A stretch of 33,969 nt of DNA, from positions 1 to 33,969 of the forward strand of contig JAPKCC010000029.1 in the NCBI GenBank assembly GCA_028823105.1. Reading direction: 5' to 3'. Position numbers and translations under genes: made by a program. Positions within the stretch are counted from its first letter, which is position 1, and every line of letters starts with the position of its first letter. Shown here piece after piece: positions 1-33,969 of this stretch. This DNA comes from Phycisphaerales bacterium (GTDB lineage: Bacteria; Planctomycetota; Phycisphaerae; Phycisphaerales; SM1A02). The notes under the pieces are model-generated. The model was not told where the DNA came from. It worked only from the letters and a program-made list of their open reading frames with translations, and ran no database searches.

Positions 1-1391
1 AACCAGCCGGCGATCTCCAGCATCTCGACCAAGGCCCGCTGCACAAGTTCGTCATCTTCCACGAGAAGCATGCGTCTACCCATCAGCCCTGTTGCCGGGG
101 GCATGTCCTTGAGCGAATCCGTCCGAGCGGCGGCGCAGAAGGGAAGATGGACGGAGATAGTCGTGCCCGAACCCATTCGAGTCTGGACGTCGATCGTTCC
201 CGAACAACGCTCGATGATCCACCAGACCGTCGACAGGCCGAGTCCGGTGCCTTCACCGAGATCCTTCGTCGTGAAGAAGGGTTCGAAGATCCGAGGAAAC
301 GCCGCCTCATCGATCCCGACTCCGTGATCTTCAACTTCGATGACGCTCCAGGTTCCGGGCGGACGATCGGCTCCGAACATCGGGACCGGCGACTCATTCC
401 GCTCGATACGAGTACGGATCGTGATAGCCCCACCACTCGGCATCGCGTCTCGGGCATTCACCACGAGATTGACGATCACCTGCTGCAGCGCGACCGGATC
501 CGCCTTCACACCCTGCGCCTCCGGATCGAGTTCGATCTCAAGCTTCACTCGATCTCCGAGCAATGGTTCGAGGAGCGATCTGCTCTCTCGAACTGCTTCG
601 GCCAACTCGATATCGCCGACCTCGAGCCGTCGACGACGCGCGAACACCAGCAGTCTCGCCGTGATGCCTGCCGCCCGATCGCTCGCCTCTTGGATCGCAT
701 CGAAGTGCCGAACCGCGGCCGCAAGATCACCGGCGGTCGCCCCGAGCGTCGCATGGCCCGAAATCGCCAGAAGAACGTTGTTGAAATCGTGGGCGACGCC
801 ACTGGCGAGTTGACCGATCGCCTCCATCTTCTGCGATTGAAGCAATTGATCCTCGAGCACCGCCCGCGTCCGTAGTTCCTTTTCGAGCTCCTGATTCCGA
901 CCTTTCAACTCCGCAGAAGCATCGCGAAGACGATTCGCCAGACGCCGCATGTCTTCCATGGAGTTGTTTTTCGCCTGGAGAAGCACCAGAAGCTCCGCGA
1001 CCCCAGCATTGGCGGGAAAGTCCTGCAAGCGAAGGCCCTGACCAGCGAGCTCGGAGAGATCCGAGATCCACGGGTGTCCGAGAAAACGCATGAGTTCCGA
1101 ATGTTCGTCGTGAATGAACTCGCCACGCAGTTGAATGCCGTCGAGCATCGGCAGATTGACGATCTGCATCTCCCCATCCGTCTTGCGGAGGGATTCGAAG
1201 TCTCGAACCGGAAGCGGCGTCTCAAGCACGGCGAGTTCGAAGAACGAAACATTCTTCAATCGATCACCCGCCAAGGCCGCCAGACGCGGCCCGGAAACGA
1301 CGATTCTTCCGTCGGCGTCGACCCCGAAATGGAATGGGAAGGCCCGATCGAGAATCCATGGTGCCAGAAACTCGTGCGGGTCAAGGGTCAA
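1..1391 (-). CDS. H-NOX-associated (HNOBA) hybrid histidine kinase, C-terminus cut by window edge
   Basis: This gene has no ATG start and runs off the left edge after 463 codons. In order it holds an HNOBA domain (about residues 15-145, with FHFGVDADGRIV and LRGEF...FLGHPWISDL), a short coiled coil (about 140-185), a HisKA domain with His201 in SGVAHDFNN, an HATPase (about 300-418, with VNARDAM, DHGVGI and GTGLGLS) and the start of a receiver (about 439 onward, MLLVEDDE). The phosphoacceptor Asp of the receiver lies beyond the window. The likely start is TTG at 1391, overlapping the TGA of the H-NOX gene; no in-frame ATG occurs before residue 75. HNOBA domains are known partners of H-NOX haem proteins, so this kinase should take its signal from the neighbouring NO sensor and pass phosphate to its own receiver. 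Domain calls are firm; the start codon is inferred. Confidence 0.9.
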   Translation of the reverse strand, partial: MTLDPHEFLAPWILDRAFPFHFGVDADGRIVVSGPRLAALAGDRLKNVSFFELAVLETPLPVRDFESLRKTDGEMQIVNLPMLDGIQLRGEFIHDEHSELMRFLGHPWISDLSELAGQGLRLQDFPANAGVAELLVLLQAKNNSMEDMRRLANRLRDASAELKGRNQELEKELRTRAVLEDQLLQSQKMEAIGQLASGVAHDFNNVLLAISGHATLGATAGDLAAAVRHFDAIQEASDRAAGITARLLVFARRRRLEVGDIELAEAVRESRSLLEPLLGDRVKLEIELDPEAQGVKADPVALQQVIVNLVVNARDAMPSGGAITIRTRIERNESPVPMFGADRPPGTWSVIEVEDHGVGIDEAAFPRIFEPFFTTKDLGEGTGLGLSTVWWIIERCSGTIDVQTRMGSGTTISVHLPFCAAARTDSLKDMPPATGLMGRRMLLVEDDELVQRALVEMLEIAGW

Positions 1392-1960
1392 CGTTTCACC
1401 ACATCCTCGGCGGTGCCCACGTAGAGAATCTTGAAGGCGTCGTGAGCCTCCTCACCCTCGCCGGTCCTGAACGGCGTGACTTCCACCTCTCTTCCGAATC
1501 GAGAAGCGAGCCCCTTCACCAATCCGGTCACCAACGCCGAAAGTCCGGGCCGATGGCTGAAGTAGTGCAAGGTCAGTCCCGAATCTGTCGAGTCGGAAAT
1601 CCGAAATCTCGGTGGCTTGAGATCGGGGAACGCGAGCTTCACTCGTGCATGCATCTGATCAAGATTTGCAAGGAATTCCGGGAGGGTCTTCCCGGCGGAA
1701 TCAAGCAGTTCTCCGTATCCCTCGACCGCGGTGTATTCGACCCAGTAACTGCCGAACGCCTCGAGGATGGTCTCCGCACTCAGCCCCAGTTCCTCGGACG
1801 CGGCGGCGACGAGATCGTAGGTCACCGAATCGTCATAACTCTCCATCGAGATGAAGTCCTCTTCCTGAACACCCGCTCGACTTCGAATTCGATTCCAGGC
1901 ATCGATCCCGAATTGCTCTGTGACGAGGCCCTTGACCGCCCGGTTGATTAGTCCATACAT
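1388..1960 (-). CDS. H-NOX haem nitric-oxide sensor
   Basis: This 190-residue stand-alone H-NOX (haem NO/O2-binding, PF07700 type) protein begins MYGLINRAVKGLV. The predicted proximal haem ligand is His104 in LDQMHARVK, and the haem-propionate motif YxSxR is intact (Tyr133, Ser135, Arg137). The segment after it, RPGLSALVTGL, aligns with the soluble guanylate cyclase stretch REGLQDIVIGI. It therefore has Leu143 where O2-binding H-NOX proteins carry a distal Tyr, which predicts an NO-selective, O2-excluding site. I chose the ATG at 1960 because family members begin here and GGAG lies about 8 bases upstream; the frame is also open further upstream. The TGA overlaps the TTG start of the HNOBA kinase, so the two form one operon. 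In known systems H-NOX with bound NO changes partner kinase activity. Confidence 0.93.
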   Translation of the reverse strand: MYGLINRAVKGLVTEQFGIDAWNRIRSRAGVQEEDFISMESYDDSVTYDLVAAASEELGLSAETILEAFGSYWVEYTAVEGYGELLDSAGKTLPEFLANLDQMHARVKLAFPDLKPPRFRISDSTDSGLTLHYFSHRPGLSALVTGLVKGLASRFGREVEVTPFRTGEGEEAHDAFKILYVGTAEDVVKR

Positions 1961-1988
1961 TCCACACTCCAGAAGAATCCGAAACCTC

Positions 1989-1994
1989 ATCATA
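1989..1994 (-). promoter_or_regulatory. Possible -10 element of the H-NOX/kinase operon
   Basis: TATGAT on the minus strand would place transcription about 20 bases before the H-NOX ATG, leaving room for its GGAG ribosome site. No convincing -35 box is visible. It lies in the 118-base divergent gap shared with the plus-strand SYLF gene. Confidence 0.3.
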
Positions 1995-2078
1995 GACCGA
2001 GGCCAGACCGCTCGCAGAGCCGCCAATGCTCCTCCCGGACCGATCAGAACCTATTTTCACCGCAAGGAATCCACAAGA

Positions 2079-2651
2079 ATGCGACCCACCCTCAGTACCG
2101 TCCTCCTCGCAGGCCTCCTCGTCACTTCCGTCGCGATCTCCGGATGTGGCAGCGTGCCGACCACCCAGAGCGGGATGAACACCAAGATGGAGACCGTGGT
2201 GCCGGCGGCGAACAAGGCCGTCAATACCATTCTTGCGAAGGATTCAAGCCTGCAACCGCTCATGGACAACGCGTACGGCTACATCATCTTCCCCAGCGTG
2301 GCAAGTGGTGCACTCATCGTCGGGGGACAAGGCGGCGACGGCGTGGTGTTCAGGAACGGCGCACCGTGGGGACTCGCGAAACTCGCCAGCGGATCCATCG
2401 GTCTCCAGGTCGGCGGAGAGACGTTTATCGAACTCGTCATCATGCAGACCGAAGACGCCTTCAATGCGGTCACCGCCGACAAGTTCTCCTTCACCGCTGG
2501 TGTCAATGCCACCGCGGTCAAGGCCGGCGCCGCCCTCGAAGCGAAATTTAACAACGGCATCGCCGCCTTCGTGTCGACCAACGGAGGCCTGATGGCCTCG
2601 GCAGCAATTGGCGGCCAGAAGATCACTTGCTATCCCGCGAACATCGAGTGA
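2079..2651 (+). CDS. SYLF-domain (Ysc84-like) lipoprotein
   Basis: This 190-residue protein has a lipoprotein signal peptide (hydrophobic LSTVLLAGLLVTSVAI, lipobox ISGC), so it is predicted to be an anchored envelope protein. The rest is a SYLF (DUF500/Ysc84) domain, recognised by AYGYIIFPSVASGALIVGG, the LASGSIGLQVGGETFIELV core and a glycine-rich end. Eukaryotic SYLF domains bind phosphoinositide lipids; the bacterial role is not established. The frame is open further upstream, but ATG 2079 begins the signal peptide and is preceded by AAGG. A second SYLF lipoprotein lies at 4520-5155, on the other side of the antiporter gene that follows 43 bases downstream. The gene is divergent from the H-NOX operon. 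Confidence 0.88.
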   Translation: MRPTLSTVLLAGLLVTSVAISGCGSVPTTQSGMNTKMETVVPAANKAVNTILAKDSSLQPLMDNAYGYIIFPSVASGALIVGGQGGDGVVFRNGAPWGLAKLASGSIGLQVGGETFIELVIMQTEDAFNAVTADKFSFTAGVNATAVKAGAALEAKFNNGIAAFVSTNGGLMASAAIGGQKITCYPANIE

Positions 2652-2694
2652 CCCCCCCGATCAAGCCTAAGACTCACTCGGTGGTAACTCATCC

Positions 2695-4452
2695 ATGACC
2701 GACTTCTCCGGCTGGAACATTCTCGGAGAAGTACTGCTTTTGGTGGGCTCTGCCGTGGCCCTCGGCGTGGCGCTGGAATCGATCAAGATCAGCGCCATCA
2801 TCGGGTACCTCTTGGCCGGGGTGCTCCTCGGGCCGAGCGTCTTTGGCCTCGTCGGCGACGACGGGAATCTAGAGGTGGTGGCCGAACTCGGCGTGTCGCT
2901 CCTTCTCTTCTCCATCGGCCTCGAACTCACGCCGACCCGGCTGCGCGGGTTCGGCATCCGAGGCGCCATCGTCGGCGTCGTCCAGGTCGTCCTCACGATC
3001 CTGATCGGAACCGGCGTCGCCTTTCTGTTCGGACTTGAATGGCGCGAAGCGGCCATCCTCGGCTGCATGGTCGCACTGAGTTCCACCGCGGTGGTGGCGA
3101 GGCTCCTGAATGAACGCGGGGAGCTCGAGTCACCGCGAGGCCGCGAGACGCTCGCCGTGCTCCTGGCCCAGGACGGCCTGCTCGTCCCGATCCTCCTTCT
3201 GGTGGGATTCTTGGGAGGGACCGCGGGAGAGACCGACGCCGCGCCCGGCATCGCCGGCCAACTGGCCAGCGCCGCGGTCGACATCCTCATCATGGTCGCA
3301 TCGATCGCGGTGCTCGGGATCTTCGTGATCCCACGCCTCCTGAACGCTTCGATTCTTCGAAGGAACCGCGATTTCGCGATCGTCATCGCGATCACCACCT
3401 GCCTCGCGGCGGCATGGGGAAGCCACTCGCTCGGCCTGTCCCCCGCACTCGGTTCCTTTGTCGCAGGCGTGCTTCTCGCACGGGTGTCTTTTTCTCGCCA
3501 GATCCGAGCCGATACCGGCGCGCTTCGGGCCGTGTTCCTGACGCTCTTCTTCGCCTCCGTCGGGATGCTCGCAAACGTGAGAGAGATGGTCCAGCCCGAG
3601 GTCCTGAAACTGCTCCTTGCGATCCTCTTCATCGGCCTGTTTCTCAAAGTCCTCATCGCCTGGTTCGCCATTCGGATCACCGGCGGGCATCGTCGGATCG
3701 CCATCGGCGCCGCGATCTGTCTGGCACAGTTCGGCGAGTTTAGCTTTGTGATCGGGAGCGAAGCCCTCAAGTCCGAGATCATCAGCCCCGAGATGTTCCA
3801 AGCCGCGATCGGCGCGTCGCTTATCTCACTTTTCGCAACGCCGTTGCTCGTGGCGAAAGCGAAGCCGATCTCGACGTCCATCGATCGACTGCTGGTGCGT
3901 CTTCACATCTGGAAATCAATCGTTCCGCCCAAGTCGTCGGCCGACTCCGAGCTGTCAGGACACATCATCATCGTCGGGTACGGTCCGGCTGGAGCCGAGG
4001 TCGCTCGAACCGCCACGCTCGCCGGTCTCACCCCGTTGGTAATCGACATAAATCAGCGTCTCGTCGAACGGGCGGCCGCCGAGGGATTCCGGTCGGTATT
4101 CGGAGACGGGGCCCAGCACGAGATTCTCGAACACCTCGGCGCGAGTCGAGCGGCGGCATTGGTCATGACGTTGCCAGAGCCACAGGCTGCAATGGCCACG
4201 ATCACCCAGTTCAGATCGCTCAACCAAGATGCCATCATCGTCGCCCGTGGCCGCTACGAGAGATGGGTGGCGGATCTCGAAATGGCAGGCGCCGACTATG
4301 TCATCAGCGAAGAGTCGACCGCCGGCACCATGCTCGGAGCCACGCTGGTCTCGAGGCTCACGGGTGATACCAACGCCGCCGCTGATCTGACCGGCATGAC
4401 CGGCATGACCGAAATTCCGGACCCGCCGAATTCCAATGAGGATGAGGCGTAG
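2695..4452 (+). CDS. Kef/CPA2-type monovalent cation:proton antiporter with TrkA-N domain
   Basis: A 585-residue inner-membrane protein. Roughly residues 1-395 are a Na/H-exchanger fold with a dozen or so hydrophobic segments. They include the family stretches IIGYLLAGVLLGPSVFG, ELGVSLLLFSIGLELTP and LSSTAVVARLLNERGEL. Residues from about 423 form a cytoplasmic Rossmann (RCK_N/TrkA-N) domain with the dinucleotide motif GYGPAG and an acidic residue at the end of the second strand (VIDI). No TrkA-C domain follows; the protein ends in a short acidic tail. By family it exchanges K+ or Na+ for protons under nucleotide or redox control. It follows the first SYLF gene by 43 bases and may be co-transcribed with it. 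Ion specificity cannot be read from the sequence. Confidence 0.93.
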   Translation: MTDFSGWNILGEVLLLVGSAVALGVALESIKISAIIGYLLAGVLLGPSVFGLVGDDGNLEVVAELGVSLLLFSIGLELTPTRLRGFGIRGAIVGVVQVVLTILIGTGVAFLFGLEWREAAILGCMVALSSTAVVARLLNERGELESPRGRETLAVLLAQDGLLVPILLLVGFLGGTAGETDAAPGIAGQLASAAVDILIMVASIAVLGIFVIPRLLNASILRRNRDFAIVIAITTCLAAAWGSHSLGLSPALGSFVAGVLLARVSFSRQIRADTGALRAVFLTLFFASVGMLANVREMVQPEVLKLLLAILFIGLFLKVLIAWFAIRITGGHRRIAIGAAICLAQFGEFSFVIGSEALKSEIISPEMFQAAIGASLISLFATPLLVAKAKPISTSIDRLLVRLHIWKSIVPPKSSADSELSGHIIIVGYGPAGAEVARTATLAGLTPLVIDINQRLVERAAAEGFRSVFGDGAQHEILEHLGASRAAALVMTLPEPQAAMATITQFRSLNQDAIIVARGRYERWVADLEMAGADYVISEESTAGTMLGATLVSRLTGDTNAAADLTGMTGMTEIPDPPNSNEDEA

Positions 4453-4498
4453 AACGTCGCGGTCCGCAGATCGCATTTCCCCGGGCGTATTCGTCGTC

Positions 4499-4529
4499 GA
4501 TAAAAATGTAGCCGACCGGTCAGCGGTCG
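4499..4529 (-). terminator. Terminator of the second SYLF gene
   Basis: A 6-bp stem (CGACCG/CGGTCG at 4513-4518 and 4524-4529, 5-base loop) overlaps the stop codon on the minus strand. It is followed five bases later by a T-rich run (ATTTTTAT). It lies between the convergent antiporter and SYLF genes. Confidence 0.45.
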
Positions 4530-5155
4530 AGCTCACTCCACAGCGATTCGGCACCGGACATTGCCCCGACACTGCCATCGAGAACGCCGTGGGGATTCGT
4601 GCCGTCCCCGTAGGACTTCAACATCAACTTCTCATCGATGCTGACGCCGAGTCCGCCGATCACCGCACCGCCGTACAGCCCCTTGATGATCGAGATCACC
4701 GTGGTGTCGTCAGCCTTCATCGGATCGCCTACCGTCCCGGTCGCACGAATCGCGGTTCCGCTCGCCTTTGCGATGAATCGCGTCCCGTCGAACACGAAGT
4801 CCTCGAAGGCTTCGGTCGATCGGAAGACCAGAACGATGTCGGCGGTCTTTCCGCCGATCTGCAGACCGATGCTTCCCGAAATGTAGTCGAGCGGCAACGG
4901 TGCAGACCATGCATCGTTCAGACGCCGCATCGCGACACCATGCCCACCCATCATCCCGATCCCCAGTCCGCCGCCCCCGATCTCGAGAATCACCACACCT
5001 TTGGCATCGGCGAAGGTCGAGCCGTCGATCTTGCCGTCGAGTCGAAGGTCGCTGACGACCCGAGCATCCTGAAAACTCTGGTAGGCGATGGAGTCTGGTC
5101 CGCAACCCGTTCCCGCGAAGAACGCCAGGGAAAGCACACCGAAAACGATCGACAT
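4520..5155 (-). CDS. Second SYLF-domain envelope protein
   Basis: A 211-residue SYLF-family protein starting at the ATG at 5155. The hydrophobic N-terminus (MSIVFGVLSLAFFAGTGC) looks like a lipoprotein signal, although Gly at -3 of the lipobox is atypical. The SYLF core is clear: VVILEIGGGGLGIGMMGG, YISGSIGLQIGGKTADIVLVF and GLGVSIDEKLM. It resembles the plus-strand SYLF lipoprotein in the SGSIGLQ-GG motif but is clearly a different, longer protein. A GTG at 5230 would add 25 residues with a second hydrophobic stretch; I prefer the shorter form, though neither start has a well-spaced ribosome site. It converges on the antiporter and is divergent from the porin gene. The molecular role is unknown beyond the family's lipid-binding reputation. 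Confidence 0.82.
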   Translation of the reverse strand: MSIVFGVLSLAFFAGTGCGPDSIAYQSFQDARVVSDLRLDGKIDGSTFADAKGVVILEIGGGGLGIGMMGGHGVAMRRLNDAWSAPLPLDYISGSIGLQIGGKTADIVLVFRSTEAFEDFVFDGTRFIAKASGTAIRATGTVGDPMKADDTTVISIIKGLYGGAVIGGLGVSIDEKLMLKSYGDGTNPHGVLDGSVGAMSGAESLWSELDR

Positions 5156-5274
5156 CCTTGATCGGCGTGCACATGCGATAGATGCCACACATGCGAAAGT
5201 AGGAATGATCATGTTCTTGATCCAATACACGGGTTACGAGGTGGTCACGGTTGCACATTGACCCCAGACAGAGC

Positions 5275-5278
5275 GAGG
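5275..5278 (+). promoter_or_regulatory. Ribosome binding site that decides the porin start
   Basis: GAGG lies 8 bases before the ATG at 5287 but only 2 bases before the in-frame ATG at 5281, so the second ATG is the likely start. Confidence 0.5.
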
Positions 5279-5286
5279 ATATGCAT

Positions 5287-6765
5287 ATGAGAATACCTCC
5301 TCGCCTCGGTTTCATCTTTCTGATCCTTCTCAACCTTGGATCGTCGCCGGCGGTGGCCTCGTCAGAGGACTCCAATACCGATGCGGAACCCGATTCTCAG
5401 GTGATCCGACTTGGGAATCGCCAGCAGACCCAGTTCGCCGCAGACATCGATACCCAATCCGGCGTGACGCCGTTCATCCCCTTCCGGGACGAACCCACGA
5501 AGTACGAGCCGTTCGCCGACGCTCCACCCCTGGGCATCACCGATCTCAATCCGCTTCTGGGGAGTCCCTTGGCCGCACCTCTGGCGCCGCTCCGGAATGG
5601 CGAGTCATGGACGAAGCAGAACATGGGACTCACTTGGAACATCTACTACACCCTGCTTTATCAGCATGCGACGAGGACCAATCAGGGCCTTGGAAGAGAC
5701 GCGGGCAGCGGCCGGCTTGACCTGAACTTCGACTGGGTCATCTTCGATGAGCCGGGACTCGGCCGCGGAAGCATCGGCTTTCTGCTCAGAAGCGGCGTTG
5801 AACTTGGACAACCCAACACCTACGCCATGGGAAACGCCGTCGGGGCGGCGCCGGTCAATCTCAACGCGCTCCAATGGACGTATCCCACTTCGTTCGACCT
5901 GCTTTACTGGCAACAAGGTTGGTGCGACGACCGAGTGGTCGCAAGCGTGGGCAAGATTCACCCCAATCAGTACATTCAGCTGAGCCGCGTCGCCAACGAC
6001 GAAAGTCGCCAGTTCCTAGCCGGCGTCTTCGACGGACTGAATACCCTCGGCTCGACACTCGGTACGTATACCGCGGGCGCCGCGATCCAAGTCGTCCCAG
6101 TCAATGGCCTCTACATCAACGCGATCTGGGCGGATCCCGAGGGCGGCCCCGACGAGGGGTTCGGAGATCTGGGGGACGGGGCCTGGTGGGCAGCGGCACA
6201 GATCGGACTCACCCCGGTACTCCAGGGGTTCGATGGGAACGAAGTCACAGGCAACTGGAACGTCGTGTTCGCGGGAACCAACCGCGGGGTAACATCGTCG
6301 ACGCTACAACCTCAGAGTCAAGCTCAGAGCCAAGGCCAGTCCAACGGACAGGGCTTCGGAGTGATTCTTCAGCAAGGCCTCATGGCCACAACCGAAAACG
6401 AGAATGAATGGAGTTGGGGGGTCATGGTCGAACAGGGCCTGGCCAGCGATTTCGATCTGCTCCTCCAGTACGGTTCGAGCACCGAAGGCATGTCCGCGAT
6501 CGATCGGCAGTTCAATGCCGCGATCCGATGGGACCGTCCGTTCGGGCGGCGCGACGAAGCGATCGGCGCCGGCTTCAGTTGGTCACGCCCCACCGATCTC
6601 TATAGCCCGTCACGCCGCGAGATCATGATGATCGAGACCTACTACCGGATCCAACTCACCGAGAGCATGCAGCTCTCGCCGGATCTCCAGATCGTCCTGC
6701 AACCCGCGACCGGCGCTGATAGCCCGGTCTTGGTCTTCGGCATCCGGTTGAAGACCCAGTTCTGA
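5287..6765 (+). CDS. OprB-family carbohydrate-selective porin
   Basis: A 492-residue predicted outer-membrane beta-barrel with a cleavable signal peptide (LGFIFLILLNLGSSPAVAS). Family features are the early GLTWNIYYTLLYQHATRTNQG segment, alternating aromatic and polar strands (LDLNFDWVIFDE, WAAAQIGLTP, GNWNVVFAG, WSWGVMVEQG), a late QLSPDLQIVLQPATG strand, and a terminal aromatic (KTQF) as in barrel proteins recognised by the BAM complex. OprB porins let sugars diffuse across the outer membrane, which fits the many carbohydrate enzymes in the window. A short Gln/Ser-rich repeat (QSQAQSQGQSNGQG) about 345 residues in probably forms an extracellular loop. The gene ends at a strong hairpin facing the convergent oxidoreductase gene. 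Confidence 0.85.
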   Translation: MRIPPRLGFIFLILLNLGSSPAVASSEDSNTDAEPDSQVIRLGNRQQTQFAADIDTQSGVTPFIPFRDEPTKYEPFADAPPLGITDLNPLLGSPLAAPLAPLRNGESWTKQNMGLTWNIYYTLLYQHATRTNQGLGRDAGSGRLDLNFDWVIFDEPGLGRGSIGFLLRSGVELGQPNTYAMGNAVGAAPVNLNALQWTYPTSFDLLYWQQGWCDDRVVASVGKIHPNQYIQLSRVANDESRQFLAGVFDGLNTLGSTLGTYTAGAAIQVVPVNGLYINAIWADPEGGPDEGFGDLGDGAWWAAAQIGLTPVLQGFDGNEVTGNWNVVFAGTNRGVTSSTLQPQSQAQSQGQSNGQGFGVILQQGLMATTENENEWSWGVMVEQGLASDFDLLLQYGSSTEGMSAIDRQFNAAIRWDRPFGRRDEAIGAGFSWSRPTDLYSPSRREIMMIETYYRIQLTESMQLSPDLQIVLQPATGADSPVLVFGIRLKTQF

Positions 6766-6783
6766 CCCGCCGACCAACGAGAA

Positions 6784-6808
6784 AGGCCGCCCCTACGCGG
6801 GGCGGCCT
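6784..6808. terminator. Perfect 10-bp hairpin between convergent genes
   Basis: AGGCCGCCCC and GGGGCGGCCT form a perfect 10-bp GC-rich stem around TACGC. It lies 18 bases after the porin stop and 30 bases after the oxidoreductase stop on the other strand, so it may serve both. No long T run follows on either side. Confidence 0.7.
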
Positions 6809-6838
6809 CGAATCTCGTCTTCGGTTCGATCGATGAAC

Positions 6839-8197
6839 TCAGAGCCCGGCAACCGCCCAGCCATCCCGATACTGACGGGTGACGTACTGGTTGAGCTCGG
6901 GCTTGTTGGTGAACTTCATCCCTTGGGCATCCCACTCGAGCATCTCGTTGGGAGCGCGACTTGCCAGGGCTCCGATGGCGAGGGTCTCCGAGACCTTGCC
7001 GGCGTAGCTGAGCGGCGTCAGGCAGGGATCGCCGCCTCGGGCCTGATCGACCCACAGGTGCCAGTGATTGCCACCACGAGCCTGAGGCATCTCCATGTTG
7101 CGTTCCATGCCCTTGCGGAAGTACTTGTAGCCATCGCCTCCCTGGGGAACGAGGAGCGACGCCTTCTCGCCGACGATGACCACCACGTTCTGCGGAAGCA
7201 CGTAATCAGCAGGAAGTCCGAGCTGCGACGGGGGCGGCGTCACCTTGCCGTCGTACCACGTGAAGGGGATGTCCTCCCCACCCGAAGCCTTGTTCCCCGC
7301 GAAGACCATCTTGACGACCTCCGTGGAGGGGTACTGGTCGTCGGTGCCGTCTTTGGCTTCGCAGATCACGGTCTTCGGATCTCCAAGATCCAGAGGCTGG
7401 AAGGCCGCGTCGACGATATGACACGCCATGTCACCGAGGGCGCCACAACCGAAGTCGCGGACACCACGCCATGCGAACGGCGCGTACGCCTTGTCGAGGT
7501 ACGGTCGCGAAGGTGCCGTGCCGAGCCACAGGTCCCATTCGAGATAGCCGGGGACCGGGTTGCTCCCAGGAGTCCGCGCATTCCCCTGAGGCCACCAGCC
7601 GTTCGGCCGGTCGGTCCACGCGTGAATCTCCTTGATCCGCCCGCAGATTCCGTCGCGGACGCCCTGCATGCACCGCTGCTTCATGACGCGTGACGCATTC
7701 TGCGTACCCATCTGGGTCGCCAGTTCCGGCTTCGCCAAGGCGGTGTTTCGCAGCGCTCGGCACTCGTGCACGGAGTGCGCGAGGGGCTTCTGACAATAGA
7801 CGTGCTTGTTCTGGTTGAGGGCCGTCATCGCGATGATGGCGTGCATGTGGTCGGGCGTGGTGACCGAGACGGCGTCGATCTGATCACCCATCGAGTCGAA
7901 CATCTCGCGGAAGTCAACGAACGTCTTCGCACCCTTGTGCTTGTCCGCGGCGGACTTGAGGTTGTTCCGATCGACGTCACAGAGCGCCACCATGGCCACT
8001 TCCGGGTGAGCCGAGATCTGCCCAAGGTCACTCGCGCCCATTCCGCCGACACCCACAGAGGCGACATTGGTTTTTTCGAGAACCCCGCCCCGACCGAGCG
8101 TCGGCTTCCAGCCGACAAGGACAACACCGGCGGCAGCGGCAGATTTAATGAACGTACGGCGACCGAAGCTGCCGTTGGCGAGATGCGATTCTGTCAT
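6839..8197 (-). CDS. Tat-exported Gfo/Idh/MocA-family oxidoreductase
   Basis: A 452-residue NAD(P)-dependent sugar oxidoreductase of the Gfo/Idh/MocA family. The N-terminus has a twin-arginine signal (Arg13-Arg14 in GRRTFIK followed by AAAAGVVLVG), so it is folded with its cofactor and exported. The Rossmann motif is GVGGMG (49-54), followed by ALCDVD; TTPDHMHA and CQKPLAHS mark the active-site side, with Lys137 in a QKP motif where most members have EKP. The C-terminal half is the usual beta-sheet substrate domain (DFGCGALGDMACHIVD, GGNHWHLWVDQARGG). AGGAG sits 7 bases before the ATG. It lies 110 bases downstream of a DUF1080 gene on the same strand. In this phylum such enzymes are linked to oxidising glycosides to 3-keto forms; the substrate here is unknown. 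Confidence 0.92.
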   Translation of the reverse strand: MTESHLANGSFGRRTFIKSAAAAGVVLVGWKPTLGRGGVLEKTNVASVGVGGMGASDLGQISAHPEVAMVALCDVDRNNLKSAADKHKGAKTFVDFREMFDSMGDQIDAVSVTTPDHMHAIIAMTALNQNKHVYCQKPLAHSVHECRALRNTALAKPELATQMGTQNASRVMKQRCMQGVRDGICGRIKEIHAWTDRPNGWWPQGNARTPGSNPVPGYLEWDLWLGTAPSRPYLDKAYAPFAWRGVRDFGCGALGDMACHIVDAAFQPLDLGDPKTVICEAKDGTDDQYPSTEVVKMVFAGNKASGGEDIPFTWYDGKVTPPPSQLGLPADYVLPQNVVVIVGEKASLLVPQGGDGYKYFRKGMERNMEMPQARGGNHWHLWVDQARGGDPCLTPLSYAGKVSETLAIGALASRAPNEMLEWDAQGMKFTNKPELNQYVTRQYRDGWAVAGL

Positions 8198-8307
8198 GAC
8201 GGACTCCTGATGCTCGGCGCAAGCCGAGGCGGATTTCGATTCTTGGGGCGTATTGCGGGACCTCGGACCAATCGGAGGATCGTCCGTAGATCGTTCTGAA
8301 ACTGATG

Positions 8308-9486
8308 CTAGCGTGAGGTTTTGGATTCGGGGAGAGAAATCGGCCTGACTCTCAAATCCTTGAAGTAGACGAGGTCTCCATGCCCGCAGAACCCGAGGTG
8401 ACCTGACGTCCGCGCGAGCCCCGGATGCTCACGTCCGCTCAAGGTCCCCGCTCGGGTCGCTTTGTCGAGATCAATGTCGGAAATCACGGTTCCGTTCAGG
8501 ATGACGCGAAGGCGACGCCCCTCGACCCGGATTTCCTGAAGATTCCATGATCCTGGCGGAGCCTGATAACCACGAAGGGCGGGCGCGATTCCGTAGACGG
8601 ATCCGTGAAACTGCCAGGGCTTCAGCCCGGCATACTTCGGATGACTGTTATCGAGAACCTGGACCTCCATCCCCTGATAGGCGGCATCACCCGTCGACGG
8701 CGCTCGGACTGCGATTCCGTTGTTCGCCCCAGGAGGAACCTTGAATGCGAATCGAAACACGAAGTCGTCGTAGGTTCCCGACGTATAGAGATTACCCCCG
8801 GCCCGCTCCGGGAACGTCCGAATCGCGCCATCCTCGACGCCGTACCCTTCGGTGTTGCCGATCCAACCATCGAGATCGCGCCCGTTGAAGATTGGCTGAA
8901 ACCCATCCCCATCAGCGGCGATCCGCGCCAAGGAGATTTTGTCGATGAGTACCGCGGACTCGCGCGCGGCGTCTGGGTTTTCGAGGGTCCGGAAGACCAG
9001 TGTGAACGGGCCGGATGCTTCGATGTTCGAGGGGATCTCGAGGTCTACGAATCGGCGTTCCCAGAGACCGGCTTCGATCCCTGCCGACGTCGCGAGTGAA
9101 CGTCCATCTCCGTCCGTGATCGAGACCAAGATCTTCGAAATATCGAGACCCCACCGCGCGACGCCAAATCCGACTCGATACGCCGTCCCCGGAGTGATGG
9201 CGTCGCCGGCGAGCACGAAGCTCGCGGTGCAGCCACCCTTCGACCCGAGGGCCGCGACCCCATCATCGAACCACTCCGAGTCTGCCACGCCGAGTTCCTT
9301 CGTCGACCAGTACCTGGCGTCCGCCGCACCGGTACCGGCCAATTGGCAACCGTGTCCCGCAGGATCGAATTCAGAATTCTCAAGGGGAATCGGTTCGAGC
9401 GTCACCCCCTTCGTCGCCGCGGCTGCGGTCATCGACATTGTGTGCAGCAATACCAAGGCGAATCCGATGAGGGGAGCAATCTTCAT
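8308..9486 (-). CDS. Secreted DUF1080 protein (putative 3-keto-glycoside hydrolase)
   Basis: A 392-residue exported protein with a signal peptide (APLIGFALVLLHTMSMTAAAA). Residues about 25-190 form a beta-rich domain of the kind that binds carbohydrate. Residues about 195-388 are a DUF1080 domain (FNGRDLDGWIGN, GVEDGAIRTF, FVFRFAFKVPPGANNGIAVRAP, MEVQVLDN, GSVYGIAPA, LRVILNG). DUF1080 proteins have a concanavalin-like fold and are associated with cleavage of 3-keto-glycosides. That matches the Gfo/Idh/MocA gene just downstream, and the two probably form a pathway pair. The start is ATG 9486 (a GTG two codons earlier is possible). There is no Shine-Dalgarno site, but TATCAT ends 7 bases before the ATG, which suggests a leaderless transcript. 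Confidence 0.87.
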   Translation of the reverse strand: MKIAPLIGFALVLLHTMSMTAAAATKGVTLEPIPLENSEFDPAGHGCQLAGTGAADARYWSTKELGVADSEWFDDGVAALGSKGGCTASFVLAGDAITPGTAYRVGFGVARWGLDISKILVSITDGDGRSLATSAGIEAGLWERRFVDLEIPSNIEASGPFTLVFRTLENPDAARESAVLIDKISLARIAADGDGFQPIFNGRDLDGWIGNTEGYGVEDGAIRTFPERAGGNLYTSGTYDDFVFRFAFKVPPGANNGIAVRAPSTGDAAYQGMEVQVLDNSHPKYAGLKPWQFHGSVYGIAPALRGYQAPPGSWNLQEIRVEGRRLRVILNGTVISDIDLDKATRAGTLSGREHPGLARTSGHLGFCGHGDLVYFKDLRVRPISLPESKTSR

Positions 9487-9493
9487 GGCCACG

Positions 9494-9499
9494 ATGATA
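9494..9499 (-). promoter_or_regulatory. Candidate leaderless -10 box of the DUF1080 gene
   Basis: TATCAT on the minus strand ends 7 bases before the ATG at 9486, and no Shine-Dalgarno site is present. This is one of five such placements in the window. Confidence 0.4.
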
Positions 9500-9614
9500 C
9501 GGGAATCGATCCGGATCGCCCCATCACATCTCCCGTCTTTTGTCCCGGCCTTCCGCCAATCCCACCACGATGCTCAGGACATGGGGCCCGCCATCCGTCA
9601 TGATGGCCCCTCGC

Positions 9615-10418
9615 ATGAAACCGCTCCTTTCAATGATCCTCGCTGACGGAACCCACACGCTGACCAGCGATCTCCTGACCATCCACCGCTTTCCCCATGT
9701 TTTCTCGACGCGGATCGGCCCCGGAGGTGGGTCTTTCGATCTTGCCCGCCCCGACCAGAGTCTTCTCGGTACGTCGAACGAAACCCTGCTCGCCAATCTC
9801 GCTCGATTCTCACGCCTGCTCGGCCTCGACGTCTCAGAAATTGCAACCGCACGGCAGGTCCACGGGACTGCAATCGTTGAAGGATCGAAGTCCGAATCCA
9901 TCGACGCCGACATCCTCGTCTCGGCCTCGCCGGATCGAGCGATCGCGGTACGCACCGCCGACTGTGTTCCGATTCTCATTGCCTGTCCGAAGACCCGAAT
10001 CGTCGCCGCCGTGCACGCCGGTTGGAGAGGACTCGTCGCAGACGCACCGGGTGCGGCCGTCTCCCATCTTGAATCACTCGGAGCCGATCGCGAAGATCTT
10101 CTCGCCGCCATCGGACCGGCGATCGGTCCGACTCGTTTCGAAATCGGTTTCGAAGTGGCGGATGAATTCGAGCGATCGGGGATGGGGAGTTGCGTCCGAT
10201 CCGGAACTCCGCGGCCGCATGCGGATCTCTTCGATGCGGCGATGCACCGCCTGATTGAGGCAAATATCCCGGATGTCTCGATCGATGGCGTTTCATGCTG
10301 CACGTCCGAAGATCCGCGTTTCTTCAGCCATCGTGGCGAATCCGGCCGAACCGGAAGACACTTGTCAGGAATCGTCGGAGGGATATCCCGAATAGCCGAA
10401 GATCAAAAGGTAGAATGA
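9615..10418 (+). CDS. pgeF: Peptidoglycan editing factor PgeF (YfiH/laccase-domain family)
   Basis: A 267-residue cytoplasmic protein of the YfiH/PgeF family. The three predicted metal ligands are all present: His83 in RQVHGTAI, Cys117 in TADCVPI and His134 in VHAGWRGL. The C-terminal CCTSEDPRFFSHR and GRTGRHLSGI blocks are also typical. In E. coli PgeF corrects peptidoglycan precursors carrying L-Ser in place of L-Ala; other family members have been called polyphenol oxidases or purine nucleoside-acting enzymes. Several in-frame start codons lie between 9540 and 9633; ATG 9615 or 9633 gives the usual family length. The frame stops four bases before the GTG of the hybrid kinase, so the two are probably co-transcribed. 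It is divergent from the DUF1080 gene. Confidence 0.92.
   Translation: MKPLLSMILADGTHTLTSDLLTIHRFPHVFSTRIGPGGGSFDLARPDQSLLGTSNETLLANLARFSRLLGLDVSEIATARQVHGTAIVEGSKSESIDADILVSASPDRAIAVRTADCVPILIACPKTRIVAAVHAGWRGLVADAPGAAVSHLESLGADREDLLAAIGPAIGPTRFEIGFEVADEFERSGMGSCVRSGTPRPHADLFDAAMHRLIEANIPDVSIDGVSCCTSEDPRFFSHRGESGRTGRHLSGIVGGISRIAEDQKVE
10411..10416 (+). promoter_or_regulatory. Candidate leaderless -10 box of the hybrid kinase
   Basis: TAGAAT, overlapping the end of pgeF, lies exactly 6 bases before the GTG start at 10423. AAAAGG ends 12 bases before the same GTG, a rather long distance for a ribosome site, so initiation could be leaderless, leadered or both. Confidence 0.3.
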
Positions 10419-10422
10419 TCTA

Positions 10423-13119
10423 GTGCCTCCGGGAAAACCTCCATCTCATGACAATCGAAGGGCGCCGAGCTCGGCTCCACTCGACATTCTCGCGGACATC
10501 GCGGCGGACCTGCTTGCTCAAAACGATTCGAACGCTTGGCCACCACTGGTCGTCGACGGCCTCCTAAAGATCAAAGCCATCGCCGCAGTGACCATCTTGC
10601 CGAACTCGGCTGCACTCGACATTCTCGCGTACATCGCCGCGGACATGCTCGATCGAGACGACCCGGACGCTTGGCCACCACTGGTCGTCGACGGCCTCCT
10701 AAAGATCAAAGCCATCGCTGCAGTGACCATCTGGTGGCGACCGGAGATCGACGAACCAATCGTGAGTGTTGCCAGTGGCGGCCTCAAGAACGAATCCATC
10801 CTGAGCATGTCGAGGGATCTCGCCGAGACCGCTCTCGAGACCATCGGCGACGAGATGGTCACCACGCCCCCCGGTCCGGAGCCGCTGATCGCGATCAGAC
10901 TCGATCATGACACTGTGCTGACGTTCTCCGGGATCTCCAGTTCCAAATCCGAAATGCTCGAACTCGCACGGCAGACCGTCCGAATGCTCCGCGCACCGAT
11001 CGCCGCCATCGGCCGCGGCATGGAGCTTCGCACGGTCAGCCAAGATCTTGCGCATCATCGTGATCTCGAGCGCCGGATCGCCGAAGCACTGAGCGGGGTG
11101 AAGGACATCGCTTCGCTGGGGATGACGGTTCAGAGCCTCGTGGAAACGAGATTCAAAATCGAATACGCCGCGATATATTTCTTGGAATCCGGAACCCGCC
11201 ACCTCCGTCTCGTGGGGAACAAGGGTCTGAACGAGTGGGAGGTCGAGGATGCGGAACGCACGGCCTGGGATCGACATCCCGGACGAGTGATCCGCACCGG
11301 CGAGATGGTGCATGTCCACGACACCAAGAACGATCCAGAACAACGCTCGCTCACCTCGGCGAGAAGAGTCGAGATCCGCAGTCGCTGCTACCTGCCCGTT
11401 CACGCGGGCGGCGAGATCGTCGGCGCCCTGGGCCTCGCCTCCACTCGGGTCGGCGCCTTCGATGAACGCCATGTCGACATCCTCAAGTTCCTCGGCGACC
11501 TTGCCGGACTGACCTGGATTCGACTTCAGGAAGAAGTCCAAAGGCAGACACGTGATCGCGTGCTGGTCGCGAGTGGCGACGCGGCGGACCTGCTCCTGTC
11601 ATCGCCTCGATGGCGGGATTCGATCTTGAGAGTGCTCGGGCTGATCGAGGGCGCGTTTCGGTCGTACTCCGCAAGGTTCATCGGCATCGACGGGCGCAGT
11701 TTCGGCGGGCCGTCAAACATGCCCGACGTTTCTAAAGACTTCCTGCTCGCCACTGCCACCTCCGAGACGGGTGGGCTCGTGGGGGACGGCGAGGAACCGG
11801 TTCCAGGGTTCGATTCCGATGCCCCGGGGATCTCGACCAGTTTCGTTGCGGTTCCGATCTGGGTTCGAGGCGAGACGGGCGGAATCCTCCTGATCGAGGA
11901 GTCCAGTCGCTCGCGCATTCATGACCAGGCGTCGATCATGGCTCTTCGGGCGTTCGCCGACTTGATCGGAGCCACGATGGCACGCGAGGCAGTGGAAGGC
12001 GAACTGGTCCACGCCCAACGAATGGAAGCGGTCGGCCTGCTCGCGGGAGGCATCGCACACGACTTCAACAACCTGCTCTGGCCGATCCTCGTGCACTCGT
12101 CGACCCTCGCGGATTCGGAAACGGACGAGACCCGCTTGGAGATGCTCTCGGATATTCAGTTGGCGGCCCGGCGCGCCGCCGAACTCGTCGAACAGATCCT
12201 CTTTCTGAGCCGCCGGCGAGTGATCGCCGATTCCAGCACGCCTCTCAAGGATGTGATCGAGGAGGCGATGGTGCTACTCGCACCCTCCACCCCGGATCAC
12301 ATCAGACTCGAGTCGGAGATCAACGACCCGAATGCGACCACTCGTGGCGATCGAGCCGCACTGCTCCGGGTGGTCCAGAATCTGGTGACCAACGCTAGGC
12401 ACGCGATCGAAGGGACGAGTGGCACGGTGACCGTCGTGCTTCGACGATGCCCCGTGAACGCGAACATGATCTATCTAGAGGTTCGCGATGATGGAGTTGG
12501 AATCCCGGAGGAGATCCGCAAGAACCTCTTCGATCCCTACTTCTCGACTCGGGCGGTCGGCCGAGGCACCGGCCTCGGGCTGACCATCGTCCATCGGGTG
12601 ATCACCGAAATCGGCGGCGAGATCGAAGTCGATAGCGAAGAAGGAAAGGGAACGACCTTCCGGGTTTCGCTTCCGCGAAGCGAGGAAGCCGAGCTATTGA
12701 CGATCCCGAGCAAACCGAAGATCTCACCCCGCGGAGACGAATGCGTGCTGGTCGTCGATGATGATCCGATGGTGCTCCAAACGAGTGCCTCTCTCGTCGA
12801 TTCTCTCGGGTACGACGTCAAGGCCGCCGACGGGACGGAGGCCGCCCTCGCGATCTTCGATGACGCACGGGAACAGGGAACCGAACCACGCCTGGTGCTC
12901 ACCGACCTCTCGATGCCGGACCGCGACGGAATCTCGCTCGCAGAATCCCTCCGGGATCGTGGATTTACGGGACCGATCGTACTACTCACTGGATTCGGCG
13001 ATGACTCCGTCGAACGCGCCGCCAAGGCCGGAGTGACCGAAATCCTCCAGAAACCGATCCCTCGCGAGGATCTGGGAATCGCGATTCGGCGCCTGCTGGA
13101 CCGGCCCAAGGGACCGTGA
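10423..13119 (+). CDS. GAF-domain hybrid histidine kinase with C-terminal receiver
   Basis: An 898-residue cytoplasmic hybrid kinase with no membrane segment. Residues 17-106 contain a 45-residue segment twice in tandem; the second copy runs into a GAF-like domain (to about 205). A clear GAF domain follows (about 215-368, with FKIEYAAIYFLESG and RSRCYLPVHAGGEIVGALGLAS), and a third, weaker GAF-like region at about 390-520 (FVAVPIWVRGETGGILLIEE). HisKA has His546 in GGIAHDFNN. The HATPase carries NLVTNARHAI, DDGVGI and GTGLGLT, and the receiver has Asp828 in LTDLSMPD with the conserved Lys in LQKPI. The ligand of the GAF domains is unknown, and no DNA-binding output regulator lies nearby. The GTG start is 4 bases after the pgeF stop. 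Confidence 0.93.
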   Translation: MPPGKPPSHDNRRAPSSAPLDILADIAADLLAQNDSNAWPPLVVDGLLKIKAIAAVTILPNSAALDILAYIAADMLDRDDPDAWPPLVVDGLLKIKAIAAVTIWWRPEIDEPIVSVASGGLKNESILSMSRDLAETALETIGDEMVTTPPGPEPLIAIRLDHDTVLTFSGISSSKSEMLELARQTVRMLRAPIAAIGRGMELRTVSQDLAHHRDLERRIAEALSGVKDIASLGMTVQSLVETRFKIEYAAIYFLESGTRHLRLVGNKGLNEWEVEDAERTAWDRHPGRVIRTGEMVHVHDTKNDPEQRSLTSARRVEIRSRCYLPVHAGGEIVGALGLASTRVGAFDERHVDILKFLGDLAGLTWIRLQEEVQRQTRDRVLVASGDAADLLLSSPRWRDSILRVLGLIEGAFRSYSARFIGIDGRSFGGPSNMPDVSKDFLLATATSETGGLVGDGEEPVPGFDSDAPGISTSFVAVPIWVRGETGGILLIEESSRSRIHDQASIMALRAFADLIGATMAREAVEGELVHAQRMEAVGLLAGGIAHDFNNLLWPILVHSSTLADSETDETRLEMLSDIQLAARRAAELVEQILFLSRRRVIADSSTPLKDVIEEAMVLLAPSTPDHIRLESEINDPNATTRGDRAALLRVVQNLVTNARHAIEGTSGTVTVVLRRCPVNANMIYLEVRDDGVGIPEEIRKNLFDPYFSTRAVGRGTGLGLTIVHRVITEIGGEIEVDSEEGKGTTFRVSLPRSEEAELLTIPSKPKISPRGDECVLVVDDDPMVLQTSASLVDSLGYDVKAADGTEAALAIFDDAREQGTEPRLVLTDLSMPDRDGISLAESLRDRGFTGPIVLLTGFGDDSVERAAKAGVTEILQKPIPREDLGIAIRRLLDRPKGP
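10471..10740 (+). repeat. 135-bp intragenic tandem duplication in the hybrid kinase
   Basis: Bases 10471-10605 and 10606-10740 are two adjacent 135-base copies (45 codons, frame kept). The stretch 10534-10594 matches 10669-10729 with a single mismatch, while the first 63 bases of the unit differ at about eleven sites and the last ten or so have diverged. Each copy encodes an LDILAxIAADxL helix followed by AWPPLVVDGLLKIKAIAAVTI, which looks like the first helix and strand of the following GAF-like domain. Confidence 0.92.
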
Positions 13120-13176
13120 CTACAGAGACGCACGAGATCGTCGCTCGATGAACGGACCGTCCGAGCCTTTGTCTCG

Positions 13177-13182
13177 TAGACT
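13177..13182 (+). promoter_or_regulatory. Candidate leaderless -10 box of the sulfatase gene
   Basis: TAGACT ends 6 bases before the sulfatase ATG at 13189, and no Shine-Dalgarno site occurs between it and the ATG. Confidence 0.4.
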
Positions 13183-13188
13183 CGCGAC

Positions 13189-14589
13189 ATGCATCGCTGG
13201 AAACTCATACTCGTAGGATTCGCAGTCGCTCTCCTGTCGGATCGGGGAACCAATGCCGAGTCCGCCCCGGCGGATCCACCGTCGGTGGTCTTGGTGATCG
13301 CAGACGATGCCGGGTGGATCGACTTCGGCTTCCATGGGTCGACGGAAATCGCCACCCCCGAACTCGATCGACTCGCCACCGAGAGCGTCGTCCTCGAAGC
13401 CTGTTACGTCACGGCGTCCGTGTGCAGTCCCTCCAGAGCCGGAATGCTCACCGGCCGCTACCAGCAACGATGCGGACACGAGTACAACCTTCCCGGCGAG
13501 GCCCGTCGGGTCGAAGGCGGGCTTCCACTCACCGAACGCACCATCGCCGACCGAATGCGTGCGGCGGGATATGCCACCGGACTGATCGGAAAGTGGCATC
13601 TCGGCCTGGCTCCGGCGTTCCACCCGACAAATCGCGGCTTCGATGAGTTCCACGGCTTTCGCGCCGGGAGCCGTTCCTACTTTGGAAACGAGGCGCTCAC
13701 CGGAGGCGATCGCGGGTACGAACACGTACGTCCCGGCGGCCGCACGGCGGAGGTCGAATCCGAGATCGCATACCTCACAGACACCATCGCGCGTGATGCC
13801 GTGGACTTCATTCGTAACCATGCCGACCGTCCGTCATTCCTCGTGGTCGCGTTCAACGCCCCCCATGGGCCGATGCACGCGACCGAAGAGGACCTTGCGG
13901 CGATCGATCCTGCCCTGGCGCCGGATCGCCGACGAACCTATGCCGCGATGATGCGATCACTGGACCGCGCCTGTGGTTCCATCGCTGATGCCATCGACGC
14001 CTCGGGCCGCGACACGATGCTCATCTTCGTCAACGACAATGGTGGAGCCACCAACAACGCATCAGACAACGGACCTTGGCGGGGCATGAAAGGTTCCCAA
14101 TTCGAAGGTGGGATTCGCGTACCCGGCTTCGTCCGTCGGCCCGCCGCCTTGAAGCCCGGATCGGTCGAGCATCCGGTGAGCACCCTTGATCTCATGGCCA
14201 CTGCCGTTGCGATCGCCGACGGGGATCAAGTCGGCCTCGACGGGGTCGATCTCGATCCCTGGCTTCGCTCGCAAAGAGCCGACCGCCCCCACCAGCGCCT
14301 GTTCTGGCGGCGAGGTCCCGTCGCAGCCGTTCGAGATCTCGACCTGAAGTTGATTCGGATTGAAGGCGGCCAGACGCTCCTCTTCGACCTGCATGCGGAT
14401 CCTCGGGAGCGCCAGGACCTCTCCTCTGACCGTCCGAGCGAGACAATCCGACTGCTCGCCGAACTGGCGGCATGGGAATACCAGATGATGCCACCTCGAT
14501 GGACTACCGGCCCCATGTGGCGGAAAAATCTTCTTCGGAAGCATCGGATAGACGTGGTCGGTCGCGAGGCTGAACGTGCCATCCCCTGA
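13189..14589 (+). CDS. Secreted Cys-type sulfatase
   Basis: A 466-residue sulfatase (alkaline phosphatase superfamily) with a signal peptide (LILVGFAVALLSDRGTNA). The metal-binding start is VVLVIADDAGWIDFG, and the formylglycine motif is Cys79-Ser-Pro-Ser-Arg83 followed by AGMLTGRY. GLIGKWHLG, FNAPHGPMH and FVNDNGGATNNASDNGPWRGMKGSQFEGGIRVP complete the active-site set. The Cys must be converted to formylglycine by a maturase not found here. Planctomycetes use many such enzymes on sulfated algal polysaccharides; the substrate cannot be assigned. It overlaps the next gene by 14 bases and ends in an unusual Arg/Lys-rich tail (WRKNLLRKHRIDVVGREAER). It starts 69 bases after the kinase stop. Confidence 0.93.
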   Translation: MHRWKLILVGFAVALLSDRGTNAESAPADPPSVVLVIADDAGWIDFGFHGSTEIATPELDRLATESVVLEACYVTASVCSPSRAGMLTGRYQQRCGHEYNLPGEARRVEGGLPLTERTIADRMRAAGYATGLIGKWHLGLAPAFHPTNRGFDEFHGFRAGSRSYFGNEALTGGDRGYEHVRPGGRTAEVESEIAYLTDTIARDAVDFIRNHADRPSFLVVAFNAPHGPMHATEEDLAAIDPALAPDRRRTYAAMMRSLDRACGSIADAIDASGRDTMLIFVNDNGGATNNASDNGPWRGMKGSQFEGGIRVPGFVRRPAALKPGSVEHPVSTLDLMATAVAIADGDQVGLDGVDLDPWLRSQRADRPHQRLFWRRGPVAAVRDLDLKLIRIEGGQTLLFDLHADPRERQDLSSDRPSETIRLLAELAAWEYQMMPPRWTTGPMWRKNLLRKHRIDVVGREAERAIP

Positions 14590-15628
14590 TTCAAACCCCC
14601 TATTCTCCACCGATCAGGTCCGGACCGCGGCGCACGTCGCCGCGGAGTTACTTCCGGCAACCTTCGTCGAGCGACTGAGGTCTGACTTCACGCCATCCCC
14701 CGAGATCGCGGAACGACTCCTTGCGGCGACCGCGCTGGATTTACCGCGCGGGTTAAGGTTGAATCCACTTCGCGGCGACCCTCATCAGACGATCCAGGAA
14801 CTCGAGGGACTGGGACTCGCCGGCCTTCCCGTCAGTTGGGCGGCCTGGGGTCGCGTGATTCCCCGTTCATCTTCACGGGCGGTCACCGAGACCGACGCTT
14901 GGCGGGATGGGCGGGTGGTCCTCCAATCGCTGACCTCGATGCTCGCGGTCATGGGACTGGACCCTCACCCCGGCGAGCGGATTCTCGACCTCTGCGCCGC
15001 ACCCGGTGGGAAGACTTCACTGATCGCGGCCCTGACCGGGAACGACGTGCAGATCATCGCCAACGACCGAAGTCGTACTCGATGCATGCGGATGCGGGCG
15101 ATGTTGGGAATGCTGGGGGCCGAAGCTTCGATCCGAACGGCACCGGGTGAGCGAATTCCGCTCCGAGATCATGGCACCTTCGATCGCGTACTCGTGGACG
15201 CTCCCTGCTCGGGTGAGGGACGCTTTCGAGCCGACGACCCCGGGAGCCATGCGAAGTGGTCGGTCAAGAGTGCCAGGCGACTGGCCTCCGTGCAGAAGTC
15301 CTTGCTTCACGCCGCCATCCAGGCCGTTCGCCCGGGCGGCGTCATCGTCTACTCAACCTGCACCCTCGGGCGAGAAGAGAACGAAGCGGTCCTTCAACGG
15401 GCATTGGCAAGGTACGGCGAGGGACCGACCGGAATAGCGCTCGATTCCCTGCCCCCCGGCATCCCTGAAGGCCTGCCCCTGCTTGATCCACCGAATCCCC
15501 CGGAATCGCCAGCGGAACCCGCGGTGCGGCGTTTCGGCGCCAATCCGGAAGGTGACCATCAGGACGCCGCGATGGAAGGATTTTTCGTGGCCCGCCTGCG
15601 CAAAAAAGGCGGCATGCACGTCGCCTAA
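14576..15628 (+). CDS. RsmB/RsmF-like RNA cytosine-C5 methyltransferase (NOL1/NOP2/Sun family)
   Basis: A 350-residue SAM-dependent methyltransferase. The SAM-binding motif is LDLCAAPGGKTS, and the two family cysteines are in place: Cys211 in VDAPCSGEG and the catalytic Cys262 in YSTCTLGREENE. The N-terminal 100 residues include RGLRLNPLRGD, as in RsmF/YebU and related archaeal enzymes, but there is no NusB-like RNA-binding domain as in full-length RsmB and no PUA-like tail. It probably methylates rRNA or tRNA cytosine in the cytoplasm; the target base is not determinable. The GTG start overlaps the sulfatase stop by 14 bases, so the gene probably depends on upstream transcription. Confidence 0.9.
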   Translation: MPSPDSNPLFSTDQVRTAAHVAAELLPATFVERLRSDFTPSPEIAERLLAATALDLPRGLRLNPLRGDPHQTIQELEGLGLAGLPVSWAAWGRVIPRSSSRAVTETDAWRDGRVVLQSLTSMLAVMGLDPHPGERILDLCAAPGGKTSLIAALTGNDVQIIANDRSRTRCMRMRAMLGMLGAEASIRTAPGERIPLRDHGTFDRVLVDAPCSGEGRFRADDPGSHAKWSVKSARRLASVQKSLLHAAIQAVRPGGVIVYSTCTLGREENEAVLQRALARYGEGPTGIALDSLPPGIPEGLPLLDPPNPPESPAEPAVRRFGANPEGDHQDAAMEGFFVARLRKKGGMHVA

Positions 15629-15648
15629 TGCGGGATTTCACCATGGAA

Positions 15649-15674
15649 TGTCCGATTCCGAATTTGATCGGACA
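15649..15674 (+). terminator. Weak hairpin after the methyltransferase gene
   Basis: TGTCCGAT and ATCGGACA form an 8-bp stem around a 10-base loop, 20 bases after the stop codon. No T run follows, so termination is uncertain. Confidence 0.35.
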
Positions 15675-15764
15675 AGACAATCGTCCGTGACCCACTGATA
15701 CTGCCTTTGTGCGATCATCGAAGCCAAGCCATCCATTCGGCATGATGGCCGCAGACGACGCCAT

Positions 15765-15770
15765 AGGAGG
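15765..15770 (+). promoter_or_regulatory. Consensus Shine-Dalgarno of the NfeD-like gene
   Basis: AGGAGG, 8 bases before ATG 15779, is the strongest ribosome site in the window. It shows that the organism does use the canonical anti-Shine-Dalgarno sequence. Confidence 0.75.
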
Positions 15771-15778
15771 CCTCGACC

Positions 15779-16330
15779 ATGAACCTTCAGGAACTTCTCT
15801 TCGACGACGGTGCCATCTGGTTCTTCGGAGTCGCGGCGATCGCGACCTTGCTCTTCATCCTGACCATCGCCATGCTCTTCATGGGAGGCGACGGGGGATT
15901 CGATACCGACACCGGAGACGCCAGCGACGGCGCATTCAAGGTGCTGTCCTTCCAGGGAATCGTCGGATTCTCAATGGGATGGGGCTGGGGAGGACTCGCC
16001 GCGTTTCGCAATCTCGAGTTCACTTGGCCGCAGTCGGCGCTGTTCGGACTCGCGGTCGGCAGCGCATTCCTCTGGATTCTCTGGCTTGGGTTCAAGGCGA
16101 TGCATGACCTGACGGGCGATGGCAACATCGAGGCCAGCGATGCCGTCGGCACCGAAGGAACGGTAACCATTGCGATCCCCGCGGAAGGCCGCGGACGCAT
16201 CTCCGTGGTCGTCCGCGATCGACAACGTGAATTCAAGGCGGTTTCCAACGGCAAGGCCGTTGCAAGCCGCACCGCGATCCGAGTGATCGCATCACACGGG
16301 GATGGCACGCTCGAAGTCGAGCCAGCCTGA
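15779..16330 (+). CDS. NfeD/YqiJ-like membrane protein, flotillin partner
   Basis: A 183-residue membrane protein with a first hydrophobic segment (about 13-36, IWFFGVAAIATLLFILTIAMLF), further hydrophobic stretches around 55-70 and 85-105, and a C-terminal OB-fold of the NfeD type (about 120-183, DAVGTEGTVTIAIPAEGRGRISVVV). Short NfeD proteins of this kind, such as E. coli YqiJ, are encoded next to flotillins and are thought to work with them in membrane microdomains. That is the arrangement here: the flotillin gene follows after 76 bases. The protein lacks the serine-protease domain of long NfeD proteins. The start is fixed by AGGAGG. Confidence 0.82.
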   Translation: MNLQELLFDDGAIWFFGVAAIATLLFILTIAMLFMGGDGGFDTDTGDASDGAFKVLSFQGIVGFSMGWGWGGLAAFRNLEFTWPQSALFGLAVGSAFLWILWLGFKAMHDLTGDGNIEASDAVGTEGTVTIAIPAEGRGRISVVVRDRQREFKAVSNGKAVASRTAIRVIASHGDGTLEVEPA

Positions 16331-16394
16331 CGCACCGCAGATCTCCACGGAGATCGTGGTCCGGCCACAATCCCCCCCTTCTCTCTTTCCTTTC

Positions 16395-16400
16395 GGAGGA
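16395..16400 (+). promoter_or_regulatory. Ribosome binding site of the flotillin gene
   Basis: GGAGGA ends 6 bases before ATG 16407. It selects this start over the open frame that continues upstream into the NfeD gene. Confidence 0.7.
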
Positions 16401-16406
16401 CACCTC

Positions 16407-17981
16407 ATGGAACCCGTCATCTGGCTCGGCGTCATCGGCGCCGCCGCACTCATCGCCTTCTTCTTCTTGATCTTCCTGGTCAAGCAGTACAAGCGCTGCC
16501 CAAGCAACCGAATCCTCGTGATCTACGGAAACGTCGGCAGCGAACGGGCGTCGAAATGCCTCCATGGCGGTGGCGCTTTCGTGGTCCCCCTCATTCAGGA
16601 TTACGAGTACCTGTCACTCGAACCTCTGGTCATCGAAATCCCATTGGAAGGCGCTCTCTCACTCAACAACATCCGAGTAAACGTCCCGAGCACGTTCACG
16701 GTGGGCATCTCCACCGATCCGGTTCTGATGAACAACGCCGCGGAACGCCTTCTCACGTTGAGCGACACCGCCATTCGAGATCAGGCTCAGGACATCATCC
16801 TGGGGCAGCTTCGCCTGGTCATCGCGACCCTCTCGATCGAGGAGATCAACAAGGATCGCGAGAAGTTCATGACGTTGATCAATGAGAACGTCGCCGACGA
16901 GATCAACAAGGTCGGCCTCGAGCTCATCAACGTGAATATTCGCGACATCACCGACGAGAGCGGCTACATCAGCGCCATCGGAAAGCGAGCGGCCGCCGAG
17001 GCGATCAACCGTGCCAAGGTCGAAGTCGCCCAGCAGGAACGAGAAGGTGCCATCGGCGAAGCAGAAGCAGTTCGCCAGCAGGAAGTCCGGGTCTCGGAAG
17101 AGCTTGCGAAGGCGGAAGAAGGCCGGAAGCAAGCCGAGAGGACCCAGCGACTTGCCCTCGCCACCTTCGAGGCCGAAGCGGTCACCGGCGAAGTGGAAGC
17201 GAAACGGAACCAGGAAATCGCCACCGCGGAACGGACGGCGGAGACGTCCATCGCGACCAAGAATGCAGAACAGTTGGAGCGAATCGAAATCGCGAAAGCG
17301 GAGTCGCTCGCAAAACAAGGCGAGAACACCTCTTCGGCCGAAGTCGCGGACTCCGACGCCCGGCTCGCGGAGATCCGCGCCGAAGCCAAGCGACGCTCGG
17401 ACGTCGCCACCGCCGATGCATCCCGTGCCATCTTCCAGTCGGAACGGGAAGAGGAACTCGCCCGACTTGCGAAGGACGTGATCGCACCGGAGGAGATCCG
17501 GAAACAACAGATCGAGATCGCTGCTGAAGCGACCGCGGAGCGTACTCGCCGGGAAGCCGCCGGCGAAGCGGACGCGATCGTCGCCAGATACAACGCGGAA
17601 GCCGAGGGTGTCCGCAAGGTCCTCGAGGCCAAAGCCGACGGATATCGCCAACTCATGTTGGCCTGCTCCGAGAACCCACAGATTGCGCCGACGCTTCTCC
17701 TCATCGAACAACTGCCCGAACTCGTCCGGGAACAGGTCAAGGCGATCTCCAATCTGCAGATCGACAAGATCACGGTGTGGGACGGCGGTCGAGGCGAGAG
17801 CGGAAGAGGAAGCACCAGCGACTTCCTCTCTGGGCTGATCGGCTCGCTTCCCCCCATGCACGAACTCGCCCAGCAGGCGGGAATCGAGTTGCCGGGCGTA
17901 CTTGGGAAGATCGGATCCTCCAGCACCGCGGTGGAAGCAAAACCCCTCGCAGACCCGGACCCCGTCATCGACGAAGACTGA
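16407..17981 (+). CDS. Flotillin-family (SPFH domain) membrane scaffold protein
   Basis: A 524-residue flotillin-like protein. One membrane segment (residues 4-25, VIWLGVIGAAALIAFFFLIFLV) is followed by an SPFH/PHB domain (about 30-190, with GGAFVVPLIQDYEYLSLEP and LGQLRLVIATLSIEEINKDRE). Next comes a long Ala/Glu-rich coiled coil (about 195-410) with the heptad-like AEA/EAxR repeats typical of flotillins. The C-terminal part (about 415-524) contains ADGYRQLMLACSENPQIAPTL and a Gly/Ser linker. Flotillins oligomerise at the inner membrane and organise lipid microdomains. Pairing with the NfeD-like gene supports the assignment. It could equally be called YqiK-like. Confidence 0.9.
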   Translation: MEPVIWLGVIGAAALIAFFFLIFLVKQYKRCPSNRILVIYGNVGSERASKCLHGGGAFVVPLIQDYEYLSLEPLVIEIPLEGALSLNNIRVNVPSTFTVGISTDPVLMNNAAERLLTLSDTAIRDQAQDIILGQLRLVIATLSIEEINKDREKFMTLINENVADEINKVGLELINVNIRDITDESGYISAIGKRAAAEAINRAKVEVAQQEREGAIGEAEAVRQQEVRVSEELAKAEEGRKQAERTQRLALATFEAEAVTGEVEAKRNQEIATAERTAETSIATKNAEQLERIEIAKAESLAKQGENTSSAEVADSDARLAEIRAEAKRRSDVATADASRAIFQSEREEELARLAKDVIAPEEIRKQQIEIAAEATAERTRREAAGEADAIVARYNAEAEGVRKVLEAKADGYRQLMLACSENPQIAPTLLLIEQLPELVREQVKAISNLQIDKITVWDGGRGESGRGSTSDFLSGLIGSLPPMHELAQQAGIELPGVLGKIGSSSTAVEAKPLADPDPVIDED

Positions 17982-17999
17982 TCCCGAGGCCAGCATCGA

Positions 18000-18036
18000 A
18001 CGACCCCGCCCGCCTCACCCGGTGGCGCGGGGTCGT
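18000..18036 (+). terminator. Hairpin after the flotillin gene
   Basis: A 10-bp stem (ACGACCCCGC with GCGGGGTCGT) lies 18 bases after the flotillin stop, with a 17-base loop that may pair further. It is followed by CGCATTTC without a true T run. The rest of the gap to 18205 shows only the candidate promoter of the next gene. Confidence 0.5.
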
Positions 18037-18193
18037 CGCATTTCAACCCGCGGCCTGATCCATCACGAGTCCTCGCCGAACACGCCTGGACCGTCCATCC
18101 TCCGACCCACGCCGCGCGCCCGAATGACCACACCATTCGAGTTACTCCCCGCTGATTTGGGGCCACGGGCAACTGGCATTCTCCCCCGGCGGT

Positions 18194-18199
18194 TAGGCT
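18194..18199 (+). promoter_or_regulatory. Candidate leaderless -10 box of sthA
   Basis: TAGGCT ends 6 bases before ATG 18206, the same spacing as at the sulfatase and hybrid-kinase genes. There is no convincing Shine-Dalgarno site. Confidence 0.38.
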
Positions 18200-18205
18200 G
18201 TGCGG

Positions 18206-19747
18206 ATGAGCGATACGTACGAATACGACCTTCTGGTCATCGGTAGTGGCCCGTCCGGTCAATCCGCGGCGATTCAAGCCTCCAAACTCCACAAGCGGGT
18301 GGCGTTGGTGGAGAAACGAAGACGGGTGGGCGGCGTCTGCACCTTCACCGGCACCATTCCATCCAAGACGCTGCGTGAGGCCATCCTCTCGACCACCAGC
18401 GGCGGTTATGACGACGGATCCACCGTTCGGACGCGACCGGAGATGACCGATCTCATCAATCGGGTGAATCAGGTCATCACCTCCGAGACCTCCGTGGTTC
18501 GAAACAGCCTCGCTCGAAACGACATCACCGTCCTCGAAGGCGAAGCGTCGTTCATCGATCCGCACCGCATCGCGATTACCAATGATGCCGGTACGCGGGC
18601 GGTCACGGCCGAGAACATTCTCGTCGCCTGCGGCACGAATGCCGCGGCCCCTCCCACCGGCCCGAGCGACGGCAAATTGATCCTGACCTCCGACGACGTG
18701 CTGAAGATGAAGGCCCTTCCTTCCAATCTCGCGGTGGTCGGTGGCGGCGTGATCGGAATCGAATACGCATCGATCTTTGCCACCGCCGGCGTGCAGGTGA
18801 CGCTGATCGATCGCCGGGATCAACTACTCGACTTCGTGGATCGCGAGATCGTCGATGAACTGATGCATCAGATGCGGAAGAAGGATGTGACGTTCCGGCT
18901 GGGCGAGGCCGTCGCCCGAGTGGAGATCTTTGAGGAGGGCCGACCCGAAGTCGAACTCGAACTCGAGAGCGGCAAGCGGATCATTGCGGACTGCGTGCTC
19001 TTCTCAATCGGCCGAAGCCCGGCGACCGAACCGCTTCATCTCGGATCCGCGGGCGTCAAAGTCGATGACCGAGGCCGGATCCCGGTCAACGAGGCGCTTC
19101 AGACCAACATTCCCAACATCTATGCGGCTGGTGACGTGATCGGGTTTCCCGCCCTCGCCGCCACCAGCAGCGAACAGGGACGGATCGCCGCATGCCGGAT
19201 GTTCGGGTATCAGGCCGAGAATTTCGGCACCCTCTATCCGTATGGGATCTACGCGGTCCCCGAGCTCTCGATGGTCGGCGCGACGGAGGAACAACTCACT
19301 CGTGAACGAGTGCCCTACGAGGTCGGGGTCGCCCGCTACCGGGAGACCGCTCGTGGTCAGATCCTCGGCGACGACACCGGCATGTTCAAAATGCTCTTCC
19401 ACCGCGAGAGCCATGACCTGCTTGGTGTTCACTGCATCGGCACGAATGCCACGGAACTTGTCCACATCGGCCAGGCCGTGATCTCGCTCGGCGGTGGACT
19501 CGACTTCTTCCTGAATAGCGTTTTCAACTATCCCACGCTGGCTGAGGTCTACAAAATCGCTGCTCACAATGCGGCGAACCGACTCCGGCACGTCCGAGGT
19601 CCGCGGCACAAGGTTGATGCGGAGATGCCAGAGACGCCCCAAAAACCGCTGGTGAGTGCCGAAGTACCGGATCGTGATGATCCCCGGCCGCACGAAGAAC
19701 CTCCGCCGGCGGCAAGTCGGACGACCGAACGAAGCAACGACGACTGA
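18206..19747 (+). CDS. sthA: Soluble pyridine nucleotide transhydrogenase
   Basis: A 513-residue FAD flavoprotein of the pyridine nucleotide-disulfide oxidoreductase family, which moves reducing equivalents between NADPH and NAD+ in the cytoplasm. FAD motif: VIGSGPSG (11-18). The active-site region reads GGVCTFTGTIPSKTLREA, with Cys45 but Thr50 at the place of the second redox cysteine, as in SthA rather than lipoamide dehydrogenase. NAD motif: VVGGGVIGIEYASIFATAG; the second FAD motif is IPNIYAAGDVIG, and the dimerisation domain ends with FNYPTLAEVYKIAAHNAANRL. After this the protein has an extra hydrophilic tail of about 50 residues rich in Pro, Glu, Asp and Arg, absent from E. coli SthA. 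Confidence 0.93.
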   Translation: MSDTYEYDLLVIGSGPSGQSAAIQASKLHKRVALVEKRRRVGGVCTFTGTIPSKTLREAILSTTSGGYDDGSTVRTRPEMTDLINRVNQVITSETSVVRNSLARNDITVLEGEASFIDPHRIAITNDAGTRAVTAENILVACGTNAAAPPTGPSDGKLILTSDDVLKMKALPSNLAVVGGGVIGIEYASIFATAGVQVTLIDRRDQLLDFVDREIVDELMHQMRKKDVTFRLGEAVARVEIFEEGRPEVELELESGKRIIADCVLFSIGRSPATEPLHLGSAGVKVDDRGRIPVNEALQTNIPNIYAAGDVIGFPALAATSSEQGRIAACRMFGYQAENFGTLYPYGIYAVPELSMVGATEEQLTRERVPYEVGVARYRETARGQILGDDTGMFKMLFHRESHDLLGVHCIGTNATELVHIGQAVISLGGGLDFFLNSVFNYPTLAEVYKIAAHNAANRLRHVRGPRHKVDAEMPETPQKPLVSAEVPDRDDPRPHEEPPPAASRTTERSNDD

Positions 19748-19792
19748 CGAATTCGAGGCCGACCACGGCCACCTCGTCATCGGCAGGAACAT

Positions 19793-19831
19793 GAAAAAAC
19801 GGGCATCTCCCTCGATGAAGGAGATGCCCGT
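19793..19831 (-). terminator. Strong intrinsic terminator of the PEP-CTERM gene
   Basis: A perfect 12-bp stem (ACGGGCATCTCC with GGAGATGCCCGT, 9-base loop) is followed on the minus strand by a run of six T. It lies 44 bases beyond the PEP-CTERM stop and 52 bases after the sthA stop, so it may also slow plus-strand transcription. Confidence 0.85.
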
Positions 19832-19874
19832 TGAATTTCATACCATTCTCGATCGGGGGTCGCCGCAGACCGAG

Positions 19875-20372
19875 TCAACCTCGACGGCGGCGATTCGAAA
19901 GACCGGCAAGACCGATCAACGCGAGCACCCCTGGCGTCGGAACCACGGTGTAACTGTAGGCCATCGGTGAGGTTGAGTTGTTCCCCCAGCCCGCCTGCAC
20001 GACATCGGTGGAGAGCAGATCGATCGCGGGATCGCCTCCCCCTCCGCCAGTGGATGCGAGATCGAAGCTGAACGTGTCACCGAAGGAGAGCCCCAGGGAA
20101 TCGAGCGAGATCGACCAGGTAATCATTCCGAGACCAGCTGATGAAAGGTCGGGAGCTCCCGAACTCGTCTCGTCCCAGCCACTGCCGTTCCAGAGGTAGC
20201 CCAACGCATTACCGCCACTGTCGATCCAACTTCCCACGAATGCGTCGATGCCGACGTCCGCCGACACGCGACGGTCCCATGGGTTGTTGAATGGGTCATT
20301 CCCTTCCGGCCCGCGCCAGACAAGCGAAAATTCCTGGTGAGCGCCTCCAAGGCGTCCAAGTCCCATTTTCAT
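19875..20372 (-). pseudogene. PEP-CTERM-like surface protein, N-terminus apparently lost
   Basis: A 165-residue frame ending in a PEP-CTERM-type sorting tail: VPTPGVLALIGLAGL (VPTP motif plus membrane helix) and then an Asn-Arg-rich end. Before it lies a beta-rich, Gly/Ser/Asp-rich segment (GIDAFVGSWIDSGGNALGYL, GDTFSFDLASTGGGGG) like many planctomycete exported proteins. Such proteins are exported, cut and anchored by exosortase, so a signal peptide is expected, yet none is present at the first ATG (MKMGLGRLGG). The same frame continues upstream through a single TGA (20385-20387) into another open stretch. I therefore read it as a truncated or nonsense-interrupted gene; a sequencing error is the alternative. 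The strong terminator downstream shows that it belonged to a real transcript. Confidence 0.6.
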
Positions 20373-20384
20373 AATCTTGAAAGC

Positions 20385-20741
20385 TCAATGCCAGCCCTTC
20401 ACGAGGCCCTGACGATGTTCGCGAGGTCTCCCTCGCGACAGATTCTTGAACTCTAGGATCCACACGCCCGGGGACCGCCGGACCATCCCATCGAAGCCGT
20501 CAGTCGTTCGTCCGGCGAGGCTCGTTCGAATGAACGTCAAATCGCCACTTCGGCGGGAACCTGCGTCGAAGCCGTCCACTCGCTTCGTCCGATCGGTCAA
20601 GTCGTCCGAACCGGGAGCGGTGGGATCGGAGAGATCGCCGCCATGACGATCTCGCGATCCGTCCCACCAGAGCGGCTCTCCCCAAACCTTGGTATCCGCC
20701 CTGAGGATCCGGAGTTCGAGCGACGTATAATCCTCGAGCAT
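20385..20741 (-). pseudogene. Possible upstream remnant of the PEP-CTERM gene
   Basis: This minus-strand stretch is in the same frame as the PEP-CTERM frame and is separated from it by one TGA. It fills the otherwise gene-free 367 bases before the GH13 start. Its translation weakly resembles the end of a proprotein-convertase P-domain: HGGDLSDPTAPG, then GDLTFIRTSLAG, SPGVWILEFKNLS and finally VKGWH just before the stop. P-domains usually read GDL...TAP...DR and NGTWTLxVxD...GxWSL in this order. There is no signal peptide, and its upstream end is antisense to the GH13 gene, so the original N-terminus is gone. It could also be a chance open frame. I see no plus-strand gene here. Confidence 0.3.
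20726..20731 (+). promoter_or_regulatory. Perfect TATAAT 8 bases before the GH13 start
   Basis: A consensus -10 hexamer in GC-rich surroundings ends 8 bases before ATG 20740, so transcription would start at or next to the ATG. No Shine-Dalgarno site and no good -35 box at normal distance are seen. Confidence 0.5.
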
Positions 20742-23166
20742 GCCGATCAACGCCGCACTCCAGATTCGATGCCTTGCCATCGCCGCCGTGATGACATCCG
20801 GGTCGTCCGGCATCGGCGCATCGCAGAACGCCTCCTGGCCACCCGATGTTCCCATCGGGCGGAATCCCATCGGGCGACCGACCCGCCTGCCAACCAGCAT
20901 CCGCGCCATTCCCAAATCCAACGGTGCATGGCGATGTATCGTCAGTTACCCGGGTGGGACCGGCGCCGAAGAGGTCTCACTCGTCGGCGCGTTCAACTCC
21001 TGGGACGCGTCCGCAACGCCCATGAAACGCTCCTCCTCCGATGATTGGACCGTCGCGATCGACCTCGAGGACGGAACCCACCTCTACAACTTCGTCGAAG
21101 ATGCCGACCGATGGATCGCCGATCCCGTGAACGTCCAACGTCGATCGGAAGGCCGTCGGGTTGATCAAGCGATCTTCTGGCTCGGCCCGGATTCGATGCT
21201 CGATCCGACCAGAGGCGTCCTCGGCGACGGCGTGGTGGTCGGCGCAGGTCTGCGGCACGACCCGACGGATTGGCATGATCTGCAACGACTCCCCGATGGC
21301 GGTGTCCGACTCGTCGCACACTCCCTTCGCGGCGACGTGGAATCCGCGAGCGTGGCGTTTTCGGACGGCTCCACGATCGAGATGATCGCCATCGATGGTT
21401 CCGAGATTCTCGATGCCTGGCAGGCGGACGTTCCGGCTGATCGCGACGGACTCGCGTACACCTTTCTCTTTCAAGATGGAGGCCGCTTCGTGCGCCATCC
21501 CCAACTTTACGATCTCGACGCGACCGATCTCAATCCTTCCACTCCTCGGACACCGGACTGGGCCAAGAACGCGATCTGGTACCAACTCATGGTGGAACGC
21601 TTTCGCAACGGCGACGACGCGAACGACCCCGTGAAAATGCGTCCCTGGACCAGCGAGTGGTACTCCCCCAGCCCGTGGGAAGGCGAGGACGGATCCACGT
21701 TCTACGATTCCTTCGTCTTCGATCGGCACTATGGCGGCGACCTCCAAGGCCTACGGGAGAAACTCCCGTATCTCAAGGATCTCGGAGTCAACGCCCTCTA
21801 TCTCAATCCGATCTTCCAGGCGGAATCCCACCACAAGTACGACGCGACGGACTATCGCCACGTCGACGAGCATTTCGGTGCGGGTCGTGGCGACTTCGAT
21901 CGGACCACGGCGCTCGAAGAACTTGGGGATGCCACGACATGGACCTGGTCGGAGAGCGACACCGTCTTTCTCGACACGCTCAAGGCCGCAAAGAAGCTCG
22001 GTTTCCGAGTGATCCTCGACGGCGTATTCAACCATGTTGGCACCCGGCATCCGGCCTTCCAGGACGTGAAAGAGCGAGGCGTCGAATCTCCATATGCCGA
22101 CTGGTTCTCGGTGAGATCATGGGATCCCTTCGAGTGCGACGGCTGGGCGGGATTTGATGAACTTCCGGCCTTCCGAAAGAGCCCTGAACACGGACTTGCC
22201 TCCAAGTCGCTTCGGGACCACATCTTCGACGTGACCCGTCGCTGGATGGACCCCAACGGCGATGGAGATCCGTCCGACGGAATCGATGGCTGGCGACTCG
22301 ATGTTCCCGAGGAGATCCCACAGTCATTCTGGGTGGAGTGGTGCGAACTGGTCCGTTCCATCAATCCCCAGGCCTACATCGTCGGCGAGATCTGGAAGCC
22401 CGCACCCGATTGGCTCGACGGCCAGACCTTCGATGCGGTGATGAACTATCCCTTCGCCGAAGCCGCTCTCTCATGGATCGCCCATGATGACATGAAGATC
22501 TCCGCGACCGAATTGGATCGACGGCTCGGCGAACTGCGGGACACCTATCCCTCCGAAGTCACCTACGCCCTCCAGAATCTCGCAGACAGCCACGACACGG
22601 ATCGACTGGTTTCAAAGATCTTCAATCCGGACCGCGCATTCGACGAGGGAAACCGAGAACAGGCCGACTCGACCTACGACGGCTCGAAACCATCGGACCT
22701 CAGTTACCGTCGAGCCCGGCTCTTCGCGTTGCTGCAGATGACCTACGTAGGCGCCCCGATGATCTACTACGGCGATGAAGCCGGCATGTGGGGGTCGGAC
22801 GATCCAAACAACCGCAAGCCGATGCTCTGGAAAGACCTCGAGCCATACGTCGATTCCGACCAGAACCAAGTCATCGATGCACACCTCGAGTTCTATCGAA
22901 GCGCCATTGCACTTCGTCGGGCGCACGCCGCACTCCGTGTCGGTGGATTCCGCACGCTGATCACCGACGATTCGCAGGATCTCTGGGTCTTCGTTCGTGA
23001 AGACGCCGAAGAGGAGATCCTGGTCGCCCTCAATGCTTCCGAATCTGACGCCCAGTTCGATCTTCCCGGCGAAGGGTGGATTCCGATCTTCGGGGAGACT
23101 GAAGCCACGGGCACCAACGCCCTAATCTCCGGGGTATCCGGTCGCGCTTGGGCTCGGAAGAAATGA
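20740..23166 (+). CDS. Exported GH13 alpha-glucan hydrolase (neopullulanase/cyclomaltodextrinase-like)
   Basis: An 808-residue glycoside hydrolase with a probable signal peptide (IRCLAIAAVMTSGSSGIGAS), hence periplasmic or secreted. Domains in order: a CBM48-like E-set domain (about 65-130, VSLVGAFNSWD), a CBM34-like N-domain (about 170-265) and a GH13 barrel (about 280-720). Catalytic regions: DGVFNH (427-432), nucleophile Asp521 in GWRLDVPEE, acid/base Glu550 in IVGEIW, and Asp619 in LADSHDTDR; a C-terminal beta domain closes the chain. By family it would open cyclodextrins, pullulan or maltodextrins; the exact substrate is not determined. Its TGA overlaps the malQ ATG (ATGA). A TATAAT just before the ATG and the lack of a ribosome site point to a leaderless mRNA. 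Confidence 0.9.
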   Translation: MPINAALQIRCLAIAAVMTSGSSGIGASQNASWPPDVPIGRNPIGRPTRLPTSIRAIPKSNGAWRCIVSYPGGTGAEEVSLVGAFNSWDASATPMKRSSSDDWTVAIDLEDGTHLYNFVEDADRWIADPVNVQRRSEGRRVDQAIFWLGPDSMLDPTRGVLGDGVVVGAGLRHDPTDWHDLQRLPDGGVRLVAHSLRGDVESASVAFSDGSTIEMIAIDGSEILDAWQADVPADRDGLAYTFLFQDGGRFVRHPQLYDLDATDLNPSTPRTPDWAKNAIWYQLMVERFRNGDDANDPVKMRPWTSEWYSPSPWEGEDGSTFYDSFVFDRHYGGDLQGLREKLPYLKDLGVNALYLNPIFQAESHHKYDATDYRHVDEHFGAGRGDFDRTTALEELGDATTWTWSESDTVFLDTLKAAKKLGFRVILDGVFNHVGTRHPAFQDVKERGVESPYADWFSVRSWDPFECDGWAGFDELPAFRKSPEHGLASKSLRDHIFDVTRRWMDPNGDGDPSDGIDGWRLDVPEEIPQSFWVEWCELVRSINPQAYIVGEIWKPAPDWLDGQTFDAVMNYPFAEAALSWIAHDDMKISATELDRRLGELRDTYPSEVTYALQNLADSHDTDRLVSKIFNPDRAFDEGNREQADSTYDGSKPSDLSYRRARLFALLQMTYVGAPMIYYGDEAGMWGSDDPNNRKPMLWKDLEPYVDSDQNQVIDAHLEFYRSAIALRRAHAALRVGGFRTLITDDSQDLWVFVREDAEEEILVALNASESDAQFDLPGEGWIPIFGETEATGTNALISGVSGRAWARKK

Positions 23167-24653
23167 GCGCACGTATGCCGACCAACCCTTCGAGCCATCC
23201 TCTCCTCGATGCCCGGACCGCCGGCGTCCTACTCCATCCAACCTCGCTGCCGAGCCGACAAGGCGCCGTCGGGCTCGGCGATCTGGGGCCGGGGGCAAGA
23301 AAATTCGTCGACTGGATGAGTAGCGCCGGACTCTCCCGCTGGCAGATGCTTCCGGTCGGCCCGGTCGGCAAGGGCAACTCTCCCTACAGCGGACTCTCCA
23401 GTTTCGCGATCGAGCCGATGCTCCTGTCGATCGAAGATCTGGCCGAGGACGGCCTACTTCCAAAGTCCGCCGCTCGAACCCCGAACGCGGACGACACCGG
23501 TCGCGCGTCTTGGCCCGAAGTGCGCCGATGGAAGAATCCTCAGATCACGCGGGCGTTCGAGACGTTCAAAGCCAAGCGAGGGTTCGGCTCCGCGGGATAT
23601 CGTCGATTCCAAAGGGTGAACGACCACTGGCTCACCGAGTGGTGCTGCTTCGCCGTCGAACAATCCACGAAACACACGGGCGACGACGCCGGCGGTGATC
23701 TGCGTTTCCACGCCTTCATCCAGTACCAGCTCGATCGACAATGGTCACGGCTTCGGGCACATGCCCGCCGCCGTCACGTTCGACTGGTCGGCGATCTTCC
23801 AATCTTCTGCGGCGCGGACTCGGCCGATGTGGCGGGCCATCCCGAGCTCTTCCGGCTCGATCGCGCCGGACGACCTTCGGTGCTCACCGGATGCCCGCCC
23901 GACGCCTTCACCCGGGACGGGCAGCTGTGGGGACACCCGCACTATCGCTGGCCAAATCACCGGCGCGAAGGCTTCAGTTGGTGGCGGCGGCGAGTACGCG
24001 CCACGCTCGATCGATTCGACCTTGTGCGGGTCGACCACTTCATCGGCTTCGTTCAAGCCTTCGAGATTCCGGGTGATGCCGCGAACGCTCGTCGAGGGCG
24101 CTGGCGTCGGACTCCGGGCCGCGAGTTGCTCACCGCGCTGCAGGCAGACCTCGGACCACTCCCCTTCTTGGCAGAGGACCTCGGCGCGGTGACCCCCGAA
24201 GTCACCCGGCTTCGACAGGACTTCGGACTGCCCGGGATGCGAATTCTTCAATGGGGATTCCGCGACCCTTCCGGCCCGGACGGTCCCTCCAAAGACCTTC
24301 CCCAGTTCCATCCCGCGGATGCTGTGGTCTATCCCGGAACCCACGACAACGACACGGTCGCCGGTTGGTGGCGGAGTCTCGATCGCCAATCACGCGAACG
24401 ATTCACCACCTATGCAGGCGAACATCAGACTCCCTCCGCCTCGATGACTCGTCTCGCATTCACGAGCCCGGCTCGCACTGCCATCGTGCAGATGCAGGAC
24501 CTGCTCGAACTCGGCCGTTCCGCGCGGATGAACGTTCCCGGAAGACCGCGAGGAAACTGGACTTGGCGGATGCGTCGCGTCGAAGACTCCCGGTCGCTCG
24601 CCAGAAAACTCCACGGTCTGATCGCCATGAGTGGGCGACTTCCCACGGACTGA
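23163..24653 (+). CDS. malQ: 4-alpha-glucanotransferase (amylomaltase, GH77)
   Basis: A 496-residue GH77 enzyme of the short bacterial type, transferring alpha-1,4-glucan segments between maltodextrins and releasing glucose. Family signatures: GVLLHPTSLPS near the N-terminus, WQMLPVGPVGKGNSPYSG, GDLPIFCGADSADVAGHPELF and GCPPDAFTRDGQLWGHPHY. Catalytic residues: Asp291 in RVDHFIGF, Glu338 in FLAEDLGAV and Asp395 in PGTHDNDT. There is no signal peptide, so it is cytoplasmic. The start is ATG 23163, overlapping the TGA of the exported GH13 gene, which implies translational coupling; in-frame TTG 23148 and ATG 23175 are alternatives. glgP follows after 75 bases, and together they form the classic maltodextrin breakdown pair. 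Confidence 0.95.
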   Translation: MSARMPTNPSSHPLLDARTAGVLLHPTSLPSRQGAVGLGDLGPGARKFVDWMSSAGLSRWQMLPVGPVGKGNSPYSGLSSFAIEPMLLSIEDLAEDGLLPKSAARTPNADDTGRASWPEVRRWKNPQITRAFETFKAKRGFGSAGYRRFQRVNDHWLTEWCCFAVEQSTKHTGDDAGGDLRFHAFIQYQLDRQWSRLRAHARRRHVRLVGDLPIFCGADSADVAGHPELFRLDRAGRPSVLTGCPPDAFTRDGQLWGHPHYRWPNHRREGFSWWRRRVRATLDRFDLVRVDHFIGFVQAFEIPGDAANARRGRWRRTPGRELLTALQADLGPLPFLAEDLGAVTPEVTRLRQDFGLPGMRILQWGFRDPSGPDGPSKDLPQFHPADAVVYPGTHDNDTVAGWWRSLDRQSRERFTTYAGEHQTPSASMTRLAFTSPARTAIVQMQDLLELGRSARMNVPGRPRGNWTWRMRRVEDSRSLARKLHGLIAMSGRLPTD

Positions 24654-24728
24654 GCCCCGCCCCGAGTTTTCAACGAGAATGCCCCGCTTCCCGACCCGTG
24701 CCTTTCCGATCTTCAACAGGACTCGACC

Positions 24729-26873
24729 ATGCCCCTCCGAGGCCGCCAATCCGCCGGATCCCACTCGTCCAAAGCGTCTCCGGAACACATCCGCGAACGC
24801 CTCTTCGAACTCGCTGGAAACCTCTCCTGGACCTGGATCGAGGCTGCCCAGCGTCCATTCTCGATGCTGGACTCGATGACATGGGAAGCGACCAACCACT
24901 CCCCGCGTGCCACGGTGCGGACGGCGGGTCCCGAACGACTGGCAGCCAGTGCCGGGGATCCACACTTCCTGAAGGTGCTGGCGACCGCCGAGACCGCTGT
25001 GAGAGATGCCGGTCGGGCGAAGCGATGGTTCCCCAAGAGCCATCGTGGCCGTGATGCACGCCTTCGAGTCGCGTACTACTGCAGTGAGTTCGCCATCCAC
25101 GAATCGATGCAGCAGTATTCCGGCGGACTCGGGGTTCTTGCCGGTGATCATCTGAAAAGCGCCGAGAATCTCGGCGTTCCGTTGGTCGGCGTCGGGCTCC
25201 TCTACCAGCACGGCTACTACCGACAACAATTCGAAGCCGATGGCCGGACTCGAGTCCTCTATCCCCGATACAACTTCGCGGACTATCCGATGGAGGACAC
25301 GGGGGTGGTGATCGGTTGTCCGATCGGACGACGACGCGTCAAGGCCCGCATCATGAAGCTCCGGCTCGGGCAAACGCCGATCCTGCTGCTCGATACCGAT
25401 CTACCGGGCGCCACATCGGAGGATCGAATACTGACCGAGGGGCTGTACAAGGGCGAGCCCGGACTCCGGATGCGTCAGCAGATCCTTCTGGGCGTGGGCG
25501 GCGTCATGGCCCTCGAAGCCATGGGAGAACGGGTTACCGTCCATCACCTCAACGAAGGACATGCCGCGTTCGCCACTTTGGAACGCGTCGCTCGCCTGGT
25601 AGAACAGGGAGTCGATCTCGAAAAGGCCCAGCGAAAGGTTCGAGACACCACCGTCTTCACGACTCATACGCCAGTACCCGCCGGTCACGATCGATACGAA
25701 CCTCGGGCGGCCGCGATCGCGATGAGTTCCGTGTTGAAACGAGCCGGAATCACCCCGGGAGCCTTCGCCGATCTCGGACGGGAATGCCCCGGAGACAAGA
25801 GCGAGTCACTCTGCATGACCGTACTCGCCCTCCGCTCCGCCGCCCACGTCAATGGGGTTGCGAACCTCCACGGGGAGATCTCCAGAGAGATGTGGCATGG
25901 TGTTCATCCGGAGGTCTACCACGTCGACGATGTGCCGATCGGCTCGATTACGAACGGTATTCATCCCGGAACTTGGCTAGATCCAGCGGCCGCGGAGTTC
26001 TGGCGACGGCACATCGGGCTCCGACCGGAGACCGCCCGTCCAACCACACCGGCCTGGAGCAAGGCGACCGGAGTCGACCGGGAAGAAGCCTGGAACCTGC
26101 GCAATCAACTTCGCGCCCGACTTGTCGGTTTCCTTCGAGCGCGAGCCGTCCGACAGTCGACCGCACGAGGCGAGTCGCCGTCCAGCGTCTTGAGCGCGGG
26201 CGGGATCTTCCAAGAGGACGCACTCACCATCGGCTTCGCCCGGCGATTCGCGACCTACAAGCGGGCACCGCTCATCTTCCGAGATCGGAAGCGACTGGCG
26301 GCGATTCTCAATGACCCCCAGCGGCCGGTTCAGATCGTGTTTGCCGGGAAGGCCCATCCCCGAGACACCGATGGACAGGATTTCGCTCGGACGATCCACC
26401 GCATGAGTCGGCAACCGGAATTCATCGGCAAGGTCCTGCTCCTCGAGGAGTACGACATGCGGATCGGACGGGAACTGACCTCGGGATGCGACGTCTGGCT
26501 CAACACGCCGATCCGTCCGCACGAGGCGAGTGGAACCAGCGGGATGAAGCCCCCGATGCATCTCGGCGTGAACTGTTCCATTCTCGATGGTTGGTGGCCA
26601 GAGGGTTTCGATGGAAAGAACGGATTCGCGATCGAAGGTCACCCCGTGCGTCGAGGTGATGCGGCTCGAGATGCCGCCGACGCGACCGCGCTCTACGAAG
26701 TCCTCGAAGATTCCTTGATCCCTGAGTTCTTCGATCGAAGCCGGTCAGGCGTTCCGAAGCGATGGATCCAGCGGGCTCTTCGCAGCGCCGCCACCATCCC
26801 GGATCCGTTCAGTACCCATCGAATGGTCTCGGACTACGTGGCGGAAGCCTACCTTCCCGCAAATCGCGGTTGA
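24729..26873 (+). CDS. glgP: Alpha-glucan phosphorylase (GT35, short form)
   Basis: A 714-residue pyridoxal-phosphate enzyme releasing glucose-1-phosphate from maltodextrin or glycogen. It belongs to the shorter alpha-glucan phosphorylase type (as in Thermus and many non-enteric bacteria), not the roughly 800-residue glycogen phosphorylase type. Signatures: ERLFELAGNLSWTW at the N-terminus, YCSEFAIHESMQQYSGGLGVLAGDHLKS, HHLNEGHAAF, ITNGIHPGTWLD, FARRFATYKRAPL and DVWLNTPIRPHEASGTSGMK, where Lys607 is the predicted PLP lysine. An AGGA site precedes the ATG by 8 bases. It is the last gene of the exported GH13-malQ-glgP set and converges on a dockerin-type gene 60 bases away. Confidence 0.95.
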   Translation: MPLRGRQSAGSHSSKASPEHIRERLFELAGNLSWTWIEAAQRPFSMLDSMTWEATNHSPRATVRTAGPERLAASAGDPHFLKVLATAETAVRDAGRAKRWFPKSHRGRDARLRVAYYCSEFAIHESMQQYSGGLGVLAGDHLKSAENLGVPLVGVGLLYQHGYYRQQFEADGRTRVLYPRYNFADYPMEDTGVVIGCPIGRRRVKARIMKLRLGQTPILLLDTDLPGATSEDRILTEGLYKGEPGLRMRQQILLGVGGVMALEAMGERVTVHHLNEGHAAFATLERVARLVEQGVDLEKAQRKVRDTTVFTTHTPVPAGHDRYEPRAAAIAMSSVLKRAGITPGAFADLGRECPGDKSESLCMTVLALRSAAHVNGVANLHGEISREMWHGVHPEVYHVDDVPIGSITNGIHPGTWLDPAAAEFWRRHIGLRPETARPTTPAWSKATGVDREEAWNLRNQLRARLVGFLRARAVRQSTARGESPSSVLSAGGIFQEDALTIGFARRFATYKRAPLIFRDRKRLAAILNDPQRPVQIVFAGKAHPRDTDGQDFARTIHRMSRQPEFIGKVLLLEEYDMRIGRELTSGCDVWLNTPIRPHEASGTSGMKPPMHLGVNCSILDGWWPEGFDGKNGFAIEGHPVRRGDAARDAADATALYEVLEDSLIPEFFDRSRSGVPKRWIQRALRSAATIPDPFSTHRMVSDYVAEAYLPANRG

Positions 26874-26904
26874 GATGTTCCGAGTCGCCGCAGGACGTGA
26901 ATGA

Positions 26905-26919
26905 CGAGGAAAATCCTCG
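26905..26919. terminator. Short hairpin between glgP and the convergent dockerin-type gene
   Basis: CGAGGA and TCCTCG pair around AAA in the 60-base convergent gap. The stem is only 6 bp, so this is a weak candidate. Confidence 0.25.
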
Positions 26920-26933
26920 AGTCGTACGTCGGT

Positions 26934-28019
26934 TCAGGGACAGAGACCCCAGACTGAGAGCAGGAGACCGACATCAGCGCCGTCGACGCTGCCATCGTCA
27001 TTGAGATCCGCCGCACAACCGGGGCACGAACCCCAACTTGCCAGTAGCGAACCGAAGTCCGCACCGTTCACGATCCCGTCATCGTTGATGTCGCCGAAGC
27101 AGCCATCACCGCCACCGCCCTCACCGGGGACCACGAAAAACTGGTCGCCGGGCTGGTCCTCAAAGTTCACGAATCGCGGAAACCCCAGATTCGCCGATCC
27201 ACCGAGGCCGCCAAGGACCTGATTCGAGAGATAGTCGTGGCCGCTCCCGTTGATGAAGGCACAGATTCGGATGTCGTCGCCCGCGGTATGACCGAGCACT
27301 TCGAGCGGAATGGCGATCTCGACGCCGGTCGTCACACCGGCACCATTGTCGATTCCGTCACCGCCGATCACGCCCAGCACGTTCGAATTGTCGATCGCGG
27401 CGAGGATGCCGTTTTCGGTGACCAACGATCCCTTCGCACCTGCTCCCCCCGGGCCCGCATATCCGGAGATGACGAGGTCTCCGCCTCCAGTGAGCAGTTC
27501 CGAGTAGTTCAGGTAGGAGTCGTACGCCGGATCGCCGCCCTTCTTGGGAGGGGCACCGGGACCGCCGGTGAACGCGATCCAAAAGTCGGCGTCGAACCCA
27601 TCGTCGAAGGTGAGGCCGGGCTGCACTTCGCCGGTGTCAGGGTCTTCGAACTGGCCCATCGTGTTGAGGGCGTTGAAGTCGATGGCGGAGTTGTTTCCAA
27701 GGAGGGGATTCTGCCCTTCCATCGGAATCGCATCGATAAAGATTTCGAGCTTGTTGTAGTTGCTCTCAACGTTTCCCGTGATCAGCACGTGCAACATGCC
27801 ATCGGCGATGAAGCCGAACGCGGAGTCGACTTCCGAGCCGTTGCAGAAGTCGATCGCCCCGAGGTCGGCATTCCCGAACCCGGTCGAGTTGTCCTGGATG
27901 ATCAGCGCCTTACCGTAGGCGGCGTCTGCGGAACCGTCGATCGTCGTGACCTGAGCCGATGCGCCGGTGGCAAGGCACGATGCCCCGATGGTGAACATGA
28001 TGGTGGAAGCGCGTTTCAT
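26934..28019 (-). CDS. Secreted dockerin-type protein, paralogue of the GH13 C-terminal module
   Basis: A 361-residue exported protein (signal peptide ASTIMFTIGASCLATGASA). Residues about 24-295 form a beta-rich module (IDGSADAAYG, NYNKLEIFIDAIP, DDGFDADFWIAF, GVEIAIPLEVLG, YLSNQVLGGLGG) of unassigned function. It is clearly paralogous to residues about 648-905 of the neighbouring secreted GH13 enzyme. The last 55 residues are two dockerin-like Ca-binding loops (GDINDDGIVNGADFGSLLASWG and LNDDGSVDGADVGLLLSVWG), joined by a Gly-rich linker and CPGC. In this phylum such C-termini are common on secreted proteins and do not imply a cellulosome. GGAG precedes ATG 28019 by about 10 bases. The module may bind carbohydrate or a surface partner (inference). 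Confidence 0.85.
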   Translation of the reverse strand: MKRASTIMFTIGASCLATGASAQVTTIDGSADAAYGKALIIQDNSTGFGNADLGAIDFCNGSEVDSAFGFIADGMLHVLITGNVESNYNKLEIFIDAIPMEGQNPLLGNNSAIDFNALNTMGQFEDPDTGEVQPGLTFDDGFDADFWIAFTGGPGAPPKKGGDPAYDSYLNYSELLTGGGDLVISGYAGPGGAGAKGSLVTENGILAAIDNSNVLGVIGGDGIDNGAGVTTGVEIAIPLEVLGHTAGDDIRICAFINGSGHDYLSNQVLGGLGGSANLGFPRFVNFEDQPGDQFFVVPGEGGGGDGCFGDINDDGIVNGADFGSLLASWGSCPGCAADLNDDGSVDGADVGLLLSVWGLCP

Positions 28020-28205
28020 ATCGTGGTGACTCCTGGTCGACGAATGCAGAACCCCGTTGGCCAATCCGAGCATCGGACTCGCCGCTCAGAATTAAATCTA
28101 CCTCGAAGCCGTTCCGGATTCCAAGGTTTGAGGTCAATTCGTGGAAACCCGCCCGGATATCGGCCTCTTTCACGCCTCGGACCCAATCGTGGGCCGAGCC
28201 GCGAT

Positions 28206-31124
28206 CTATCGACACGCTCCCCAGCACCCGAGGAGAAGACCGATGTCGGCACCATCCACGAACCCATCGTCATTGAGATCCGCATCACAGCCTGCACACG
28301 GACCCCACATCGAAAGCAACGTTCCGAAGTCAGCGCCGTCGATCAGTCCGTCGCCATCGAGGTCGCAGGGACAAGCCTCCTCCGAGGCGTCCACGATGAC
28401 CACGAATTGCTCGCCGGGAACGGACTCGAAGTCGACGGCTCGAGGCTCACCGAGGTTCGACCCTCCTCCAAGCGGACCGAGTATTTGATTGGAGAGATAA
28501 TCGTGATTCGATCCGTTGACGAAGCCGCACACCCGGATGGCGTTCCCTTCGGAGTGACCCAGGGCCTCCAACGGGATCGCGATCTCGATTCCGGTGGAGA
28601 CTCCCGCACCGGAACCAGATCCGTCGCCGCCCGAGACCCCCGCCACGTTGCGGTTGTCGATGCTCGCGATGATTCCGTTCGATGCGAAGATCGCTTGGCC
28701 CGCGCCTGGTCCCCCCGGACCGGCGAATCCCGAGTCCACCGCATCACCGCCGCCGGTGGCGAGACCGGACCAGTTTACGAACGTCTCAAAGCCGACGCCG
28801 AACTCGCCGCCACAGGTGAAGTCAATCCAGAAGTCCGCGTCGAATCCAGAATCGAACCGAAGCCCGGGTTCGACGCCACGGCCGGAACCCCCCATCCGAT
28901 TCAGACCTCCGAACTTCACATCGGGGTTGTCGTCACGAAGGCGGTTCTGGCCGGCTTCCGGAACGACGTCGATAAACACCTCAAGCTTGTTGAAGTTGCT
29001 TTCGAGATTTCCGGCGAAGTGCAGGTAGAGAACACCTTCCTCGACCCGGCCTGCGAGGCCGTCAAGCTCCGAGCCGTTGGCGTAGTCGATCAGTCCGAGA
29101 TTCGAGTCGCCGAACCCCGACTGCGTGTCTTGCACGCCGAGCGACCCGCCGTAGAGCGCATCGAGCACGCCATCGACGATGATTGGCCCATCCTGCGAGC
29201 CGCCTCCTCCCGAGTCGTCGGGCTCCCGCTGGGAGAAGATGAGACAGGTGTAAGGAGGAATCTCGAACGCCGCACTGAATTCCATCCCGTCCCAAGGAGT
29301 AGCCGTCGCCTGTACGGACGTCGGCCCGCCTCCCGTGAATTCCGAGTCGTAGTCTTCGGAGTTGCCGTTAAAAACGCAGTACCAAGTTCCGGCTGACGGA
29401 AAACCGATCCGATAGTTCGAAAGGGACGCGTCAGTCCAGTGCGAGACGACCACCACATCGTCTCCGACCCCACCCTGTCTCCAGCGATGCCATGCACCGA
29501 CCTTTGCCTGGTCGTCGAGGTGATGAAACGATGTGTTATTGCCAGTGAGTCCGTTCGTCGCTTCGCCACGGTTCAGGCGAAGGTCGATCAGATCGGAATA
29601 CAGCTCGAAGATGCCGTGGAACTCGTCCTTCCGAGCCCAGTCCATCGGTGCGGCGTCGGTCCAGTTGCCATCCTCAAAGAACTCCTGACCCTGGAAGATC
29701 ATCGGAATTCCGGGTGATGTGAAGACCACCGATGCCGCGAGCGTGGAACGCTTCTTCGCCTCCCACCGGTCTGCGTTTCCGGGCCAGATGGCCTCGGGGA
29801 GTCGCGGTTGGTTCGCCGCCTCGTCGTGGCTCTCGGTGAAAATCACTCGCTGGGTGGATTGCCCATTGAACGAATGAAGCACCAACTCACGAAGGTCGAA
29901 CATGCTTCGGTCGGCGTCGTTGACGATCGTCGCGAGCGCACGAACCGGATGCACGAAGACACCGTCCCACTGGCTCCCGAATCCCGCACCGTTCTGCGAC
30001 GTCGATTGGGACATCGTTTCGAGATTCCCCCAGTCCTCGGCGATCGTGAGCTTCCATGGCTGGACCGCATCGATGGAGTCGTTGATCCACTGCATCATCG
30101 ACCAGCCGTCGGGAATGTCGATCCCGTACTCTGGCGCGCTTCGGATGTACTTCGTTGCATCGAGTCTGAGTCCATCGATGCGGAACTCCTCGAGCCAGAG
30201 AAGTGCGTTGTCCCGGATGTAGGATCGAACCTCGGGCCGACCGAAGTCGGGGCGGGCTCCCCACGGAGTCTCCGCGCGTGGCGTGTCGTTATAGAAAAAG
30301 ATTCCCCCGTGACCAAACTCGCTCCAACCGTCATACCGGAACAAGTCGAGGTCGCTGGGTCCCCAATGGTTGTACAACACGTCGAGAATCACGGCGATGC
30401 CTCGAGCATGACAGGCATCCACAAAACGCTTGAGCGCATCGGGCCCCCCGTAGGCGCTCTCCACCGACCAGGGGTGGGCGAGGTTGTATCCCCAGCTCAC
30501 ATCCCCCGCGAATTCATTGACCGGCATCAACTCGACGCAATTGACCCCGAGTTCTTGAAGATGCTCGAGGTTGGCGATACACGCATCGAAGTTCGACGGC
30601 ACCGACTCACCCGCGAGCGCCCCGAAGGTGCCCGCATGCATTTCGTAGATCACCGCCTCGTTCCAGTGCGGCGTCACGAACCCGGTGGATTGAAACTCGT
30701 AGGCGGAGGGGTCGTAGACCAGAGGATCTCCCACCGAATTGGTCAAACGACGGGCCCACGGGTCCCGCTTCCACAGCACCTGTGAGCCGTTGCGAATCAC
30801 GAACTTGTATCGCGCGCCGACCCCGGCATAGAGCACGTCGAGCGACCACCAGCCTTCCGGTTCCGCGACCAGAAAATGGCTGTTGGCGTTGAACCCGTTG
30901 AACGAACCCGCAACCGAGACACTGTCCGCGTTCGGCGCCCAGGTACGAAAGGTCACGCCGTACCCGTCGGCATCGTCGAAGAGCGTCGCCCCGAGCCCGG
31001 GTCGGGACGATTGGGCCTCGGCGGAATTCTCGGCCACCGGCATCAAACATGAACACAGCAACAGCATGCACGCCGTGAATCGACGGAACCGTTTCGAACT
31101 TGAAGGCATGAGCGTGATGATCAT
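28206..31124 (-). CDS. Secreted GH13 enzyme (branching-enzyme-like) with paralogous module and dockerin-like C-terminus
   Basis: A 972-residue secreted alpha-glucan enzyme. A signal peptide with a hydrophobic core around residues 17-30 is followed by a CBM48 domain (about 45-145, YGVTFRTWAPNADSVSVAG). The GH13 barrel (about 155-520) reads YEMHAGTFG, DVLYNHWGP, Asp322 in RIDGLRLDATKYI, Glu363 in TIAEDWG and Asp434 in TESHDEAA. A beta domain runs to about 632. This plan resembles glycogen branching and related enzymes, but the true reaction could be hydrolytic. After a Gly/Ser linker come the module shared with the 26934-28019 protein (about 648-905) and two dockerin-like loops (LDGDGLIDGADFGTLLSMWG, LNDDGFVDGADIGLLLGCWG). 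ATG 31124 has GGAG 9 bases upstream, and a possible -10 (TAGACT) lies at 31160-31165. Confidence 0.9.
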   Translation of the reverse strand: MIITLMPSSSKRFRRFTACMLLLCSCLMPVAENSAEAQSSRPGLGATLFDDADGYGVTFRTWAPNADSVSVAGSFNGFNANSHFLVAEPEGWWSLDVLYAGVGARYKFVIRNGSQVLWKRDPWARRLTNSVGDPLVYDPSAYEFQSTGFVTPHWNEAVIYEMHAGTFGALAGESVPSNFDACIANLEHLQELGVNCVELMPVNEFAGDVSWGYNLAHPWSVESAYGGPDALKRFVDACHARGIAVILDVLYNHWGPSDLDLFRYDGWSEFGHGGIFFYNDTPRAETPWGARPDFGRPEVRSYIRDNALLWLEEFRIDGLRLDATKYIRSAPEYGIDIPDGWSMMQWINDSIDAVQPWKLTIAEDWGNLETMSQSTSQNGAGFGSQWDGVFVHPVRALATIVNDADRSMFDLRELVLHSFNGQSTQRVIFTESHDEAANQPRLPEAIWPGNADRWEAKKRSTLAASVVFTSPGIPMIFQGQEFFEDGNWTDAAPMDWARKDEFHGIFELYSDLIDLRLNRGEATNGLTGNNTSFHHLDDQAKVGAWHRWRQGGVGDDVVVVSHWTDASLSNYRIGFPSAGTWYCVFNGNSEDYDSEFTGGGPTSVQATATPWDGMEFSAAFEIPPYTCLIFSQREPDDSGGGGSQDGPIIVDGVLDALYGGSLGVQDTQSGFGDSNLGLIDYANGSELDGLAGRVEEGVLYLHFAGNLESNFNKLEVFIDVVPEAGQNRLRDDNPDVKFGGLNRMGGSGRGVEPGLRFDSGFDADFWIDFTCGGEFGVGFETFVNWSGLATGGGDAVDSGFAGPGGPGAGQAIFASNGIIASIDNRNVAGVSGGDGSGSGAGVSTGIEIAIPLEALGHSEGNAIRVCGFVNGSNHDYLSNQILGPLGGGSNLGEPRAVDFESVPGEQFVVIVDASEEACPCDLDGDGLIDGADFGTLLSMWGPCAGCDADLNDDGFVDGADIGLLLGCWGACR

Positions 31125-31283
31125 TCTGGAGGGCTCCACCGACGAAAGTCAGTGCATGGAGTCTAGCACTCAACCGGCCAAAATCGAACCATTGACTCCG
31201 AGATACTCTCTTGCAACCGAGAATTTCGCCGTGGATCCGAGAACCTGCTTCTTTCGAGACCGTGGGGCCCTCGCGTGCACAGA

Positions 31284-31313
31284 ACCGCCCGCCGAAGAAC
31301 ATCGGCGGGCGGT
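31284..31313 (-). terminator. Perfect 12-bp hairpin after the DUF1080 gene
   Basis: ACCGCCCGCCGA and TCGGCGGGCGGT form a perfect stem around a 6-base loop, 55 bases beyond the DUF1080 stop on the minus strand. It separates that gene from the secreted GH13 gene downstream. It is followed by TCTGT, so the T run is weak. Confidence 0.65.
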
Positions 31314-31368
31314 CGTAGGATTCAGATGTCATAACGCAGCAGGCGTCCCGCGGCCGGGGTCCCGCGGC

Positions 31369-32244
31369 TCACCAAGCGAGGGTTCTTGGCTGGAGCGGAC
31401 GAACCCAGATGTTGGCGAAGCTGATCGGATCTCCATGATCCTGAAGTCTGATCTGGCCTTCCGGGGAGTGCTTCTTGTAGGTCGCCTTCGACCCGTGCGA
31501 CGTGACACCCATGAAGGTCGAGTGATTCTGAACCACCACACCATTGAAAATTACGGTGGCGGTTCCCGGCGACTTCAATGAACCGTCTTCGTTGAATCGA
31601 GGTGACGTAAAGATGATGTCGTATTCGTTCCACTCGCCATTGGGCCGGCAAGGATTCACCAACGGCGGGTACTGCGCGTACATGGCACCAGCCTGACCGT
31701 CGGGATAGGTTTGGTTGGGATTCGAGCCAAGGATCTGCACTTCGTACTTGTCGAGGAAGAACACACCACTGTTGCATCCGCCCTGGCCATTGCAGTCGCG
31801 ATCGGCGGGAATCATCCACTCGATGTGGAGTTGGCAGTCACCGAAGAAGTCGTTGGACTTCACGTCGCCGGTTCCGGCCTTGACCTGCATCACGCCATCG
31901 GCACCGACCGTCCATCGGTCGTGGTTCCAGGCGTCCATCCCGGTGCCGGGACCAAGAAGCACCGTCGCGTCGCTCGGGGCGGTTCCAGGGCTTGATGCGG
32001 TCCCCGTCATCCCCGGCTCGACCATCGTCGGCTGTGGCCGCTTCATGTCATGGACAGGAAAGACCCTCGACTTCGTCGGAAGAGCGTCCTGTGGATTGCC
32101 TGCCATCTGCACAAACGCCTTGTGGATCTGCGAAATCTGCGTTGCATCTTCAGGAGAATCTTGAAGGGCGGTGAAGGCGAGCAACCCGGAGAGACCGAGG
32201 GTGGCAAAAGCGGCGACGATCGTTCTTGAACGGCGGGGGGACAT
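31369..32244 (-). CDS. Second DUF1080 protein (putative 3-keto-glycoside hydrolase)
   Basis: A 291-residue exported or membrane-anchored protein (hydrophobic TIVAAFATLGLSGLLAFTAL after MSPRRSR). Residues about 85-285 are a DUF1080 domain of the classic short planctomycete form: WTVGADGVMQVKAG, SNDFFGDCQLHIEWMIP, NSGVFFLDKYEVQILGS, EWNEYDIIFTSPRF, ATVIFNGVVVQNH and GQIRLQDHGDPISFANIWVRPL. The spaced Cys pair DCNGQGGCNSG is notable. DUF1080 enzymes are linked to removing or cleaving 3-keto sugars made by Gfo/Idh/MocA oxidoreductases. None lies beside this copy; the one in the window is 23 kb away. AGGAG stands 9 bases before ATG 32244. A 12-bp hairpin follows the gene. Confidence 0.88.
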   Translation of the reverse strand: MSPRRSRTIVAAFATLGLSGLLAFTALQDSPEDATQISQIHKAFVQMAGNPQDALPTKSRVFPVHDMKRPQPTMVEPGMTGTASSPGTAPSDATVLLGPGTGMDAWNHDRWTVGADGVMQVKAGTGDVKSNDFFGDCQLHIEWMIPADRDCNGQGGCNSGVFFLDKYEVQILGSNPNQTYPDGQAGAMYAQYPPLVNPCRPNGEWNEYDIIFTSPRFNEDGSLKSPGTATVIFNGVVVQNHSTFMGVTSHGSKATYKKHSPEGQIRLQDHGDPISFANIWVRPLQPRTLAW

Positions 32245-32423
32245 ATTGATGCTCCTGACAGCAGTGGAAGCCGGGGCATTCCCGGCGATGAACCCTCGCA
32301 GATTCGCAGGTCGATCCCATCGCGTCAAGGAGTCCGCGTCTGCGACCCCAGCCCCTGCGACTCTGTCCGGATATTAATTTTCGAGCTCGATGAGGCCGAG
32401 CGATGCGGGCGGTCCACAAATCC

Positions 32424-32834
32424 TCAACCTTCCGGCGACTTGTCCGTTCGATTCCGCATGAAGTCGGCGACATGCGCAAACCGGGCGTCGAGAAACGTCC
32501 GCAACTCACCATCGATCGCGAGATGATCCATGGCATGCGCCATGCAGGCCAGCCACTGGTCACGCTCGTTTACCCCGATAGAGAACGAAGCATGCCTCAT
32601 CCGCAGCTTCGGATGGCCGCGCCGCTCCATGTAGAGTTGCGGCCCCCCGAGCCACCCGCACAGGAATTCGAAGAATTTCTGCCGGCTCTCGTCAAGGTCG
32701 TCGGGGTGCATCCCTCGGATGACCGAATACTCAGGCGCGTCATTCATCCGGTCGTAGAAGGAATCGACCAGAAGTCTGACTCGGTCCTCCCCGCCGATGG
32801 ACTCAAAAGGTGTGTGGTCCGGTCCAAAGGTCAT
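32424..32834 (-). CDS. Group II truncated haemoglobin
   Basis: A 136-residue 2-on-2 globin. Haem-pocket residues by family position: Tyr27 (B10) in DSFYDRM, proximal His81 (F8) in LRMRHASFSIG, and Trp94 (G8) in NERDQWLACM. The RRGHPKLRMRH stretch and Trp G8 mark group II (TrHbO-like). Such globins bind O2 and often detoxify or sense NO and peroxide; which applies here cannot be told. The ATG at 32834 overlaps the TGA of the upstream phosphatase (ATGA), which fixes the start and suggests translational coupling; the frame is open further upstream within the phosphatase gene. No other gene follows closely (179 bases to the DUF1080 start). Confidence 0.92.
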   Translation of the reverse strand: MTFGPDHTPFESIGGEDRVRLLVDSFYDRMNDAPEYSVIRGMHPDDLDESRQKFFEFLCGWLGGPQLYMERRGHPKLRMRHASFSIGVNERDQWLACMAHAMDHLAIDGELRTFLDARFAHVADFMRNRTDKSPEG

Positions 32835-33712
32835 GCCGTCAGGTCCTCGACTCGTGATTTTGCGAATGAAGCGGGAACCATCGCCATGAACATACCGCGA
32901 ATTCGATCGAGCCATGAAAGGCGACTTTGAATGCCAGGGTCGAAACGGATCACCAGCAACGACCGATCATCCTCGATCGGCATCGAGCCCAGATGGGCCG
33001 CCACCTTGGCTTCGAGGTGTCGACCGAATTCACCTGCGTCTCCTATCCCGCACTCTGCGGCCAGCTTTCGCAGGCCGTCCACCCCAAGCATCTCGCCACT
33101 CGACGATCGCGCTTCGATGTAGTGATCGGTGTAGAGGACGATGAAATCTCCGTCGCCGATGGGAACGGTGAACTGCTCGTACTCCGTGCCGTCGATGATG
33201 CCGAGTGGGAGATTGACCATTCGGGAGGCATCGTCTCGACTCGGCCGCTTGAATGCCGAGGGCGAGAGGGCCATCCATTGATCGAGTTCGGCGGAGTACC
33301 AGAGCGGATCCGGGTGACCTGCGGAACAGATGAACGCCTGCCGCGTCGGATCGAACCACGTCATGATCACAAAGGTTGCGAAGATCCCGTGCTCAACCAG
33401 CTCACCCATCTCACGATTCAACGCCTGAACCATCCGCTCCTGGTTCGGGGTGTTGATGAATCGACGCATCAGGTCGCGAAGCCCGACGCCGAATTCCGCG
33501 ACTGCATCTCCGTGTCCGCTGACATCCGCCACCGCGAAACGACTGATCCGACCGGCCGCGCACATCGATGCGTATTGGACGTCACCGCCGGACTCATGCC
33601 CGGGAAGCGGCTCCGAGAGCAGGAAGGCATCGATGCCCTTGACGGAGATCCGCTCTTCGCGGCGACCGAGTCCGCCGAGAATCTCCATGCATTGAAGTGG
33701 TCTCGTGGCCAT
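32831..33712 (-). CDS. SpoIIE/PP2C-type serine phosphatase
   Basis: A 293-residue soluble PPM phosphatase of the SpoIIE/RsbU class. Metal-binding Asp residues are in GGDVQYASM (Asp44), VADVSGHGDAV (Asp63) and, further on, YTDHYIEA and EDDRSLLVIRF; CSAGHPDPLWY is also typical. There is no receiver, GAF or membrane domain: the protein opens directly with LQCMEILGG, a start seen in planctomycete members. By family it would dephosphorylate an anti-sigma-antagonist-like protein in a partner-switching pathway, but no STAS or anti-sigma kinase gene lies in the window. It is translationally coupled to the truncated haemoglobin. ATG 33712 is chosen; a TTG at 33784 would add 24 residues, and a TAGCAT box at 33807-33812 could serve as promoter. 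Confidence 0.9.
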   Translation of the reverse strand: MATRPLQCMEILGGLGRREERISVKGIDAFLLSEPLPGHESGGDVQYASMCAAGRISRFAVADVSGHGDAVAEFGVGLRDLMRRFINTPNQERMVQALNREMGELVEHGIFATFVIMTWFDPTRQAFICSAGHPDPLWYSAELDQWMALSPSAFKRPSRDDASRMVNLPLGIIDGTEYEQFTVPIGDGDFIVLYTDHYIEARSSSGEMLGVDGLRKLAAECGIGDAGEFGRHLEAKVAAHLGSMPIEDDRSLLVIRFDPGIQSRLSWLDRIRGMFMAMVPASFAKSRVEDLTA

Positions 33713-33844
33713 GCGATCTTCTACTTCCTTGAAAACCGGGCGATTCGGGCTTCCCGTTGCGCCATCCACGATGGAGTTCGCCAAAGAGTTGACGAGGATC
33801 CGGTGGATGCTACACTTTTCGACCCCTTGGTTCTGCGGGGGAGC

Positions 33845-33916
33845 GGCCCCATCGTCTAGCGGCTAGGACACCAGGTTCTCAACCTGGTAACGGGAGTTCG
33901 ATTCTCCCTGGGGTCA
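33845..33916 (+). tRNA. tRNA-Glu (anticodon CUC)
   Basis: A 72-base tRNA. The acceptor stem GGCCCCA pairs with TGGGGTC, the D arm is GTCT...GGAC, and the anticodon stem is CCAGG/CCTGG with loop TTCTCAA, giving anticodon CTC for GAG codons. The T arm is GGGAG/CTCCC with loop TTCGATT, and the discriminator base is A. CCA is not encoded. It is divergent from the phosphatase gene. Confidence 0.95.
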
Positions 33917-33923
33917 TTGAAGG

Positions 33924-33956
33924 CGACCCGTGACCACACCTCGTGGCCGCGGGTCG
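33924..33956 (+). terminator. Terminator after tRNA-Glu
   Basis: CGACCCG and CGGGTCG pair around an inner CCAC/GTGG stem, followed by TTTCGT. It starts 8 bases after the tRNA, as expected for its terminator. Confidence 0.7.
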
Positions 33957-33969
33957 TTTCGTATCCGCC

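Follow-up and report, generated by a model that had tools for sequence, protein, structure and literature searches.

What is the role of an H-NOX gene whose stop codon overlaps the start of a histidine kinase gene, and through which route might such a pair pass on a nitric oxide (NO) signal in a planctomycete-like bacterium? The question is raised by the left end of a DNA stretch of 33,969 nucleotides, here called the window, which spans its contig from the first base to the last. The pair very probably constitutes a bicistronic, Nostoc-type NO-signaling module, in which H-NOX would control a hybrid kinase via the HNOBA domain of the latter, with an onward phosphorelay; it adds one more example to a known kind of system and is no new architecture. 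The features on which this reading draws are as follows.

1388..1960, minus strand: H-NOX (HNOB) gene, 190 aa, ATG start at 1960, TGA stop at 1390-1388
1388..1391, minus strand: TTGA overlap between H-NOX stop and kinase start, read from the sequence
1..1391, minus strand: HNOBA-HisKA-HATPase_c-receiver hybrid histidine kinase, TTG at 1391, 463 aa read, in frame 1391-3
867..1382, minus strand: HNOBA (H-NOXA, PAS-like) domain, about residues 4-122, continuing into a coiled-coil signaling helix to about residue 175
138..815, minus strand: kinase core, placed by Pfam, residue positions, a 17-sequence alignment and the CckA match
1..68, minus strand: first receiver residues (LLVEDDE...EIAGW), placed by alignment with four full-length genus orthologs, ending before the phospho-acceptor Asp
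1987..1995, minus strand: CTATGATGA, a -10-like box upstream of H-NOX, from the genus alignment

The H-NOX gene and the overlapping kinase gene

The H-NOX gene, described as intact in the earlier note, is indeed complete: its product matches the HNOB profile (PF07700) with 172.8 bits (cut-off 25.5) over positions 1-162 of 163, and the ATG at 1960 is conserved, with the mechanical ORF list beginning the frame earlier, at a TTG at 2026. Among solved structures, Alr2278 of Nostoc is closest (E 1.5e-56) and the beta1 subunit of soluble guanylate cyclase (sGC) is second (1.1e-32), the remaining PDB chains being far weaker (2kii 2.8e-7, 1u4h 7.3e-5); for the chains that we label, partly by assumption, as Shewanella-type and Thermoanaerobacter-type, the best of each gives 2.6e-10 to 7.3e-5. 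The candidate heme ligand His104 lies within LDQMHAR, and YFSHR occupies residues 133-137; both align with Alr2278 and presumably represent the proximal heme-ligand His and the YxSxR motif. Across the 15 H-NOX rows aligned, this His is conserved, as are the Tyr, Ser/Thr-type and Arg positions. In the predicted distal pocket, Trp73 aligns with Trp74 of Alr2278 and Leu143 with Met144, positions that we take to line the pocket, as we also presume the roles of the matching Nostoc and Thermoanaerobacter residues. The aligned distal positions carry no Tyr of the kind present in O2 binders, as in NO-selective members, and no Cys occurs in the whole 190-aa sequence. Judged by dN/dS values of 0.04-0.19 across 15 genus pairs, the gene is under purifying selection and maintained. 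Its product is predicted to bind heme and NO.

The overlap between the H-NOX TGA and a TTG-started kinase gene, also reported earlier, is evident from the kinase TTG at 1391-1389 and the H-NOX TGA at 1390-1388, which have the four bases TTGA in common, and from the genus, in which five of six members show a 4-nt overlap and the sixth a 2-nt gap. Upstream of this TTG, the open frame of the kinase contains neither an ATG nor a GTG; downstream, no in-frame Met occurs before residue 75, within HNOBA, and the start falls in a single alignment column in all six genus members (GTG in four, TTG in two). The kinase thus genuinely begins at a non-ATG codon, and this is conserved. The earlier note was right about this start and wrong to treat it as special: it is ordinary, and callers that accept GTG or TTG find the gene. 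Nor would an ATG-only search miss the kinase, as had been claimed; it would yield a shortened gene. The incompleteness of the gene is that of the contig edge and has no biological meaning. With regard to transcription signals, the TATGAT of the -10-like box is present in five of six genus members, and the box occurs once in the window against 0.04 occurrences expected; a promoter scan gave no minus-strand sigma-70 site at 1987..1995, and the box is a weak promoter lead. A search of 1-2100 for terminator-like sites gave none.

The N-terminus of the kinase is an HNOBA domain, a domain reportedly defined by Iyer and colleagues in 2003. The earlier assignment, for which a profile check on residues 15-145 had been proposed, is upheld by a Pfam score of 62.8 bits against a cut-off of 23.4, with the best stretch at residues 84-175. 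Residues 4-122 match 2p04 (E 4.2e-14; chain named 'signal transduction histidine kinase'), which we take to be the entry for the Npun02000820 H-NOXA structure, and residues 16-171 are collinear with sGC alpha1 (6pas_A) across the PAS-like domain and coiled coil (E 3.5e-7). A structure predicted from the single sequence for the first 185 residues is poor (mean pLDDT 41) and confident only for the helix at about 145-184. In the core, HATPase_c is matched with 78.5 bits (cut-off 26.4), and HisKA with 25.2 bits, slightly below its cut-off of 26.9, as is also the case in three of the four full-length genus orthologs. The H-box His is residue 201, followed by the N-box (308-317), G1 (355-361), the F-box (369-376) and G2 (381-388); H201, N308, N312, D355, G357, G359, G381, G383 and G385 are invariant in 17 aligned sequences, and the core matches that of CckA (5idj_A) with an E of 6.4e-42. 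The dN/dS values of 0.08-0.30 across 15 genus pairs indicate that the kinase gene, too, is under purifying selection and maintained.

Since the window is the entire contig, the kinase is cut by an assembly edge. The window contains only some 22 receiver residues, which is why Pfam gives no Response_reg match there. The four full-length genus orthologs, of 553-554 aa, all contain Response_reg (60.9, 60.2, 54.7 and 64.7 bits), and the receiver acidic pair, Asp and Lys are present in each of them. The domain string given in the earlier note can accordingly be read from the window for HNOBA and HATPase, with HisKA falling under its cut-off and the receiver supplied by the orthologs. A search of the kinase's own genome for the missing C-terminus gave nothing at ortholog-level identity beyond the window piece (67%); the nine other matches (26-33%) were considered as the missing receiver end and rejected as paralogs only.

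Conservation in the genus and occurrence across phyla

The H-NOX/kinase pair and its gene order are found in six of eight genus genomes (G000, G001, G002, G003, G006 and G007), and both genes are absent from the other two, with completeness of 68% and 88%. To complete the receiver and find the next gene, as proposed earlier, was precluded in the window by the end of the contig and could be done with the orthologs, which provided the receiver and, in all four genus loci reaching that far, a convergent gene for a sugar-isomerase-like TIM-barrel protein past the kinase. No response regulator adjoins the pair in the four genus loci that extend past the kinase. As the next downstream gene is convergent, the pair forms a two-gene unit with no adjacent response regulator. 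On the H-NOX side, two genes for Ysc84-like proteins, at window positions 2079-2651 (plus strand; 23.8 bits, below the cut-off of 25.1) and 4520-5230 (minus strand; 44.0 bits), flank a Na+/H+ exchanger with a TrkA-N domain; the former gene is divergent from H-NOX, and the whole Ysc84-like/exchanger block is syntenic in the genus.

The planctomycete host guessed earlier is consistent with the 16S comparison. When the 16S piece was compared with 25 named genomes, 13 gave any match, the best being a Phycisphaerales MAG (79% across all 829 bases), followed by a Planctomycetota MAG (72% across almost the whole piece) and a Gemmatimonadetes MAG (75% over 570 bases); this placement, which is coarse, probably fits a planctomycete host.

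In the survey across Planctomycetota that had been proposed, 15 of 61 relatives and 22 of the 392 genomes sampled from the phylum had HNOBA, the corresponding figures for H-NOX being 17 of 61 and 42 of 392. Without doubles, the genomes with HNOBA number 33; with G274 (matched at the coiled-coil end only) and the second match of G231 set aside, 32 HNOBA genes were examined, including that of the window, the second gene of G163 being outside this count. An H-NOX gene adjoins the HNOBA gene on the same strand at 31 of these 32 loci, the exception being G095, whose HNOBA kinase is found in a genome with no H-NOX match. H-NOX comes first in 28 of the 31 pairs, and the order is reversed in three. 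The 32 HNOBA proteins comprise 21 kinases with a receiver, five kinases without one, two HWE-type kinases, two kinases cut by a contig end (the window and G007), one SpoIIE phosphatase and one fragment. Among 398 sampled genomes of Pseudomonadota, 23 match HNOBA, several of them at the coiled-coil end only; ten open frames scanned there comprised three kinases, six GGDEF proteins and one protein with a receiver only, and one of the three kinases (L227) has a receiver, the other two being cut by the locus end. These counts from the two phyla establish HNOBA-kinase-receiver as a known and recurrent architecture. The fusion of HNOBA to a receiver-bearing kinase, presented in the earlier note as special to this locus, is thus shared with 21 of 32 HNOBA proteins of the phylum and with L227, and a structure of a histidine-kinase HNOBA domain is already available (2p04/2p08).

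Several further observations were made in these searches. Two apparent HNOBA-cyclase fusions in the phylum, G231:C75 and G274, were rejected: the proteins are adenylate/guanylate cyclases, and their matches cover profile positions 181-216 and 160-216, i.e. the coiled-coil end. With the whole kinase as query, a remote-homology scan gave 80 loci with matches to the kinase core; an HMM made from HNOBA regions found no HNOBA among them (best E 0.17, at one locus). In L187 (G163:C1), at 6015-9469 on the minus strand, genes for a STAS protein, H-NOX, an HNOBA-SpoIIE-HATPase_c_2 fusion and a methyltransferase-like protein stand in a row, all in the same orientation, and a gene for a sigma-54 activator lies upstream of them. 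This row, which is a more unusual arrangement than the H-NOX/kinase pair of the window, suggests an NO sensor whose output is a partner-switching phosphatase and not a kinase. The same genome encodes a second HNOBA protein, in a 601-aa frame (G163:C1:7481972-7482205). Two H-NOX genes accompany one HNOBA hybrid kinase gene in L185 (G032), where they lie upstream, and in L178 (G009), where they lie downstream. In G403 (G403:C5 and G403:C3), H-NOX matches are split across two frames at two places, one piece having an internal stop, and a 184-aa HNOBA fragment is also present; the H-NOX/HNOBA system looks decayed in this genome. A literature search for H-NOX together with planctomycetes, with most subscription papers outside its reach, found no paper naming both, and the 'HNOBA' of PMC11705938 is a chemical.

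Partnership, ligand and proposed mechanism

Whether the two adjoining genes also encode partners can be approached through their divergence. Distances were compared for 27 of the 31 pairs, with two-H-NOX loci and fragments left out. Those of H-NOX and HNOBA correlate with r = 0.86 over the 27 pairs and with 0.90 over the 24 pairs with HisKA-type kinases, for which the corresponding values are 0.82 for H-NOX versus the kinase core and 0.87 for HNOBA versus the kinase core. When the window's genus is reduced to one row (19 rows), H-NOX gives 0.84 with HNOBA and 0.71 with the kinase core. None of 5000 shuffles reached any of the H-NOX distance correlations, in which shared species history is uncorrected.

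One could argue that adjacency here does not mean partnership, and that the HNOBA kinase answers another ligand while H-NOX has a target of its own. H-NOX and HNOBA can in fact each occur alone, since G095 has its HNOBA kinase without an H-NOX match and 22 of the 42 H-NOX genomes in the phylum sample have no HNOBA match. However, the same-strand H-NOX neighbor at all but one of the HNOBA loci examined, the overlapping genes in most genus members and the fact that the strongest distance correlation is the one between H-NOX and HNOBA make this explanation highly improbable. Instead, H-NOX most likely controls the kinase encoded by the overlapping gene, a reading that draws on observed gene content, domains, overlap, conservation, conserved catalytic residues and co-divergence.

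In such an NO-signaling module, the cytoplasmic H-NOX would bind NO at its His-ligated heme, and NO would weaken or break the proximal His bond, leading to an altered H-NOX face toward the partner. The hybrid kinase would dock H-NOX at its N-terminal PAS-like HNOBA domain; by analogy with related systems, the two proteins may form a complex with HNOBA as the docking site. The change would then travel along the coiled-coil signaling helix to the HisKA/HATPase core, where autophosphorylation of His201 would change, the likeliest effect being inhibition, as with HqsK of Vibrio; phosphate would pass to the kinase's own receiver and from there to a separate Hpt and response regulator. Both the sign of the NO effect on the kinase and the phosphate route are modeled on such precedents. 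According to the available excerpt of PMC6759604, one operon of V. parahaemolyticus contains H-NOX and a hybrid kinase, inhibition is strongest with Fe(II)-NO H-NOX, and transfer to Hpt is of the His-Asp-His type.

Comparison with known systems places the window pair closest to Nostoc. Like Alr2278, its nearest solved relative, the window H-NOX is a stand-alone protein, and the N-terminus of the kinase matches the solved H-NOXA domain of the H-NOXA/HNOBA histidine kinase of Nostoc punctiforme (2p04/2p08). The differences are that the window host is planctomycete-like and that a receiver is present in the genus orthologs, the Nostoc kinase having been compared via its H-NOXA domain alone. In the accessible portion of PMC2828450, Npun02000820 of N. 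punctiforme is the protein of the H-NOXA structure, and the same domain order is noted in sGC. The order of H-NOX, PAS-like HNOBA and coiled coil is likewise shared between the window system and sGC, with the window H-NOX matching that of sGC beta1 and the kinase matching HNOBA and the coiled coil of both sGC alpha1 and beta1; the window system, in contrast, consists of two proteins and has a histidine kinase in place of the cyclase. The whole module could therefore be pictured as soluble guanylate cyclase split in two, with a kinase replacing the cyclase. Vibrio HqsK and Shewanella HnoK resemble the window kinase, taken together with its full-length genus orthologs, in that H-NOX stands beside a receiver-ended hybrid kinase, for which His-Asp-His transfer via Hpt would be expected (PMC6759604, as excerpted), whereas the window H-NOX is of the Nostoc/sGC-beta1 type and is not nearest to Shewanella-type chains. 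The HNOBA-GGDEF proteins of Pseudomonadota also carry HNOBA at the N-terminus of a signaling enzyme, but their output is GGDEF or GGDEF-EAL and their HNOBA scores are lower, two of six being slightly below the cut-off.

An alternative concerns the ligand, as H-NOX might serve mainly as a redox sensor, or an oxygen sensor, and not as an NO sensor. Some H-NOX proteins sense oxidation via a Cys-ligated zinc site, as stated in the available part of PMC12329717, and one title in the reference list of that paper poses the question of NO sensor versus redox switch for Nostoc H-NOX. However, with no Cys in its sequence, the window H-NOX has no such zinc site, and its distal Trp73 and Leu143 correspond to Nostoc Trp74 and Met144, with the Tyr of O2 binders missing, so that a redox or oxygen sensor appears improbable, although redox switching at the heme itself is conceivable.

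As an NO-sensing module, the pair extends a cyanobacterial and sGC-like design to a planctomycete-like lineage. Being a clean two-gene unit, it could be reconstituted in vitro, and because H-NOX and HNOBA are separate proteins, it can be used to test how an H-NOX domain communicates with the PAS-like domain located after it in sGC.

A candidate output through a free Hpt

Two Hpt domains (Pfam) were found in the window's genome, which is 97% complete. One belongs to a receiver-containing CheA-like protein; the other is a stand-alone protein of 113 aa (G000:C31:13105-13446), the only free Hpt found in the genome. A receiver-GGDEF gene, with its GGEEF motif intact, starts 21 nt after the stand-alone Hpt:

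1426-2724 of L225 (G000:C31), plus strand: stand-alone Hpt and receiver-GGDEF gene

Should the hybrid kinase depend on a free Hpt, the stand-alone protein would be the candidate. It is possible, though doubtful, that the NO-sensing pair acts through this Hpt and the downstream receiver-GGDEF protein and thereby sets cyclic-di-GMP, a proposal that extends the NO-signaling module and does not replace it. In its favor are the free one of the two Hpt domains, encoded ahead of a receiver-GGDEF gene whose motif is intact, and the studied bacterial H-NOX systems, which often act on cyclic-di-GMP in the accessible portions of PMC8846402 and PMC8738867. On the other hand, the stand-alone Hpt is unlinked to the H-NOX locus, receivers on other long open frames of the genome and one or more additional hybrid kinases could share it, and the Hpt count refers to Pfam Hpt domains in an incomplete assembly (97%), with ChpT-like phosphotransferases outside the search. 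Put as one tentative and rather unlikely statement, an NO receptor built like a split sGC would, in a planctomycete-like lineage, drive a His-Asp-His-Asp relay via a single free Hpt into a receiver-GGDEF protein; if true, NO would be a direct switch of cyclic-di-GMP in that lineage. The free Hpt beside the receiver-GGDEF gene makes the output question testable.

The window itself encodes a second hybrid kinase (GAF, HisKA, HATPase_c and receiver) at 10423-13119 on the plus strand, a possible competitor for the stand-alone Hpt.
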